The notes under the pieces are model-generated. The model ran no database searches, was not told the DNA's origin, and worked only from the letters and a program-made list of their open reading frames with translations. Source: Candidatus Methylomirabilis lanthanidiphila (GTDB taxonomy: Bacteria > Methylomirabilota > Methylomirabilia > Methylomirabilales > Methylomirabilaceae). From it: a stretch of DNA of 64,000 nucleotides. The stretch's first letter is position 1; every line of letters begins with the position of its first letter. Position numbers and translations under genes: made by a program. Below, piece by piece: positions 1 to 64,000 of the stretch. Where the stretch lies: contig CABIKM010000021.1 of assembly GCA_902196205.1 (NCBI GenBank), positions 1 through 64,000 of the forward strand, given 5' to 3'.

Positions 1-170
1 CTGTCATAGCGGAACTTGAGGTGCGGGATCGGGAGCAGAATGCGCTTATTGAGGAGCTTCAGGTGAAAGAGACTCGCCTCAACCGGATCCTCGCGTCCCC
101 GCAATGGAGGTGGCTTCAAAGATTGAATAAGGTGCGCAACGCTGTACGCCATATAGGCGGTAGCGTGTAG
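1..170 (+). CDS. 3' end of a coiled-coil polysaccharide-cluster protein (partial)
   Basis: The reading frame is open from the window edge (first full codon at 3) to TAG at 168-170 and gives 55 residues. The start is Glu/Arg/Gln-rich (AELEVRDREQ, then IEELQVKE), which looks like a coiled coil. It is followed by an ILASPQWRWLQRLNK segment. Coiled coils ending in a short IL-x-S-x-x-WR stretch are common at the C-terminus or linker of O-antigen methyltransferases and glycosyltransferases. Its position before a glycosyltransferase fits that, but too little remains to name the enzyme. Confidence 0.6.
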   Translation, partial: VIAELEVRDREQNALIEELQVKETRLNRILASPQWRWLQRLNKVRNAVRHIGGSV

Positions 171-287
171 ATGCGCCCTTGCGTAGTGTGCGGCCTTGGA
201 ATAGCTGCGCGGAAGGCGGGATGATGGTATGGGGGGTCCTATCGCGAGGGATGAGCGCAGGAATACCGGAAAGGGATAGGAGAGAAC

Positions 288-1193
288 GTGATCTATCCGA
301 CAGTAGCTATCATTACAAGAACAAAGGACAGGACGTTGCTTTTACGGCGTGCCATCGAGAGTGTCCTGGATCAGACCTTTCAGGACTGGATCATGGTGAT
401 TGTCAATGACGGAGGGGCGAAAGCGCCCGTCGATGAGTTGGTTGAGGCGTATCAGGATCGTTTCAGAGGTCGCTCCTACGTGATTCACAATGAGACCTGC
501 CTCGGTATGGAGGCCGCATCGAATATCGGTCTCAAAGGATCGGACAGCCGTTATATTGTTATCCACGATGACGACGATTCGTGGCATCCGAGGTTCCTCC
601 AGCGATGCATCGGATTCCTTGATACTAATACCTATCCACGCATAGCCGGAGTCATCACCCATACAGTTCGAGTACTCGAGCGGATCCAATATGATCGGGT
701 CGTCGTCGAGGGGAAAGAGCCCTTCAATACGTGGTGTAAATCCGTAACAATTTATCGAATGGCGGCGAGCAACATCTTCCCGCCGATCTCCTTCGTATAC
801 GAGAGACGGGTGTTTGATCGGATCGGTTACTATCGGGAAGATCTGCCGGTTCTCGGTGATTGGGAGTTCAATTTGAGGTTCATGGGGCAGTACGATATCT
901 TTCTGATCCCTGAGCAGCTGGCCTTTTATCACCATCGACTTGGTGTGACGAGCGGCGTATTCAGCAACTCGGTCGTCGGAGGTGACAGCCAACACCTCTT
1001 TTACGATACCCTGCTGCGGAATGAGCTGCTTCGTGAGGATCTTGAGAACAACCGAATCGGCCTGGGGTATCTCACGAACATCAGCAAGAGTTTCGATATC
1101 CTGCACGGACAGTTATCGTTGATCACTGATGTGATGGATCGGCTGAAGAGAATCCAGTGGCTCAAGCGACTTCTCAAGAGAGGGCTGAAATGA
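288..1193 (+). CDS. Family 2 glycosyltransferase
   Basis: This 301-residue protein probably transfers a nucleotide-activated sugar during exopolysaccharide or O-antigen assembly at the inner membrane face. The N-terminus has the GT-A start TVAIITRTKDR. The metal-binding acidic cluster is DDDD at residues 94-97 followed by SW, and a GDWEFNLRF segment near residue 190 resembles the acceptor/base region of GT2 enzymes. The start is GTG at 288 with AGGAGAG just upstream. It sits between a polysaccharide-cluster remnant and a HAD protein. Donor and acceptor sugars cannot be read from the sequence. Confidence 0.85.
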   Translation: MIYPTVAIITRTKDRTLLLRRAIESVLDQTFQDWIMVIVNDGGAKAPVDELVEAYQDRFRGRSYVIHNETCLGMEAASNIGLKGSDSRYIVIHDDDDSWHPRFLQRCIGFLDTNTYPRIAGVITHTVRVLERIQYDRVVVEGKEPFNTWCKSVTIYRMAASNIFPPISFVYERRVFDRIGYYREDLPVLGDWEFNLRFMGQYDIFLIPEQLAFYHHRLGVTSGVFSNSVVGGDSQHLFYDTLLRNELLREDLENNRIGLGYLTNISKSFDILHGQLSLITDVMDRLKRIQWLKRLLKRGLK

Positions 1194-1272
1194 GATCGAT
1201 GGGTCTGCGGATCTGCGCTCCAACTGTCGGCCCGGTATGCCGGCCGGTACGAGATGATCGAGAAGGCCTCAC

Positions 1273-3270
1273 GTGACGGATAAGATCGTCCGCTCCCTTA
1301 TAGAGCAGGCGCGTTACATCTCCTTCGATATCTTCGACACGGCGGTGTTGCGAATCGTTAGAGAACCGGCCGATCTCTTCGATCTTGTTGAGCGATGGTA
1401 CCGGGACAGCATCGGCCAGCTCTCGTTTCACTTCAAGGCAGTGCGGGTAGAATCGGAACGGCTGGCAAGAGAGCGGGCATGGACACAGAACGGCCGCACC
1501 GAGACGACGCTGGATGACATCTATCAGTGCATGCAAGAGGTGTTCGGTGTGGTCCATGAAACAGCCATAGCGCTGAGGGATCTCGAAGTTGCCACAGAGC
1601 TGAAGGGATGTACGAGAAACGATGAGATCTACGCGATCTATCGTGGCTGCCTTGAAGTGATGCGGCCCATCCTCTTTATTTCGGATATGTACCTGCCGTT
1701 GGAGATCATCCGCCAGATGCTGCACCGGTGCGGCTACGACCGGTTCCAGCATCTGTTTGTCTCGTCGGCCCTTGGGGTCACCAAATCTTCAGGGGAGTTG
1801 TACGAGTATATCCTGAAGGAGCTCGCCTGTCGCCCTCACGAGATCCTCCACATCGGAGATCATTACGATTCGGATGTGATTATGGCCAGGCGGTACGGCC
1901 TCGCGACGCATCCATATGAGAAATGCGACGAGAGGATGCGACGACTTGACTATCGGGGACGTCATCGTCTCCAGCGCTGTACGTCGGCTGAAGAGGGGGC
2001 GGGATCTGTCGAGGCCTCGATCTATGCGGCGACGATCCTCCGGTGCCTGTTGGGGCACAGGTCACCTCGGCACATCGAATCGGATGAGCCGTTCTGGTAC
2101 GAGTTCGGCTATATCGCTGCGGGTCCTCTCTTCTTTGGCTTTGTGGGTTGGCTGCTTGCGCGTGCCGTTGAGGATCGGGTGGAGAGGCTCTATTTTTTAT
2201 CGCGGGATGGGCAGATCCTCAAGCGGATTTACGATCACTTATCGCCGTTGGTTGAGAACGCCCCTCCATCGGAATACCTGTATGCCTCACGAAGAGCTCT
2301 CAATGTACCGGCCATCACCGAACTGAATGAACGAACCATAGATTTCCTGGTCAGCGGAACCAGTATCCTGAGAGTAGCTCAGTTCCTTCGGCGACTTGGC
2401 CTCGATCCAACCGTTTTCACGCAGACTGTCCGAGAGGTCGGTTTTTCCGGTCTCGATCAGCGGGTGCGGACGGGCGCTGACTATGCGACATTACGGCTTC
2501 TCTTCAGATCGATCGCCGACGACATCAGTCGCGTTGCGATCGAGGAGCGGGCCCTCGTTCTTGACTATTTTCGTCGTGTGGGGATCCTTGATCGACAGCG
2601 GATAGGCATCGTGGATATCGGCTGGCACGGGACTTTGCAGAGCTCGATCAGTACTCTCCTCGGCCTGTCTGGAAGAGAGACACAAATTAAAGGGTATTAT
2701 CTGGGAACGTTCAGTCCGGCGAGGGCCGCATATGAACGAGGGCATGAGATGGCGGCATATCTGTGTGAGTACGGTGAACCGGAGTCTCGTCATGCGGTCA
2801 TCAAGCTGTGCGTTGAACTGTTCGAGTTTCTCCATCTTGCACCGCACGGGAGCGTGCTTCGTTTTGCCGCACGTAACGGCGACATCGCGCCCATTCTGGA
2901 AGAAAACGACCTCGAAAGGTCGAAGATGGCCAAGGCCGCTGCCGTACAGCGAGGCGCAGTGGATTTTGTGAGTGATTTTGGGGCCGCTTGGCAGCAGTTT
3001 CGCTTTCTGAGCATATCGCCCGATCTGGCACTACAGCCGATCCGGGAGGTGTTGCAAGACCCAACGCTGATGGAGGCGGTGATGCTGGGCGATCTGCAGC
3101 ATGCGGAGGGATTCGGGAATGTGTATGAACAGAGATATATCGCCAAGCCTCCCGAATTGCTGACGGCGGTGATCAACCCCCGAAGCCTGTTCGATCGATA
3201 TCGACAAGCCTTTTGGAAAACCGGATATTTGAAGCGGTTGCGATCATTGGGCGGGTTTATTGAAGGCTGA
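1273..3270 (+). CDS. Large HAD-superfamily protein of polysaccharide clusters (COG5610-like)
   Basis: The protein has 665 residues. Residues 1-220 form a HAD-type phosphatase domain with the nucleophile motif DIFDT at 19-23, a motif II-like ISDMYLP near 137 and a motif IV-like HIGDHYDSD near 194. The C-terminal two thirds contain FLSRDGQ near residue 308 and GIVDIGWHGT near 444, which recur in large HAD proteins of O-antigen and capsule loci. The substrate is unknown. It starts at GTG 1273, 79 bp after the glycosyltransferase, and is probably co-transcribed. The assignment to this loosely defined family is from memory of its motifs. Confidence 0.75.
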   Translation: MTDKIVRSLIEQARYISFDIFDTAVLRIVREPADLFDLVERWYRDSIGQLSFHFKAVRVESERLARERAWTQNGRTETTLDDIYQCMQEVFGVVHETAIALRDLEVATELKGCTRNDEIYAIYRGCLEVMRPILFISDMYLPLEIIRQMLHRCGYDRFQHLFVSSALGVTKSSGELYEYILKELACRPHEILHIGDHYDSDVIMARRYGLATHPYEKCDERMRRLDYRGRHRLQRCTSAEEGAGSVEASIYAATILRCLLGHRSPRHIESDEPFWYEFGYIAAGPLFFGFVGWLLARAVEDRVERLYFLSRDGQILKRIYDHLSPLVENAPPSEYLYASRRALNVPAITELNERTIDFLVSGTSILRVAQFLRRLGLDPTVFTQTVREVGFSGLDQRVRTGADYATLRLLFRSIADDISRVAIEERALVLDYFRRVGILDRQRIGIVDIGWHGTLQSSISTLLGLSGRETQIKGYYLGTFSPARAAYERGHEMAAYLCEYGEPESRHAVIKLCVELFEFLHLAPHGSVLRFAARNGDIAPILEENDLERSKMAKAAAVQRGAVDFVSDFGAAWQQFRFLSISPDLALQPIREVLQDPTLMEAVMLGDLQHAEGFGNVYEQRYIAKPPELLTAVINPRSLFDRYRQAFWKTGYLKRLRSLGGFIEG

Positions 3271-3354
3271 TCGGAGCAGATCAGTGATGGTCCCAACGGT
3301 CATGACCTGCGGATATCGTCCATACTTTCGATTGTGGCCAACGGGAGGTTTTCG

Positions 3355-3390
3355 TTGACACAAACTTCGTGTCACAGTATATTTGTGTCA
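3355..3390 (+). promoter_or_regulatory. VapBC promoter with embedded operator palindrome
   Basis: TTGACA at 3355-3360 and TATATT at 3378-3383 are separated by exactly 17 bp, a near-consensus sigma-70 promoter. A perfect 9-bp inverted repeat, TGACACAAA (3356-3364) and TTTGTGTCA (3382-3390), brackets the promoter, with an extra GTGTCAC between the arms. The predicted transcript start falls on or beside the ATG at 3390, so the mRNA may be leaderless. This layout fits autoregulation by the VapBC complex. Confidence 0.75.
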
Positions 3391-3629
3391 TGAAAAACGT
3401 GACCATTACGCTCGACGAAAAGGTTGCCCACTGGGCCCGCGTGTGGGCTGCAGAGCGCAACATAAGCGTCTCCCGATTCGTTGGACAACTCCTTGAAACG
3501 AAGATGCGCGAAGAATCAGGCTATGACATGGCCATGACCCAATTTTTGTCTGTCCCGCCCCAGTCCTTAAAGAAAAAGGGGCGCTATCCCTCCCGCGACG
3601 CGCTACATGAACGAGCTGACCTTCGTTGA
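3390..3629 (+). CDS. vapB: Antitoxin of a VapBC-type module (ribbon-helix-helix-like)
   Basis: This 79-residue protein begins MKNVTITLDEKV, the beta strand and first turn expected of a ribbon-helix-helix DNA-binding domain. A helical segment with VSRFVGQLLETK follows. The C-terminal tail is likely to bind the toxin. A GTG at 3369 would add seven residues, but it lies inside the promoter, so ATG 3390 is preferred. The gene overlaps the following PIN toxin by 23 bp, typical of a coupled antitoxin-toxin pair. The antitoxin role is inferred from size, fold and neighbour. Confidence 0.75.
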   Translation: MKNVTITLDEKVAHWARVWAAERNISVSRFVGQLLETKMREESGYDMAMTQFLSVPPQSLKKKGRYPSRDALHERADLR

Positions 3630-4056
3630 TACAAATGTCCTCGTGTATTGTCGAGATGCCGACGAACGAGACAAGCAACCCGGCGCTCAGGCCTGGCTCG
3701 AGGCCCTCTGGCGTTTCCGAACAGGCCGAGTCAGCATCCAGGTTCTCGCTGAATACTACGTGACGGTCACTCGCAAGCTCGACCCTGGTCTGAGCGTTGA
3801 TCGTGCCAGAGCCGATGTCGCAACGCTCCGCGCGTGGAGGCCTGCTGCTCTCGATTATGGAGCTCTTGAGGCAGCCTGGACCATACAGAATCGACATCGA
3901 CTCTCGTGGTGGGACGCCTTGATTGTTGCGGCCGCGCAACGTCTGGGTTGCAGGTATCTGTTGAGCGAGGATTTCCAGGATCGACAACGGTTCGAGGAGC
4001 TCGAGGTCATCAATCCCTTCCTGCATGCCCCGGAAAAGATTCTGGGCTTGCCGTAA
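3607..4056 (+). CDS. vapC: PIN-domain ribonuclease toxin (VapC-like)
   Basis: The 149-residue protein is a complete PIN domain. Acidic residues expected to hold the catalytic metal are D8 in FVDTN, E49 in LAEYY, D103 in WWDALI, and D122 or D125 in SEDFQD. Such proteins cleave tRNA, rRNA or mRNA when free of antitoxin. Length is normal for the family. It overlaps the antitoxin gene and lies within a glycosyltransferase cluster, suggesting a mobile insertion. The RNA target cannot be predicted. Confidence 0.88.
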   Translation: MNELTFVDTNVLVYCRDADERDKQPGAQAWLEALWRFRTGRVSIQVLAEYYVTVTRKLDPGLSVDRARADVATLRAWRPAALDYGALEAAWTIQNRHRLSWWDALIVAAAQRLGCRYLLSEDFQDRQRFEELEVINPFLHAPEKILGLP

Positions 4057-4137
4057 GCAGATGCACGATGTTATGACTGCGAATACTCGCGGTTTGTCCA
4101 ATATCTCTCACCATCCGCTCCAGCCCCCGCGCGTGTC

Positions 4138-5007
4138 ATGACGATACTCCTGATTGGGGCTGATGGGCAGTTGGGGAGCGAGCTGCGGCAGGCGTTCAGC
4201 GATCAGGACCTGGTGCCGCTGACCCACGCTGATCTTGAACTGACCGACCCGGCTCGCGTGCTGGAGCTCGTGCGTCAGTACCGGCCCGGTCTGATCCTGA
4301 ATACTGCAGCCTATCATCGGGTCGATGAGTGTGAAGGCTTTCCAGAACGCGCCTTTGCTGTGAACGCCGTAGCAATCAGGGATCTGGCCATCGCCGCCAA
4401 GGAAATCGGAGCGGCACTTGTTCATTTCAGCACTGACTATGTCTTTGACGGCAGGCAGCGAAACCCCTATCGAGAAGTCGATCCGCCTGGACCGCTGAGT
4501 GTATACGCGACCTCGAAACTGGCCGGCGAGCACCTCGTCATGGCTGTGCTGCCACAGCACTTTGTGATACGAACCAGCGGGCTGTACGGTCCGGCAGGCC
4601 GCCGCAACAAGACGGGGAATTTCGTCGAGACGATGCTTCGCCTGGCGCGGGAGGGGCGAGAGATTCGGGTGGTGGGCGACCAGATCGTCACCCCCACGAG
4701 CGCCGAGGATCTGGCGCGGAAGGTCCGGCAATTGGTGGAGACCGGCGCCTATGGGCTCTACCACATCACGAACAACGGGGAATGTTCATGGCACCAGTTT
4801 GCGTCGGCGATCTTTGATATGACCGGCCTGCATCCCCGCCTACAGGAAACGACCGCCGCCGCGTTCGCCGCCCCTGCCCGCCGCCCCGCGTACTCCGTCC
4901 TGGATAATGCGAATCTGCGATCACTTGGACTCGATGATCTGCGACATTGGCGCGAGGCCCTTGCCGACTACCTTGCCAAGCGCGCACGGCTGCTCGACCA
5001 GGTGTAA
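4138..5007 (+). CDS. rfbD: dTDP-4-dehydrorhamnose reductase
   Basis: The enzyme reduces dTDP-4-dehydro-L-rhamnose to dTDP-L-rhamnose, the last step of activated rhamnose synthesis. The 289-residue protein has the Rossmann motif GADGQLG at residues 7-13, the STDYVFDG segment of the RmlD family and a catalytic Y123-x3-K127 pair (YATSK). Length is normal. The other rml genes are not in this window. The next gene resembles rhamnosyltransferases, which supports rhamnose as a building block here. Confidence 0.9.
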   Translation: MTILLIGADGQLGSELRQAFSDQDLVPLTHADLELTDPARVLELVRQYRPGLILNTAAYHRVDECEGFPERAFAVNAVAIRDLAIAAKEIGAALVHFSTDYVFDGRQRNPYREVDPPGPLSVYATSKLAGEHLVMAVLPQHFVIRTSGLYGPAGRRNKTGNFVETMLRLAREGREIRVVGDQIVTPTSAEDLARKVRQLVETGAYGLYHITNNGECSWHQFASAIFDMTGLHPRLQETTAAAFAAPARRPAYSVLDNANLRSLGLDDLRHWREALADYLAKRARLLDQV

Positions 5008-5020
5008 ACCCTCCGTTGGT

Positions 5021-5049
5021 TTGACACCCACGTACGTGAGTATTAGAGT
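5021..5049 (+). promoter_or_regulatory. Candidate sigma-70 promoter for the downstream glycosyltransferase
   Basis: TTGACA at 5021-5026 is followed after 17 bp by TAGAGT at 5044-5049. Transcription would start near 5056, giving a leader of about 110 bases before the GTG at 5167. This is a sequence match only. Confidence 0.45.
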
Positions 5050-5166
5050 ATTGCGAAGGGCAGCCATTCAACGAGGCGACAAGCCTGCCGAAGCGATCCA
5101 TGGAAGTATCTCGCAGGGTTAAGAGGGGGCAGGGATCGGACGTTCTGAGGTGAAGGAGAAGATGTT

Positions 5167-6159
5167 GTGACTGATCATCGAGTGGCGGTGGGGATCATCA
5201 ACTACGGTGATTACCGGCATCTGCCTGCCTGTCTGGATAGCGTCAAGCGACAGACACTCCCGCCTGACCGGATTATCCTGCTCGATAACCAGAGTCGCAC
5301 CGATGAGATCGGTCCTATCGCCAGGGCGTATCCGGAAGTACAGATCCTGGGGATGCAGGATAACCTGGGGTACAGTGGCGGAGCTAACCGCATCATCCGC
5401 GAGGCGAACGGGGGTGAAGACATTGTGTTGCTCAACCCCGATGTGGTGCTCGATCAACGGCATCTGGAGGAGCTGATCCTGGCGATGCAATCGAATCCCG
5501 GCGCCGGCGCGGTGGGCGGCAAGCTCCTGCTGGGCGATTCCCAGGTCGACGGCAGGCTGTGCGGTGACGCGCCACGGATACTTGATACCACAGGACACCT
5601 GATCTTTCGGAGTCGGCGGGTCATCGATAGAGCCCATGGTGAGCCGGATGTGGGGCAGCATGACGCGCCAGAGGAGATCTTTAGTGTCTGTGGGGCGGCG
5701 GTCTTGTATAGCAGGTCGATGCTCGAGGATATCCGGATCGATGGGGAGTGTTTCGACGAGGACTTCTTTGCCTATAAGGAGGACGTCGATATCTGCTGGC
5801 GGGCTCAGTTGCTTGGATGGACCGCGCTCTACCACCCCGCAGCGACCGCTCACCACCTCAGGGGATGGAAACGCGGCGACAACCGGCGACGCGTCTCCCG
5901 GCTTCGAAAATATCACTCCTTCAAAAATTATTTCTTATTGATGATCAAGAATGAACTCCCGGTGCTGTTACGACGGGATGTCCTGCCGATTCTCCGACTG
6001 GGGATGTGCGCCATGGCCTACGTAACCCTTGCGGAACCTGCCCTTTGGAGGTCGGTGTTGGATCTGAGGCGGTATTGGCCGAGGGCTCGCCGCAAGCGGG
6101 GTATTATCATGGCGCGCCGCCGCGTCTCAGCGGACAGGATCGGTCGCTGGTTCGTGTAG
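5167..6159 (+). CDS. Family 2 glycosyltransferase, rhamnosyltransferase-like
   Basis: The 330-residue protein has the GT-A start VAVGIINYGDY, a DNQSRTDEI loop, the NLGYSGGANR nucleotide-sugar segment and LLNPDVVLD. A C-terminal KEDVDICWRAQLLGW stretch is typical of WbbL-type rhamnosyltransferases. It probably adds one sugar to a lipid-linked glycan at the cytoplasmic membrane. It starts at GTG 5167 behind a GAAGGAG ribosome-binding site and lies 4 bp before the next glycosyltransferase. The rhamnose assignment is an inference from motif style and the nearby rfbD. Confidence 0.82.
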   Translation: MTDHRVAVGIINYGDYRHLPACLDSVKRQTLPPDRIILLDNQSRTDEIGPIARAYPEVQILGMQDNLGYSGGANRIIREANGGEDIVLLNPDVVLDQRHLEELILAMQSNPGAGAVGGKLLLGDSQVDGRLCGDAPRILDTTGHLIFRSRRVIDRAHGEPDVGQHDAPEEIFSVCGAAVLYSRSMLEDIRIDGECFDEDFFAYKEDVDICWRAQLLGWTALYHPAATAHHLRGWKRGDNRRRVSRLRKYHSFKNYFLLMIKNELPVLLRRDVLPILRLGMCAMAYVTLAEPALWRSVLDLRRYWPRARRKRGIIMARRRVSADRIGRWFV

Positions 6160-6163
6160 ATCC

Positions 6164-7378
6164 ATGATATTGGCTGAGGTAAAGGTTGCGCTGATTCACG
6201 ACTGGCTGACTGGGATGCGCGGCGGAGAGCGCTGTTTGGAGTCGCTCTGCGAGCTCTTTCCAGGGGCCGATATTTTCACCCTGCTGCACATGAAGGGGAG
6301 CGTATCGAAGGCCATCGAAGAACGGCGGATCCGGACGTCGGTTATCCAGACGTTACCGTGTGCTGCCACCTGCTATCGTTACTATCTGCCTCTCTTCCCG
6401 TGGGCCATTGAGCAGTTCACGCTCGATGGGTACGATCTGGTCATTTCCAGCAGCCACTGTGTAGCCAAGGGGGTAAAACCACCGTCCCGGGCGCTTCACA
6501 TTGCATATGTGCATACCCCGATGCGGTATATCTGGGATATGCGAAATGCCTATGCGGCCCCCGGACGTATGGGTCCGGCATCCAGGCTTCTGTTGCGCAC
6601 TGTCACCGGACGTTTGCGGCGGTGGGATGTTGCGGTCAACAGCCGTGTCGATCATTTTGTGGCCAACTCGCTTCACGTGGCCCATCGGATTCGACGCCAC
6701 TACAATCGGGAGGCGACTGTGATCTATCCTCCGGTCGAAACCGCACGCTTTCATATCGCCGGGCGGACGGATGATTACTATCTGGTGGCCGGGGCCTTCG
6801 CCCCGTATAAGCGGATTGATCTCGCCATCGAGGCCTTCAACCGACTGCGGCGACGTCTGGTGATCGTGGGCGATGGCCAGGAGGGGAGTCGTCTGCGGCG
6901 GTTAGCCGGCCCTACCATCGAATTCCTGGGCCAGCGGTCCGACCGCGAGGTTGCCGACCTGCTCAGCCGCTGCCGCGCGCTGGTGTTTCCTGGCGAAGAG
7001 GATTTCGGCATCCTCCCCGTCGAAGCCATGGCCTCCGGACGGCCGGTCATCGCATATGGGAGGGGCGGTGTGACGGAGACCGTGATACCGTTAAACCGTT
7101 CAACGTTCAACGTTCAACGTTCAGAGTCACAACACGCCTTCAGCCTTCAGCCTTCAGCCTTCAGCCCTGACCCTTGCACTCCCACGGGCGTATTCTTCTA
7201 CGAACAAACTGTTGAGGAGTTAATCCGGGCTGTCGATTTTTTTGAGCGGTCATCCGATCGATTCGATCCGGAGGCGCTTCGTGCGCATGCTCTCATCTTC
7301 GACCGTTCGAACTTTGAAAAGCGGATGATCGCCTTCGTGTCCGAATGCTACGAGACCTGGAAGCGACGAACTCCATAA
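6164..7378 (+). CDS. Family 4 glycosyltransferase carrying a repeat-derived insertion
   Basis: The 404-residue GT-B protein starts VKVALIHDWLTGMRGGER and has YVHTPMRYIWD near residue 120. The C-terminal donor-site motif is EEDFGILPVEAMASGRPV, near residue 280. It probably works with the preceding transferase in exopolysaccharide assembly. Just after the conserved GGVTETV segment, residues of about 311-345 (including FNVQRS and AFSLQPSAFS) are encoded by family A and D heptad repeats. They sit in frame between two conserved blocks. The insertion should form a surface loop if tolerated. Confidence 0.85.
   Translation: MILAEVKVALIHDWLTGMRGGERCLESLCELFPGADIFTLLHMKGSVSKAIEERRIRTSVIQTLPCAATCYRYYLPLFPWAIEQFTLDGYDLVISSSHCVAKGVKPPSRALHIAYVHTPMRYIWDMRNAYAAPGRMGPASRLLLRTVTGRLRRWDVAVNSRVDHFVANSLHVAHRIRRHYNREATVIYPPVETARFHIAGRTDDYYLVAGAFAPYKRIDLAIEAFNRLRRRLVIVGDGQEGSRLRRLAGPTIEFLGQRSDREVADLLSRCRALVFPGEEDFGILPVEAMASGRPVIAYGRGGVTETVIPLNRSTFNVQRSESQHAFSLQPSAFSPDPCTPTGVFFYEQTVEELIRAVDFFERSSDRFDPEALRAHALIFDRSNFEKRMIAFVSECYETWKRRTP
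7091..7180. repeat. Heptad arrays (families A and D) inside a coding sequence
   Basis: About four GTTCAAC units (from 7098) are followed by four GCCTTCA units (from 7136). Both families also occur in intergenic gaps of this window. Here they are in frame within a glycosyltransferase gene, with no stop codon. Confidence 0.85.
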
Positions 7379-7384
7379 ATAGCA

Positions 7385-7475
7385 TGAGGTGCGAAATCTC
7401 CCCACCCCCCCGAAATCCCCCCTCGCCCCCCTTTGATAAAGGGGGGGTTGGGGGATTTGATAGGGGGGCTTTGGA
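7385..7475. repeat. C/G-run palindromic intergenic repeat
   Basis: Runs of C flank CCCCCTTTGATAAAGGGGG and continue into GGGGGATTTGATAGGGGGG, making an inverted repeat able to fold into a hairpin. A second copy of the same family lies at 20733-20775. It fills the gap before the sugar transferase gene. Confidence 0.75.
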
Positions 7476-7524
7476 TTTAGGGAGTTAGGGTGCGAACAAC
7501 TACCGACCTTAACCCTATCCGGCC

Positions 7525-8928
7525 ATGCTGAAACGCCACAGCGAGTTTATCGAAAGTCTTATGCTGCTCGCCGATCTGCTGGTGATCAGCGCCAGTTGGC
7601 TCGGCTCGTACTATTTCCGCTTCTATTGGGGCCCGATTCTGGTCTACCGCGATATTCCTGATATCCGTCCATACCTCCTGCTGCTTGGCCTCATTGTCGT
7701 CGTCTGGGGCGTCGCGTTTAAGGCCTTCGGGTTGTATCGTCCAAAGCGGATCTCGTCCCGGCTCGCCGAGGTGAGGGATATTGCCAGGGCCTGCACCCTT
7801 GCGGTCTTGATTCTCATTGCGGCGACGTTCTTTCTTAAGCAGTTTGAATTTTCGCGCATTGTGATTGCCTGTTTCTGGGTCTTCAGCATCGTGTCGGTTA
7901 GCCTCGTCAGGAGCAGCTTCCGCGAGGTTCTCCGCTTCACCAGACGCAGCGGCTACAATCTCCGCCATGTCCTGATTGTCGGCGAAGGGGCATTGGCGCG
8001 AAAGGTTGCAGAAAGGATTCGCGCCCGTCCGGAATTGGGATTTCGCATCAAGGGGCTCCTGGTCGGAGACCGGAACCTGGTTGGGCAACAGGTTGACGGA
8101 ATGAGCGTTCTCGGCACCTATGAGCAGGCGGGGGAACTGGCGGAAGCGCTGTCGATCGATCGAGTGTTTATCGCCATACCGCTGGAAGCCTACGGGCGAA
8201 TGGAGGCGATCCTTAGAAGTCTGGAGAACGGGGTTGCCGCCATTAGTGCCGTACCGGATCTCCACCAGTATATGACCTTGCGCGGTGGAGTGGAAGAGTT
8301 TGACGGCCTGCCCCTCATCAGTCTGCAGGAGTCGCCCCATTACGGGTGGAACCTGGTCGGTAAGAGGTCGCTGGACATTGCATTGTCGACTGTAGCCCTT
8401 CTAATCACCGGGCCGCTGCTGCTCTTGGTCGCGGCGATTATTAAGCTGACATCGTCAGGCCCGGTCCTGTACCGTCAAGAACGCATGGGCCTCGACGGCA
8501 GAACCTTCCAGATGTTGAAGTTCCGGTCGATGCGGAACGACGCGGAGGATGACACCGGCCCCGTATGGGCCGCACGCGATGATGAACGTCGAACGGGGAT
8601 CGGCGCCCTGCTCCGCCGGACCTCGCTGGATGAACTGCCGCAACTGGTGAATGTGCTCAAGGGGGAGATGAGTCTGGTTGGTCCCAGACCGGAACGGCCG
8701 GTCTTCATTGAGGAGTTTCGGAAACGGATCCCACGGTACATGCTGCGACATAAGGTGAAAGCGGGCATCACCGGGTGGGCTCAGGTGAATGGGTGGAGAG
8801 GCGATACCTCCATCGAGAAACGTATCGAATGTGACCTGTTTTATATCGAGAACTGGTCATTATTTTTCGATCTCAGGATTCTCTGGCTGAGTTTTTGGAA
8901 GGGGTTTATCCACAGGAATGCCATGTGA
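7525..8928 (+). CDS. Undecaprenyl-phosphate sugar phosphotransferase (WcaJ-type)
   Basis: This 467-residue protein likely transfers a hexose-1-phosphate to undecaprenyl phosphate, starting repeat-unit synthesis. The N-terminal third has several membrane segments (LMLLADLLVISASWLGSYY and others), followed by a Rossmann-like cytoplasmic domain. The C-terminal 200 residues are the bacterial sugar-transferase domain with KRSLDIALS, a hydrophobic reentrant helix, KFRSMRNDAE, RRTSLDELPQ and SLVGPRPE. Length matches the WcaJ/WbaP class. It is the priming enzyme for the glycosyltransferases upstream; the sugar is unknown. Confidence 0.9.
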   Translation: MLKRHSEFIESLMLLADLLVISASWLGSYYFRFYWGPILVYRDIPDIRPYLLLLGLIVVVWGVAFKAFGLYRPKRISSRLAEVRDIARACTLAVLILIAATFFLKQFEFSRIVIACFWVFSIVSVSLVRSSFREVLRFTRRSGYNLRHVLIVGEGALARKVAERIRARPELGFRIKGLLVGDRNLVGQQVDGMSVLGTYEQAGELAEALSIDRVFIAIPLEAYGRMEAILRSLENGVAAISAVPDLHQYMTLRGGVEEFDGLPLISLQESPHYGWNLVGKRSLDIALSTVALLITGPLLLLVAAIIKLTSSGPVLYRQERMGLDGRTFQMLKFRSMRNDAEDDTGPVWAARDDERRTGIGALLRRTSLDELPQLVNVLKGEMSLVGPRPERPVFIEEFRKRIPRYMLRHKVKAGITGWAQVNGWRGDTSIEKRIECDLFYIENWSLFFDLRILWLSFWKGFIHRNAM

Positions 8929-8929
8929 G

Positions 8930-9008
8930 AGTTTCTAGTTTCTAGTTGCGAGTGTTGAGTTGAGTACTTGCAACCCAGGGTCCGAAACTAAAAACTCAAA
9001 ACTAAAAA
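8930..9008. repeat. Heptad array, family C, palindromic
   Basis: Units such as AGTTTCT run forward from 8930. After a short core, complementary AAACTAA/AAACTCA units follow to about 9008. The array occupies the whole gap before the epimerase. Confidence 0.8.
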
Positions 9009-9030
9009 CCGTACCTACTTGGGAGGTCTT

Positions 9031-9951
9031 ATGAAAGTACTGGTCACGGGAGGGGCAGGTTTTATCGGGTCACACGTTGTGGACGCGTTGGTGAAAGAGG
9101 GTCATAGTGTCGCCGTGGTGGACGATCTTTCGATGGGAAAACGAGAGCAGGTTCATCCGTCGGCGCGCTTTTACCCGGCAGACATCCGTAACCGTCAGAC
9201 GCTGGAGGAGGTCTTTCGCATCGAGCGCCCGGAGGTGGTCAACCATCATGCGGCCCAGGTTGACCTGCGCCGGTCGATGACTGAACCGTCGTTCGACGCC
9301 TCCGTAAATATCGTTGGCTCACTGAATCTGCTTGAGCTTGCCCTGGCCTACGAGGCAAGAAAATTTATCAACATCTCGTCGGGAGGAGCCGTCTACGGTG
9401 AACCCCAGCGGCTGCCCGTTGACGAGTGCCATCCGATCCGTCCGATGTCCGCGTACGGGGTGAGTAAATACACCGTGGAGCAATATCTGCGCCTCTTCGA
9501 CGGGTCTGGGCTGGATTGCTCGATCCTACGGTACGCCAATGTCTACGGTCCGCGGCAGGACCCTGCCGGGGAGGCAGGCGTCGTGGCGATCTTCAGCCGG
9601 CAGATGCTCGCCGGCGAGCGTCCGACGATTTTCGGCGACGGCACGAAGACGCGAGACTACGTCTACGTCGACGACATCGTTGCGGCGAACCTCTTGGCAA
9701 TGGCCGAGAAGCAGGCCTCAGGGCGAAGCTATAATATCGGTCTGGGGCGCGAGGTCAGCGACCGGCAGATCTTTGAGTCGGTGCGCAGGGCGGTGGGCGC
9801 CGCACTGGAGCCGATTCTGGCGTCGAAACGACCCGGAGAGATCGACAGGATCTGTCTGGATGCCTCCTTGGCCAAGGCAGAGTTGGGCTGGGAGCCGACC
9901 ATCTTCCTTGAAGAGGGGATCGCCAGGACGGTCGCCTTTTACCGGGGATGA
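9031..9951 (+). CDS. NAD-dependent sugar-nucleotide epimerase/dehydratase (GalE-like)
   Basis: The 306-residue short-chain dehydrogenase has the NAD motif GGAGFIGSH at residues 7-15, a catalytic Y-G-V-S-K motif and NISSGGAVYGEP. It most resembles UDP-glucose 4-epimerases, converting one UDP-hexose to another for LPS or capsule. ATG 9031 follows GGGAGG directly, so the upstream in-frame TTG at 9019 is not the start. The stop overlaps the next possible start by 4 bp. The substrate remains open within the family. Confidence 0.82.
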   Translation: MKVLVTGGAGFIGSHVVDALVKEGHSVAVVDDLSMGKREQVHPSARFYPADIRNRQTLEEVFRIERPEVVNHHAAQVDLRRSMTEPSFDASVNIVGSLNLLELALAYEARKFINISSGGAVYGEPQRLPVDECHPIRPMSAYGVSKYTVEQYLRLFDGSGLDCSILRYANVYGPRQDPAGEAGVVAIFSRQMLAGERPTIFGDGTKTRDYVYVDDIVAANLLAMAEKQASGRSYNIGLGREVSDRQIFESVRRAVGAALEPILASKRPGEIDRICLDASLAKAELGWEPTIFLEEGIARTVAFYRG

Positions 9952-11015
9952 CGGTGTCCGGACAGAGCGGAAAGAGGTTGAATTTTCTCACAAGTTCCGC
10001 TACTCTGACCCATAAAAGGTATCAGAGAATACGGCTTCGTGAGGGGGGTGCAGTTATTCGGTATCGACAGATTGTGACCCGTTTTCCCAAGAAGCAGCTC
10101 CTCGTCCTTGGAGATATTATGATGGATGAGTATATCTGGGGGAGCGTGTCGCGGCTTTCCCCCGAGGCGCCGGTCCCGGTGGTGGAGGTAAAGGCCGAGA
10201 GTTGTCGTCTGGGTGGGGGGGGTAATGTGGCGGCCAACATTCAATCATTGGGCGGACAGGCGGTCCTGGTGGGGGTGGTCGGCAACGATCTGCCGGGAGA
10301 ACGTCTGATTCACGCGATTGAGGCGGCCGGAGTGAAGACCGACGGGGTGGTTGTAGATCGCGCTCGCCCGACCACCGTCAAGACCAGAGTCATAGCGGGG
10401 AGCCAGCAGATTGTCCGCTTCGACCGGGAGAGCATGTCCGATCTCTCGAAGGAGGCGGTGGATCGGCTGCTTGAGATCGTCGAGAGGCGACTCACTGACA
10501 CGGATGGGGTACTGATCTCAGATTACGCCAAGGGAGTGATCAGCAAGCGGGTCGCGCGGCACATCCTCTCTCTCGCAAAACGTTACCGGAAAGTTGTGGT
10601 TGTCGATCCGAAGGTTCATCATTTCCCCCTCTACAAGGGCGCTACCGTCATTACCCCCAACCATCACGAGGCCTTAGCCTTTGCCCATCTTCCCGCATGG
10701 GGACAAGAGGATATGCTTGCCGTTGCGGGAAGAGAGCTGCTCAGGAAACTTGAGGTTACGGCGATATTGGTCACCAGGGGCGAGGCAGGGATGTCGCTCT
10801 TTGAGGATGGACGAGTCACCCATATTCCGGCGGTCGCAAAGGAGGTCTATGATGTCACAGGGGCTGGAGATACCGTCTTGGCAGCCCTTGCGTTGGCCAT
10901 GGCATCCGGCGCCTCCCTGCGAGAGGCGGCCGTCATCGCCAACCATGCCGCCGGTGTTGTGGTGGGACGAGCCGGGACGGCTACCATCAGCCGTGAGGAG
11001 TTGGTGGACGCACTT

Positions 11016-11030
<15 letters not shown>
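9948..11030 (+). CDS. rfaE1: D-glycero-beta-D-manno-heptose-7-phosphate kinase
   Basis: This PfkB-family kinase phosphorylates heptose 7-phosphate at C1 in ADP-heptose synthesis. Visible marks are LVLGDIMMDEYIWG, the glycine-rich GGGGNVAAN, and the PfkB signature DVTGAGDTVLAALA near the C-terminus. The adenylyltransferase half of bifunctional HldE is absent, so this is a kinase-only form. The start is uncertain: ATG 9948 overlaps the previous stop, but about 42 poorly conserved residues precede the domain, and GTG 10074 would give a more usual N-terminus. The terminal residues and stop are written by a family B array. Confidence 0.88.
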
Positions 11031-12757
<1,727 letters not shown>

Positions 12758-13138
12758 GTGCTGAATAGTTTTAAGGAGTTGACGGTCTGGCAAAATGCCT
12801 ATCAGCTTACGCTTGAGGTATATCGGATCGCCTGCACATTTCCTTCTTCAGAGCAATACGGATTGGCTTCCCAGATGAAACGGGCGGCTGTTTCAATTCC
12901 GTCAAACATCGCGGAGGGATATAAACGCCGGTCACGAAAAGAGTATCTGCAATTCCTGTCGATAGCTAACGGTTCCACTGGGGAACTGGAAACGCAATTG
13001 CTGATCTCAAAGGACTTGGGGTTCCTGGATATTGAAGATTTTCAAAGAGTATCAAAACTCTCTGAGGAGATCTCAAAGGGGTTGGGAAATCTTATGAAAG
13101 CACTGAAAGTTCCTCGCTCCCCAAACCCTTCTCAATGA
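12758..13138 (+). CDS. Four-helix bundle protein, 23S rRNA intervening-sequence (S23) family
   Basis: The 126-residue protein has the family layout [13 protein letters not shown] near the start, then [16 protein letters not shown] and a C-terminal helix. Members form pentameric four-helix bundles, first seen in 23S rRNA intervening sequences; their role is unclear. GTG 12758 is chosen because the upstream TTG lies within a repeat. The last codons (SPNPSQ) are written by a complementary family B unit, and the stop overlaps kdsA. It separates pyrG from kdsA, which are usually neighbours, so it looks inserted. Confidence 0.85.
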
Positions 13139-14001
13139 CGAGAAAAGTACAAATCGGCAGCCTCACCCTTGGCGGCGGAGCGCCACTTATGCTGGTAGCC
13201 GGTCCGTGTGTGATTGAGAGCGAGGATCACCTGCTCAGGGTCGGCGAGGCGATCAGGACGGTCTGTGAGGCGCACCGGGTTCCCTTCGTCCTCAAGTCCT
13301 CTTTCGATAAGGCCAACCGGTCGTCGGGTCGTGCATTTCGCGGTCCCGGCCTGCAAGAGGGGTTGCGTATCCTGGAGCGGGTCAGGGCGAAACTGGATGT
13401 ACCCGTGCTCTCCGACGTTCACGACGTCCATCAGGTCGCCGCTGCGGCTGACGTGCTGGACATACTTCAGATTCCGGCCTTTTTGTGCCGGCAGACCGAC
13501 CTGCTGACCGCCGCGGCACGGTCCGGCAAGCCGGTCAATGTGAAGAAGGGACAATTCCTGTCGCCCTGGGATGCCGCCAATATCGTTGAGAAACTTCAAT
13601 CTGCCGGCTCTGAGGCGATTGTCCTGACGGAACGGGGCAGCAGTTTCGGTTACAACAACCTGGTCGTGGACATCCGTTCGCTCCCGATCATGCGCAGCTT
13701 CGGCTATCCGGTCCTGTTTGATGTCACCCACAGCGTGCAACTGCCAGGCGGCGTGGGCGATGCCTCGGGAGGACAGTCGGACATGATCCCGTACCTCGCC
13801 AGGGCGGCCGTAGCGGCAGGGGTCGATGGGCTCTTCATGGAGATCCATCCCGATCCCGCCAATGCGCCAAGCGACGGTCCCACCATGCTCCGGCTGGATG
13901 CGCTTCCTGGACTGCTGAACCAGTTGCTGGACGTTCATCGGGCGGTAGCGCCGTATATAAATCAGCTATCAGCCATCAGCGGTCAGCAGCCAGGAAAATA
14001 G
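13135..14001 (+). CDS. kdsA: 3-deoxy-8-phosphooctulonate (Kdo-8-P) synthase
   Basis: The enzyme condenses phosphoenolpyruvate with arabinose 5-phosphate to Kdo-8-phosphate. The TIM-barrel protein has [44 protein letters not shown] and [10 protein letters not shown], all typical. It works with kdsD and kdsC further along. ATG 13135 overlaps the S23 stop by 4 bp. The last dozen residues (QLSAISGQQ region) are encoded by a family D heptad array, extending the protein beyond its normal end near HRAVAPY. Confidence 0.96.
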
Positions 14002-14074
14002 CCATCAGCGATCAGCAATCAGCAGCCGGCTAAAGAAGCCCTGAGCTGAAAGCTGACCGCTGATAGCTGCATTG
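13960..14074. repeat. Heptad array, family D, palindromic
   Basis: ATCAGCT/ATCAGCG units run from inside the kdsA 3' end. Complementary AGCTGAA, AGCTGAC and CGCTGAT units end at about 14070, just before the second S23 gene. The string from 14044 to 14069 recurs almost exactly at 14417-14442. Confidence 0.85.
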
Positions 14075-14076
14075 TC

Positions 14077-14436
14077 ATGAAAGACTTCAGAGAACTGAAA
14101 GTATGGGAGAAGGCCCATCGCTTGACGCTGGGGGTCTACAAGGCCAGTCAATCGTTTCCGCGGGATGAGATGTATGGATTGACGAGTCAGATCCGACGCG
14201 CCTCCGCTTCCATTCCAGCCAACATTGCCGAGGGATGTGGCAGAGATGGAGACGTCGAGCTTGCCCGGTTCCTTCAGATCGCGATGGGGTCGGCAAGCGA
14301 ACTGGACTACCACCTCCTGCTTGCACGCGACCTGAACTTACTGAATAGCTCAGATTACGCGCAACTAGCGAATGAGGTGGGCGAGGTGAAGCGAATGCTG
14401 ACATCCTTCGTTCAGAAGCTGAAGGCTGACCGCTGA
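14077..14436 (+). CDS. Four-helix bundle protein, S23 family (second copy)
   Basis: This 119-residue protein starts MKDFRELKVWEKAH and has SQIRRASASIPANIAEG, the same family as the protein at 12758. The two are clearly related but divergent. Near-identical family D direct repeats flank it: 14052-14069 and 14425-14442 share 18 bases. Its last codons (KADR, stop) are part of the right copy. No ribosome-binding site is obvious. Insertion between kdsA and msbA suggests a mobile or gene-conversion origin. Function unknown. Confidence 0.85.
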   Translation: MKDFRELKVWEKAHRLTLGVYKASQSFPRDEMYGLTSQIRRASASIPANIAEGCGRDGDVELARFLQIAMGSASELDYHLLLARDLNLLNSSDYAQLANEVGEVKRMLTSFVQKLKADR

Positions 14437-14459
14437 TAGCTGAAGGCTGTTCTTCAGAT
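14417..14459. repeat. Heptad array, family D, right flank of the second S23 gene
   Basis: AGCTGAA, GGCTGAC, CGCTGAT and AGCTGAA units overlap the S23 stop codon and end just before the msbA start at 14460. Confidence 0.8.
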
Positions 14460-16286
14460 ATGCAGACTCCCATGCAACAATTTCTTCGCGTGCTCCGGTG
14501 CGCCGCTCCCTACCGGTCACGGATTATCCTGGCCGTCGTCAGCCTGATCCTCATCGCCGTCCTCAACGCGGTGTCTATCGGTTCGCTCCAGCCGATCTTT
14601 GACGGCCTCTTTGCCGCGGAGGGCGTCGGGTCGGGGATCAGTCTTCCTGGTCCGATCATGGCCTTGCTTGGAGAGCGGCTGGTTCGATTCCAGACGTTTT
14701 TACAGGCGCATCGGATCAGCACGCTCACCTTTATTGGAGGCGCCCTTTTTGTCGTCTTTGTGGCGAAAGGCGCGCTGATCTACATTCAACAACTGCAACT
14801 GCGGTACGTGGCGGAGGGGATTCAGCGAGACGTCCGGAACGATCTGTACGCGCACCTGCACACCCTGTCCCTCGACTTTTTCGTCCGCCGTCCAACGGGC
14901 GAGATCATGTCGCGTCTCAACTCGGATGTCGAAAGTCTTGGCGACGCGTCCACCGAGCTGTTCCGCAACGCGCTCAGAGAACCATTCAACATCATTGGGC
15001 TCATTGCGCTGCTGTTCCTGATCAAGTGGCAGCTCGCGCTGCTGTCGTTGCTCGTCTTGCCGGTGGCGATCCTGCCGATTGTGAAGTTCGGTTCCAAGAT
15101 TCGTCGCAGGAGCACCCGGGTGCAGGAGGGACGCGCCGAACTGAATACGATCCTGCAGGAAACGATTTCCGGCGTGAGGATTGTCAAGGCCTTCGGTATG
15201 GAAGAGTATGAGCGGAAACGGTATCGGCATGCCAGTGAGCAGCTCTTCAAGGCCGTCATGCGGATTGCCAAAGTTGATGCGCTGACCTCGCCGGTTCTGG
15301 AGGTTCTCGGATCGGTGGGTATTGTTGTGGCGATCTGGGTCGGCGGCTATCTGGTCTTTTCGAAGAGCTTGACCCCTGGGGCGTTTATGGCGTTCCTCGG
15401 GGCGCTGGCGTCCCTCTATCAACCGGTCAAGCGAATCAGTCAGATCAACAACAACATCCAACGCGGCATGGCCGGCGCGGCGCGGGTCTTCGAGCTGATG
15501 GACCTCCATTCCGATGTGGTGGAGCAGTCCGATGCCGTCACACTCGGCCGGATGCAGGAGGGGATTCGGTTTCAGCGCGTCTCCTTCGCCTACGAACCGG
15601 GCCGGACGGTGCTGCGCGACATCAGTTTCGGAGCCAAGCTTGGTGAGATTGTCGCGATCGTCGGGAGCAGCGGGGCCGGGAAAAGCACGATGGTCAATCT
15701 CATCCCGCGCTTTTACGATCCGACAGAAGGGGTCATCACCATCGACGGGGTCGATATCCTGCGGACGACCCTTTCGTCGTTGCGCGCCCAGATGGGGATC
15801 GTGACCCAGGATACGATCCTGTTCGACGACACCATCTTCAACAATATTACCTACGGGCAGCGTGACGTGACCGCGCGTGTCGTGGCAGAGGCGGCCAGGA
15901 TTGCCAACGCCGAAGAGTTCATCGAGGCGCTCCCGGCGCGGTACGACACCAGGATCGGCGAGCGCGGGGTGCGCCTGTCAGGCGGGGAGAAGCAGCGGAT
16001 CGCCATCGCGAGGGCGATCCTGAAGAACCCGCCCATCCTGATCCTGGATGAAGCGACGTCGGCCCTCGATGCCGAGTCGGAGCGGCTGGTCCAGGAGGCG
16101 CTGGATCGGCTAATGCAGAATCGGACCACGTTCGTGATTGCGCACCGGCTGTCTACCGTAATTCGGGCCGATAAGATTCTGGTGCTGGACGGCGGATGCT
16201 GTGCCGAGCAGGGGACGCATCCGGAACTCATGTCGAAGGGGGGGGTCTATTGCCGGTTGTACAACACGCAGTTTGCCCGGGTCTGA
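14460..16286 (+). CDS. msbA: Lipid A export ABC transporter, ATPase/permease
   Basis: The 608-residue half-transporter flips lipid A-core across the inner membrane. Residues 1-320 carry six membrane helices. The ATPase domain has Walker A GSSGAGKST near 402-410, the signature LSGGEKQR near 507, Walker B ILDEATSALD near 528, and the H-loop AHRLST. Length and order are typical of MsbA. It follows kdsA and precedes LPS-core transferases, which supports lipid A rather than drugs as cargo. ATG 14472 is a possible alternative start. Confidence 0.92.
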   Translation: MQTPMQQFLRVLRCAAPYRSRIILAVVSLILIAVLNAVSIGSLQPIFDGLFAAEGVGSGISLPGPIMALLGERLVRFQTFLQAHRISTLTFIGGALFVVFVAKGALIYIQQLQLRYVAEGIQRDVRNDLYAHLHTLSLDFFVRRPTGEIMSRLNSDVESLGDASTELFRNALREPFNIIGLIALLFLIKWQLALLSLLVLPVAILPIVKFGSKIRRRSTRVQEGRAELNTILQETISGVRIVKAFGMEEYERKRYRHASEQLFKAVMRIAKVDALTSPVLEVLGSVGIVVAIWVGGYLVFSKSLTPGAFMAFLGALASLYQPVKRISQINNNIQRGMAGAARVFELMDLHSDVVEQSDAVTLGRMQEGIRFQRVSFAYEPGRTVLRDISFGAKLGEIVAIVGSSGAGKSTMVNLIPRFYDPTEGVITIDGVDILRTTLSSLRAQMGIVTQDTILFDDTIFNNITYGQRDVTARVVAEAARIANAEEFIEALPARYDTRIGERGVRLSGGEKQRIAIARAILKNPPILILDEATSALDAESERLVQEALDRLMQNRTTFVIAHRLSTVIRADKILVLDGGCCAEQGTHPELMSKGGVYCRLYNTQFARV

Positions 16287-16292
16287 GGCGCG

Positions 16293-17369
16293 ATGGCCGA
16301 TCTTACCGCCACGATCATTACCTATAACGAGGGGCAGAATATTCAAGCGTGTCTCGAGAGTTTGACGTGGGTAAAAGAAATTATCATCGTCGACTCGGGG
16401 AGCTCGGATCGTACGGTAGAGATCTGCCGAGGTTACACCGATAAGGTGGTTATCAACCCATGGGTCGGATTTGTCGAGCAGAAGAATTTTGCCGTCTCGC
16501 GGGCGACGTACGATTGGATTCTGAACATCGACGCCGATGAACGGGTGTCTGAGGAGCTTCGCCATGCGATTGAGCGCGAGCTTGCGGCGCCCCGTCACGA
16601 CGGCTACTGGATCGCGCGTAGAAACTATTTCCTGGGACGATGGATGCGGCATGGGGGATGGTATCCGGATCGCGTCCTTCGTCTGTTTGACCGGCGCAAG
16701 GGGCGATTCGGAGGTTTGAAGGTTCACGAGCGTGTCGTAATCTCGGACGGCTCCACCGGCGTCATCGATGGCTATCTGGTTCATGCGACGTATCGAAACG
16801 TCTCGCAGTATATTCGCAAGCAGGACCTGTATACGGGAATCTCGGCAGAGGAGTGCGTGAAAAGGGGTCGCCGACTCGGACCCGTCAGCGGTGTAGAGCT
16901 GTTGCTGCGGCCGCTGATCAAGTTTGTGCAGGTCTATCTGCTCAAACGTGGGTTTCTGGATGGGATGCACGGCTGGATTGTCGCGGTGGGCGCGTCCTAC
17001 TTTAACTTTTTCAAGTATGCCAAGGTATGGGAGGCGGGACTGGCACCTGATCCGATTGTAGATGGGGGCGGCACAGCGCACGCATCTGCGCCAGGCGGCC
17101 TTGACGGATCGAGCATCCATGGCCGGCTCCGGCGGCTTGACACCGAGACCCAGGCGCGCGCCGAGTCGACGGATCGCCTCGCCGGCGTCGGGTGGGTCGA
17201 TGTCGCTGTGCGTCCTCTCTTAACCTTTATGAACGCCTGTCTGTGTCGGCAGGCCTGTCGCCGCGGGTTGCGCGGGCTCGTCGACGCAACGTTGATGAGT
17301 TTCTCTACCTTTGTGCGGTCTGTGAAGGCGTGGGAGCTCCTGATGAGCCGCGAAAGATCGCTCGAGTGA
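16293..17369 (+). CDS. Family 2 glycosyltransferase of LPS core (WaaE/KdtX-like) with duplicated C-terminus
   Basis: The protein starts with LTATIITYNEGQNIQACLESL and has VDSGSSDRT and NIDADERV, typical of WaaE-type core transferases. Residues of about 204-248 (RPLIKFVQVYLL to FFKYAKVWE) form the usual C-terminal amphipathic region. After a proline/glycine-rich stretch, residues of about 306-350 repeat the same pattern in diverged form (RPLLTFMNACLC to FVRSVKAWE). The protein is therefore about 100 residues longer than usual. The gene is tightly coupled to msbA (6-bp gap). Confidence 0.85.
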   Translation: MADLTATIITYNEGQNIQACLESLTWVKEIIIVDSGSSDRTVEICRGYTDKVVINPWVGFVEQKNFAVSRATYDWILNIDADERVSEELRHAIERELAAPRHDGYWIARRNYFLGRWMRHGGWYPDRVLRLFDRRKGRFGGLKVHERVVISDGSTGVIDGYLVHATYRNVSQYIRKQDLYTGISAEECVKRGRRLGPVSGVELLLRPLIKFVQVYLLKRGFLDGMHGWIVAVGASYFNFFKYAKVWEAGLAPDPIVDGGGTAHASAPGGLDGSSIHGRLRRLDTETQARAESTDRLAGVGWVDVAVRPLLTFMNACLCRQACRRGLRGLVDATLMSFSTFVRSVKAWELLMSRERSLE

Positions 17370-17380
17370 GAAGGCAAGAG

Positions 17381-19693
17381 ATGCGGCAGGCATTGGGAGG
17401 ACAGCCGGTCGTGTGGAAGGATCGGTATCTGGCGTATTCGGAGCCGGCACTTCAATACGGCCTCGTGGTGCTCATCGTCCTGTTGCCGTCGGCGGCGCTG
17501 CGATCGGTGAAAGGCGCCCTCCTTATCGGCCTGGTCGTCGTCTGGCTTGTACGGATGCTGGTTGCCAGGGATGCCGCCCTGCGAAGGACGCCACTGGATG
17601 CGCCGCTCGCAGCCTACATCGCATGGATCGCCTTCACCCTCATCACGGCCGCTCATGTCATGTACAGCCTGGGAGAGCTGCTGAAGCTCATGGTGAGTGT
17701 GCTGGTGTTCTACCTCGTCGTCAATCAGGTGCGGGACAGGCAAGCGGCACGAAGACTCTTTTCTGCGATTGTGCTGACCACGTGTGCGGTCAGCAGCTTC
17801 GGCGTCCTCAAGTTTTTCCTTATTCAGCAGGGGAGTCTTGTCGACAGGGCCGTCAGAGCCAATTCGCTGACCCCTGATTACCATTGGTTAAGCACCTATC
17901 TGGTTCTGACTATCCCGATTCTCTTGTGTCTGGCTATGGTGCAGCATGATTGGCGGTCCAGACTGTTGTTCCATGCGACGTGCGGGCTGTCATGCATCGC
18001 GTTGTTTCTCACCTACACAAGGGGAGCGTGGGTGGCCCTCCTGGCCGAACTGTGCGCATACGGGTGGGCCGCACGAAGGCGGTTATACGTCATCCTGGCC
18101 GGGGGAACCATCGCCGCGGGGTTAACGGGCCTGCTGTTGCTTGCGTCACAAAGCGATACCGTTCCTTTCAGCCCGAACGCCGATACGCTGAATCCCTATA
18201 CGCTGATGACCCGGATCAAGACCTCAGGACTGGCCATCCAGGAGATTTCCAGGCACCCGCTGATGGGGATCGGATATGGCGGGAAGACGATGGTCAAGGT
18301 GTATACGGATGCCCCGGAGGTGAAAGAGGCCCCCCATCCCCATAATCTGTTTGTCGAAGTGGCGCTTGGAACCGGGATTCCGGGTCTGATCCTGCTGTTG
18401 TGGATCTTTTTTGCCGTGCTCAAGGTTACGTGGGGGGGGGTAGCCAGAGCCGCTGATCCGTTCGGACGGGCGGCGCTGCTCGGTCTGGGAATGGCGGTCG
18501 TGGGGATCATCGTCAGCAACCTGTTTGATCATATCTTCGCGGGGGGCATGGCCCATCTGTTCTGGGTGCTGATGGCGTTGGCGGTAGCCATCGATGCCGC
18601 TCCAGAGGGGCAGACGGTGGGAATCGAGCCGCCACAGAGAATCCTTGTGATCAAACTCCGGTACCTGGGCGATGTCCTGCTCAGTACGCCCGTTCTCGCC
18701 TCGCTCCGGGAGGCATTTCCCAAGGCCGGCCTGTCGATGCTGGTCAATCCGAGTACCGAGGCGATAATCGCCACCAACCCGCATCTGGACGAGGTGTTGA
18801 TTGCGGAGCGGACACGGTCGCTGATCAGTCAGCTTCGATTCGCCGCTGCGCTGCGCGGGCGGCGCTTTGATCTCGTGGTCGATCTGACTGATGGTGATCG
18901 GGCGGCGATCCTGAGTCGTCTCACCGGGGCCGCCGTCAGAATCGGCTTCAATCGGGAAGGCCGCTGGCGCGGGCGCCTCTACACCCATGTCGTACCGATA
19001 CAGGCGCAGCCGGTGTCGATGATCCGCCAGCATCTGATGGCGCTGGAAACCCTGGCGATTCCGGTGGTGAATGACTCATTGCCTGTGCTCAGAACTCGCG
19101 CGTCCGACGATGCCGCGGCCTGCGCGGCGCTCGGCGCCGTCGGTATCGGCCCCGGCGAGCGCTTCGTGGCAGTGCATCCCGGCGCGCGATGGTGGTGGAA
19201 AAGCTGGCCTGCCGATCGGTTTGCGAGCCTTATCGATCATATGCAGAAAACGCTCGGAATGAAGGTCGTGCTGCTCGGTTCCGTTCCCGATCGGGAGATT
19301 GCGGAGGCGATCCTCGACCAGGTAGAATCCGATTGCCGGTCGCTGGTCGGTCGTCTTACACTTCTGGAGCTGGCCGGAGTGCTCCGACAGGCGACCCTCC
19401 TGGTCGGAAACGATAACGGTCCGATGCATATCGCGGCTGCGATGGGTACGCCGGTGATCGGCCTTTTTGGCCCGGCTGATCCGAGAATCTGGGGGCCGGT
19501 CGGTCAGGGCCATGCCGTACTCTACAAGGGGATAGACTGCCGGTCCTGCTTCCCTGACGGGTGCCGGCGCGGCGAACAGAACTGTATGCGGTTGATTGCG
19601 CTTGACGAAGTCATCTCCGTCGTAGAGCGGATGCTCGAAGAGCCCGGTCTGTACGACAGCGAACCGGCGCTCACGCGGACCGAGGTCGTATGA
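17381..19693 (+). CDS. Fused O-antigen ligase and ADP-heptose:LPS heptosyltransferase
   Basis: The 770-residue protein has two parts. Residues 1-410 hold about ten membrane segments and the TYTRGAWVALLAE motif of Wzy/WaaL-type O-antigen ligases. Residues of about 418-760 are a family 9 glycosyltransferase with ILVIKLRYLGDVLLSTP, AVHPGARWWWKSWP and VGNDNGPMHIAAAMGTPVIGLFG. ATG 17381 has AAGGCAAGAG upstream; earlier starts would overlap the previous gene by over 170 bp. A ligase joined to a heptosyltransferase is unusual. The C-terminal half would act in the cytoplasm, the ligase face in the periplasm. Confidence 0.88.
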   Translation: MRQALGGQPVVWKDRYLAYSEPALQYGLVVLIVLLPSAALRSVKGALLIGLVVVWLVRMLVARDAALRRTPLDAPLAAYIAWIAFTLITAAHVMYSLGELLKLMVSVLVFYLVVNQVRDRQAARRLFSAIVLTTCAVSSFGVLKFFLIQQGSLVDRAVRANSLTPDYHWLSTYLVLTIPILLCLAMVQHDWRSRLLFHATCGLSCIALFLTYTRGAWVALLAELCAYGWAARRRLYVILAGGTIAAGLTGLLLLASQSDTVPFSPNADTLNPYTLMTRIKTSGLAIQEISRHPLMGIGYGGKTMVKVYTDAPEVKEAPHPHNLFVEVALGTGIPGLILLLWIFFAVLKVTWGGVARAADPFGRAALLGLGMAVVGIIVSNLFDHIFAGGMAHLFWVLMALAVAIDAAPEGQTVGIEPPQRILVIKLRYLGDVLLSTPVLASLREAFPKAGLSMLVNPSTEAIIATNPHLDEVLIAERTRSLISQLRFAAALRGRRFDLVVDLTDGDRAAILSRLTGAAVRIGFNREGRWRGRLYTHVVPIQAQPVSMIRQHLMALETLAIPVVNDSLPVLRTRASDDAAACAALGAVGIGPGERFVAVHPGARWWWKSWPADRFASLIDHMQKTLGMKVVLLGSVPDREIAEAILDQVESDCRSLVGRLTLLELAGVLRQATLLVGNDNGPMHIAAAMGTPVIGLFGPADPRIWGPVGQGHAVLYKGIDCRSCFPDGCRRGEQNCMRLIALDEVISVVERMLEEPGLYDSEPALTRTEVV

Positions 19694-20649
19694 TTGCCGA
19701 TCGAGGCCGACAGGTGCTGCAAATCGAGGCCGAAGCTATTCTGGCCTTGATCCCGAAACTTGATGCGCGGTTTGACCGGGCCGTGGCGATCCTCCGAGAT
19801 TGCCGGGGCCGGGTCGTACTGACCGGTATGGGCAAGTCCGGCTCGGTGGCGCAGAAGATCGCCTCGACGTTAGCCAGCACCGGGACCCCTGCGTTCTTTC
19901 TTCACCCCGCCGAGGGGGGGCATGGCGACCTGGGAATGCTGGTTCGCGGCGATGTTGTCATTGCGATCTCGAACAGCGGTGAGACAGACGAACTGGTCGG
20001 CTTACTCCCCGCGATCAAACGACTTGGTCTCATGCTGATCGCGCTGGTCGGTGATCCCGCTTCCACCCTCGCCAGGCAAAGCGATGTCGCTATCGATGTC
20101 GGTGTCGCGAAAGAGGCCTGTCCACTGGCATTGGCGCCTACCGCCAGCACCACCGCCGCCCTGGCTATGGGCGATGCCCTTGCGGTAGCCCTGCTCGAGC
20201 AGCGCGGCTTCACTGAGGCCGACTTTGCCCTCCTGCATCCGGCCGGCAGCCTGGGACGGCGACTGCTGTGGCGAGTACAGGACCTCATGCACATCGGCGA
20301 GCAGCTTCCCGTCATCGGACAGCATGCGCTCATGCGTGACGCGCTTGTCGAGATCTCGCGAAAGCGGCTCGGGATGACCGCTGTCGTCGATGAGGCGGGG
20401 ATGTTGACCGGGATCATCAGTGATGGCGACCTTCGACGGGCGCTCCAAAACGGAATCGATCTGCTGCAGCGGCAGGTGAAGGATTGTATGACGGCGCACC
20501 CCAAAACCATTAACAGGGACGCGCTTGCGGCTCAGGCGCTCGAGATGATGGAACGGCACGCGATCACCTCGCTGCTCAGTGTCGATCCCGAGGGAAGACC
20601 GGAAGGGGTCATCCATCTGCACGATCTCCTACGAGCTGGGGTGGTATGA
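19690..20649 (+). CDS. kdsD: D-arabinose 5-phosphate isomerase
   Basis: The enzyme converts ribulose 5-phosphate to arabinose 5-phosphate, the substrate of KdsA. The 319-residue protein has an N-terminal SIS domain (GRVVLTGMGKSG, STGTPAFFLHPAEGGHGD, ISNSGETDEL). Two C-terminal CBS domains follow, with ALVEISRKRLGMTAVVD and GIISDGDLRRAL. The ATG overlaps the stop of the fused ligase gene, indicating translational coupling. Length and domain order are those of KdsD/GutQ proteins. Confidence 0.95.
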   Translation: MIADRGRQVLQIEAEAILALIPKLDARFDRAVAILRDCRGRVVLTGMGKSGSVAQKIASTLASTGTPAFFLHPAEGGHGDLGMLVRGDVVIAISNSGETDELVGLLPAIKRLGLMLIALVGDPASTLARQSDVAIDVGVAKEACPLALAPTASTTAALAMGDALAVALLEQRGFTEADFALLHPAGSLGRRLLWRVQDLMHIGEQLPVIGQHALMRDALVEISRKRLGMTAVVDEAGMLTGIISDGDLRRALQNGIDLLQRQVKDCMTAHPKTINRDALAAQALEMMERHAITSLLSVDPEGRPEGVIHLHDLLRAGVV

Positions 20650-20661
20650 GAAGGGAGCGCG

Positions 20662-20775
20662 GGGTAGGGGCGGGTTTGAAGCCCGCCCGTACAGGGTGCA
20701 AGGCAAATTCCCCCTCAGTCCAAGAAATTCTTCAGATCCCCCCTTTAACAAAGGGGGGTACGGGGGGATTTGGGA
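20662..20775. repeat. Two adjacent intergenic repeats before the GT39 gene
   Basis: First is a GGGCGGGTTTGAAGCCCGCCC palindrome with TACAGGGTGCAAGGC. Next comes CCCCCCTTTAACAAAGGGGGG with a GGGGGATTTGGG tail, the same family as at 7385-7475. An in-frame ATG at 20646 reads through both, producing a false 43-residue extension. Confidence 0.8.
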
Positions 20776-22385
20776 TGGGGGGATTTCTGGAAAAAGAGTG
20801 GCTGGCCTCAGGTATGCTGCTCGCCTGGACCATTTTCGTCTATTACTCGTATCTGGGGACACCGCTCAGAGGCGACGAAGGGATGTATGCGGCAATCGCG
20901 CGGAGGATGGTCCGCACCGGGGACTGGCTGCAGCTTGTCTATGAGGGGCGCCCCTACTTCAATAAACCTCCGTTACATTTCTGGCTGATGGCGCTCTCCC
21001 TTGTCGCGTGGGGGCCGACGGAGTTTGCCGTACGATTTCCGTCGGCGACCTTTGGGGCCGGGACAGTGTTCCTGGTGTACGTCAGCGGAAAGCTGCTGTT
21101 TGACCGGCGGCTCGGCATGATTGCGGCGTTCATTACGACCTCTACGCTTTCCGCTGTCTGGCACGCCCATCAAGCACGATTCGACGTGGAGCTGGCGTTT
21201 TGGATGAATCTGGCATTCTTCACCTTTTATCTGGCGTACCGCGGGGGCGGACGTCGTCTCGGCTATCTCTGTGTCGCTGCCCTGTCAATGGCCGTAGCCA
21301 CCATGCTCAAAGGTCCCGTGGGCGTCCTCCTGCCTGGCGTCATAGCCTGTGCGTTTGTGGTGATCACGCGGCGATCCAAGGTTCTCGCAGAGATCCCGTA
21401 CCTGCTGATCGGCCTGGCAATCTTTCTGCTCGTCACCGTACCCTACTATCTGAGCCTGGGTGAAACATTCAACCGACACTTCTTTCTCGAGGAAAATCTC
21501 ACCCGCGTCTTCCATGCGCCGAACGCGCCGTTTCTCTATCTCGGGATGATCGTGACCGGATTTTTCCCCTGGAGCCTCTTTCTGCCCTGCGCCGGTCTGT
21601 ATCTCTGGAAGTCGCGTTCCCGTCCTCTCGATGAATCGGACCTGCTGCTCCGCGTCTGGTCCATCGGATTTTTCGTGCTCCTGAGTCTGCCGGCGGGGAA
21701 GGCCGAACGATTTCTGGTGTATCTTATCCCGCCCTTTGCCCTGTTAACGGCCAGATATTGGGATGATCTGCTCCGGTATACACGCGCATTGTCGGTCACG
21801 GAGGCTCGTCTGCTCAGGATCGCGGCCTGCCTTCTGGGCCTGGTCGGCGTAGTGGGGGCGTTTGTCGGCCCTCAACTCATTCGGTTGCGATTTGTTATCC
21901 CCGATGATGTGTGGCCTATCCCCCTCATGCTGCTCCTCGGTATCGGGTGCATGGCTGTTCTGTATGCCGCCTGCCGGTGTCAACCGTCGACGATCTTTTC
22001 GAGCGTGATGACGGTTGCCATTGTGATGACCATCGGTCTTGTTCAGTACTTTTATCCTGTGCTTGCCAGATACGAATCCGCCAAGGCGATCGCCCGGCAG
22101 GTCCATGCGGTTGTGGGCGACTCCCCGCTGGTGATTTATCATCCTGGCCGGTCGTTGGGCGAGGATATCCTGTATTACCTCGATCGCCCATCGCCGGTGC
22201 CGGAACTGCAGACCCCGGATGAGATCTACGCGGCTTTCGAGGCCGCGCGGCCGATCTTCGGTCTCCTGAGTAAAAGCGGCTTCGAAGAGCTTGAACGTCG
22301 AGGTCATCTTCCGGTTATGGTTCTCGCGGATCATTCATACCGCCAACGAGACTTTGTCCTGGTGACCAACCGGGCACAGCTCTAA
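20775..22385 (+). CDS. Family 39 glycosyltransferase (ArnT-like), integral membrane
   Basis: The 536-residue protein has an N-terminal membrane helix followed by the catalytic loop LRGDEGMYAAIARRM and NKPPLHFWL, the hallmark of polyprenyl-phosphate sugar:acceptor transferases such as ArnT and PMT. About ten further helices follow. It likely moves a sugar from undecaprenyl phosphate to lipid A or a glycan on the periplasmic side. ATG 20775 is preferred because upstream codons are repeat sequence. It sits between kdsD and kdsC, in keeping with LPS modification. The sugar is unknown. Confidence 0.85.
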   Translation: MGGFLEKEWLASGMLLAWTIFVYYSYLGTPLRGDEGMYAAIARRMVRTGDWLQLVYEGRPYFNKPPLHFWLMALSLVAWGPTEFAVRFPSATFGAGTVFLVYVSGKLLFDRRLGMIAAFITTSTLSAVWHAHQARFDVELAFWMNLAFFTFYLAYRGGGRRLGYLCVAALSMAVATMLKGPVGVLLPGVIACAFVVITRRSKVLAEIPYLLIGLAIFLLVTVPYYLSLGETFNRHFFLEENLTRVFHAPNAPFLYLGMIVTGFFPWSLFLPCAGLYLWKSRSRPLDESDLLLRVWSIGFFVLLSLPAGKAERFLVYLIPPFALLTARYWDDLLRYTRALSVTEARLLRIAACLLGLVGVVGAFVGPQLIRLRFVIPDDVWPIPLMLLLGIGCMAVLYAACRCQPSTIFSSVMTVAIVMTIGLVQYFYPVLARYESAKAIARQVHAVVGDSPLVIYHPGRSLGEDILYYLDRPSPVPELQTPDEIYAAFEAARPIFGLLSKSGFEELERRGHLPVMVLADHSYRQRDFVLVTNRAQL

Positions 22386-22398
22386 AGGAAAAGATGTC

Positions 22399-22995
22399 AT
22401 GTCCATCGACCCTAGACTACAGGAAAAGGCGAAGGCGATACGCCTGCTCATCACGGATGTGGATGGCGTCCTGACCGACGGGCGGATCTTCTACAGCGCC
22501 GACGGGGTGGAGAGCGAGGCCTTCTTTGTGCGGGACGGCCTGGGTCTGCGCATGGCCCGTCAGGCGGGGTTGCTGACGGCAATCCTGACGGGGCGTGTGT
22601 CTGGGGCTGTTGCTCACCGCGCCAAGGAGCTGGGTATCACGGAGATCCACCATGGGGTTCTGGACAAGCTTCATGTCTACGAGATGCTCCTTCAGCGGTA
22701 CGGCCTGACCGATGAGACGGCGGCGTATATCGGTGACGATCTGAACGACCTGCCGGTACTCCGTCGGGCCGGCTTCTCTGCGGCGCCGGCCGATGCCGAC
22801 CCGCAGGTACGAACGACGGTCGCCTTTGTGACGACGCAAGGCGGCGGTCGCGGCGCGGTCCGGGAGGTGATTGATCTGATTCTGAAGGCCCAAGGCCGGT
22901 TGGAGCCGTTCGTTGAAGGACGATGGCCGGGTTCTGAGGAGGAGCGGCCGGGTGGCGGCTTTTTCTTGACAAGCAACAGGGGTATGTTACAGTGA
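22399..22995 (+). CDS. kdsC: Kdo-8-phosphate phosphatase
   Basis: This HAD phosphatase releases Kdo from Kdo-8-phosphate. The 198-residue protein has the nucleophile motif LITDVDGVLTDG, then FFVRDGLGLRMA, the motif II threonine in AILTGR and motif IV in IGDDLNDLPVL. The C1 type with a small cap fits KdsC. The last 25 residues after RLEPFVEG are atypical; a promoter for metK (TTGACA at 22966) is embedded in their codons. It completes the kdsA-kdsD-kdsC set. Confidence 0.93.
   Translation: MSIDPRLQEKAKAIRLLITDVDGVLTDGRIFYSADGVESEAFFVRDGLGLRMARQAGLLTAILTGRVSGAVAHRAKELGITEIHHGVLDKLHVYEMLLQRYGLTDETAAYIGDDLNDLPVLRRAGFSAAPADADPQVRTTVAFVTTQGGGRGAVREVIDLILKAQGRLEPFVEGRWPGSEEERPGGGFFLTSNRGMLQ
22966..22993 (+). 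promoter_or_regulatory. Candidate metK promoter inside the kdsC 3' end
   Basis: TTGACA at 22966-22971 and TACAGT at 22988-22993 have a 16-bp spacer. The transcript would start near 23000, leaving a leader of about 80 bases before metK. I saw no recognisable SAM riboswitch in that leader. Confidence 0.5.
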
Positions 22996-23078
22996 CCGGA
23001 CTGAGACGGGGTCGCGCCGTTTGCGGCTCGTCGTCGGAGCAATAGCGTAGATTGATTGAAGGGGAGGAGGACCGATTC

Positions 23079-24236
23079 ATGCCCAAGATGTATCTGTTTA
23101 CGTCGGAATCGGTGACGGAAGGTCACCCCGACAAAATTGCCGACCAGATCTCTGATGCAGTGCTTGACGCCATCTTCGCACAGGACCCCTATGGCCGCGT
23201 CGCATGCGAAACACTGGTGACGACCGGCTTGGCGTTTGTGGCCGGGGAGATCAGTACCAAGTGTTATGTAGACATCCCGAAGGTGGTCCGCGAAACCATC
23301 AGGGACGTCGGCTATACGAGGGCCAAATACGGTTTTGATTACGAGACCTGCGCCATCATCACCTCCATCCAGGAGCAGTCTGCCGACATCGCGTTGGGGG
23401 TCGATATCCAGGGGGCGGGGGATCAGGGATTGATGTTCGGTTATGCCAGCGATGAGACACCCGAGTTGATGCCGATGCCGATCATGCTGGCCCATAAGCT
23501 GGTCAGGCGGTTGGCCGAGGTTCGGCGCACAGAGATCCTGGATTACCTCCGGCCGGACGGTAAATCGCAGGTCACGGTTGAATATGTCAATGGGAAACCG
23601 AATCGGATCGATTCAGTCGTGATCTCTGCCCAGCACAGCCCGGATGTCTCGTTGAAGCAGATCCGGGAAGACATCGTAGAGCAGGTGATTCTCCCGGTCC
23701 TCCCGCAGGAGCTGGTGGATCTGGAACGGATTCATTACCACATCAATCCGACCGGCCGCTTTGTGACCGGCGGACCGCACGGCGATACGGGGCTGACCGG
23801 CCGGAAGCTGATCGCGGACACCTACGGCGGGGTCGGGAGCCACGGAGGAGGCGCCTTCTCCGGGAAGGATCCGACGAAGGTGGATCGATCCGCGTCGTAC
23901 AATGCCAGATATATTGCGAAGAACTTTGTGGCGGCCGGGCTGGCCAAGAAATGTGAGATCCAACTGGCCTACGCGATCGGGGTCGCCGACCCGGTGTCGG
24001 TGCTGGTGGACAGCAAGGGGACGGGGATCATTCCGGATGAAGAGATGATCAGAATGGTCCCTCTATACTTTGAGCTGACCCCGGCCGGAATGATCAAGGC
24101 GCTCGATCTTCGACGCCCGATCTTTAAGCAGACCGCCGCATACGGCCACTTCGGCCGCACGGAACCTGATTTTACGTGGGAGCGAACCGATAAGGCCGAG
24201 GCGCTGAGACAAGAGGCAGCCAAGCTGGGAGCATAG
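23079..24236 (+). CDS. metK: S-adenosylmethionine synthase
   Basis: The enzyme makes SAM from methionine and ATP. The 385-residue protein begins [19 protein letters not shown] and has [12 protein letters not shown], the [15 protein letters not shown] loop and [16 protein letters not shown], all diagnostic. ATG 23079 follows GGGGAGGAGG, so earlier in-frame starts are rejected. It converges on ahcY across a terminator; together they handle SAM supply and SAH removal. Confidence 0.97.
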
Positions 24237-24239
24237 AGC

Positions 24240-24312
24240 AGCAGTTAGCCGTCAGCGGTCAGCATTCAGCAAAAGCCCGTTTTAGCTGAGAGCTGAAGGC
24301 TGAATGCTTTTT
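24240..24312. repeat. Heptad array, family D
   Basis: GTCAGCG/TTCAGCA units after the metK stop are followed by complementary AGCTGAG, AGCTGAA and GGCTGAA units. This is the same palindromic plan as other family D arrays. Confidence 0.8.
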
Positions 24313-24323
24313 CCTGCAATAAA

Positions 24324-24357
24324 CGAAACCCCGCAGCGTGCTGCGGGGTTTCGTTTT
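24324..24357. terminator. Bidirectional rho-independent terminator between metK and ahcY
   Basis: A perfect 13-bp stem, CGAAACCCCGCAG (24324-24336) with CTGCGGGGTTTCG (24341-24353), has a 4-base loop and is followed by TTTTC. On the minus strand the hairpin is followed by TTTATT, so it can end both convergent transcripts. Confidence 0.9.
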
Positions 24358-24458
24358 CTGTTCTGGCCCGTCATTCCGTTCTGGACCCACGGATACCAGC
24401 TTCCGCCGGTATGACGAACTCGCGGCAAGCCGAGGGAGAGGTGTGACCCGGGTGCCGA

Positions 24459-25910
24459 TCAATAACGATAATGATCCGGCTTATAGGGACCATCTGGAGA
24501 GACTCCGATATATCTCGCCTGCTTGGGGCTCAACCGGGTTAGTGTGATTCCCAGTTTTTCCAAATGCAGTCGAGCGACTTCCTCATCCAGCTTTTTAGGC
24601 AAGGTGTACACACCTACGGGCCGTGGATTATTCCAAAGATCGATTTGGGCCAAGGTTTGGTTCGTAAATGAATTCGACATGACGAAACTGGGATGACCTG
24701 TGGCACAACCGAGATTGACAAGACGTCCTTGAGCCAGAAGATAGAGGGTATTCCCATTGGGAAGCACATATTTATCAACCTGGGGCTTGATGTTGATGTG
24801 TTGCACACCCGGAAGGGATTTCAACCCGGCTACATCGATTTCGCTGTCGAAATGCCCGATATTGCAAATGATGCTTTCCCCTTTCATCATCATCATGTGA
24901 GCCGTGGTAATGACATCCACGTTACCGGTGGCGGTGACAAAAATATTTCCCACCTTAGCGGCATCCTCCATCACGGTGACTTCAAAGCCTTCCATTGCCG
25001 CCTGCAGGGCGTTGATGGGATCAATTTCAGTCACGATCACGCGCGCCCCGTAACTTCGCATGCTATGTGCGCAACCCTTACCCACATCTCCGTAGCCGGC
25101 GACGACGACCACTTTACCGGCGATCATCACATCGGTCGCGCGTTTGATACCGTCGGCTAATGATTCTCGGCATCCGTACAAATTATCGAACTTGCTCTTG
25201 GTGACACTGTCGTTGACATTAATGGCCGGCACCAATAGTTCCCCTTTTTCCATCATCTGGTATAAACGATGGACGCCGGTGGTGGTTTCCTCCGACACCC
25301 CTTTCCAGTCCTTGACCATGCGAGTCCAAATACCCGGATGGGACTTCAGAGTTTTTTTCAGCAAGTTAAGAATACAGCCTTCCTCTTCGTTTTCCGGTTT
25401 TCGATCCAGAAACGACGCGTCTTGTTCAGCTTTGATTCCCCAATGAATGAGCAACGTGGCATCGCCACCATCATCCACAATAAGCTGGGGCCCCATGGCC
25501 TCACCGTTGTTTCCGGGGTGAACCAGCGCTCTAAACGTGCAGTCCCAATATTCTTCCAAGGTTTCACCTTTCCAGGCGAATACGGGAACTCCCGCTGCGG
25601 CTATGGCTGCTGCCGCATGGTCTTGAGTTGAAAAGATATTGCAAGAGGCCCAGCGAACATCCGCGCCCAGTTCGACCAAGGTTTCGATCAGTACGGCCGT
25701 TTGAATGGTCATATGGAGCGAACCGGTTATCCGGGCGCCTTTGAGAGATTTCAATTTCCCGTACTTTTCACGCACGGCCATCAGGCCGGGCATTTCTTTT
25801 TCAGCAATGTCAATTTCTTTGCGACCAAAATCGGCTAAGGACAAATCCGCCACTTTGAAATCAAGCGAAGAAGGCGAAAGGTGTTTTTCGGTTAACGTCG
25901 GCATATTCAT
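24459..25910 (-). CDS. ahcY: S-adenosylhomocysteine hydrolase
   Basis: The enzyme splits SAH to adenosine and homocysteine. The 483-residue protein has [44 protein letters not shown] and the NAD motif [13 protein letters not shown]. The C-terminus is [10 protein letters not shown], giving the usual KPDHYRY ending. ATG at 25910 follows AAAAGGAC. The upstream in-frame ATG at 25988 is rejected. The codons look more AT-rich than the neighbours, and the long form with an internal insertion suggests acquisition by transfer. Confidence 0.96.
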
Positions 25911-26283
25911 GTCCTTTTCATAAAGAGTGCGAGGCGCCCCTATTTTCGCCCTCACCGGCCGCGCGGAATGCGGTGAAGGGAATTTCATTTATTTGACTTG
26001 ATTTGTTTGATAAGGCGTGACTTCTGATGGGGAAGTATACGCAGCAACGGACTTGTAGGTCAAGGCAATATTGGCCACACAGATTCCTGGAATGTGGGGA
26101 CGTAAGAGGTTCAAAGTTCAACGTGCAAGGTTCAAAGTTCAACGTGCAAGGTTCAAAGTTCAACGTGCAAGGTTCAACGTGCAACGTTCACGGTTCATGG
26201 TTAATCAGACCACGGAATTCGGTCTTCAGTCTGAATCCTAAACCTTGTACGTTGAACCGTGGACGTTGCACGTTGAACCGTCT
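25911..26283. repeat. Gap with a large palindromic family A heptad array
   Basis: From 26109 about ten GTTCAAA/GTTCAAC/GTGCAAG units run forward. After a unique core near 26200-26240, complementary TTGCACG/TTGAACC units run to 26281. The arms could form a long imperfect hairpin downstream of lptG. The first part (25911-26108) is the ahcY leader and I see no recognised riboswitch there. Confidence 0.8.
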
Positions 26284-27357
26284 TCAACTCTTGACTGTAA
26301 ATATAGAGCTGAGCCCCGCGGCGGTAAAGATGGCATTAGGAAGCCAGGCCGCGACTACCGGGGGTACGACACCGCCTCGCCCTAAAGAGACGCAGAACGA
26401 GTTGAGAATGGAGTAGGCGACGGCGACTACCACACAGGCGCCCGTCCAGGCCATCACGCCTCGCTTACCGGTGCGGAGGGCGAAGGCGATCCCGATCAGG
26501 GCCATTACGAGATTTGTGAAGGCCCCAGCGCCCTTCGCCGCCAGGTCTACCTGATAGCGAATAGAGTTTACCCCGGTTTTGGCCAGCCTCTCGATATACT
26601 CCCGAAGCTCTCCGGAGGTCATCTCCTCCGCTTCTCGCACTACCTGAGCGAGATCAGCGGGCTTTTCTTCGAGGTAGAGCGTGAGACTCGCGAACGAATC
26701 GACCTGATGGGTTCCATTAGGCTTCGTCCACGAAATCTGCCCGTTCTGAAGTTGCCACCGGCCGTCTTGCCATCTGGCTTCCTTCGCGTCGATCCGTCTC
26801 TCCAGTCGAAAATCGGATGTCAGTTCGAAGAGGGTGAGTCCTCGAATGGTGCCGGATGCCGGCTCCAGCAGCGAGATGTGCAAAAACCGATTACCTCTGG
26901 CCCGGTACCAGATATCGTTATTCCTGGTTCGCTGGAAGGGTGAGACCTTCTGCACGTGTACCCGATACGCGTCCAGCGCGCGCTCGTTCATTCGAGGGAT
27001 GATCGACTCGCCAAGGATCAAGGCCGCAACACTCACCACGAAGCCGAGCACCAGGAGCGGGACTACGATACGGAATGCGCTCAGGTGGCCCATCTTCATG
27101 GCCAGCAATTCATTGTTCCGAGCCATGCGTCCGAGGCTGAACAGGGCAGCCAGCAGTACGGCCACGGGCATGACCTGGAACCCAAACCATGGCAGCCTAT
27201 TGACGTAGTACTGGATCACTACCATACCGGACACGTCAAGAAAGCGGGAAAGACGGTCGAACAGATCTACGATGGCGGAGAGCGCAAGAAACACCGCCAA
27301 CGAGAAGATGAATATTCTCAGAAACTCTCCGGCAAGGTAACGATCCAGGATTCGCAT
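26284..27357 (-). CDS. lptG: LPS export ABC transporter permease LptG
   Basis: One of the two membrane subunits of the LptB2FG extractor that lifts LPS from the inner membrane to the Lpt bridge. The 357-residue YjgP/YjgQ-family protein starts MRILDRYLAGEFLRIF. It has three N-terminal helices, a periplasmic jellyroll-like domain of about 150 residues (DIWYRARGNRFLHIS, DAKEARWQDGRWQL) and three C-terminal helices. The DIWYR-type start of the periplasmic domain favours LptG over LptF. It lies 40 bp after lptF. Confidence 0.9.
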   Translation of the reverse strand: MRILDRYLAGEFLRIFIFSLAVFLALSAIVDLFDRLSRFLDVSGMVVIQYYVNRLPWFGFQVMPVAVLLAALFSLGRMARNNELLAMKMGHLSAFRIVVPLLVLGFVVSVAALILGESIIPRMNERALDAYRVHVQKVSPFQRTRNNDIWYRARGNRFLHISLLEPASGTIRGLTLFELTSDFRLERRIDAKEARWQDGRWQLQNGQISWTKPNGTHQVDSFASLTLYLEEKPADLAQVVREAEEMTSGELREYIERLAKTGVNSIRYQVDLAAKGAGAFTNLVMALIGIAFALRTGKRGVMAWTGACVVVAVAYSILNSFCVSLGRGGVVPPVVAAWLPNAIFTAAGLSSIFTVKS

Positions 27358-27374
27358 GGAGGCTCTCGCCTTAC

Positions 27375-27455
27375 CTTCAGCCTTCAGCCGTTACGGCTCA
27401 CCAAGGCTTTTTCCTGCTGAACGCTGACCGCTGATAGCTGAACGCTGTTTTTATC
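27375..27455. repeat. Heptad array, family D, between lptF and lptG
   Basis: CCTTCAG units and complementary CGCTGAT/AGCTGAA units span the gap and the last codons of lptF, which therefore end AFSYQRSAFSRKKPW. Confidence 0.8.
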
Positions 27456-28675
27456 ATCGATTGAAGTCTGGCGGGTAGAACAGCTTCGCGGCCCTCCGCA
27501 AGAACCAGGCTGATGGCGATCACACCCAGGGTGAGGTTCGGGAACCATATGCCGATGGCGGGCTCGATTCGTCCACGGGCTCCAAGGCTTTCGCCGGTCG
27601 CCAGCAGGATATAGTAAAATACGGCAAACGCCACACTGAGGGCGAGGCTGACGCCGCGGCTGGCCTTCTTGATCCGGATGGCAAGCGGTGCGCCTATCAT
27701 ACTCAGGATGAGGCAGGCAATCGGGAGCGCAAATTTCTTGTGCAGTTCTACCTGCAGCGGCCAGGCCTTGCCTCCGTCCTTGGTCAGTCGCGCAATCTCC
27801 GTTTGGAGCTCCTCGATATTCATCTCTTTACTCTGTCTTACACGCGCCACGGTCTCGGCAAGGGTGCCGCCCAGGATCTGAAGATCGTAGGTTTCGAAAT
27901 CCAGATTTCGATACCGGGCCGGATCGTCGCGTGAGCTGACCTGGAGCGTCCCTTTCGACAGTTGAAGACCGACCGGCGGCTCTGCGTCATCATTCTTATT
28001 GAGCAATTTGCCTTCCTGGGCGATGATGAGATGCTGATCGGCCTGGCTTCGTTGGTCGATAATCAGGACACCGTGAAACGTGCCGTCCCGTTTGTCTGAG
28101 CGATCCACGTAAATGGCAAGCCCTGGATATTCGGTATTGAATATCCCCTCCTCTAGTACGGCAAGAGCTTGGGTATGATAGAGCTCATGCGTTAACGTCT
28201 TGAAGGCCCGTGTGCTGCTGGGCTGAACCAGCGCGCTGATCCACAGGGTAGCGAGTGTGGCGACGACACCGAAGAGGACCCCTGGCGCCATCAGGCGGTA
28301 CAAACTCAGACCGCTCGCCTTGAGCACAATCGCCTCACCCTCGGATGAGACCCGGCCGTACGTTGCGAAGACGGCCAACAATACGGACATCGGGATCGTT
28401 ACCGTCAGTGAAAAGGGCAGCACATAGGCGATGAGACGAAAGACAACTCCAACGGGCGCCCCTTTATTAATGATGAGATCCATGAGGCGCATCATCTGAT
28501 CCATCAGCAGGACAAAGGTAAAGGTCCCGATGCCGAGCGCGAAGGAGGCCGCCATCTCTTTCAGCAGATGTCGATCGATCAAACAGAATGGGCGCAGCCG
28601 TCTGGTGAAAACGGTCGTCCCGTTGGGCCGAGGGGCAGGGAACGAAGTGTGCGGCGGACCGTGCAGTTGTTGCAT
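27398..28675 (-). CDS. lptF: LPS export ABC transporter permease LptF
   Basis: Partner permease of LptG in LPS extraction. The 425-residue protein has LIDRHLLKEMAASFALGI at its first helix, the YVLPFSLTVTIPMSVLLA segment, a periplasmic domain with GLAIYVDRSDKRDG, and C-terminal helices. About 35 residues before LIDRH are unusual; a TTG at 28582 could be the real start, but the upstream ATG is kept. The last 17 residues derive from a family D array, beyond the normal end. Confidence 0.88.
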   Translation of the reverse strand: MQQLHGPPHTSFPAPRPNGTTVFTRRLRPFCLIDRHLLKEMAASFALGIGTFTFVLLMDQMMRLMDLIINKGAPVGVVFRLIAYVLPFSLTVTIPMSVLLAVFATYGRVSSEGEAIVLKASGLSLYRLMAPGVLFGVVATLATLWISALVQPSSTRAFKTLTHELYHTQALAVLEEGIFNTEYPGLAIYVDRSDKRDGTFHGVLIIDQRSQADQHLIIAQEGKLLNKNDDAEPPVGLQLSKGTLQVSSRDDPARYRNLDFETYDLQILGGTLAETVARVRQSKEMNIEELQTEIARLTKDGGKAWPLQVELHKKFALPIACLILSMIGAPLAIRIKKASRGVSLALSVAFAVFYYILLATGESLGARGRIEPAIGIWFPNLTLGVIAISLVLAEGREAVLPARLQSMIKTAFSYQRSAFSRKKPW

Positions 28676-28722
28676 TTGATAAATTGTAGTGAAGAGAGCG
28701 TGCCAAGTAAATATAATTCGCT

Positions 28723-28751
28723 TGATAGAGTCTCGGTGAGGTTGTTATAAA
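28723..28751 (+). promoter_or_regulatory. Sigma-70 promoter of the CPBP protease gene
   Basis: TTGATA at 28723-28728 and TATAAA at 28746-28751 are 17 bp apart, near consensus. Transcription would start near 28758, about 35 bases before the ATG at 28792, with GAGG at 28781. Confidence 0.65.
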
Positions 28752-28791
28752 GGCGCGAACACGAGACGAGTCAGACCGTGGAGGTTCCTGA

Positions 28792-29757
28792 ATGGGGATT
28801 GTCATAGTCATCATCGGCATCGTCGTGCTGGCGGTGGCGCTCGTTGCGATGATGAGAAAATCTGCTCGAGAGGGTGCAGGCGCCTGGCTTGTGGAAAAGC
28901 CTTTGCGCGTCTGGTGGCTCCCATGCCTTATGGTGGCGTATTACAGTGTGTTGAGCGTAGCGGTCGATCAGTGGGATCTCGTACTCTTCACGCGGTTAGC
29001 CGCCTATTTCGGGTTGCCGACTTTATTGCTCTACCTGACCGGCCCAAAATCTGACGATACGTGTACCGGCAGAGACCTGGTGATTAATTTCGCCATCGTG
29101 CTGTGGATCTGGTTGCTGATTGAGTTGAAGATTGTCAATACGAATTGGCTTCGTATACAAATCGGCGGTACCAAGTCCACCGCTCTGCCGTTAGGCGTGT
29201 ACGCGGCCATTATTTATGCGCTGATCGCCCTTTCAGGATGGAGAAGATTCGATCTGAAGTGCGACCTGGCTTTTAAAAAGGCCGACCTGCTTCCGACGGC
29301 GGCCACCTTCGGTGTCCTGGGCATCACGCTGTTAACGATTACGCTTTTTACCGGGCTGGCCACATTGGGCATCGCCAAGGTGGTGCGGCTCAATCCTCTT
29401 GGAGCGCCCCTGATTATCGCTGTACCGGTGGCAATATTGGTCGCGGCTCCGATGATCTTTGTCAGTATCGGCGTGGTGGAAGAAATACTGTTTCGCGGCG
29501 CGATTCAGAATCTGCTCCGACATCGCCTGAAGCCGGTCTGCGCGCTGGTTGTTGCGTCTCTCATATTCGGGCTGGCACATGTGAATAAAAGAGCGTTAGG
29601 GTTTGACGTCCCGAACTGGCCCTACGCTGGAGTAGCCGCGCTTGCCGGTCTCGGATATGGGTTTGTGTTCTGGAGAACCAATTCCATCATCGCATCGGCG
29701 ACGGTCCACGCCATGGTCGATGCGATGTGGGTCCTCTTTCTGAGGGGTGGAAAGTGA
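28792..29757 (+). CDS. CPBP-family intramembrane glutamic protease
   Basis: This 321-residue membrane protein has about eight helices. The CPBP/Rce1-like active site is EE at residues 230-231 with R235 (VVEEILFRG) and FGLAHVNK with H263. Related proteins cleave membrane peptides or process prenylated or bacteriocin substrates; the substrate here is unknown. It is transcribed away from lptF and has its own strong promoter. The reading frame stays open past the stop into the sialidase-like remnant. Confidence 0.85.
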   Translation: MGIVIVIIGIVVLAVALVAMMRKSAREGAGAWLVEKPLRVWWLPCLMVAYYSVLSVAVDQWDLVLFTRLAAYFGLPTLLLYLTGPKSDDTCTGRDLVINFAIVLWIWLLIELKIVNTNWLRIQIGGTKSTALPLGVYAAIIYALIALSGWRRFDLKCDLAFKKADLLPTAATFGVLGITLLTITLFTGLATLGIAKVVRLNPLGAPLIIAVPVAILVAAPMIFVSIGVVEEILFRGAIQNLLRHRLKPVCALVVASLIFGLAHVNKRALGFDVPNWPYAGVAALAGLGYGFVFWRTNSIIASATVHAMVDAMWVLFLRGGK

Positions 29758-29820
29758 GCTACCGGTCCGCGGGGCCGGTACATACAGGAACCAAAATCCA
29801 GGAGAAAGATACTCTCGGGT

Positions 29821-30567
29821 TCCGCTCTTAACCTGATCAATCTAGCCGAGCGGTGGGACCGGATCGAACCGCGCCTGCAGCCGGCGCGGCCGATGCCCGC
29901 CTCCTCGGATCGACCGATCCTGCCGCCTGACGCGCGAGAGACCTTGACGGATCGGGTCCTGGCTCCCACGTTGGTGTCGAATACAAGTACAGATGTGTTG
30001 TCCTCCCGCTTTACAGGGTTTACCCAGAGTGAAACGTCGACCGCCTAGTGTGGGAACAACGTGGTGGTGGGCTTTAATGACACGGGCAGTTATCTGCAAA
30101 CATTCTTTACACCATTAGGGCTGAGCTTAAACGGGGTCGCCCGCTCGACCAATAAAGGGAGTTCGTTCACCGGCTTGGGCTACCCGAACCCGGGGCCGGT
30201 TTTTTCCGATTTTCTCGCGGGAGACCCGGTCGTAGTGTGTAGCGATCCGAATACCTTTTACTATGCGTCGCTATTCGAAAGGACGGCAACAAGCGATATC
30301 TCGGTTTCGAAGTCGATCGACGGAGGGGCGACCTTCGGCAATCCGATTTCAGTGGCCGGTAAGGATGCCGGAATCAGTTGGAGCAATAAGAAGATTACTA
30401 AGACAAATTTCCCGGCGGTTCCGGGCCAGGACGCCAAGTTTAGCCGTACCTACATGGGGGACTATGATAGCCCGGCCATTGACTTTACCCATGCGAATGG
30501 CGGGTTTGTCGGCGCCTGGGGGGATAACTCCCTCGGCAACCCCGATGTCAAGGTTGGGAAGTGTTAA
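29821..30567 (+). pseudogene. Broken sialidase/BNR-repeat-like gene with an amber codon
   Basis: A single frame reads from at least 29821 to TAA 30565-30567, apart from TAG at 30046-30048. Upstream it encodes TLVSNTSTDVLSSRF and TQSETSTA; after the TAG it continues CGNNVVVGFNDTGS. Downstream are GVARSTNKGSSFT and SKSIDGGATFG, Asp-box-like repeats of BNR/sialidase-type beta-propellers. The position of the stop suits a lost Trp (TGG to TAG). The piece from 30061 could be an independent short protein, but no signal peptide or ribosome-binding site supports that. The 5' end is not defined. Confidence 0.65.
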
Positions 30568-31081
30568 GGGTGAGCTCGACAGGAGGCGATAACGGCGGCG
30601 AGGATGTCGGCTTCAAGGCGGCCGGTTGAGGAGAGAAGCCACCAAGACGAGGGCCGCATAAGGGGCCGATCGCTCTCGCCGTGCCCAAGAATTCTGGCGG
30701 TTGCCCGAACGTGGGTTCCTCCTGACTCGCCTGAGACAAGCGCGATGGTAAGCTGGCAGGTTCCCTTCCTCTACAGGATTGCCGCCCCCGCACGATCGGT
30801 GACGGCATCCTGTAGAGGATTTCTGGGCCGACGCGCCGCAACCCTGCCATAATCAAGCCCTGTTCTTCGTCAATACGAATAATCGACTCCCCTTGGCCGG
30901 TGATGACCGCCTGCGCACACCTCAGGGTAGGCAACAGGGGACGATCCACGTCGATCGTCAGCCCGGTCGAGGCCAATGTTGCCAAGAGTAGAAATCCCAC
31001 CATTGACATTGCTTTGCCGCCGCGGTTGTGTAACCCTTTTGCCTTCTTCTTCAGGTTAGTGTGTTCGAGCTTCGAAGTCAA
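30548..31081 (-). CDS. Possible small secreted protein, unrecognised
   Basis: The frame gives up to 177 residues. A start at 31009 would give MSMVGFLLLATLASTG, which looks like a signal peptide. The rest resembles no family I know and includes a strong DNA hairpin (30768-30818) within its codons, so the C-terminal half may be non-coding. No good ribosome-binding site was found. The 626-bp gap from 30568 to 31194 otherwise shows only that hairpin and the palindrome at 31134. Confidence 0.3.
   Translation of the reverse strand: MTSKLEHTNLKKKAKGLHNRGGKAMSMVGFLLLATLASTGLTIDVDRPLLPTLRCAQAVITGQGESIIRIDEEQGLIMAGLRRVGPEILYRMPSPIVRGRQSCRGREPASLPSRLSQASQEEPTFGQPPEFLGTARAIGPLCGPRLGGFSPQPAALKPTSSPPLSPPVELTLNTSQP
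30768..30818. other. Long inverted repeat (hairpin)
   Basis: CCTCTACAGGAT (30768-30779) pairs perfectly with ATCCTGTAGAGG (30807-30818), extended by GCCG/CGGC past a one-base bulge. The loop is 18 bases. No T-run follows on either strand, so a simple terminator is unlikely. Confidence 0.65.
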
Positions 31082-31133
31082 ATCCGCTCAGGTAAAGATT
31101 CCCCCTGTAATCGATAATCGTGTTCTGTGTTAA

Positions 31134-31146
31134 GATACACTGTATC
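31134..31146. promoter_or_regulatory. Palindrome upstream of comEC
   Basis: GATACA-C-TGTATC (31134-31146) is a perfect palindrome with one central base, about 50 bp before the comEC GTG and within a TTAAGATAC-containing AT-rich stretch. It could be an operator for competence control. No matching site was noticed before comF. Confidence 0.35.
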
Positions 31147-31194
31147 CAGTTCATTTCTATCATTCTCTGAGCGGAAGGCAAGGTTGGGGGAAAC

Positions 31195-33675
31195 GTGAGT
31201 GAAGGGAGACCCGGTACCGTATTAAGAACGCAAGGCGCCCATTCGTGCCCGGAGATCGACGGATTGCGCCGTCCGCTTGTACCGCTGGTCGTCGCGTTTC
31301 TTCTGGGCGTTATGGCGGCGCGTCTGCTGCAGGTTCCGGCGCCGGTCTGGTTACTGATCGGACTTGCCGCCGCCGGCCTCGCCCTGCTGAACGCCGTGTA
31401 CTGCCGGCTTCGCGTTGCGGGCGCCTGCCTTCTGGTCCTGTTCTTTTCGCTCGGCGCGGGTCGCCTCGGAGTCGAGCCCTACCTCCTTCCCTCGCACCAC
31501 ATCGATCGTGTGCCCGACGAGCTCCTGGATCAGCCGCTCCTGATCGAGGGGGTGGTGGCCTCGTCCAGCGATACCCTGACGATTGATGCCTGGGGCGCTG
31601 AGGATGAGGGGCGACGGGTTCGTTTCCTGCTCGATCTACGGACCCTGTGGCTGGCTGGGCGGGAAGTTGAGGTCGCCGGACGCGCGCGTCTGACCCTGCT
31701 TGGCCAAGAGATTGTGCCTGTCTATGGGGAGCGCCTTCGCGGGGTGTTCAAGCTTCGCCGGCCGCGAGGATACAGGAACCCCGGCGGGTTCGATTATCCG
31801 CTGTATCTCAAAAGCCGGGACGTGACCCTTGAAGGGTGGGCGGGCGAGGCTTCTCCTGTCGAGCGGCGAGGAACAGGCGAGGGAAGTCCGGCGCTGACCC
31901 CGGCATATACGCTTCGCAGCCGGCTGATTCAGGCGGTCATCAGCCGGTTGCCGCCGGATCAGGCATCCCTGCTTGTGGCCATGACACTCGGGGAGCGGAC
32001 CGGCATTCCGAGGCCAATCACCGAGGCGTTTACGGGATCCGGTACCTATCATATCCTGGCTATTTCCGGTTTGAATGTCAGCCTGCTTGCCGCCGCGCTG
32101 TTTGTGCTGTTGAAGGCCGTCCGTGTCCCGCTGCGCCTGAGCGCGCTGCTTTCAATGGGCCTCATTACGTTGTATGCGGTCCTCGCAGGCGGGAGCGCAT
32201 CGGTCATCAGGGCGGCAGTGATGGCCGATGTCTACCTGCTGGGATTGGTCATTGATCGGGAGGCCGATTCGCTCAATACCCTCGCCCTCTCCACCCTCGG
32301 GCTGCTCCTTTGGCAACCGCTGTTTCTGTTCGACGTCGGGTTTCAACTGACCTTCGTCGCCACCGTGGCGATTTTGGTCGCGGTCGATCGGCTACCGTCG
32401 GCTTCACTGTCGGTACCGTGGCGATGGATTGCGACATCCTTAGCACTGTCCATTGCCGCGTTCTTCGGAACCGCCCCGATTCTCGCCTCGGCCTTCCATC
32501 GGATTTCGCCGATCGGTATCCTGGCCAACCTGCCGATCGTGCCCTTGAGTGGTCTACTGACTGGGGCAGGAATGCTGTTCGCTGTCTTGGCGGCGGTCGT
32601 CCCCTGGTCCCTGGGATGGTTTGCCGTACTCATCGGGTGGTTGATCGATCTGCTGGTGGGCCTCGCCGGATGGTTCGCGCGACTGCCGTTTGCGTCGGTT
32701 CAGCTTTTTCCTCCCTCCGCGCCGATGGTCATCTGTTACTATCTGGCCTTGGGAGCGGCGATAGCAGCTGTGGGCCGCCGGTGGCTCAGATGGATCGCGT
32801 GCGCGGCCGCCCTCACCCTTGTCATTCTGGTGACTGTTCGCCTGCTGCCTATCTTTCAGAACGGCCAACTACGGATGACTGTACTCGACGTCGGACAAGG
32901 CGACGGCATTGTTCTGGAACTCCCCGGACGGCGAACCATCCTGATCGACGGCGGCGGTCTGTTTGATGATCGGTTTGATATCGGGGAGCAGGTGGTGGTG
33001 CCGTTCCTGCGTTCACGCTGGATCGGCCACCTGGATGTTGTGGTGCTCTCCCATCCGCATCCGGATCACCTGAACGGCCTGCAGGCCGTTCTCCGCCACT
33101 TCACGGTTGACCAGGTCTGGGATAGCGGCCAGCGGGCCGCCATGCCGTCCTATGTGTGGTTTGAAGAGGTATTGCGCGACAGGCGGATCCCCCACAAGAT
33201 CGTGCATGATGGGTATCGGACCTCCGAGTTTTCGCCGGTGCAGGTTGCGGTACTCCACCCGTCGAACCCGATGCTCTCCGGCTCACCCCGCGGCCATTTC
33301 TCCGATGTCAACAGCAACTCGCTGGTCCTGGCGGTGAAGTACGGTACCGTGACGTTCTTGTTGCCTGGTGACATTGAGCAGGAGGCGGAACGGCTGCTGC
33401 TCGAACAGGGAGCGGATCTGCAGGCGCAGGTGCTGAAGGTGCCGCATCATGGAGGCAGAACCAGCAGCAGCGAGCCGTTCCTGGCGCGCGTCCATCCGAG
33501 GGTCGCAGTAGTTTCGGCCGGCTATCGGAATCGCTTCAGACATCCGCATCAGGAGGCATTGGACCGGTACCGCGCGAGCGGCGTTGATCTGTACAGGACC
33601 GACCTGGACGGCGCCGTCACCATCTCGACCGACGGAGCGACCATTGGCGTAAAGACTATGCGAGAATCAAGGTAG
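31195..33675 (+). CDS. comEC: ComEC/Rec2 DNA-uptake channel protein
   Basis: The protein moves single-stranded DNA across the inner membrane in natural transformation. The 826 residues contain an N-terminal DUF4131-like region with two helices, a central competence domain with many helices (AISGLNVSLLAAALF, GGSASVIRAAVMAD), and a C-terminal metallo-beta-lactamase-like domain. The last has DVGQGDGIVLEL, LSHPHPDHLNG and KVPHHGGRTSSS. All three domains are intact. GTG 31195 follows GTTGGGGG. comF also occurs at 46001, so transformation may be functional. Confidence 0.93.
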   Translation: MSEGRPGTVLRTQGAHSCPEIDGLRRPLVPLVVAFLLGVMAARLLQVPAPVWLLIGLAAAGLALLNAVYCRLRVAGACLLVLFFSLGAGRLGVEPYLLPSHHIDRVPDELLDQPLLIEGVVASSSDTLTIDAWGAEDEGRRVRFLLDLRTLWLAGREVEVAGRARLTLLGQEIVPVYGERLRGVFKLRRPRGYRNPGGFDYPLYLKSRDVTLEGWAGEASPVERRGTGEGSPALTPAYTLRSRLIQAVISRLPPDQASLLVAMTLGERTGIPRPITEAFTGSGTYHILAISGLNVSLLAAALFVLLKAVRVPLRLSALLSMGLITLYAVLAGGSASVIRAAVMADVYLLGLVIDREADSLNTLALSTLGLLLWQPLFLFDVGFQLTFVATVAILVAVDRLPSASLSVPWRWIATSLALSIAAFFGTAPILASAFHRISPIGILANLPIVPLSGLLTGAGMLFAVLAAVVPWSLGWFAVLIGWLIDLLVGLAGWFARLPFASVQLFPPSAPMVICYYLALGAAIAAVGRRWLRWIACAAALTLVILVTVRLLPIFQNGQLRMTVLDVGQGDGIVLELPGRRTILIDGGGLFDDRFDIGEQVVVPFLRSRWIGHLDVVVLSHPHPDHLNGLQAVLRHFTVDQVWDSGQRAAMPSYVWFEEVLRDRRIPHKIVHDGYRTSEFSPVQVAVLHPSNPMLSGSPRGHFSDVNSNSLVLAVKYGTVTFLLPGDIEQEAERLLLEQGADLQAQVLKVPHHGGRTSSSEPFLARVHPRVAVVSAGYRNRFRHPHQEALDRYRASGVDLYRTDLDGAVTISTDGATIGVKTMRESR

Positions 33676-33677
33676 TG

Positions 33678-33756
33678 GGTTTCAAGGACTAAGTGTCGCG
33701 TTTCGCGTTACGAGTTTCGAGGAACCCGAAATCCGGAACTCGAAACCCTAAACCTC
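33678..33756. repeat. Heptad array, family C
   Basis: GTTTCGC/GTTACGA/GTTTCGA units after comEC are followed by complementary CCCGAAA and CTCGAAA units ending near 33756. Confidence 0.75.
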
Positions 33757-33771
33757 GCCCGGGGAAAGCGT

Positions 33772-33800
33772 TTGACAAAGCTATAGGCCTATGTTAAGAG
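33772..33800 (+). promoter_or_regulatory. Candidate xseA promoter
   Basis: TTGACA at 33772-33777 lies 17 bp before a weak TAAGAG (33795-33800). Transcription would begin close to the ATG at 33807, so the message would have almost no leader. The -10 match is poor. Confidence 0.4.
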
Positions 33801-33806
33801 AGCCGC

Positions 33807-35027
33807 ATGACCGCCCTGCAGCCGCCAAAGATCTACACCGTCAGCGACTTGACCGCCGAGATTCGCGCTCTTCTTGAGGATTCGTTCTCCGGAATCTGGG
33901 TGCAGGGAGAACTGTCCAATGTCCACCAGCACTCATCCGGGCACATGTACTTCAGTCTCAAAGACGAGGAAAGTCAGATCCGGGCAGTGATGTTCCGGAT
34001 GCAGAACCGGCAACTCAGATTTCAGCCAAAGGACGGGCTGGCGGTGTTGGTGCACGGCGCGCTCAGCGTCTATGAGCGTCGCGGCGACTATCAGATCGTT
34101 GCGGAATACATGGAACCGAAAGGCCTGGGCGCCCTGCAACTGGCCTTCGAGCAGCTTAAGGACAAGCTGCGCGCGGAGGGGCTGTTTGACGATGCCAGAA
34201 AACGGCCGATCCCGTTGTTGCCGAGGCGGATCGGGGTCATTACGTCGCCGACCGGGGCGGCCATTCGTGATATCCTCCATGTACTCCGACGGCGATTCGT
34301 CGGCGTCGACGTGCTGATCTATCCGGCGACGGTGCAAGGCGATCAAGCAGCTACGCAGATCGTCGAGGCGCTCGGCGAGTTGAATCGACGAGGCGGGCTG
34401 GACGTGGTGATTATCGCCAGGGGCGGCGGCTCGATCGAGGACTTGCAGGCCTTCAATGAAGAGACAGTCGCAAGGGCGATCGCGGCCTCCAGGATCCCGG
34501 TCATCTCGGGCATCGGCCATGAGGTCGATTACACCATTGCCGATTTCGTAGCCGACCTGCGGGCTCCCACGCCCTCTGCCGCCGCGGAGTTGGTGATCGC
34601 CAAGCAGGACGAGCTGGCACAGCGGCTTGACGACCTTCAGGCGCGGATGACCGGCGTCATGCGGTCGAGACTGCACGGATTGAGGGTTCGGATGAGCGGG
34701 TTGGATCGTCATCTTCGACTGCTGAATCCGGTCGAGCGGGTTCAAATACAGCGGCGTCGTCTGACAGAGCTGGTGAAGGATTTGACCGGCTGGACCGATC
34801 GACGGCTGGCGTTGCTCCAAGGTGAGCTGAAGGCTGTGGTCGGCAAGCTTGATTCGTTAAGCCCCTTGGCCATCCTAAGTCGAGGCTACAGCATCTGTCT
34901 TCGTGTGTCTGATCAGGAGATTGTAAAAGACAGTTCAGTAGTCGTTGCGGGCGACCTTGTGGAGGTACGCCTCCATCGTGGTCGGTTACGGTGCGACGTG
35001 CGTGAGGTCCAGAGGCAGGAAGGATAG
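33807..35027 (+). CDS. xseA: Exodeoxyribonuclease VII large subunit
   Basis: Catalytic subunit of ExoVII, which degrades single-stranded DNA in repair. The 406-residue protein has an N-terminal OB-fold (YTVSDLTAEIRALLE, GHMYFSLKDEESQIRAVMF) and the catalytic domain with RIGVITSPTGAAIRD and ARGGGSIEDLQAFNEE, then GHEVDYTIADFVADLRAPTPSAAAE. A coiled-coil region and a C-terminal segment with SRGYSI follow. Length is slightly under 450, as in many bacteria. The small subunit follows after 2 bp. Confidence 0.95.
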   Translation: MTALQPPKIYTVSDLTAEIRALLEDSFSGIWVQGELSNVHQHSSGHMYFSLKDEESQIRAVMFRMQNRQLRFQPKDGLAVLVHGALSVYERRGDYQIVAEYMEPKGLGALQLAFEQLKDKLRAEGLFDDARKRPIPLLPRRIGVITSPTGAAIRDILHVLRRRFVGVDVLIYPATVQGDQAATQIVEALGELNRRGGLDVVIIARGGGSIEDLQAFNEETVARAIAASRIPVISGIGHEVDYTIADFVADLRAPTPSAAAELVIAKQDELAQRLDDLQARMTGVMRSRLHGLRVRMSGLDRHLRLLNPVERVQIQRRRLTELVKDLTGWTDRRLALLQGELKAVVGKLDSLSPLAILSRGYSICLRVSDQEIVKDSSVVVAGDLVEVRLHRGRLRCDVREVQRQEG

Positions 35028-35029
35028 GG

Positions 35030-35284
35030 ATGGATACGGAAGAGGTTCCATTCGAAGAGGCGCTTAAACAGCTTGAGGTGGTTGTCTCCCGACTCGAGCG
35101 TGGGGACCTCCCGCTTGAGCAGGCCCTCTCGGTCTTCGAGGAGGGGGTTCGGCTGACCAGGTTATGTTCAGCGCGATTGACTGAGGTCGAGCGCCGGGTC
35201 AATATCCTGACGCGCAGCGTCGAGTCGGTATCCGGTGAACTGGAAGAACGGCCGTTTGAGGACGAGGGTGAGGAAGAGCTGTGA
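35030..35284 (+). CDS. xseB: Exodeoxyribonuclease VII small subunit
   Basis: The 84-residue protein has the XseB pattern FEEALKQLEVVVSRLERGDLPLEQAL, two helices that dock on XseA. It begins 2 bp after xseA, so the two are translated together. The acidic tail (EDEGEEEL) is common in the family. The order xseA-xseB-ispA is widely conserved. Confidence 0.93.
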   Translation: MDTEEVPFEEALKQLEVVVSRLERGDLPLEQALSVFEEGVRLTRLCSARLTEVERRVNILTRSVESVSGELEERPFEDEGEEEL

Positions 35285-35294
35285 GGGGGCAATC

Positions 35295-36194
35295 GTGACG
35301 CCGAATGAGCTGGAACGGTATCTGGAGGATCGGCGGGTCCTCGTCGATGAGGCGCTGGAGCAGCATCTTCCAGGAGTAAGTGAGCCCCCGAAGGAGATCC
35401 ATGAGGCGGTTCGCTATAGTGTCTTTGCGGGGGGCAAACGGCTGCGACCGATCCTGGTCCTGGCGGCGGCAGAGGCGGCGGGCGGACAGATTGAACAGGC
35501 GCTGGCCGCGGCCGCCGCGGTCGAGATGATCCATACCTATTCCCTGATTCACGACGATCTGCCGGCCATGGATGACGACGACTTCCGTCGCGGGCGACCG
35601 ACCTGCCACAAGGTCTACGGCGAGGCGATGGCGATCCTGGCAGGAGACGCGCTGCTGACCCAGGCGTTCATCCTTCTGTCGGCAGAGATAGCGCCAGTTG
35701 ACAAGAATCCGGAAGCCCGTCTCAGGGTGATTCAGGAGATTGCTATGGCTGCCGGCAGCAAGGGGATGGTCGGCGGTCAAGTTGTAGACATGCTGCATGA
35801 GGATCGAGAGATAGATTTGTCGACACTGCAGTATCTGCACGCCCACAAGACCGGCGCCCTGATTCGAGGCTGCCTGCGGATGGGCGGGATTCTTGCGTCA
35901 GCCGGGCCGGAGCAACTAGACGCTCTTACAGGGTACGGCGAGCGGATCGGACTGGCCTTTCAAATCGTCGATGACATCCTGGATCTGGAGGGAAGCCTGG
36001 AAGCGCTTGGGAAGTCGGCCGGAAGCGATCTTCGCAAGAAGAAGGCGACGTTCCCGGCCCTGCTGGGGATCGAGGAGTCGCGGCGATGGGCCCATCGCCT
36101 GGTGGCGGAGGCGAAACAGGGCCTCGTCATCTTTGGCGATCGCGGAATCGTGTTGGGTGCCATTGCAGATTTTGTCGTGATGCGGCGGAGGTGA
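35295..36194 (+). CDS. ispA: Geranylgeranyl/farnesyl diphosphate synthase
   Basis: This prenyltransferase makes C15 or C20 isoprenoid diphosphate, precursor of undecaprenol and quinones. The 299-residue protein has GGKRLRPIL, the first Asp-rich motif in HDDLPAMDDDDFRRG and the second in QIVDDILD. GTG 35295 has GAGGGGG upstream; the longer in-frame start at 35235 overlaps xseB. Chain length cannot be settled from the residues before the first motif. Confidence 0.93.
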   Translation: MTPNELERYLEDRRVLVDEALEQHLPGVSEPPKEIHEAVRYSVFAGGKRLRPILVLAAAEAAGGQIEQALAAAAAVEMIHTYSLIHDDLPAMDDDDFRRGRPTCHKVYGEAMAILAGDALLTQAFILLSAEIAPVDKNPEARLRVIQEIAMAAGSKGMVGGQVVDMLHEDREIDLSTLQYLHAHKTGALIRGCLRMGGILASAGPEQLDALTGYGERIGLAFQIVDDILDLEGSLEALGKSAGSDLRKKKATFPALLGIEESRRWAHRLVAEAKQGLVIFGDRGIVLGAIADFVVMRRR

Positions 36195-36200
36195 TGACGC

Positions 36201-37070
36201 ATGGCCGCTGTGAGCCGACGTCTACTCTCGGATTCCGACTGCCCGGTTACGAAAAAGGGCGGACGGATCCGGCTGGATCTCGCGATGCAGGCGCAAGGCC
36301 TGGCGGGGAGCCGCGAACGGGCCAGGGCGCTGATCCTGGCTGGCGTTGTGCTGGTAGACGGTCGGCTGGTGGACAAGGCAGGAACCTTGATAGCGTCGGA
36401 CGCGCGGATCAGTCTCATGGTTCCCGAGCACCCGTATGTCGGGCGCGGGGGCGTCAAGCTACAGGGCGCGCTGGAGCAGTTTGCTATCTCTGTCACCGGG
36501 CGCGTCTGCCTTGATCTCGGCGCATCGACAGGGGGATTTACCGACTGTCTGCTGCAGTACGGGGCTGCGCATGTCTATGCCGTTGATGTCGGGTACGGGC
36601 AACTCGACGTGAAACTCAGGGCCGATCCACGAGTGACCGTCATGGAACGGACCCACGCACTGACCCTTCTGCCGACCGACTTCCCGGATCGGCCGGATCT
36701 CGCCACCGTAGACCTGTCGTTTATCTCTCTTGCCTCGATCCTCCCGGTTGTTCCTTCGCTGCTTGCCGATTCCGGCGAGATCCTGGCGCTGATTAAACCG
36801 CAATTTGAGGTCGGGAAGGGTCATGTCGGAAAAGGGGGTGTGGTTCGCGACCCTGAGGCGCATCGGCTGGTCATCACAAAGATTGGCAGACGAGCTGTCG
36901 AACTGGGGCTCCGAATCCTTGGAGCTGCCCCCTCCTGCCTGCTCGGACCCAAAGGGAACCGCGAGTTCTTTATTTATCTGAGTACGATCGGGATAAGTAT
37001 TACGCCTGAGGAAGCGGCCGAACAGGCTGTAGGAGCCTGCCCTGAGCCCAGTCGAAGGGAGAGCGCATGA
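36201..37070 (+). CDS. tlyA: TlyA-type 2'-O-rRNA methyltransferase
   Basis: The 289-residue protein has an N-terminal S4 RNA-binding domain (RLDLAMQAQGLAGSRERARALI) and an FtsJ-like methyltransferase domain with CLDLGASTGGFTDCLLQ and the DLSFISL motif. Homologues methylate 16S and/or 23S rRNA. GGAGGTGATG precedes ATG 36201. The terminal CPEPSRR stretch is encoded by a common genomic repeat (37033-37060), an extension beyond the family end. The stop overlaps nadK by 4 bp. Confidence 0.93.
   Translation: MAAVSRRLLSDSDCPVTKKGGRIRLDLAMQAQGLAGSRERARALILAGVVLVDGRLVDKAGTLIASDARISLMVPEHPYVGRGGVKLQGALEQFAISVTGRVCLDLGASTGGFTDCLLQYGAAHVYAVDVGYGQLDVKLRADPRVTVMERTHALTLLPTDFPDRPDLATVDLSFISLASILPVVPSLLADSGEILALIKPQFEVGKGHVGKGGVVRDPEAHRLVITKIGRRAVELGLRILGAAPSCLLGPKGNREFFIYLSTIGISITPEEAAEQAVGACPEPSRRESA
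37033..37060. repeat. Short repeat encoding a PEPSRR tail at the tlyA 3' end
   Basis: CCTGCCCTGAGCCCAGTCGA with AGGG resembles a dispersed bacterial repeat often translated as PEPSRR. Only this copy is seen in the window, so the assignment rests on memory of other genomes. Confidence 0.5.
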
Positions 37071-37921
37071 AACGGATCGGCATCATCGCCAAGCTCCATA
37101 AGCCGGAGGCCAAGGCCATCCTCCAGGAGCTGCTGCCGTGGCTGATGGCCAGGGGTGTGGAAGCGGTTCCGGATGAAGAGACCGCTAAATTGGCCGGGAT
37201 GACCGGCGCTCAGCCGAAGCCTGATCTGCCGGGGCTTGTCGATCTCCTCCTGGTCCTGGGGGGAGATGGGACGCTTCTGTCGGTGGCGCGTCTGGCCGGG
37301 ACGCGTGACGTCCCCATCCTGGGCGTCAACCTTGGGGGTCTCGGGTTTTTGACCGAGGTCACGTTGGAGGAGATCTACTCAACCCTGGAGGCGGTGTTAC
37401 AGGGAACCTATGAGGTGACCCAGCGGATCCTGCTGACCGCGACGGTCTACCGGCAGGGGGAGCGAATCGCCGAGTATGTTGCGCTGAATGACGCGGTCAT
37501 CAACAAGGGCGTGCTGGCCCGGATGATCGAACTGGAGACCTACATCGACGGGCGATATGTCACGACCTTCCGCGCCGACGGTCTCATCCTGTCTACCCCG
37601 ACCGGTTCCACCGCCTACTGTCTGGCGGCCGGCGGGCCGATTGTCTACCCGACCCTTCGCGCGCTTGTTGTCGCGCCGATCTGCCCGCATACGCTTACCC
37701 TCCGTCCTATTGTCATCCCGGATACCGCAAAGATCGAGATCGTCCAGAACTCGACGGACGAGAATACCTGCCTGACCATGGACGGCCAAGTCGGGTTTAC
37801 ACTTCGCCACCGCGATGTGATCAAGGTCGTTCGCTCAGACCACACCATTACGCTGCTCAAGGCGCCCGCGAAAGACTACTTCCAAATCCTTCGCACCAAG
37901 CTACACTGGGGCGAGCGGTAG
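37067..37921 (+). CDS. nadK: NAD kinase
   Basis: The enzyme phosphorylates NAD to NADP. The 284-residue protein has the conserved GGDGTLLSVAR near residue 65, NLGGLGFLTE, and STPTGSTAYCLAAGGPI, the Gly-rich NAD site. Length and start are typical. It is coupled to tlyA by an ATGA overlap and precedes recN, a frequently conserved order. Confidence 0.95.
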   Translation: MKRIGIIAKLHKPEAKAILQELLPWLMARGVEAVPDEETAKLAGMTGAQPKPDLPGLVDLLLVLGGDGTLLSVARLAGTRDVPILGVNLGGLGFLTEVTLEEIYSTLEAVLQGTYEVTQRILLTATVYRQGERIAEYVALNDAVINKGVLARMIELETYIDGRYVTTFRADGLILSTPTGSTAYCLAAGGPIVYPTLRALVVAPICPHTLTLRPIVIPDTAKIEIVQNSTDENTCLTMDGQVGFTLRHRDVIKVVRSDHTITLLKAPAKDYFQILRTKLHWGER

Positions 37922-37924
37922 GCC

Positions 37925-39640
37925 GTGCTCCGTGAGCTCCACATCACGAATTTCGCCCTGATCGACGAACTCCGGGCGGAGTTCGGTCCCGGTTTGAATG
38001 TCCTGACCGGCGAGACCGGCGCGGGAAAGTCGATCATCATCGACGCCCTGGGGCTGACGCTCGGGATGAGGGGCGAGGCGGAGCAGATCCGTACCGGGGC
38101 CGATGGGACGACGGTGGAGGCCGCGTTCGATCGCTGCGACGAGGAGACCCGCGAACTGCTCGCCGACAGCGGGATTGAGCATCCGTCGGATGAGTTTCTG
38201 CTGGTACGGCGGGTGCTCTTGCGGGAGGGCAAGAGCAAGGCCTATCTGAATGGCAGGCTGTCGTCGTCGGCGTCGCTCCGAAGTCTCGGCGAACTTCTGG
38301 TTGACGTCCATGGCCAACACCAGGGCGTTGCGCTGACCCAGCCGTCCCGTCAGCGGCTGCTCCTGGACGCCTATGCCGGTCTAACAGCAGATGTAGCGGC
38401 GTTTCGTATGCTGTATGGCAGACGACAGACGCTGAGGGCGGAACTGGATGTGCTCCGGACGGGCGAGCGGCAGAAGGCGCAGCGTCTTGACCATCTCCAG
38501 TATCAGCGGGACGAGATCGCTGTGGCGCGACTCGTCGAGGGGGAGGAAGAGGCGCTGAACCAGGAGCGGACGATCCTCATGCACGCCGAGCGGCTGCACG
38601 CGGCGGCGCACCTGGGATACGAGGGCCTGTATGGCGAGCAGGGCGCGGTGGCGGGCCGCCTGGCCGCGATTGTCTCGAAGCTGAAGGATGCGCAGCGTAT
38701 CGATCCGAGGCTGCAGGAGGTGGTGGATGGCTGCGAAGCTGCCATGGCGTCGGTTGAGGACGCGGCGGCCCAGCTCAGGGACTACAGGGAAGGGGTTGCC
38801 TTCGACCCGGAGCGCCTGGAGCAGGTGGAGAGTCGGCTGCACGAGATCGGCAAACTGAAGCGGAAATACGGCGGCTCGATTGCCGAGGTCCTCGCATGTG
38901 CGAGGTCGGCTGAAGAGGAGTTGCAGCGCCTCACCGGCTCCGAAGAGCGGGGCCAGGAGATTGAACGGGAACTGGCGATGCTGAAAGGGACGCTGGCGCA
39001 GCGGGCGGCCGAGCTGACCGCGCGCCGGAAGGCGGCGGCCGAGCGACTGGCTGCAGCAGTGCAGGAGGAGCTGCGGGCGCTCAGAATGGAGAAGGCGGTC
39101 TTTATTGTTCAGATCGGGCCGCGTTCCGAGGCCGGCGGTTCCGGTCTGGAAGCGAACGGGGCGGACGAGGTGGAGTTCCTGATCGCGCCGAATCCCGGCG
39201 AAGAGTTGAAGCCGATGGGCCGCATCGCGTCCGGCGGTGAGCTGTCTCGGGTGATGCTGGCGATCAAGGCCATCCTGGCGGCCACCGATCGCATCCCGAC
39301 CCTGATCTTTGACGAGGTAGATGTAGGGATCGGCGGTGGGATGGCCGCGGTGGTGGGTCAAAAGCTTTGGGCCATTGCAAAAGAGCGGCAGGTCCTCTCC
39401 ATCACGCATCTGCCGCAGATTGCGGCCTTGGCCGACCGCCATTTTGCGATTGTCAAGCGTGTCGAGGGTCCTCGTACTGGCATTACCGTCCGGGTGCTGG
39501 AGGGCGAAGAACGGGTCTGTGAGATTGCCAGGATGCTTGGGGCCAGGGAACGGTCGGGTACCCCTCTGCACCATGCCCGGGAGATCCTGGAGACTGCCAG
39601 GCAGTGGAAGGCGGCTATGACGTCAGGCGCTTCTGCTTGA
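37925..39640 (+). CDS. recN: DNA repair protein RecN
   Basis: This SMC-like ATPase acts in double-strand break repair. The 571-residue protein has ITNFALIDEL, Walker A GETGAGKS near residues 30-37, a long central coiled coil, the signature ASGGELSRVMLAIK and Walker B LIFDEVDVGIGG. It starts at GTG 37925, 3 bp after the nadK stop. Its stop codon overlaps the -35 box of the rplU promoter. Confidence 0.95.
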   Translation: MLRELHITNFALIDELRAEFGPGLNVLTGETGAGKSIIIDALGLTLGMRGEAEQIRTGADGTTVEAAFDRCDEETRELLADSGIEHPSDEFLLVRRVLLREGKSKAYLNGRLSSSASLRSLGELLVDVHGQHQGVALTQPSRQRLLLDAYAGLTADVAAFRMLYGRRQTLRAELDVLRTGERQKAQRLDHLQYQRDEIAVARLVEGEEEALNQERTILMHAERLHAAAHLGYEGLYGEQGAVAGRLAAIVSKLKDAQRIDPRLQEVVDGCEAAMASVEDAAAQLRDYREGVAFDPERLEQVESRLHEIGKLKRKYGGSIAEVLACARSAEEELQRLTGSEERGQEIERELAMLKGTLAQRAAELTARRKAAAERLAAAVQEELRALRMEKAVFIVQIGPRSEAGGSGLEANGADEVEFLIAPNPGEELKPMGRIASGGELSRVMLAIKAILAATDRIPTLIFDEVDVGIGGGMAAVVGQKLWAIAKERQVLSITHLPQIAALADRHFAIVKRVEGPRTGITVRVLEGEERVCEIARMLGARERSGTPLHHAREILETARQWKAAMTSGASA

Positions 39641-39665
39641 CAGAAGGATACGAACCGTTTATAGT
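39637..39665 (+). promoter_or_regulatory. Strong sigma-70 promoter of rplU-rpmA
   Basis: TTGACA at 39637-39642 and TATAGT at 39660-39665 have a 17-bp spacer. The -35 box includes the recN stop codon. The leader is about 80 bases and could hold control elements, but none was recognised. Confidence 0.75.
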
Positions 39666-39752
39666 AACGCGACGATAGGCGTCCTTAGCTAAGTGCGGGA
39701 GGCTGGCGGCCCCCCTGTCTGTTTGGTGGTGTCGATTGAGGAGGACTGAATC

Positions 39753-40064
39753 GTGTATGCAATTATCGAGTCGGGAGGCAAACAACGCCGCGTCAGCCCC
39801 GGCGCGCTTGTGACCCTCGAAAAGATTGAGGGTGAGGCGGGGAAACAGGTCGAGTTGTCAAACGTTCTGATGGTGGCCGATGGCGACCAGGTGAAGATCG
39901 GCGCCCCCTATGTACAAGGCGCTGCAGTGATGAGTGAGATCGTCCGGCAGGACCGTGGGCCCAAGGTGATGATCTTCAAGTTCAAACGGCGAAAGCGGTA
40001 TCGGCGTACACAGGGCCACCGCCAGGCGCAGACCACCTTACGAGTGACAGAGATTAGGGCGTAG
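39753..40064 (+). CDS. rplU: Large ribosomal subunit protein bL21
   Basis: The 103-residue protein begins MYAIIESGGKQRRVSPG and ends with the basic KFKRRKRYRRTQGHRQ region that binds 23S rRNA, typical of L21. It starts at GTG 39753 behind GAGGAGGA. It is followed by rpmA, its usual partner, after a heptad array. Confidence 0.97.
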   Translation: MYAIIESGGKQRRVSPGALVTLEKIEGEAGKQVELSNVLMVADGDQVKIGAPYVQGAAVMSEIVRQDRGPKVMIFKFKRRKRYRRTQGHRQAQTTLRVTEIRA

Positions 40065-40067
40065 CAC

Positions 40068-40140
40068 AGGTTCCACGTTCAACGTTTAGGATCTTGAACC
40101 TGTAATCTTGAACCTTGAACGTCGCACGTTGCACATTCAC
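40068..40140. repeat. Heptad array, family A, between rplU and rpmA
   Basis: CACGTTCAACGTTTAGG is followed by complementary TTGAACC, TTGAACG and GTTGCAC units. The array occupies the gap just before the rpmA ribosome-binding site. Confidence 0.8.
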
Positions 40141-40152
40141 CAGAGGTGAAGA

Positions 40153-40407
40153 ATGGCGCATAAAAAAGGGATGGGGAGTTCCCGGAATGGCCGGGATAGC
40201 CAAAGTCAGCGGTTAGGTATGAAGGCGGCGGCGGGGCAAACGGTATCAGCGGGCAGCATTCTGATTCGCCAGCGCGGGACCCGGTTTAAACCGGGTAAGA
40301 ACGTTGGGATCGGTTCTGACGACACACTGTTCGCCAAAGTGTCCGGCATTGTCACGGTCGAACACCGCGGGGGACAGGGCCGTTTCCTCAGCATCATCGG
40401 CGCCTAG
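40153..40407 (+). CDS. rpmA: Large ribosomal subunit protein bL27
   Basis: The 84-residue protein starts [22 protein letters not shown] and contains [16 protein letters not shown], the conserved core of L27. Its N-terminus reaches toward the peptidyl-transferase centre. AGAGGTGAAG precedes the ATG. It lacks the cleavable leader seen in Firmicutes. The order rplU-rpmA-obgE is standard. Confidence 0.97.
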
Positions 40408-40423
40408 CAGTCTCACAGGGGGA

Positions 40424-40508
40424 CGAGGGGTTGGGGTTTAGGGTTTTGGGGACGGACTCTTCTCTTACCTTTACACCCTACACTCAACACCCTGTACCCT
40501 ATACCCTG
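40424..40508. repeat. Heptad array, family B, palindromic
   Basis: GGGGTTG and GGGTTTA/GGGTTTT units, a core near 40455-40475, and complementary CACCCTA and TACCCTA units end directly before obgE. Confidence 0.85.
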
Positions 40509-40516
40509 ATATTTTG

Positions 40517-41632
40517 ATGTTCGTCGATGAGGCCCGCATTCGGGTTGAGGCAGGAAACGGCGGCCGGGGTTGTGTCGGCTTCCGGCGTGAAGCGTATGTC
40601 CCTCGGGGCGGGCCTGACGGCGGCGACGGCGGGGACGGCGGGAGCGTATACCTCGTAGCCAGCCGTTCATATCGGACGCTGGACGACCAGAGGTATCAAC
40701 GGCACTATCGAGCCCAGAACGGCGCGCATGGACGCGGGAAGACCATGCACGGTCGACGGGGCGCCGACCTGATCATCTCGGTCCCGCTCGGTACGATGGT
40801 CGTTGATGGCGAGACGGAAGAACTGCTGGGTGATTTGATTGAAGACGGACAGCGAGAACTGGTCGCCAGAGGAGGAAGAGGCGGTCGAGGCAACGCCCAC
40901 TTCGCGACCTCAGTGCGACAGACCCCCCGTTTCGCCCAGCCCGGGGAATCCGGGCAACGGCGTCAGCTTCACCTCACCTTAAAACTACTTGCCGATGTCG
41001 GCCTGATCGGCCTGCCCAATGCAGGCAAGTCGGCTCTGCTGTGCCGTATTTCCGCTGCTCGCTCGAAGGTGGCCGACTACCCCTTTACGACACTGACCCC
41101 GCACCTTGGAACTGTCGAGATCGATCCGCTTGGCGCATTCGTCGTAGCCGACATTCCCGGCCTGATCGAAGGCGCATCATCAGGTGCAGGCCTCGGAATC
41201 CGGTTTCTGCGGCATATCGAGCGGACCCGCTTGTTAGTGCATATCATTGACGTGTCCGACACGGCAAGGGATCCCCGGGACGCGCTGGCTGTCGTCGAGG
41301 ACGAGCTAAGAGCCTTCAATCCCGAGCTGCTGGAGCGGCCTCGCGTCATTGCCGCCAACAAGATCGATCTTCCCCACGACCAGCACCTTTCTGTACTACA
41401 TTCTCTCTGCGTGGAGCGGGATCTACCGCTTTTTCCGCTGTCAGCCGTGACGGGCGAGGGGGTCGAGCGACTCGTCCAGCACCTGGCCGATCAACTCCAA
41501 AACAGTTCCGGATTTGGAGTGTCGAGTTTTGAGTTGCAAGCGCCGGGTGTTGGGGGTCAGGTGGGAGACCCCGCTGGGCAGAACCCGAAACCCGAAACTC
41601 GAAACCAGAAACTGCGAAGCCTCCAGCGGTGA
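40517..41632 (+). CDS. obgE: Obg-family GTPase
   Basis: This GTPase assists large-subunit assembly and stress control. Residues 1-157 are the Gly-rich Obg fold (GGRGCVGFRREAYVPRGGP), followed by the G domain: P-loop GLPNAGKSALL, switch DIPGLIEGAS, NKIDLP and a G5-like SAVTG. The C-terminal OCT-type domain is missing. After HLADQL the last 40 or so residues (FGVSSFEL, NPKPETRN) are written by family C and B repeats, so the natural end was probably near residue 330. Confidence 0.94.
   Translation: MFVDEARIRVEAGNGGRGCVGFRREAYVPRGGPDGGDGGDGGSVYLVASRSYRTLDDQRYQRHYRAQNGAHGRGKTMHGRRGADLIISVPLGTMVVDGETEELLGDLIEDGQRELVARGGRGGRGNAHFATSVRQTPRFAQPGESGQRRQLHLTLKLLADVGLIGLPNAGKSALLCRISAARSKVADYPFTTLTPHLGTVEIDPLGAFVVADIPGLIEGASSGAGLGIRFLRHIERTRLLVHIIDVSDTARDPRDALAVVEDELRAFNPELLERPRVIAANKIDLPHDQHLSVLHSLCVERDLPLFPLSAVTGEGVERLVQHLADQLQNSSGFGVSSFELQAPGVGGQVGDPAGQNPKPETRNQKLRSLQR
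41510..41620. repeat. Heptad arrays, families C and B, overlapping the obgE 3' end
   Basis: GAGTTTTGAGTTG and GGGTGTTGGGGG units face complementary CCCGAAACCCGAAACTCGAAAC units around a CGCTGGGC core. They are translated as the obgE tail. Confidence 0.8.
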
Positions 41633-41639
41633 ACGTCTC

Positions 41640-42791
41640 ATGAGCCAGGCGGAAAGATCATTGCCGGACGCTCGAGCTGTCGCACGGGAGACAAAACGGA
41701 TAGTTGTGAAGGTCGGCTCGGCCGTCCTGTCTAAGGGTGATATCACCCTGCATCAGCCGACGCTCCAGCGAATCTGTCGTGAACTCGTCTCGCTCCGAAA
41801 GGAGGGGCATCAGGTGGTCCTGGTCTCCTCTGGCGCCATCCTGGCTGGGATGGGTCGGCTCGGGCTGACTGAGCGGCCAGGAAGTATCCCGTTAAAGCAA
41901 GCCGCCGCCGCTGTCGGCCAGAGCCTGCTCATGCGCCGTTACGAGGAGGTCTTCGCGCCGTATGGCCAGAAACTGGGGCAGCTTTTGTTAACCCAGGACG
42001 ACTTTCGGTCGCGGCACCGGTACCTTAATGCGCGCAATACGCTCTTTACGCTGCTACACCTCGGCGTCCTGCCGATTATTAACGAAAACGACACGGTGGC
42101 TGTGGAGGAGATCAGGTTTGGGGATAATGACCGGCTTTCTGCGTTAGTAGCGACCCTGCTCGGAGCGGATCTACTGGTCATTCTGACCGATCTGGACGGG
42201 TTGTACACGGCCGATCCGAGGAAAGATCCTCACGCGAGGCTCGTGCATGAGGTGCCTCGCCGGTCTACGGGACTCCACTTCTGGGCTGACGAGTCTGGGA
42301 CCGGGCTTGGTACGGGCGGGATGGCCACAAAGGTCAGAGCGGCGCGCACAGCCGCAGCAGCGGGTGTCCCGACTATTATTGCGAACGGCCTGGTAGAGGG
42401 GATCCTGGAGCGAATCATCCGCGGCGAGACAGTCGGTACCGTCTTTCAGGCGTCTGCGTCCAGGATGCGGAGCCGAAAGCGCTGGCTGGCATTTGCGACG
42501 ACACGTCGAGGGCGGATTATGGTGGATGCCGGGGCCAAGGAGGCGCTCATCCGTAACGGCAAGAGCCTGCTGCCATCCGGCGTTATCTCGGTTGACGGCG
42601 AGTTTGAGGGGGGCGATGTGGTCAGCCTCTGCAGCATCGACGGCGTAGAATTCGCGAGGGGTGTGACCAACTATAACGCCGAACAGGTGAAACAGATCAG
42701 GGGCATCAGGAGCGACCAGATCGAGGATGCGCTTGGCGAGAAGCCGTTCGATGAAGTGGTGCACCGGGACAACCTGGTGATTCTTGCATAA
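41640..42791 (+). CDS. proB: Glutamate 5-kinase
   Basis: First enzyme of proline synthesis, making glutamyl 5-phosphate. The 383-residue protein has an amino-acid kinase domain (RIVVKVGSAVLSKGD, SSGAILAGM, NENDTVAVEEIRFGDND, GTGGMATKVRAAR) and a C-terminal PUA domain (ARGVTNYNAEQVKQIRG). ATG 41640 is chosen because upstream codons are repeats. proA follows after one heptad array. Confidence 0.96.
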   Translation: MSQAERSLPDARAVARETKRIVVKVGSAVLSKGDITLHQPTLQRICRELVSLRKEGHQVVLVSSGAILAGMGRLGLTERPGSIPLKQAAAAVGQSLLMRRYEEVFAPYGQKLGQLLLTQDDFRSRHRYLNARNTLFTLLHLGVLPIINENDTVAVEEIRFGDNDRLSALVATLLGADLLVILTDLDGLYTADPRKDPHARLVHEVPRRSTGLHFWADESGTGLGTGGMATKVRAARTAAAAGVPTIIANGLVEGILERIIRGETVGTVFQASASRMRSRKRWLAFATTRRGRIMVDAGAKEALIRNGKSLLPSGVISVDGEFEGGDVVSLCSIDGVEFARGVTNYNAEQVKQIRGIRSDQIEDALGEKPFDEVVHRDNLVILA

Positions 42792-42792
42792 G

Positions 42793-42862
42793 AGCAGTTT
42801 CGAGTTTTGAGTTTCTGGTTTTGAGTTGAGAACCCGAAACGCGAAACGCGAAACTCGAAAGG
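42793..42862. repeat. Heptad array, family C, between proB and proA
   Basis: AGTTTCG, AGTTTTG, AGTTTCT and GGTTTTG units face complementary ACCCGAAACGCGAAACGCG and AAACTCG units. Confidence 0.8.
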
Positions 42863-42880
42863 GTAACTGCGAGGGACAAT

Positions 42881-44143
42881 GTGACGGCGGACATGGTGCG
42901 GGAACTTGCGACGGCGGCGCGTCTAGCGGCTCGGGCGCTTGCCATGGTGGTACCGGAGGTGAAGAACCGGGCGGTGACAGCCATGGCAGACGCGCTATGG
43001 AGCGAGCGGGCGGCGATCCTCTCCGCAAACGCGGTCGATCTGGCGGAGGCCAGGTCGGCGCAGCATCCGTCTGCGTTGTTGGATCGACTGGCGCTCGATG
43101 AACGACGGATTGAGAAGATGGCGGCCGGCGTGCGACAAGTGGCGGCGCTTCCAGATCCTGTCGGAGAGATTACCGGGATGTGGCGCCGTCCAAACGGCCT
43201 GTTGGTAGGCCGGATGCGGGTGCCGCTCGGGGTCATCGGCGTTATCTACGAGGCCAGACCCGGGGTTACCGCCGATGCGGCGGCCCTCTGCCTCAAGTCG
43301 GGGAACGCCGCTATCCTGAAAGGGGGTCGGGAGGCGATCCGCAGCAACCGGGTGATCAGCAATCTGCTTGCCGATGCCGCCGCGGCAAATGGCCTGCCCA
43401 AAGGGTGTGTGGCGTTTATCGATTCGGTTGATCGGGAGGCGGTGAGCCACCTGCTGCAACTTACGGGGCTCGTGGACCTGATCATCCCCCGAGGAGGCGA
43501 GGAGTTGATCCGGGCGGTACAGCGGACCTCGGCGATTCCAGTGCTGGCTCACGACAAAGGGCTCTGTCACACCTATGTCGATGAGGGGGCCGATCTCCAC
43601 ATGGCGGAAGAGATCGCCTACAACGCCAAGGTCGAACGGCCTGGCGTCTGCAATGCCATGGAGAGCCTGCTGGTGCATGAGGGGGTCGCGACGCTGTTCC
43701 TGCCGCAAATCGTCAGGCGATTACAGGAGGCTGGGGTTGAAATCCGCGGTTGCCCTCGAACACGGACCCTGGTCCAAGGTATCGGGGCTGCGACTGAGGC
43801 AGACTGGGATACCGAGTATCTTGATCTGATGCTGTCGATCAGGGTCGTCGGTTCATTCGAAGAGGCTGTGGCGCATATTGCTGCGCACGGCTCCGGTCTG
43901 GCCGAGGCGATCGTCACCTCGGATCATAGCCGGGCCATGCGTTTCCTGCGGGAGGTGGATGCCGGTGCCGTGTTCGTAAATGCCTCCACTCGTTTCACTG
44001 ATGGCGGCGAGTTCGGGATGGGGGCCGAGATGGGGATCAGCACGCAAAAGCTTCACGCCCGCGGCCCGGTTGGTCTGACGGGACTGACCTGCGAGAAATT
44101 CATCATATTCGGCGACGGGCAGATTCGGGATTCGAGTAAATAA
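42881..44143 (+). CDS. proA: Gamma-glutamyl phosphate reductase
   Basis: Second enzyme of proline synthesis, reducing glutamyl 5-phosphate to the semialdehyde. The 420-residue aldehyde-dehydrogenase-type protein has PLGVIGVIYEARPGVTADAAALCLKSGN, split here into PLGVIGVIYEARP and ALCLKSGNA, plus the catalytic Cys in KVERPGVCNAMES and FTDGGEFGMGAEMG. GTG 42881 follows GAGGG. proB-proA order is normal. Confidence 0.96.
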   Translation: MTADMVRELATAARLAARALAMVVPEVKNRAVTAMADALWSERAAILSANAVDLAEARSAQHPSALLDRLALDERRIEKMAAGVRQVAALPDPVGEITGMWRRPNGLLVGRMRVPLGVIGVIYEARPGVTADAAALCLKSGNAAILKGGREAIRSNRVISNLLADAAAANGLPKGCVAFIDSVDREAVSHLLQLTGLVDLIIPRGGEELIRAVQRTSAIPVLAHDKGLCHTYVDEGADLHMAEEIAYNAKVERPGVCNAMESLLVHEGVATLFLPQIVRRLQEAGVEIRGCPRTRTLVQGIGAATEADWDTEYLDLMLSIRVVGSFEEAVAHIAAHGSGLAEAIVTSDHSRAMRFLREVDAGAVFVNASTRFTDGGEFGMGAEMGISTQKLHARGPVGLTGLTCEKFIIFGDGQIRDSSK

Positions 44144-44332
44144 CGTTCAAGGTTCGACGTGCAAGGTTCAATGCTCGACGTTGATAACCAGGATTTGAAA
44201 CTGTGTTAACCCGAAACTGCGCACCTCGCACCTTGAACTTTGAACGTTGAACAGTAACCCGTGAACCTTGAACGTTGAACCTTGCTTGTTGCACGTTGCA
44301 CGGTAAACCTTGAACCTTGAACGTTGAACTCC
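44144..44332. repeat. Extended family A heptad array between proA and nadD
   Basis: About 190 bp of GTTCAAG/GTGCAAG units in forward orientation are followed by many TTGAACG/TTGAACC/TTGCACG units, with one family C fragment (CCCGAAA) near the middle. This is the longest array in the window. Confidence 0.85.
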
Positions 44333-44345
44333 CTATAGGGCGAAC

Positions 44346-45059
44346 ATGCATATCGGCGTGATGGGGGGGACCTTTGATCCGATCCACCTCGGCCATCTGC
44401 GGGCCGCCGAGGAGATCTACTGGGCCTTTGAGCTGGACAAAATCATCTTTGTGCCGGCCGCCCGGCCGCCTCATAAGGAGGACGAGTTTGAGGCCTCGGC
44501 CCAGCACCGATACGAGATGGTCTCACTGGCGACGGTCTACACGCCGTACTTCAGTGTCTCGCCGATTGAGCTGAGTCGACCAGGCCGATCCTACTCGGTT
44601 GAGACGCTCCGAGAGTTTCGTAAGCTGTACGGGGATGAGAGTACCATCTACTTCATTATGGGGGTCGATGCGTTCCTTGACATCGCCGCATGGAAGGAAG
44701 CGAGGGAGCTGCTGTCGCTGGCGCAGGTCATAGTCACTGCCCGTCCTGGCTGGCGGCTTGATGAGGTGGAACGCTCCATGACGCCCGAACAGCGGCATCT
44801 TCTGGGTGATCCTCGGTTCAAGTACATGAGAGTTTCCGAAATCACCCGGGAGAGCGTGACGGCGCACCGTGAACCTGGTCTGGTTCTGTCGGTCGAAGTG
44901 GTCTCATTGGACATCTCCTCCAGCGAGATCCGACAACTGGTGAAGGAGGGCAGGAGTATCCGGTATCTGGTGACCGACACGGTAGCGGCGTACATTAGCA
45001 AGAATCGTCTGTATCAACCTGGCCAAAAGGCTCATAGGCCGACGGAGGCTTCGACGTGA
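44346..45059 (+). CDS. nadD: Nicotinate-nucleotide adenylyltransferase
   Basis: The enzyme adenylates nicotinate mononucleotide in NAD synthesis. The 237-residue protein has the nucleotidyltransferase motif GGTFDPIHLGHLRAAEE, PHKEDEFEASAQHRYEM and ISSSEIRQLVKEGRSIRYLV. It supplies NAD for nadK upstream. The stop overlaps the rsfS GTG by 4 bp. Confidence 0.95.
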   Translation: MHIGVMGGTFDPIHLGHLRAAEEIYWAFELDKIIFVPAARPPHKEDEFEASAQHRYEMVSLATVYTPYFSVSPIELSRPGRSYSVETLREFRKLYGDESTIYFIMGVDAFLDIAAWKEARELLSLAQVIVTARPGWRLDEVERSMTPEQRHLLGDPRFKYMRVSEITRESVTAHREPGLVLSVEVVSLDISSSEIRQLVKEGRSIRYLVTDTVAAYISKNRLYQPGQKAHRPTEAST

Positions 45060-45472
45060 GCGTACCCGAGCGACCCACAGTGTCTGTGAATACCAACGGG
45101 CGGATTGATACCGAGATGCTGCTGCAGCTTGCGGTGACAGCCGCCTCCGAGGTGAAGCCGACCTCCCTGGTGCACCTCGACCTTCGGGGTCTGTGCACGT
45201 TTACCGATCATTTTCTCATCGTCGGTGTGCCATCGGTCCGGCAGGTGCGGGCCGTCGCCGAACGGATCGAGGAGCAGCTCCGGGGGGCACGTGTTCGGTT
45301 ATCCCATCGGGAGGGCGACCTGGAAGCCCGTTGGATTCTTCTTGACTACAGCGATGTAATCATTCATATTTTCGATGAAGAGATGCGATTGTACTACGAT
45401 CTGGAGGGGCTGTGGGCCGACGCGCCGAAACGGGAGTTGGTTCAGGACGAATCGTCGGCTCCCTTAAGATAA
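45056..45472 (+). CDS. rsfS: Ribosomal silencing factor RsfS
   Basis: RsfS binds bL14 and blocks subunit joining in starvation. The 138-residue protein has LHLDLRG-like VHLDLRGLCTFTDHFLIV, the family core, and WILLDYSDVIIHIFDEEMRLYYDLEGLW split over residues of about 95-122. It starts at GTG 45056 overlapping nadD, its usual partner. Confidence 0.95.
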   Translation: MSVPERPTVSVNTNGRIDTEMLLQLAVTAASEVKPTSLVHLDLRGLCTFTDHFLIVGVPSVRQVRAVAERIEEQLRGARVRLSHREGDLEARWILLDYSDVIIHIFDEEMRLYYDLEGLWADAPKRELVQDESSAPLR

Positions 45473-45650
45473 CCCGCTATAATGACGTCGATACCGGTGA
45501 AGCGGAGGGCACGCGAGCCCCGCTTCTTTTTTGTTGGGGACTGGCTGTACCTGCATACTCCCCTCTCTCTGTAGGGAGCGAGGGTGATCTTCCGAATCGC
45601 CGAGGTGGTCGGTTGGTGTCCGGCCGCACACAGTCAGGGAGGTGATGGGG

Positions 45651-46004
45651 ATGCCGTTAAGAGCAGCGATCCTGGAACGGTTAAAGGAAAAGCTGTTGGA
45701 GAAGCGACGCGCGTTGATCAATACCGTGCGGGAGAAACGCGCAGACAATCTTGAGACAGGCAGCGACGGTACGCAGGATATTGCCGATCAGGCGACGACG
45801 GCCTACACCAAGGAGTTCCTGCTCTCTATCAGCGATACCGAGCGCCAGCAGTTGAAGCAGGTGGACGCCGCTCTGGATAAGATGCGACAGAAGGCGTATG
45901 GCCAGTGCGAACGGTGCGGTGAACCCATCAGTGAGAAGCGGCTCGATGCGTTGCCGTTCGCCCGATTCTGTATTGCCTGTCAGGAGGAAGAAGAACGGAG
46001 CTGA
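45651..46004 (+). CDS. DksA/TraR-type zinc-finger regulator
   Basis: The 117-residue protein has an N-terminal coiled coil with DIADQA at its tip, matching the two Asp residues DksA uses in the RNA polymerase secondary channel. A C4 zinc finger follows (CERCGEPI, then FCIACQ). It may therefore modulate transcription like DksA; the coiled coil is shorter than in E. coli DksA. The start is ATG 45651 after GGGAGGTG; ATG 45645 is also possible. Its stop overlaps the unusual comF start. Confidence 0.85.
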   Translation: MPLRAAILERLKEKLLEKRRALINTVREKRADNLETGSDGTQDIADQATTAYTKEFLLSISDTERQQLKQVDAALDKMRQKAYGQCERCGEPISEKRLDALPFARFCIACQEEEERS

Positions 46005-46738
46005 AGGAGCTGCTGGCGGCCTTTCTCCATCTTATCTTTCCCTCCCCCTGCCGAGTATGCCATCAACCGCTGGATGCTGCCCGCCGATCCCTGATCTGTA
46101 GCCGCTGCTGGCGGCACATTCAACCCGTTTCCGAACCCTTCTGTCCCCGCTGTGGCAGACCATTCGTCTCGCCAAAGAGCCTCGAGGCCAGCCCCGACCA
46201 CCTGTGCGGATCATGTCGGGAGCGGTTGCCGCCTTTCGCAATAGCGAGAGCGGCGGCGTTGTATCAAGCCGATGGAACGATGCGTCAGGCAATCCTTCTA
46301 TTGAAGTACGGCGGTCGCCGTACACTTGGCCGTCATCTGGGTCGTCTGATGGTCGAGACGGCCGGACGTCTGCTCGATCCCCGCGAATTTGATCTGTTGA
46401 TTCCTGTTCCGCTCCATCGCAGGCGGGAGCGTGCGCGAGGTTTTAACCAGGCGACGCTCCTGGCGAGGGAGGTCGGGCGCGGCTTCGGTCTTGACGTTGA
46501 CGGGCGCGTGCTCAAACGGGTTCGAGCCACGGAGGCCCAAAGCGGGGGTCGGCGAGAACGGGAGGACAACGTCAAGGGGGCGTTCGCCGTCACGCGGCCC
46601 GATCGCGTGAAGGATAAAAAGCTTCTGCTGATTGACGATGTCTTTACCACCGGCGCCACCGCCGGCGAGTGCGCCAGGACCCTCCTCACCGCGGGCGCCG
46701 CAGAGGTCGGTGTCTACACGCTTGCCCGTGTCGAATGA
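46001..46738 (+). CDS. comF: ComF-family amidophosphoribosyltransferase-like competence protein, CTG start
   Basis: The 245-residue protein has an N-terminal cysteine zinc-finger region (CRVCHQPL, CSRCW, CPRCGRPF, CGSCRERLPPFA) and a C-terminal phosphoribosyltransferase domain with VPLHRRRERARGFNQA and LLIDDVFTTGATA. The first ATG in frame is at 46226, which would lose all cysteines. The complete family architecture starts at CTG 46001, overlapping the previous TGA as CTGA. The upstream frame has only ATT 45965 and CTG 45968 as alternatives. ComF supports ssDNA handling in transformation. Confidence 0.85.
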   Translation: MKELLAAFLHLIFPSPCRVCHQPLDAARRSLICSRCWRHIQPVSEPFCPRCGRPFVSPKSLEASPDHLCGSCRERLPPFAIARAAALYQADGTMRQAILLLKYGGRRTLGRHLGRLMVETAGRLLDPREFDLLIPVPLHRRRERARGFNQATLLAREVGRGFGLDVDGRVLKRVRATEAQSGGRREREDNVKGAFAVTRPDRVKDKKLLLIDDVFTTGATAGECARTLLTAGAAEVGVYTLARVE

Positions 46739-46975
46739 TAGTGTGAACACCGCCCTCGACCTCTATCTGTGTGCGCCCTTGATATAACTTGCCAGAAGCC
46801 AGAAAATGTGGCTTAAATAATCCACCTCTTAATAGTAACATAGCGTTAATGTTTGTGATCGAGAGGGGAGGTGGTGTGGCTATGAGGGAGCGGTAAGACA
46901 CCATCTACGCGTCAACTTCTGAATCGAATGAACGAGCATTACAACACACATGTCCGGAGAAAGGAGGACATTCCC

Positions 46976-47254
46976 ATGAAACGACTACTCAGTGTCGGCG
47001 TGATGGTCGGTCTGCTTGTGACGGGAGCCTCGATCTCGTGGGCTGAGACCAGCGTCAAGAGCTCGAAGAGCGACGGATCCGATCGCGTTGGTACAAAAGC
47101 AGGAGACCAGGGCAAAGGGGCCAAGTCAACGGCCGCGCCTGCGACGCAAGACCCGTGCGCGAGCGTCAAGAATGATCCGAACCAATATGCGAAGTGTCAG
47201 GACGCTACGAAGCCCGTTGGTCTAAAGCGTACCGAACGTCGAGGGGGCTATTGA
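46976..47254 (+). CDS. Small secreted protein with signal peptide, unrecognised
   Basis: The 92-residue product starts MKRLLSVGVMVGLLVTGA with a clear signal peptide cut near SWA-ET. The mature part is rich in Lys, Ser, Gly and Thr and has two cysteines about 16 residues apart (DPCASVK and AKCQDA), suggesting a periplasmic protein with one disulfide. AAGGAGG precedes ATG 46976. A hairpin begins at its stop codon. No family is recognised. Confidence 0.75.
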   Translation: MKRLLSVGVMVGLLVTGASISWAETSVKSSKSDGSDRVGTKAGDQGKGAKSTAAPATQDPCASVKNDPNQYAKCQDATKPVGLKRTERRGGY

Positions 47255-47278
47255 TCCGGGTGGAGTCCAGCCGGATCA
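47252..47278 (+). other. Hairpin at the stop of the small secreted gene
   Basis: TGATCCGG (47252-47259) pairs with CCGGATCA (47271-47278); inner TGG/CCA can extend the stem past a G-G mismatch. No T-run follows, so it may stabilise the mRNA or attenuate rather than terminate fully. Confidence 0.55.
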
Positions 47279-47363
47279 TTGACGCAAGTGGACCGGTTAT
47301 TCAATGGATCGAAGGAGTGAGGGACGAGCGGATAAAAAATTCTAACAGCTTGATCCTAAGGGA

Positions 47364-47392
47364 TTGACATTTAGGAGTAGGGGCGCTATAAA
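47364..47392 (+). promoter_or_regulatory. Strong sigma-70 promoter for gap
   Basis: TTGACA at 47364-47369 and TATAAA at 47387-47392 are separated by 17 bp. The transcript would start near 47399, with a leader of about 94 bases before the ATG. Confidence 0.8.
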
Positions 47393-47453
47393 AAGGGGCT
47401 GATTTGCCTTCTCGTGGAGTACCTTGTGGTCATTCGTTTGTCCATTCGAATAA

Positions 47454-48494
<1,041 letters not shown>

Positions 48495-48557
48495 CGGCTC
48501 TCATGCAACCATATTGTTAAGCGGAGTATCACCGGCTAGACGGTGCCCGGCACCAGC

Positions 48558-48647
48558 GTCATTGCGAGGCGAAGCCGAAGCAATCTCACAGTCCTTCAGG
48601 GTCACGACGTTAGGATTGTCGTGCTCCCCTTGGTCGCTCGCAATGAC
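48558..48647. mobile_element. MITE-like repeat between gap and pgk
   Basis: A 90-bp element has perfect 11-bp terminal inverted repeats, GTCATTGCGAG (48558-48568) and CTCGCAATGAC (48637-48647). The inside includes GAAGCAATCTC and GATTGTCGTGC. Elements with these ends are widespread in bacteria. It has no coding capacity. Confidence 0.7.
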
Positions 48648-48712
48648 CATAACGCAGGATTGATGTTTGTTGCGATAGTACATTGCAGACGTTTTCTCGC
48701 ACAGTGAGTGAT

Positions 48713-49900
48713 ATGGCTAAACTCTGTATTGATGACCTGCAGCTTCAGGGGCAGCGACTTTTGATGCGTGTTGATTTTAACGTCCCGATCGATGAGCAAG
48801 GGGCGATCACCGACGATACGCGCATCCGCGGCGCCCTTCCGACGATCAGCTACGCGGTCCAACATGGCGCGAAGGTCTTACTCATCTCCCACCTCGGCCG
48901 GCCCAAGGGCGGACCCAACCCGAAGTACAGTCTCGGGCCGGCGGCTGGACGGCTGACCGCATTGCTGGGCCGTCCGGTCGAGATGGCCGAGGATTGTGTG
49001 GGACCGCAGGTGAAGGCCAGGATCGACAGGATGGAGTCTGGGGATGTGCTGATGTTGGAGAACTGCCGCTTTCATCCGGAAGAAGAAAAGAACGATGAGG
49101 CGTTCTCCAAGGCACTGGCCGAGCTGTGTGATCTGTACGTCAACGACGCCTTCGGCACGGCCCACCGCGCCCATGCCTCCACCGTTGGCGTGACACGATT
49201 CGTGAAGTCCTCGGCGTGCGGTTTTCTGATGCAGAAGGAGCTCAAACAGCTTGGCGCGCTGCTCGATCATCCTGCGCGCCCTTTCATCGCCATCCTTGGC
49301 GGCGCGAAGGTGTCGGATAAGATCGGTGTGTTGGCCAATCTGTTGCCGAAGGTGGATGGTTTCCTGATCGGTGGCGGCATGGCTTACACCTTCCTGAAGG
49401 CTCAAGGGCAGGAGGTCGGAGGCTCTCGAGTAGAGGCCGATGGGCTGAAGGTGGCGCAGGAGACGATGGAGCAGGCCGGTCGTTCGAATGTGGCGATCCA
49501 TCTGCCAAGCGACCACGTGATTGCCGAGCGGATCGACGCGAACGCGACGACTAGGACCGTCGATGGGGCTATCCCGACCGGTTTCATGGGGCTTGACATC
49601 GGTTCCGCGACGGTCGGCCGTTTCGTACGCGAAATCGAGCGAGCCAAGACGATCCTATGGAATGGGCCGATGGGTGTCTTTGAGTTGTTGCCTTTCCAGG
49701 CGGGAACGTTTGCCCTAGCCAAAGCGGTCGCGACCTCGGGCGCGCATTCAGTGATCGGGGGCGGGGATACGGCGGCTGCCGTCGTTCAAGCGGGAGTCGC
49801 CGATCGGATGACCCACATCTCGACGGGAGGAGGCGCATCCCTGGAGTTTTTGGAAGGGAAGGAACTGCCGGGCATAGCGGCCCTCACGGATAAGAACTAG
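48713..49900 (+). CDS. pgk: Phosphoglycerate kinase
   Basis: The enzyme interconverts 1,3-bisphosphoglycerate and 3-phosphoglycerate. The 395-residue protein has [23 protein letters not shown], the hinge and ATP-site motifs [14 protein letters not shown], and GGGDTAAAV with [18 protein letters not shown] 48713 gives the normal N-terminus; the ribosome-binding site is weak, so the gene may depend on readthrough from gap. A family B array starts right at its stop. Confidence 0.97.
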
Positions 49901-50026
49901 GGTATAGGGTAGAGGGTATGGGGCATAGAAGAGACGGGGTTCAGGGTCTGGGGTTTAGGGCTAAGGATATTCTATTGGTTTCCCCCGATCCACAATCCCT
50001 AAAACCCTACACCCTAAACCCTGTGT
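49899..50026. repeat. Heptad array, family B, palindromic, between pgk and tpiA
   Basis: GGGTATA, GGGTAGA, GGGTATG and GGGTTTA units face complementary CCCTAAAACCC and CACCCTAAACCC units, around a core near 49960-49985. Confidence 0.85.
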
Positions 50027-50033
50027 GTTAGCC

Positions 50034-50807
50034 ATGCGGATCCCAGTCATTGCCGGTAACTGGAAGATGTATAAGACGCCTTCCGAAGCCATCATCCTGG
50101 CAGAGGGGATAGTTAAGGCGCTGTCATCACTCGACGGACCTGAGCTGGTCGTGTGCCCTCCATTTACGGCGCTTGCTGCCGTCGGCCAGGTTGTTGCCGG
50201 ATCGAGGATAGGTCTTGGCGCGCAGGACTTACATTGGGCAAGGGAAGGGGCCTATACCGGCGAGGTGTCGGCCGACATGCTTCAGGATATCGGATGCCGA
50301 TATGCCATCATCGGCCACTCCGAGCGACGGCAATATTTCGGAGAGACCGACGAGGGCGTGAATAAGAAGAGCCGCGCCGCCCTGGCAGGCGACCTGACCC
50401 CGATTGTCTGTGTCGGTGAGACCCTCACCGAACGGGAGGCGGGGCGCGCTGACGCTGTTGTAGAGATACAGCTCAAAGGGGCGCTGTCGGGTCTTGCGCC
50501 TGAGCAGGTTCAGCGACTCATCTTCGCGTATGAGCCGGTCTGGGCCATTGGCACAGGTAAAACGGCCACCCCAAGCCAGGCTGAAGAGATGCACGCGCAT
50601 ATCCGTAAAACGATCGCCATGCTGGTCGATGCCGAGACCGCCTGCGGTGTCCGCATTCTGTATGGAGGAAGCGTCAAGCCGGAGAATGCCACGGAGCTGT
50701 TGGAGCGATCCGAGATCGACGGCGCACTGATTGGTGGGGCAAGCTTACAGGTCGATTCATTTGCGGCAATCGCCAAAGCCGCTCAAAATACAGGGTTTAG
50801 GGTTTAG
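50034..50807 (+). CDS. tpiA: Triosephosphate isomerase
   Basis: The TIM-barrel enzyme interconverts dihydroxyacetone phosphate and glyceraldehyde 3-phosphate. The 257-residue protein has AGNWKMYK, the catalytic His region [13 protein letters not shown], the Glu in [15 protein letters not shown] and [13 protein letters not shown] 50034 is preferred to GTG 50025, which is in the repeat. Its final residues (TGFRV and stop) are written by the next family B array. Confidence 0.97.
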
Positions 50808-50924
50808 AGGGTATAGGGTTTAGGACAAAAGAGACGAGGTCTAGGGTCTGGTGTGCAGGGGTAAAGGATGTTCGAGTGATCCTCTCCAACCCCAAACCCC
50901 ATACCCCAACCCCTGGTTGTTAAG
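50794..50924. repeat. Heptad array, family B, palindromic, between tpiA and secG
   Basis: Units AGGGTTT and GGGTATA start within tpiA; complementary AACCCCA, AACCCCA, TACCCCA units end before the secG ribosome-binding site. Confidence 0.85.
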
Positions 50925-50933
50925 GAGGTAGTA

Positions 50934-51305
50934 ATGGTTATCGCGCTTTCCGTAATACATCTGCTTATTGCACTGGTCCTTATCGTGATTGTGCTCCTCC
51001 AGAGCGGCAAAGGCGCCGATATCGGCGCCGCCTTTGGTGGTGGTTCGAGTCAGACCGTTTTCGGTGGGCGCGGTGCGGCGACCTTTTTAAGCAAGCTGAC
51101 GCTGGCAGCGGCCGTGCTCTTTATGGTCTCATCCCTCATACTGACTGTGTGGTCAGAGCGCAGGGGTAGTTCCTCGGTCATTACAGAGGAACGGGTCGGG
51201 CAGACCGCCCCAGCCCCCGCTTCTCCTCCGACCGGTGCTCCAACGCCGTCAACGCCTCCAGCCGAACCGACGCCGCCAGCACAGGTCCCTTCAGCCGCCA
51301 AGTAA
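50934..51305 (+). CDS. secG: Protein-export membrane protein SecG
   Basis: A small subunit of the SecYEG translocon. The 123-residue protein has two membrane helices around [23 protein letters not shown]-type loop, seen as [11 protein letters not shown] and SQTVFGGRG, followed by a Pro/Thr/Ala-rich tail of about 45 residues. TAAGGAGGTAGTA precedes the ATG. The gene tpiA-secG order is conserved in many bacteria. Confidence 0.95.
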
Positions 51306-51314
51306 CAAGAACCC

Positions 51315-51644
51315 ATGTCCCGCTTGCGCAGCGCCCTCGCCCACGCGTTCGCACTGAGCGGGCAAGATAGTCGGCTTGAGGCGGACGATCTCGCCTTGCT
51401 TGACCGGTGTGCCCGCCTGCTTGCCGACCGCGGTCTCACGACCCCTGCTATCTTCCTGGTGGAGTCTCTTGTGCCCCTCGGTTTCCTTGCCGCCCAACTG
51501 GTCCATGCCCTGACACCGATCATGGGTATGGTGGCCCCTCCCGACGACATTGAACGGCTCGCGCGTCTACTGGAACGAGGCGAGACCCCGGCCCTCTTCG
51601 TCGACAAACTTCGACTGCTGGAGGAGGAACCCCGCCGTGAGTGA
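51315..51644 (+). CDS. Small alpha-helical protein at the head of the MutL/DUF6754 cluster, unknown
   Basis: The 109-residue protein lacks a signal peptide and is mostly helical, with ALLDRCARLLADRG, a hydrophobic AIFLVESLVPLGFLAAQL and ERLARLLERGETPALFVDKL. The hydrophobic middle could lie at a membrane or in a partner's groove. It starts 10 bp after secG and overlaps the ATPase gene, whose GTG (51637) and ribosome-binding site lie in its last codons. That tight coupling suggests a partner of the ATPase. No family is recognised. Confidence 0.75.
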   Translation: MSRLRSALAHAFALSGQDSRLEADDLALLDRCARLLADRGLTTPAIFLVESLVPLGFLAAQLVHALTPIMGMVAPPDDIERLARLLERGETPALFVDKLRLLEEEPRRE

Positions 51645-53430
51645 TGAGATGACGGCGATCCTGGCCACCGATTGCGGGAGCACGACCACCAAGGCGATCC
51701 TGATCGAGAAGGTGGGAGGGGCGTACCGCCAGACCTTTCGCGGCGAGTCCCCAACCACCGTCGAGGCCCCGTTCGACGATGTGACCCGCGGGGTGTTGAA
51801 CGCCATCCAGGAGGTGGAGGAGTTGTCCGGACGGACGATTCTGGATGGAGAGAAGATCCTGGCGCCTGCCGGGGAGGGTCGCGGCGTCGATCTCTACGTC
51901 TCCACGAGCAGCGCGGGCGGCGGCCTCCAGATGATGGTGGCGGGCGTGGTGACGGCTATGACCGCCGAGAGCGCCCAGCGGTGCGCCCTCGGCGCCGGCG
52001 CCATCGTCATGGATGTGCTGGCCAGCAACGACGGCAGGGCGGCACATGAAAAGATCGAGCGGATCCGGGTTCTGAGGCCCGATATGATTTTGCTGTCTGG
52101 CGGGACTGACGGCGGCACCGTCTCACACGTTGTGGAGCTGGCGGAATACATCCGGGCGGCCGACCCAAAGCCCCGGCTCGGCGGAAACTTCAGGCTTCCG
52201 GTCATCTTTGCCGGCAACAGAGATGCGCGAGGCCGGATTCAGGAGATTCTGGGAGACCGGACAGCGCTCGTCATGACCGACAACATTCGACCCATCCTTG
52301 AGCGGGAGAATCTCGGACCGGCCCGCCATACGATCCACGACCTGTTTCTTGAGCATGTCATGGCCCAGGCGCCAGGATATGGAAAGCTCATGGGGTGGAC
52401 GGGCGCGCCGATCATGCCGACGCCGGCCGCGGTCGGCCTCATCATGGAGCAGGCGGCAAAGGCGGAAGGGTTAAACCTGCTGGGCGTCGATATCGGCGGG
52501 GCCACAACAGATGTGTTTTCCGTGGTGGATGGGCAGTTCACCCGGACCGTCAGCGCCAATCTGGGAATGAGCTACAGCGTGAGCAATGTCCTGGCTGAGG
52601 CCGGCATTGAGAAGATCGAGCGTTGGCTGGTTGAGCCGATTGCCGAGCAGGAGTTGCGGAATCGGATCAAGAACAAGATGATTCGCCCCACCACGATCCC
52701 CCAGACGCTCGCGGACCTGGCCCTGGAGCAGGCGATCTCTCGGGAGGCGCTTCGCCTTGCCTTTGACCAACACAAGGCGCTGGCCGTCAGCCTGAAGGGC
52801 GTTCAGCAGGAACGCACCATCGCGGACGCCTTCGAACAGGAAGAGGGCGGCAAAAGCCTCATCGACCTGTACAGGATCGACCTCATTATCGGGAGCGGTG
52901 GGATTCTTTCCCATGCGCCGCGCCGCGCCCAGGCGATGATGATGATGATTGATGCCTACCAGCCGCTTGGACTGACGCAACTCGCGGTGGACAGTATCTT
53001 CATGATGCCGCATCTCGGTGTGCTGTCCCAGGTTAATGAGCGAGCCGCCACCGAGGTCTTCCTGAAGGATTGTCTGGTTCCACTGGGCAGTTGCCTGGCT
53101 GCCGAGGGGCGGGCGAAGCGCGGTGAGCCATGTTTCGCGTATACCGTTCGATTTGCCGATGGTCGGCACACAGAGGGTACCCTTCGCTTTGGCGAGATTC
53201 TTCGTCTCGATCTTCCATCGGGAGCAGAAGCCGAACTCCAGGCGGAGCCGTCAAAGGGCTTTGACCTGGGCGGCGGGAAGGGGAAGCCGGTGAGGCTTCA
53301 GGTGAAAGGCGGTGTAGTCGGACTGATCCTGGATGGCAGGGGACGGCCGCTCTACCTGCCGGATGACTCCTCGGACCGCGCCGCCCAACTGCGAGCCTGG
53401 GCCGCAGCAATGGATCTGTATCCGGAATAA
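51637..53430 (+). CDS. GlmL/MutL-family ASKHA ATPase (glutamate mutase L-like)
   Basis: The 597-residue protein has the actin/Hsp70-type ATP site: phosphate-1 motif TDCGSTTTK at residues 11-19, phosphate-2 GVDIGGATTD near 283-292 and adenosine motif GSGGILSHA near 420. This is the layout of GlmL/MutL proteins, usually beside adenosylcobalamin glutamate mutase genes. No mutase subunit is present here, so the ATPase has another client. GTG 51637 follows GGAGGAAC; the earlier ATG overlaps the preceding gene. The cluster suggests it acts on or near a membrane complex. Confidence 0.85.
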   Translation: MSDEMTAILATDCGSTTTKAILIEKVGGAYRQTFRGESPTTVEAPFDDVTRGVLNAIQEVEELSGRTILDGEKILAPAGEGRGVDLYVSTSSAGGGLQMMVAGVVTAMTAESAQRCALGAGAIVMDVLASNDGRAAHEKIERIRVLRPDMILLSGGTDGGTVSHVVELAEYIRAADPKPRLGGNFRLPVIFAGNRDARGRIQEILGDRTALVMTDNIRPILERENLGPARHTIHDLFLEHVMAQAPGYGKLMGWTGAPIMPTPAAVGLIMEQAAKAEGLNLLGVDIGGATTDVFSVVDGQFTRTVSANLGMSYSVSNVLAEAGIEKIERWLVEPIAEQELRNRIKNKMIRPTTIPQTLADLALEQAISREALRLAFDQHKALAVSLKGVQQERTIADAFEQEEGGKSLIDLYRIDLIIGSGGILSHAPRRAQAMMMMIDAYQPLGLTQLAVDSIFMMPHLGVLSQVNERAATEVFLKDCLVPLGSCLAAEGRAKRGEPCFAYTVRFADGRHTEGTLRFGEILRLDLPSGAEAELQAEPSKGFDLGGGKGKPVRLQVKGGVVGLILDGRGRPLYLPDDSSDRAAQLRAWAAAMDLYPE

Positions 53431-53432
53431 CA

Positions 53433-53506
53433 TTTCGAGTTGCGGGTTTCGGGTGTCGAGTTTCAAATTAAGAATCCGAGACTCGAAACTTGAAACCCGA
53501 AACATT
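53433..53506. repeat. Heptad array, family C
   Basis: CGAGTTG, CGGGTTT and CGGGTGTCGAGTTTC units face complementary ACTCGAAACTTGAAACCCGAAAC units. The array separates the ATPase from the next cluster gene. Confidence 0.8.
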
Positions 53507-53516
53507 GAGGCTAACA

Positions 53517-54659
53517 ATGGCTCATTCCTATACACCAGGCTTGCGCCTGGCGCCACAGACCGTAGTCCGGAAGCGGCGGATCTTGCCGATCCCCGGACAG
53601 GTGCTTGTCCATGAGGGGCAAGAGGTCACGGCTACAACGCTGATCGCTCAGACCGAGTTGCCGGGCAAAGTCCACGCGGTGAATGTGGTTAACCTGCTGG
53701 GGATCGTCCCCCAGGAGGTCCGACGCTACATGCTTAAACGGGAGGGTGACGCGGTCAGTTCCGGCGAGCCGCTCGCCGAAAACCGGCCTCTTATCAAATG
53801 GATGAAGACCCAGGTCCCTTCTCCGATCACCGGCACGATTGAGACAGTGTCCGAGGTGACCGGACAGGTGTTCCTGAGAGAGCCGCCAAAACCCTTGGCC
53901 CTGACCGCCTATCTCGACGGCCGGGTGATAGAGACGTTTCCAGGCGAGGGGGCCACGGTGGAGACGGCATGCAGTCTGGTGCAGGGGATTTTCGGCATCG
54001 GCGGCGAGGCTGTGGGTACGATCGCAGTCGCCGTCAACAACCGCGAAGACGAACTGACGCCTGAGCGAATTACCGACGCACACCGGGGGACGATCCTCGT
54101 GGGAGGCTCGCTGATCGGTCGTGAGGGCTTCGCCAGGGCCAAACAGGTGGGAGTTGCCGCCGTCGTCGTAGGCGGCATCCATGACCTCGATCTGAAGCTG
54201 CTCCTTGGTGGACGGGACCTTGGTGTCGCCATCACCGGAACTGAGCAGGTCGGTCTGACGCTGATCATCACCGAGGGATTTGGTCGCATTGCCATGGCCA
54301 GACGAACCTTTGATCTCTTGACCTCCAAGATCGGCCGGCGGGCATCCTGCTCAGGGGCGACGCAGATTCGGGCCGGCGTCATCAGGCCGGAGGTGATTGT
54401 CCCGCTCTCGGAGCGTTCAATGTTCAACGTTCAACGTTCAACGGAGGAGACGGGGGAGGTTGGAGGCGGACTGCAGGTCGGCGATCAAATCCGGGTTATT
54501 CGAGAGCCATATTTTGGCCTGATTTGCCGGGTATCCGCGCTTCGGACCGATCTCCAGCTTCTTGCCACGGAAAGCAAGGTCCGCGTTCTCGAAGCTGAAC
54601 TTGACGACGGGCAACACATCATCGTCCCTCGTGCCAACGTCGAACTGCTGGAGGCGTAA
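53517..54659 (+). CDS. Barrel-sandwich and KOW-like protein of the MutL/DUF6754 cluster, unknown
   Basis: The 380-residue protein opens with RRILPIPGQVLVHEGQEV and later VPSPITGTIETVSEVTGQV, the paired-strand style of lipoyl/biotinyl or RnfC-like barrel-sandwich domains; no biotinylated MKM lysine is seen. A middle alpha/beta part (GTILVGGSLIGREGF, VAAVVVGGIHDLDL) follows. The C-terminus (GDQIRVIREPYFGLICRV, HIIVPRANVELLEA) looks like a KOW/SH3-type barrel. Residues of about 303-312 (FNVQRS) come from a family A repeat between the last two domains. The start is ATG 53517; the upstream ATG is in a repeat. Confidence 0.75.
   Translation: MAHSYTPGLRLAPQTVVRKRRILPIPGQVLVHEGQEVTATTLIAQTELPGKVHAVNVVNLLGIVPQEVRRYMLKREGDAVSSGEPLAENRPLIKWMKTQVPSPITGTIETVSEVTGQVFLREPPKPLALTAYLDGRVIETFPGEGATVETACSLVQGIFGIGGEAVGTIAVAVNNREDELTPERITDAHRGTILVGGSLIGREGFARAKQVGVAAVVVGGIHDLDLKLLLGGRDLGVAITGTEQVGLTLIITEGFGRIAMARRTFDLLTSKIGRRASCSGATQIRAGVIRPEVIVPLSERSMFNVQRSTEETGEVGGGLQVGDQIRVIREPYFGLICRVSALRTDLQLLATESKVRVLEAELDDGQHIIVPRANVELLEA
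54415..54441. repeat. Heptad units, family A, inside a coding sequence
   Basis: CGTTCAATGTTCAACGTTCA and one further unit are in frame between the central domain and the KOW-like domain of the protein at 53517. Confidence 0.85.
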
Positions 54660-55981
54660 TGACGTTCGGTTTCGAGTTTCGAGTTTTGAGTTTCGAGTTG
54701 AGAACCAGGAACCCGGAACCGCGAAGTACGATCTGCCGCCTCCTCCCAGTCCGTGTCCTCGCTGCAGTTGTCGCTCTTTTTCTCTTCACCCTATACCCTA
54801 TACCCTATACCCTGGCTTTGTCCCTTGCCCCTCCTGAGCAGTTCGAGGCCTTCGACATGTCTGGCGATGGCGGAGGCAGCGTCGGACTGTCGTGGCAGGC
54901 GGCCCCTTTCGATGGACCGACAGTTCGCTATCAGGTCTACATAGCTGATCAGGCGCAGGGACCATTTACGCGCGTTGCCGAGTTTGCCGCCGATACCCAC
55001 TACAAAAGTGATGTCGATCGCCCTTGGTGGAGCTGGGATCGCAGCAAGGCGTATCACTTTTACCAGGTGAAATCGACGCAGGATCTCCGCATCGAGAATG
55101 GCCGACTCTACTTCTTCATGGTGGCGGTAGCCGACGGGATACAGACGATTGAGGGGCCGGTTCAGTCGGCAATCCCGGCGCCGAATTTGTTCAACTTGGC
55201 AAAGGCGAACAACTTCCTGTTGATGCTCCTGTTCTCCACGCTGATCCTGTTTGCGATTGCGCAGGCAAAGCGACATCCGGCTATCTTCCTGCGCCGGATT
55301 CCTGGCCTGGATGCGGTGGAGGAGGCGATCGGCCGGGCGACTGAGATGGGGCGGCCGATCCTCTATCTCACCGGCTCCGACGACATGTCGAGTCTCTCGA
55401 CGATTGCGGCGACGGTCATCCTTGGACAGGTCGCGAAAAAGGCGGCGGCGTATGACACACAGCTCAAGGTGCCGCACCGGGACCCGATCGTCATGGCCAT
55501 CTGTCAGGAGATCGTCAAGGAGTCGTACCTGGAGGCCGGACGGCCTGATGCCTATCGTGACGACTCGAACTTCTTTATCACCAACGATCAGTTCAGCTAT
55601 ACCGCCGCGGTAAATGGAATGATGCTCCGAGAGCGTCCGGCCGCTAACTTCTTCATGGGCTTTTACTATGCCGAGGCGCTCCTGCTGGCAGAGACCGGCG
55701 CCGGGACCGGCGCGATCCAGATCGCCGGGACTGATGCTGACCTGCAACTGCCGTTCTTCATTACGACCTGCGATTACACCTTGATCGGCGAAGAGCTGTA
55801 CGCCGCGAGCGCGTACCTGTCGCGCGAGCCGATACTGGTTGGGACCTTGCGGGGACAGGATATAGGGAAGGCGTTTCTCCTGCTTTCTATGGTGGTCGGA
55901 ACCGTCCTCGCCACCATCGGCGGACTTGTCGGCACCCAGGCGTTTGTCCCGCTGCTGCAACTGTTCCGCGATTTTAAATAG
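54659..55981 (+). CDS. DUF6754-like membrane protein with repeat-derived N-terminus
   Basis: The 440-residue protein has an N-terminal region and signal-like hydrophobic segment (VLAAVVALFLFTLYPIPYTLA), shown here in parts VLAAVVALFLF and TLYPIPYTLA. A fibronectin-type-III-like domain (VGLSWQAAPFDGP, YQVYIADQ) follows, then a membrane helix near residue 185 and a large conserved domain with SDDMSSLSTIAATVILG and YYAEALLLAETGAG. A final helix is near 420. I recognise it as DUF6754-like from memory. The ATG overlaps the previous stop by one base. Codons 3-18 are family C repeats and TLYPIPYTL is a family B repeat. Confidence 0.8.
   Translation: MTFGFEFRVLSFELRTRNPEPRSTICRLLPVRVLAAVVALFLFTLYPIPYTLALSLAPPEQFEAFDMSGDGGGSVGLSWQAAPFDGPTVRYQVYIADQAQGPFTRVAEFAADTHYKSDVDRPWWSWDRSKAYHFYQVKSTQDLRIENGRLYFFMVAVADGIQTIEGPVQSAIPAPNLFNLAKANNFLLMLLFSTLILFAIAQAKRHPAIFLRRIPGLDAVEEAIGRATEMGRPILYLTGSDDMSSLSTIAATVILGQVAKKAAAYDTQLKVPHRDPIVMAICQEIVKESYLEAGRPDAYRDDSNFFITNDQFSYTAAVNGMMLRERPAANFFMGFYYAEALLLAETGAGTGAIQIAGTDADLQLPFFITTCDYTLIGEELYAASAYLSREPILVGTLRGQDIGKAFLLLSMVVGTVLATIGGLVGTQAFVPLLQLFRDFK
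54662..54815. repeat. Heptad units, families C and B, within the DUF6754-like gene
   Basis: Family C units (TTTCGAG, TTTTGAG) lie at 54667-54715. Family B units (ACCCTAT repeated) lie at 54787-54813. Both are in frame and translated. Confidence 0.85.
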
Positions 55982-55983
55982 GG

Positions 55984-56058
55984 CAGCAGTTAGCCTTCAG
56001 CAATCAGCGCTCAGCCAGATGACCTCCGCTGAAAGCTGATCGCTAAAAGCTAATCGCT
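55984..56058. repeat. Heptad array, family D, palindromic
   Basis: GTTAGCCTTCAGCAATCAGC is followed by a core, and complementary GCTGAAAGCTGATCGC units. This is the last array in the window; none occurs downstream. Confidence 0.8.
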
Positions 56059-56075
56059 TCTTTTGAGGTAATTCG

Positions 56076-56714
56076 ATGATCCTGTTTTTGCGGCGGACGT
56101 TTCCGCTGATTCTGACCTTCCTGTTCGGTGTGGCGGGCGCCCTCCAATATTACATCCCCCACCCCGTTTCCGAAGCGGCGCTCACTGAGGTCTCGGTCTG
56201 GCTCCGGATCATCCTTGGATTTGCCATGATCCTGGGGATTGCCAGCCTCTGCCACGTCCACTACGCAAAGATTCGGATACGGGCCGCAGGCTGGGGGTAC
56301 AGCCTGGTCGTCTATCTCTCGATGCTGATTACGATCGTGGTGGGGGTGTGGTCACGGGGACAGGAGGAGGGAACAGGCTTCGGCTGGATCTATACGTATG
56401 CCCTGCTTGCGCTCCAGGGGACGATGTTTTCTATGCTCGGCTTCTTCGTGGCCTCTGCCGCGTTTCGCGCCTTCCGGGCCAGGAGTAAAGAGGCCGCGGT
56501 GTTGCTGGTCGCGGCAGTCGTGATGATGTTCGGCCGGGTGCCGTTGGGTGAGTATCTGGTGCCCGCCGCAGGGCCGATGGCCGGCTGGCTTCTGAACGTC
56601 CTCAACACGGCGGCCAGACGGGGGATCATTATCGGGATCAGCCTTGGCGGGATTGCCACCTCGATCAAGATCATTTTCGGGATCGAGCGGTCGTACCTGG
56701 GGGGCCGGGATTGA
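56076..56714 (+). CDS. Polytopic membrane protein of the MutL/DUF6754 cluster, unknown
   Basis: The 212-residue protein has about six predicted membrane helices, starting FLRRTFPLILTFLFGVAGAL. Conserved-looking polar features are HVHYAKIRIRAAGWGYS between helices 2 and 3 and RGQEEGTGFGWIY on a loop. GAGGTAA precedes ATG 56076. Its stop overlaps the TTG start of the next gene. No family name is known to me. Confidence 0.75.
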   Translation: MILFLRRTFPLILTFLFGVAGALQYYIPHPVSEAALTEVSVWLRIILGFAMILGIASLCHVHYAKIRIRAAGWGYSLVVYLSMLITIVVGVWSRGQEEGTGFGWIYTYALLALQGTMFSMLGFFVASAAFRAFRARSKEAAVLLVAAVVMMFGRVPLGEYLVPAAGPMAGWLLNVLNTAARRGIIIGISLGGIATSIKIIFGIERSYLGGRD

Positions 56715-57592
56715 GAGCGCTGGCCGGCAAGCTGCTGCGCATGGACCGTCGGGTGATCTTCGTCCTGATCGCACTCGCGACGCTGATCCCGCTTTTGCGC
56801 CCGATCGGCTTTCCAATCCGGATCTCGCCCGAGGTTCAGCGGGTCTACGATCACATCGAGTCGCTGCCGCCAGGTTCGGTCTTTTTGCTGTCGCTGGACT
56901 TCGACCCGGCCTCGAAACCAGAGCTCTATCCGATGGCGGTGGCGTTACTCAACCACGCCTTCAGGCGAGACCTGCGGGTGATCGGGATGACGCTCTGGGT
57001 GACAGGGACCGGCATGGCTGAAAAGGTGGTGAGCGGGATCGCGAGCGAGCACGGGAAGCGACGAGGCGTCGACTATACCTTCCTTGGCTACTCGCCGGGC
57101 GGGAGTAATGTCATCATCAATATGGGTCAGGACCTGGCGGCTGCCTTTCCGACCGACCACTATGGCGAGCGGACGGCCGACCTCCAGGTTATACGCGGGG
57201 TCACATCGCTGAGGCAGGTTAACTACGTGGTGAGCCTGGCCGCGGGTACCCCGGGCGTCGAAAGCTGGTACGTGTATGGCAAGGAGAAGTACGGATTCGA
57301 GTTGGGCGGCGGCGTGACGGCCGTGATCGCGCCGGGCCTATACCCATTCCTCGATACCGGACAGATCAACGGCTTGATTGGCGGGTTGCGCGGGGCGGCC
57401 GAGTATGAAACATTGGTTGGGCTGAAGGGGAAAGCAGTGGCAGGAATGGACGCGCAATCGGCCACGCATTTTGTCATCATCGGCTTGATTCTACTCTGCA
57501 ATCTCTTTTACTTCCTGACGCCACGCATTGGGATTCGCTCCTTCGCGGGTACTCGGAGTGGGCCAGGCTCGCCGCGAGAGGCGGGACGCTGA
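56711..57592 (+). CDS. Bitopic membrane protein with alpha/beta extracytoplasmic or cytoplasmic domain, unknown
   Basis: The 293-residue protein has one N-terminal helix (VIFVLIALATLIPLL) and one C-terminal helix (FVIIGLILLCNLFYFL) around an alpha/beta domain of about 210 residues. The domain has FLLSLDFDPASKPELYPMA, LGYSPGGSNVIINMGQDL and VVSLAAGTPGVESW. TTG 56711 overlaps the previous TGA; ATG 56741 is an alternative. It abuts the next gene in a TGATG overlap. No family is recognised; the order with its neighbours suggests a complex. Confidence 0.75.
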   Translation: MRALAGKLLRMDRRVIFVLIALATLIPLLRPIGFPIRISPEVQRVYDHIESLPPGSVFLLSLDFDPASKPELYPMAVALLNHAFRRDLRVIGMTLWVTGTGMAEKVVSGIASEHGKRRGVDYTFLGYSPGGSNVIINMGQDLAAAFPTDHYGERTADLQVIRGVTSLRQVNYVVSLAAGTPGVESWYVYGKEKYGFELGGGVTAVIAPGLYPFLDTGQINGLIGGLRGAAEYETLVGLKGKAVAGMDAQSATHFVIIGLILLCNLFYFLTPRIGIRSFAGTRSGPGSPREAGR

Positions 57593-58320
57593 TGGACGCT
57601 TCCGTCCTGGTCGGCGCCTGGGTGGCCGCCGGTCTCACCCTGTGCATGTTCAGTTTCCTGTATAAGGATAACCCCTTCTTCCGATTCGGGGAGCACCTGT
57701 ACGTCGGCATCTCGATGGGATACACCATCGTCCGCATCTACTACGACGTCATGGTCAAAAGCCTCTACACCCCGGTCGTCCAGGAAGGCAAATGGTGGTT
57801 CCTGATCGCCGCCTTCCTGGGTCTCCTGGTCCTGACTCGCTTCATCCCGAAGGTGAGCTGGCTGAGCCGGATCTCGTTTGCGGTGATCGTCGGGTTTGGG
57901 TCCGGCGTCGCCATCCCCCGCATTATCTCCTCCAACATCCTTCAGCAGGTGCAAGGGACCTTGAAGCCGCTCCTTGGTAACGCCGGTCAATCCCTCTTTG
58001 GTATGACCCAGTTCAATGCGTTACTGATCCTGATTGGCGTCGTCACGGTGCTGATCTATTTCTTCTTCTCCATCGAACACAAAGGACCGATCCAGGTCGC
58101 AGCGCGGATCGGCATCTATTTCCTCATGATCAACTTCGGCGCCGGCTTCGGCTATACGGTCATGGCCAGAATGTCGCTCCTCATCGGCCGGTTCGATGAT
58201 CTCATCCTCTTCGCCTCCCGCGATTTCGGCTATGCCTCGTTGGTGCTGCTTGGCATGATCGCATTCGGCCTGTTCATGTGGGAGCGCAGCCGCACGCGCA
58301 CCGAACCCCCTCCTGAGTAA
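57592..58320 (+). CDS. Polytopic membrane protein, last gene of the MutL/DUF6754 cluster, unknown
   Basis: The 242-residue protein has about six to seven membrane helices. Sequence features include NPFFRFGEHLYVGISMGYTI, in parts FFRFGEHLYVG and ISMGYTIVRIYYD, and FGAGFGYTVMARMSLLIGRF. The second part resembles a conserved glycine-rich helix pair. It ends with a basic tail. It is translated in a one-base overlap with the preceding gene. Function unknown. Confidence 0.75.
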   Translation: MDASVLVGAWVAAGLTLCMFSFLYKDNPFFRFGEHLYVGISMGYTIVRIYYDVMVKSLYTPVVQEGKWWFLIAAFLGLLVLTRFIPKVSWLSRISFAVIVGFGSGVAIPRIISSNILQQVQGTLKPLLGNAGQSLFGMTQFNALLILIGVVTVLIYFFFSIEHKGPIQVAARIGIYFLMINFGAGFGYTVMARMSLLIGRFDDLILFASRDFGYASLVLLGMIAFGLFMWERSRTRTEPPPE

Positions 58321-58378
58321 GCTTACGGATGTCACGCTGGGTAAGAACCTGATTCAGTAAGGAATTCGGAACATCGGC

Positions 58379-58543
58379 CTAGCTCTTTCGGGCCGTCTTG
58401 GCAAAGAACCCGGCCATCAAGGGCTCAAGGTGTGTACTATGGCAGCCGGGACACTGCAGCCCGCCCGCGTCATGCTCCTTGAAGGTCAGGATCAGCTCGA
58501 ACTCCTTTCCGCAATCCTCACACCGGAACTCGTAGACTGGCAT
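58379..58543 (-). CDS. FmdB-family zinc-ribbon protein
   Basis: The 54-residue protein begins MPVYEFRCEDCGKEFE and has a second CPGCHS pair, the two CxxC knuckles of FmdB-type zinc ribbons. It may act as a small regulator or chaperone-like protein; its role is unknown. The start at 58543 follows GGAGGAAGCC, and a longer frame upstream is rejected. It is on the opposite strand at the border of the MutL/DUF6754 cluster. Confidence 0.85.
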   Translation of the reverse strand: MPVYEFRCEDCGKEFELILTFKEHDAGGLQCPGCHSTHLEPLMAGFFAKTARKS

Positions 58544-58715
58544 GGCTTCCTCCTCTCCAAAAGAATCCCGCCATCTCTTCACAGTCAACGTAGTGTTCAA
58601 CCCGGCAATTGTCAACCCAACCCACGTTGCCTTGAACCCCCCGGCCCCATCGAGTATAGTGGTGGCCGGCACTTGAGCTCGCAACTATGCACTTCGACGT
58701 GGGAGTAATGCGTGC

Positions 58716-58835
58716 GATGAGCGACGCCATATACTGACCGAAGCCGACACCTGTCGGAAGTACGTCTTGCCGAAGCTGGTCTCCGGTAAGGTGTACATCC
58801 AGGGCGCGGAACTGATTGCCAGGAGGCAAGCGTGA
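58716..58835 (+). pseudogene. Remnant of a type I restriction hsdR N-terminus
   Basis: One frame reads DERRHILTEADTCRKYV, then LPKLVSGKVYIQGAELIARRQA and stop. LTEADTCRKYVLPKL resembles the start of HsdR proteins of the EcoEI group, where a GW and a long endonuclease domain normally follow. Here it breaks off after about 20 residues. No start codon is clear. It lies directly before, and overlaps, the SIR2-like gene. The match is from memory. Confidence 0.5.
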
Positions 58836-59983
58836 ACACGAACCGTAAGAACACAGTTGTGATCCTTGGCACAGGGGCTACCATAGGTTCTGGCTACACA
58901 CGCTGCGGGCAAAATCTTCCTGGTGATCGCGGTTTCTTTGGCGATCCCATGGTGCAGAAGCGACTCAGTGACTATCCTGCTCTGGATGTCATGCTTGACT
59001 CTTTCCGTCGAATGTACGGGGGTGATCTCGCCAAGGTTGGCCTTGAGGAGGTGTGCACATTTTTGGAGTTTTGCTCAATAGGGCCTTACAAAGATTTGCA
59101 CGATCTGAGCGACGAAAAGCAGAAATGGCTTGGACGAATCCGTATTTCAAACCGCAACGACGAACACTGCCTTTGCAAGAAGTTCCGCGCAGACAATAGA
59201 ATCCCACCTGATTTGGAATCCATCGACATGTCACTTCTGATTGGATGGGATCTGAAATGCCTCTTGTCTGAGACATACCATGGGATATCGTCTCCTGGAA
59301 CCCCCACAAACTACAAGAAGTTGATGGACACCTATGAGATTCCACAGGCACTGCCGACGGTGTTCATCAGCCTCAACTACGATACGGTTCTTGAGCACGC
59401 ACTCAAGGACGCTGGGTTACCTTGGTACTATGCCCATATACCCACCGCGATTGAGCGTGATCCAGGTGGCATTGAAATTATCAAGCCCCATGGATCACTC
59501 AACTGGCTGTTCGAAGGCAACGAACCCCAGGTCAGCATCTCTACGGATTATGGACTCGAACCAGTAGCCAATCGCTGTTCCGAAGTAAACCGATTTGAAG
59601 AGGCGATGATCATCCCACCAACGCAGTTGAAGGGCGCGTTGAACATTCCCGAGACCCAAGCAACCCTCACGATCCATCTTTTTGGAAAGATTTGGAAGAG
59701 GGCGGCTGATGTCCTTGTTAGTGCGGACCGCGTATTCACCATCGGTTACTCCTTTCCCTCTACCGATCATCATTTTCGGACGCTGCTTCAGTTGGTAAAC
59801 ACGAAACGCGAGCGAAAGAACTACGACGAAGTCTATTGCTGTACGTTAGCGAGTGGGGACGAAAAAGCGGATAAAGACCAGAACGGTGTATTCGAGAGCG
59901 CGAAACTCTTTTTTCCTTCTCAGAATTTCTATCACTACGACCAGGGCTTTGGACAGTTTGCGGCAGATACGCGAAACGGATAA
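58832..59983 (+). CDS. SIR2-like domain protein, probable defence effector
   Basis: The 383-residue protein has a divergent sirtuin-type NAD site: VVILGTGATIGSGYTR at the start, FISLNYDTVLEHAL near 175, KPHGSLNW near 217 and TIGYSFPSTDHHF near 310. Such standalone SIR2-like proteins occur in anti-phage systems where they degrade NAD or sense invasion. GTG 58832 overlaps the hsdR remnant stop. Codon use is more AT-rich than the housekeeping genes. No adjacent partner gene (for example an Argonaute or HerA) is present, so the system type is open. Confidence 0.75.
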   Translation: MNTNRKNTVVILGTGATIGSGYTRCGQNLPGDRGFFGDPMVQKRLSDYPALDVMLDSFRRMYGGDLAKVGLEEVCTFLEFCSIGPYKDLHDLSDEKQKWLGRIRISNRNDEHCLCKKFRADNRIPPDLESIDMSLLIGWDLKCLLSETYHGISSPGTPTNYKKLMDTYEIPQALPTVFISLNYDTVLEHALKDAGLPWYYAHIPTAIERDPGGIEIIKPHGSLNWLFEGNEPQVSISTDYGLEPVANRCSEVNRFEEAMIIPPTQLKGALNIPETQATLTIHLFGKIWKRAADVLVSADRVFTIGYSFPSTDHHFRTLLQLVNTKRERKNYDEVYCCTLASGDEKADKDQNGVFESAKLFFPSQNFYHYDQGFGQFAADTRNG

Positions 59984-60376
59984 GCGGGATTACCGACTAT
60001 GAGTTGTGGCACCACAGCAGTTGTGCGGAGCGACGGACAAACCGATTTGAGACAGTCTCCAGAATCATTTGGGACACTGTCGAAGCTGGGCCAAGTGAAA
60101 CTCGATAACCCTGAAACCGTCTCCAAACGGCATGTGCCTTTCTAGGCTTAAAGGCCATTTGTAGGTTAAGCCTGGAACGGGTGATTGAAGATCATAATGT
60201 GCTGAAAAACAATATCTTTTTCATTTAGGAGCAAGAGCTTTGTTCCTTCAGTTGCCGGAAGCTGTTGTCGAAGCGGCCTCCGTTACGGGGTTGGAGCACC
60301 TCAGTTGGACGGTCAAGCATGGGTCGGACATCGCACCCATCGAACCTACCGTGAAACATCTTGTCGGGAGGAATGC
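59984..60376. other. 392-bp gap without recognised gene
   Basis: It holds two TTGAGACAGTCTCC/TTGGGACACTGTCG-like half sites near 60048-60080 and a moderately AT-rich stretch near 60190-60235. No promoter, tRNA or coding sequence could be supported. Confidence 0.5.
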
Positions 60377-62143
60377 ATGAGCGAGCTCAAAATATGTTTC
60401 AAGAAGGTGGACTACGGCCTTGATGGCTTACTGCACTTCATTGACATCGGAGACATCGGATTGCCGGACATTCAGCGGCCCTTCGTGTGGTCGAACGCGA
60501 AGGTGCGGGATCTTTTCGATTCGATGTATCGCGGGTTTCCCGTCGGCTACCTGCTGTTTTGGGAGAACGGGACCGGTAACGGAGCTAAGCAGATTGGGGT
60601 GGACGGTAAGCAGCACCCGATACCGGCACGCCTGATCGTCGACGGCCAGCAAAGGCTGACATCATTGTTCGCGGTGTTCCGAGGAAAGAAGGTGGTGGAT
60701 GAGGACTATCGCGAGCGACAGATCGAGGTGGCGTTCCGGCCCCGGGACGGGAAGTTCGAAGTGGCGGACGCGCCTATCCGACGCGACCCGGAGTGGATCG
60801 CGAATATCTCCGATATCTGGTCGTCGGGGAAGTCCAGTTACCAAATGGTCAAGGGCTTCTTTGAAAAGCTCGAAGCCAAGGGGCCTCTGAGCGTGGAGGA
60901 TAAAGAGGGTATTGCCCATAATCTCGATCGCCTCTTCGACCTCCAAAAGTATCCGTTTACCGCGCTGGAGATTGCGCCTACCGTGGATGAGGAGCAGGTG
61001 GCCGATATCTTTGTCCGCATCAACAGCGAAGGGGTACGCCTGAATCAAGCGGACTTCATCCTCACGCTGATGTCCGTGTTCTGGGACGAAGGGCGCATGG
61101 CTCTGGAGACGTTCTGCCGCCAGGCGCGTAAGGCGCCGGACACCTCCGCACCGGCTTCATCGTTCAACCACTTTATCCGGCCTGATCCGGATCAGCTCTT
61201 GCGCGTGGCCGTGGCGCTCGGGTTTGGGCGCGGGCGGCTCAAGAGCGTGTATCAGGTGCTCCGCGGCAAGGATTTGGAGACCGGCGAGTTCTCGGACAGC
61301 CGGCGGGACGCCCAGTTCAAGCTACTCCAAGAGGCGCAGGCCGAGGTGCTGAGTCTTACCCATTGGCATCAGTTCCTGTCGTGCCTGATCGGCGCGGGTT
61401 TCCGAAGCGCAGAGATGATCTCCTCGCAGAATGCCCTCCTGTATGCTTATGCGTTCTATCTCATCGGGCGGAAACGTCTTGGCCTTGCCGAGCATCGACT
61501 CCAGAAGCTGATCGGGCGATGGTTCTTCGCGGCGAGCCTGACCGGGCGCTACACCGGATCTCCGGAAACAGTGATGGATGGCGACCTGAATCGGCTGAAA
61601 AGGGCAAAGGATGGCGACTCGTTTGCGGGTCTACTCGACGAAACAATGGCGAACGAACTCACCAACGACTTCTGGACCGTGACGCTGCCCTCGAATCTGG
61701 ACAGCTCTTCAGCGAGGAATCCAGAGTTGTTCGCCTACATAGCGGCCCAGAACCGACTAGGCGCGCCCGTATTGTTTTCCCACAAGAAAGTACAGGACCT
61801 TCTTGATCCTGCCATTAAGACAAAGAGGAGGGCGTTGGAAAGACATCACCTCTTCCCGCGCGCGTGGCTAGAGTCGCAGGGAGTGGAGGATCTGAAGAGG
61901 ATCAACCAACTGGCGAATTTCGCCCTCCTGGAGTGGCCAGAGAACATTAAGATCGGCGATACGCCACCGGTGGAATATTTGCCGCAGATCCAGCGGCGTT
62001 TTTCTGTCGATGAATGGGCGAGGATGTGTGAACATCACGCCTTACCGGAGAACTGGCACCAGATGCCCTACGAGACGTTCCTTCAGAAGCGGCGGAAACT
62101 CATGGCGGGCATTATCCGACGAGGTTTTGAGACCTTGAAGTAG
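60377..62143 (+). CDS. DUF262 plus HNH nuclease protein (GmrSD-like)
   Basis: The 588-residue protein has an N-terminal DUF262 domain with PDIQRPFVW, the FDSMYRGFPVGYLLFW helix and the nucleotide-site motif VDGQQRLTS near 87-95. The C-terminus has an HNH/DUF1524-like segment with RHHLFPRAWLE near 488 and NQLANFALLEWPENI near 508. Such proteins cut modified phage DNA, as in type IV enzyme GmrSD. Both halves are here in one chain. ATG 60377 follows GGGAGGAA; an earlier start at 60305 has no such site. Confidence 0.82.
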   Translation: MSELKICFKKVDYGLDGLLHFIDIGDIGLPDIQRPFVWSNAKVRDLFDSMYRGFPVGYLLFWENGTGNGAKQIGVDGKQHPIPARLIVDGQQRLTSLFAVFRGKKVVDEDYRERQIEVAFRPRDGKFEVADAPIRRDPEWIANISDIWSSGKSSYQMVKGFFEKLEAKGPLSVEDKEGIAHNLDRLFDLQKYPFTALEIAPTVDEEQVADIFVRINSEGVRLNQADFILTLMSVFWDEGRMALETFCRQARKAPDTSAPASSFNHFIRPDPDQLLRVAVALGFGRGRLKSVYQVLRGKDLETGEFSDSRRDAQFKLLQEAQAEVLSLTHWHQFLSCLIGAGFRSAEMISSQNALLYAYAFYLIGRKRLGLAEHRLQKLIGRWFFAASLTGRYTGSPETVMDGDLNRLKRAKDGDSFAGLLDETMANELTNDFWTVTLPSNLDSSSARNPELFAYIAAQNRLGAPVLFSHKKVQDLLDPAIKTKRRALERHHLFPRAWLESQGVEDLKRINQLANFALLEWPENIKIGDTPPVEYLPQIQRRFSVDEWARMCEHHALPENWHQMPYETFLQKRRKLMAGIIRRGFETLK

Positions 62144-62336
62144 GAAGTGTGGTGGAGGCGCTTTTAGTGCTTCTGCCGTCGAAGGCGCCGCGTTCGCCTC
62201 GTTCGATGGTCTTAGCTGAACCCTAAAGCACGGTCCCCGACAACCGCACCGTGGGCCACTTGTCGAGAGCCAATTCCGACGGCGTGATTGCGTCCGCCTG
62301 ATTTACACGAATGGGCGACAGACCGAGAAGCCTGTA

Positions 62337-62987
62337 ATGAGATTGAAAAAAGGCCAGCGTTACGATGTGTCTCAGCTACTGGAGGCCCAATGGGAGCCAG
62401 GCTCCCACGGCCGGGTGCTCAAGAATCTGCTGGGAATTACCCGCAAGCGGGAGATGGATCACGTTGAAGCTCGAGAGCAGCTTCGGGCGCTGGAAGAGCT
62501 CATCGGCATCTATGACGAGCGTCATCGTTTCACCGCGGCGGATGTGCGGAGGATCCACAAGATTTGGTTGGGTCCCATTTACGTCTGGGCCGGTGAGTAT
62601 CGGCAGGTGAATGTCAGTAAAGGTGATTTCCCCTTTGCCGCTGCTGGACAAATTTCCCGCTTGATGACTGAGCTTGAGAAAGGGCCCCTCCGAGAATTTA
62701 CGCCTTGCCGCTTCACCTCTCTGGATGAGGTGGTACGCGCCGTTGCTGTTGTTCATACGGAACTGATGCTGATCCATCCATTCCGTGAGGGGAATGGTAG
62801 GGTCGGCCGTTTCCTGGCGATCTTGATGGGGTTACAGGCCAGATTGCCGCCTTTGGACTTTCGGGGGATCAAAGGGCGAAAACGTCTGGAGTATTTCGCG
62901 GCAGTGCGGGTCGGCCTAGACCGAGATTACGGACCGATGGAAAGGATTATTAGCGATGTGATCCGGAGGACACTGCGGATTTCCTAG
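62337..62987 (+). CDS. Fic/Doc-family protein
   Basis: Fic enzymes transfer AMP or related groups to target proteins. The 216-residue protein has the complete active-site motif HPFREGNGRVGR starting at H147 and the beta-hairpin region VSKGDFPFAA that holds targets. No clear internal inhibitory S/T-x3-E-G/N motif is seen at either end; the nearest, TRKREM, has Met at the last position. The gene has no ribosome-binding site better than GAGAAG. A small opposite-strand frame overlaps its 3' end. Confidence 0.88.
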   Translation: MRLKKGQRYDVSQLLEAQWEPGSHGRVLKNLLGITRKREMDHVEAREQLRALEELIGIYDERHRFTAADVRRIHKIWLGPIYVWAGEYRQVNVSKGDFPFAAAGQISRLMTELEKGPLREFTPCRFTSLDEVVRAVAVVHTELMLIHPFREGNGRVGRFLAILMGLQARLPPLDFRGIKGRKRLEYFAAVRVGLDRDYGPMERIISDVIRRTLRIS

Positions 62988-63153
62988 AGCTCTTGGCTGT
63001 ATCGATAGCTTTGGAAGCGACAGACGTTCGAGTGACACCTAGACGAGCGCCTTCAATAGCTGATGAACTGGACACGGCCGTCCAGAGCAACGAGTGCCTT
63101 TGCGCAGGATCTTTCAGATAGGGGTTCGTTTCGATCAGGGGCTTTTTACGCAT
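62950..63153 (-). CDS. Small protein with a Fic-inhibitor-like motif, possible antitoxin
   Basis: The 67-residue frame starts MRKKPLIETNPYLKDPAQR and contains SSSAIEG, which fits the S/T-x3-E-G/N motif that blocks ATP binding in Fic enzymes. In VbhA-type systems such a helix sits on a separate small antitoxin. The frame lies convergent with, and overlaps, the Fic gene end by 38 bp. TATAAA on the minus strand lies just before the ATG. The C-terminal part is low in information. The antitoxin role is my inference. Confidence 0.45.
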   Translation of the reverse strand: MRKKPLIETNPYLKDPAQRHSLLWTAVSSSSAIEGARLGVTRTSVASKAIDTAKSSRKSAVSSGSHR

Positions 63154-63531
63154 AGCTTTTTATACCACACCCTGGGCAGTTGGTCACCATGAAAGCGCAA
63201 CCATGAATATCGCCCAACTCACCGAATCCGTCGTCGAAGACCGCACGGCCAGCCCAAAAACCGCCTGACGTGCTCGCGGCGTTGAGTAAACTCACTCACT
63301 GTCTTGAGTAACTCGTCGGTATTGTTGCAGTGCCCGAAGGCGCTGGCCTTCCGCCTGGCCGAAGCGGACGCTCCTGGGGCGGGGACGGGATTCCGGTAGA
63401 AGAGTTCCTGCTCCAACCGGTCACCCATTGGGTTACGCAATGAGATGAGCGCCCCCCTTGGTGGGTTTAGAAGGTGCTCAGCGTCCGGTCTCTGTATTCG
63501 TGGGATTCTCATAGAGAGCGAAGAGCCAAGC
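63154..63531. pseudogene. Gap with a second hsdR-like remnant
   Basis: ATG 63203 opens MNIAQLTESVVEDRTAS and stops at 63266-63268. MNIxQLTESVVE is like the start of another HsdR subfamily, before an abrupt break. The rest of the gap has no start, ribosome-binding site or recognisable product; a minus-strand frame at 63219-63512 was not supported. Confidence 0.4.
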
Positions 63532-63681
63532 GTGACAACTGTAACGTGGCGGTTTCAAGGGCATTGCTTCGCCGATATCCTGGAGACCGTTGAACTGAAA
63601 GCGCTCCAATCTGCAATCGCCGCCGAGCACGACGCATTGCTTCCTGCCATCCTCGACCGCGTATTCAAGGGGGAACTCTGA
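63532..63681 (+). CDS. Small protein preceding a LexA-like regulator, unknown
   Basis: The 49-residue product starts TTVTWRFQGHCFADI (GTG 63532) and contains AIAAEHDALLPAILDRVFKGEL. It directly abuts the regulator gene, sharing no spacer. I have a sense that this pair recurs in accessory DNA, but I cannot name it. A longer frame from 63445 lacks supporting signals. Confidence 0.55.
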   Translation: MTTVTWRFQGHCFADILETVELKALQSAIAAEHDALLPAILDRVFKGEL

Positions 63682-63921
63682 GTGGTTGCCGACTACACGC
63701 CACGGCAAGGGCAGTTTCTCGCCTTCATTTACTACTACACCAAGGTCAACGGGCGGCCGCCCGCCGAAGCCGACATACAGCGATACTTTCAGGTCACGGC
63801 CCCCTCGGTTCATCAAATGGTCGTGATGTTGGAAAAGCGGGGATACATCGCGCGGGTACCGGGGCAGGGACGTTCAATACGTCTCTTGCTTTCACGTGAA
63901 AAATTGCCGGATTTGGAATGA
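63682..63921 (+). CDS. LexA/MarR-like winged-helix DNA-binding protein
   Basis: The 79-residue protein is a single winged helix: ADYTPRQGQFLAFIYYYTK, then GRPPAEADIQRYFQV, the recognition helix PSVHQMVVMLEKRGYI and the wing ARVPGQGRSIRLLL. It matches the DNA-binding half of LexA without the autoprotease domain. GTG 63682 begins right after the preceding stop. It could regulate itself or the island; a palindrome lies 34 bp after its stop. Confidence 0.75.
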   Translation: MVADYTPRQGQFLAFIYYYTKVNGRPPAEADIQRYFQVTAPSVHQMVVMLEKRGYIARVPGQGRSIRLLLSREKLPDLE

Positions 63922-63954
63922 CGGACGATAGTGAGTCAGATATAATTAGCTATA

Positions 63955-63971
63955 TAGTCACTTAGTGACTA
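63955..63971. promoter_or_regulatory. Palindrome in an AT-rich stretch at the window end
   Basis: TAGTCAC and GTGACTA are separated by TTA, giving a 17-bp perfect palindrome. It lies in an AT-rich region after the winged-helix gene and could be an operator. Its gene context lies beyond the window. Confidence 0.45.
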
Positions 63972-64000
63972 AGTAACTCTTGATATCCTACTCGAACTCT

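What the first reader, a model, noticed from the sequence alone, without database searches (positions are those of the whole stretch)
54659..54825. Signal/anchor segment of a membrane protein assembled from two repeat families
The first 20 codons of the DUF6754-like gene are family C units and the hydrophobic segment includes TLYPIPYTL, a family B unit run (ACCCTAT). The repeats therefore supply start-proximal and membrane-targeting residues. This looks like co-option of selfish or structural DNA, or a recent replacement of the original N-terminus.
Basis: partly seen in the sequence, partly recalled or inferred. Interest (0 to 1): 0.6.

Follow-up and report, generated by a model that had tools for sequence, protein, structure and literature searches.

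The report
Heptamer repeats encode a signal peptide
In a methane-oxidising bacterium of the Methylomirabilis group, short seven-letter DNA repeats scattered over the genome lie in frame inside working genes, here forming the leader end of a membrane protein, and their spelling changes between species while their length and reading frame are kept.

Summary
In a Ca. Methylomirabilis (NC10) genome, a DUF6754 membrane-protein gene (54659-55981) begins inside a heptamer element. TTCGAGT units encode residues 3-14 and imperfect inverted AACC(C)GG units residues 15-22. A second array (ACCCTAT x3.7) encodes residues 44-52 (TLYPIPYTL). No canonical in-frame start lies between these repeats and the hydrophobic core, so at least the second arm of the first element and the whole second array must be translated if the signal segment is made.

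Two corrections. The hydrophobic core (33-43) is not repeat-encoded; the second array forms the segment behind it. The first element lengthened the N-terminus rather than replacing it: four congeners lack it and keep a 5-residue n-region before a similar core.

The wider result matters more. Period-7 arrays are a genome-wide, dispersed, mostly 24-35 bp class, also in frame in HolB, GcvPB, a glycosyltransferase and the upstream gene. At one orthologous site the word differs between species while four units and the frame stay fixed (within-array divergence 0.10, between species 0.42, flanks 0.16). Best reading: an in-frame-tolerated heptamer repeat class with length-conserving concerted evolution, comparable to Rickettsia palindromic elements in effect but not shown to be related.

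The parts
53437..53507 (.). Intergenic family C heptamer hairpin upstream of the preceding gene
   Evidence: RNA fold -36.7 kcal/mol, z = -6.7, 0 of 200 shuffles as good; relatives of it elsewhere in the genus
53517..54659 (+). Upstream gene (weak biotinyl-lipoyl/RnfC_N-like barrel match); its end carries the ribosome-binding site of the DUF6754 gene
   Evidence: weak Pfam matches below cut-off; orthologues next to DUF6754 in the genus
54414..54443 (+). In-frame heptamer array CGTTCAA x4 in a loop of the upstream protein (RSMFNVQRST); word differs between species at constant four units
54650..54654 (+). Shine-Dalgarno-like GGAGG before the start, upstream of the repeats
   Evidence: read directly; start context
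54659..55981 (+). DUF6754 (PF20539) membrane protein gene, 440 aa
   Evidence: Pfam E = 4.4e-120 over residues 174-426; one copy in the genome; orthologues in 14 congeners
54665..54699 (+). Family C 5' arm, TTCGAGT x5.1, codons 3-14
54703..54724 (+). Family C 3' arm, degenerate AACC(C)GG units, codons 15-22
   Evidence: cleaner ACCCGAA units at the same place in G021, G023, G027
54755..54787 (+). Hydrophobic core of the signal/anchor segment (VLAAVVALFLF), not repeat-encoded
   Evidence: matching hydrophobic core in orthologues with and without the insert
54788..54813 (+). Family B array ACCCTAT x3.7, codons 44-52 (TLYPIPYTL), segment after the hydrophobic core

Best explanation
The feature is one site of a genome-wide class of heptamer repeats in Methylomirabilis: arrays of about four 7-bp units, mostly 24-35 bp, alone or as two inverted arms. 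They sit mainly between genes but are tolerated inside genes when oriented and sized to keep the frame. At this gene a two-arm element (family C) lies between the ribosome-binding site plus start codon and the signal-peptide core, so it is translated and lengthens the n-region from about 5 to 30-37 residues. A single-arm array (family B) forms the segment after the core. Once present, the units of an array are homogenised together, so the word drifts between species (CGTTCAA, CCTTCAG, CGGTCAG, CGGGCAG, CGGGAGG at the neighbouring site) while unit number and frame are held by selection for an open reading frame. Shown: dispersal, period 7, length range, in-frame presence, presence/absence between species, concerted word change at constant length. 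Inferred: translation itself, the neutral nature of the inserted residues, and the homogenising process, which is most likely misaligned copying or conversion between units (or paired single-unit slips) filtered by the frame. Births by copying from another locus are possible and not excluded.
For: Period-7 excess. Dispersed copies of both families in other genus members. N-terminus with and without the element in congeners, frame kept with six different lengths, three of which (158, 179, 200) differ by exactly 21 nt, i.e. three heptamers. In-frame arrays elsewhere: HolB loop before the CGECRAC module, 9 aa empty in G022/G027 and 18, 27, 32 or 42 aa in others, where solved E. coli clamp-loader gamma/tau chains have only a few residues; GcvPB N-terminus, 18 nt empty in G027/G028, 45 nt with one unit in G026, 66 nt with four units in G000, a 21-nt step; glycosyltransferase loop, 30 aa in 10 of 13 genomes read, with different words. 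Upstream-gene array: within-array unit divergence 0.104, between-species 0.418, coding flanks 0.161, 0 of 2000 permutations; signal-region array 0.185 against 0.257, 0 of 2000. Words do not follow the DUF6754 tree; the sister pair G023/G024 differ. Near-identical G033/G034 (99.3-99.5%): arrays are 164 of about 10,000 bp but hold 9 of 60 differences, two of them the same T>C exactly 7 nt apart, without indels in the arrays.
Against: No expression or proteomic data: translation from ATG 54659 is inferred. Several orthologues (G023, G024, G029, G033) have a possible GTG/ATG just before the core, so there the first element might be untranslated leader. In G025 the family C remnant is most likely upstream of the start, and G022 and G028 use other arrangements. 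The homogenising process is not observed directly, and slippage with compensating slips would leave a similar pattern. Two-arm copies in genes do not fold better than shuffles (z -0.35 and +0.91), so a structural role in the mRNA is not supported there. The permutation test treats species as independent. Coding/non-coding calls in the survey use raw ORFs, not curated genes.
Confidence: 0.62

Rival explanations
1. Mobile palindromic element: each insertion is a copy of a hairpin element moved by a transposase (MITE/REP type, or like the Rickettsia palindromic elements), and word differences reflect different element families inserted at tolerated sites.
For: Dispersed copies with shared words; 24 of 44 intergenic arrays have an inverted partner within 120 nt against 6 of 200 random positions; empty sites exist in HolB and GcvPB; eight Y1 transposase-like and two reverse-transcriptase matches in the genome; unrelated palindromes occupy the same loops in some species.
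Against: No fixed ends or target duplication seen; single arms are common in genes (6 of 26 in-ORF arrays have a partner); words at one site form a chain of small steps at constant length rather than unrelated inserts; no link between the transposases and the arrays was found.
Confidence: 0.27
2. Ordinary simple-sequence slippage, perhaps used for phase variation of the downstream gene.
For: Tandem perfect units; heptameric repeats are known to be enriched in several bacteria, and a polymerase-footprint slippage cause has been proposed (cited in PMC4692102); 21-nt steps seen between relatives.
Against: The length histogram rises to about 30 bp and then drops sharply instead of tailing off; no frame-shifted homologue among the congeners compared at these sites; hosts include HolB, expected to be essential, where on/off switching would be lethal; other unit sizes are nearly absent.
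Confidence: 0.2
3. The heptamers are binding sites for a sequence-specific regulator and are conserved for that.
For: Comparable arrays were proposed as regulator sites in Geobacter (PMC2700814) and Beggiatoaceae (PMC4679880); positions are kept between species.
Against: The word changes at the same site between sister species, which a sequence-specific reader would not tolerate; several arrays lie within coding loops far from starts.
Confidence: 0.08
4. The repeats are an untranslated leader and the protein starts downstream.
For: TTG at 54818 and ATG at 54857 exist; G025 seems to have its start behind a family C remnant.
Against: Those starts would remove the hydrophobic core that the orthologues share, and only TTGs inside the repeat lie before the core; GGAGG stands before ATG 54659; frame kept in 12 of 15 genomes.
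Confidence: 0.06

Closest known systems
Rickettsia palindromic elements (RPE) in protein-coding genes (Ogata et al. 2000/2002, as reviewed in PMC10969869)
   Same: Dispersed repeat DNA inserted in frame into unrelated genes, with the inserted residues tolerated
   Different: RPEs are about 150 bp with family-conserved peptides; here about 30-bp heptamer arms, alone or paired, whose word changes between species at a fixed length
Heptameric repeats of Xanthomonas and Nostoc (GGGAATC, GGGGATT; PMC4692102)
   Same: Heptamer unit, dispersed, mainly intergenic, positions mostly kept between related species
   Different: Those are one G-rich word per lineage, studied for quadruplexes; here many words per genome, paired inverted arms, word switching at orthologous coding sites
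Geobacter metallireducens four-heptanucleotide elements (GGACCGG x4 and paired-strand sets; PMC2700814)
   Same: Four heptamers per element, within and between genes, some sets paired on opposite strands
   Different: Reported for one genome as putative regulatory sites; no analysis of in-frame coding or word change found in the passages read
Marine Beggiatoaceae TAACTGA repeats (PMC4679880)
   Same: Heptamer direct repeats close to start codons
   Different: One word, two to six copies, upstream of starts and mostly untranslated

Membership tests
DUF6754 (PF20539) | Match to the Pfam profile above its cut-off | tested here: met
   400 bits against a cut-off of 27, residues 174-426
Heptameric tandem repeat class known from other bacteria | Clear excess of period 7 over neighbouring unit sizes, dispersed | tested here: met
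   dispersed copies
Heptameric tandem repeat class known from other bacteria | Same word as the Xanthomonas, Nostoc or Geobacter repeats | tested here: not met
   Words found here differ from GGGAATC, GGGGATT and GGACCGG as given in PMC4692102 and PMC2700814; common origin itself cannot be tested on 7-bp words
Rickettsia palindromic elements | In-frame insertion in unrelated protein-coding genes | tested here: met
   HolB, GcvPB, glycosyltransferase, upstream gene, DUF6754
Rickettsia palindromic elements | About 150-bp element with family-conserved sequence | tested here: not met
   Arms about 24-35 bp, word differs between species
MITE/REP-type mobile elements | Defined terminal inverted repeats with target-site duplication | tested here: inconclusive
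   Inverted arms in 24 of 44 intergenic arrays; no target duplication recognised by eye in filled/empty pairs, which are too diverged for a firm answer
MITE/REP-type mobile elements | Association with a mobilising transposase | tested here: inconclusive
   Eight Y1_Tnp matches in the genome; no specific association with the arrays was established
Phase-variable (contingency) repeat loci | Unit-number variation that shifts the frame between strains | tested here: not met
   Frame kept in 12 of 15 genomes at this start and in the compared homologues of the upstream-gene, glycosyltransferase and HolB sites; strain-level reads not available
Rfam RNA families | Match to a described structured RNA | tested here: not met
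   No hit in the whole window

The most novel reading that the evidence does not exclude
A length-conserving rewriting process acts on about 30-bp heptamer modules genome-wide: it replaces the word in all four units of an array without passing through other lengths, so that essential genes can carry these modules without frameshift. This would be an undescribed kind of repeat maintenance, with protein loops and signal peptides being respelled by a DNA-level process.
Probability: 0.15. Interest if true: 0.85.

Novelty: new variant of a known kind. Interest (0 to 1): 0.6.

Why it matters
It shows dispersed heptamer DNA as a continuing source of protein sequence (signal-peptide ends, surface loops, even in a DNA polymerase III clamp-loader subunit) in a phylum without a simple genetic system. 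Because array length is held by the reading frame while the word changes freely, these sites offer a natural experiment on how short tandem repeats are homogenised, and they make the old question why bacteria prefer a 7-bp unit testable by comparing coding and intergenic arrays. It also warns annotators that repeat-rich N-termini in this group are often real.

Tried and rejected
Genome-wide word dialects: the word at the upstream-gene site does not match the word at the glycosyltransferase site in most genomes, although CGTTCAA arrays are commonest in the three genomes that carry it there; a genome-wide switch was therefore dropped in favour of local homogenisation. mRNA hairpin function of the coding copy: no better than shuffles. 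The fifth fold (L126) was taken on the wrong strand and is not used. Known RNA family: none. Link to Y1 transposases or reverse transcriptases: both families occur but nothing ties them to the arrays. Paper searches for Methylomirabilis tandem repeats and for concerted evolution of such repeats gave nothing on the point; the RPE primary paper is not held. The GcvPB anchor failed in six of fourteen loci.

Full report
WHAT WAS CHECKED. The window is a 64-kb contig stretch of a 3.05-Mb genome whose nearest named relatives are Candidatus Methylomirabilis, phylum Methylomirabilota/NC10. The gene at 54659-55981 encodes a DUF6754 protein (PF20539, E = 4.4e-120). Its start overlaps the stop of the preceding gene (TAATGA), with GGAGG four bases before. 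They encode residues 3-14, 15-22 and 44-52. The hydrophobic core, VLAAVVALFLF (33-43), lies between and is not repeat DNA, so the second array forms the segment behind the core, the expected cleavage region (inference; no signal-peptide predictor was available).

IS IT MORE THAN CHANCE. In 429 kb of this genome, perfect arrays with at least 14 matched positions number 13 at period 7, 3 at period 14 and 0-2 at every other period; a Markov shuffle gives none. With mismatches allowed, 823 kb hold 49 period-7 arrays at score 13 or more and 0-6 for other periods except the harmonic 14; 800 kb of the complete relative G024 hold 25. Array length rises to about 30 bp and falls sharply above 35 bp in both genomes. 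Both families have dispersed relatives elsewhere in congeners, up to 57 BLAST matches in one genome. Similar-length period-7 arrays also appear in DUF6754 loci of other phyla.

IS IT TRANSLATED. Between the start ATG and the core the only other in-frame ATG/GTG/TTG codons are two TTGs inside the first array; the next, TTG 54818 and ATG 54857, are behind the core. If the signal segment is made, the second arm of the first element and the whole second array are translated. In 12 of 15 genomes the distance from the upstream stop to the conserved core keeps the stop-overlapping start in frame, with six different lengths; 158, 179 and 200 differ by exactly 21 nt, three heptamers. G026, G030, G031 and G032 lack the first element and have a five-residue n-region before the same kind of core. 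G022, G025 and G028 have other arrangements, and in G025 the remnant is probably untranslated. Several orthologues have a possible start just before the core, so translation of the first element is firmest for G000, G021 and G027. I conclude insertion (or loss in some lines) that lengthens the n-region, not replacement.

THE SAME THING IN OTHER GENES. Within the sampled genome, 26 of 83 arrays lie inside ORFs of at least 100 aa. Four were compared across the genus. (1) The upstream gene: a 10-residue stretch of four units, insert 24-25 aa in 11 genomes, words CGTTCAA, CCTTCAG, CAGTCAG, CGGTCAG, CGGGCAG or CGGGAGG. (2) HolB, the clamp-loader delta-prime subunit: the loop before CGECRAC is 9 aa in G022 and G027 and 18, 27, 32 or 42 aa in others, with heptamer arms of several words or a C-rich palindrome. 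Solved E. coli gamma/tau chains align on either side of it with only a few residues between. (3) A glycosyltransferase loop of 30 aa in 10 of the 13 genomes read, encoded by two arrays whose words are CGTTCAA plus CCTTCAG in some and TTTCGAG plus ACCCGAA in G021 and G027. (4) GcvPB: 18 nt in G027 and G028, 45 nt with one unit in G026, 66 nt with four units in this genome, other inserts elsewhere, all multiples of three. Between G000 and G024, length differences at six coding array sites are all multiples of three, against about half of fifteen non-coding sites (small numbers, and several coding differences are zero).

CONCERTED WORD CHANGE. At the upstream-gene site, units within an array differ at 10.4% of positions, the same unit between species at 41.8%, and the coding flanks at 16.1%; none of 2000 permutations reaches the observed within-array value. 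The signal-region array shows the same more weakly, 18.5% against 25.7%. On the DUF6754 tree the words need nine changes where six is the minimum, about what shuffled labels give, and the well-supported sister pair G023/G024 differ. In near-identical G033 and G034, arrays are 164 of about 10,000 bp but hold 9 of 60 differences, two being the same T to C exactly 7 nt apart, with no indel in the arrays. The word at one site does not predict the word at another in the same genome, so homogenisation is mainly local. The permutation treats species as independent and so overstates significance, but the direction is clear by eye.

MECHANISM. Shown: a dispersed period-7 class of limited length; in-frame presence; presence and absence; concerted change at constant length in coding sites. 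Inferred: units are homogenised by misaligned copying or conversion, or by paired slips, and the reading frame filters length, leaving either no change or 21-nt steps in genes. Not decided: whether new sites arise in place (the GcvPB one-unit and four-unit states fit) or by copying from elsewhere (empty HolB site, paired arms and shared words fit). Intergenic arrays have an inverted partner in 24 of 44 cases, in-ORF arrays in 6 of 26, random positions in 6 of 200. The intergenic element at 53430-53515 folds strongly (z -6.7) whereas the coding copy does not (z -0.35). A simple reading is that some arms would bring stop codons in frame (for example AGGGTAT and TTGAACG read in triplets contain TAG or TGA), so genes keep mostly single arms or family C, both arms of which are open; this follows from the code and was not tested statistically.

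WHAT IS KNOWN. Heptamer repeats are reported from Xanthomonas and Nostoc (PMC4692102), Geobacter metallireducens, with four units and within genes (PMC2700814), and marine Beggiatoaceae (PMC4679880). In-frame palindromic repeats in unrelated genes are known from Rickettsia (review PMC10969869). The present case joins the two; the element is not an RPE by size or conserved sequence. I found no report for Methylomirabilis, within the limits of an open-access library. Verdict: observation confirmed, interpretation partly supported, new variant of a known kind, interest 0.6.

Noticed in passing
L102:13769-14914 (genome contig C2): HolB carries a 42-residue in-frame heptamer insert just before its CGECRAC zinc-module motif; two congeners have an empty 9-residue loop.
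   Followed up: yes
L122, L127, L247 and L204 (congeners): Other palindromic repeats (C-rich CCCCCCTTT..AAAGGGGGG type; TGTCATTGCGAG type) occupy the same N-termini and loops in some species, suggesting shared tolerated sites.
   Followed up: partly
window 11022-11107: An intergenic hairpin made of AGGGTTT/AACCCCA units stands where G024 has a hairpin of TCAGC/GCTGA units: same place and architecture, other word family.
   Followed up: no
G000:C1:26779-26809 and G000:C11:77184-77214: In-frame TCAGC-family arrays lie in two more long ORFs (1182 and 1200 aa) that look like DNA polymerase III alpha and an SMC-type protein by eye.
   Followed up: no
window 26107-26197: A longer array with a 21-bp super-unit (three related heptamers, 4.3 copies) in an intergenic stretch.
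   Followed up: no
L010 and L011 (other phyla): The 5' end of DUF6754 orthologues there also carries dispersed-looking palindromic repeats near the start.
   Followed up: no
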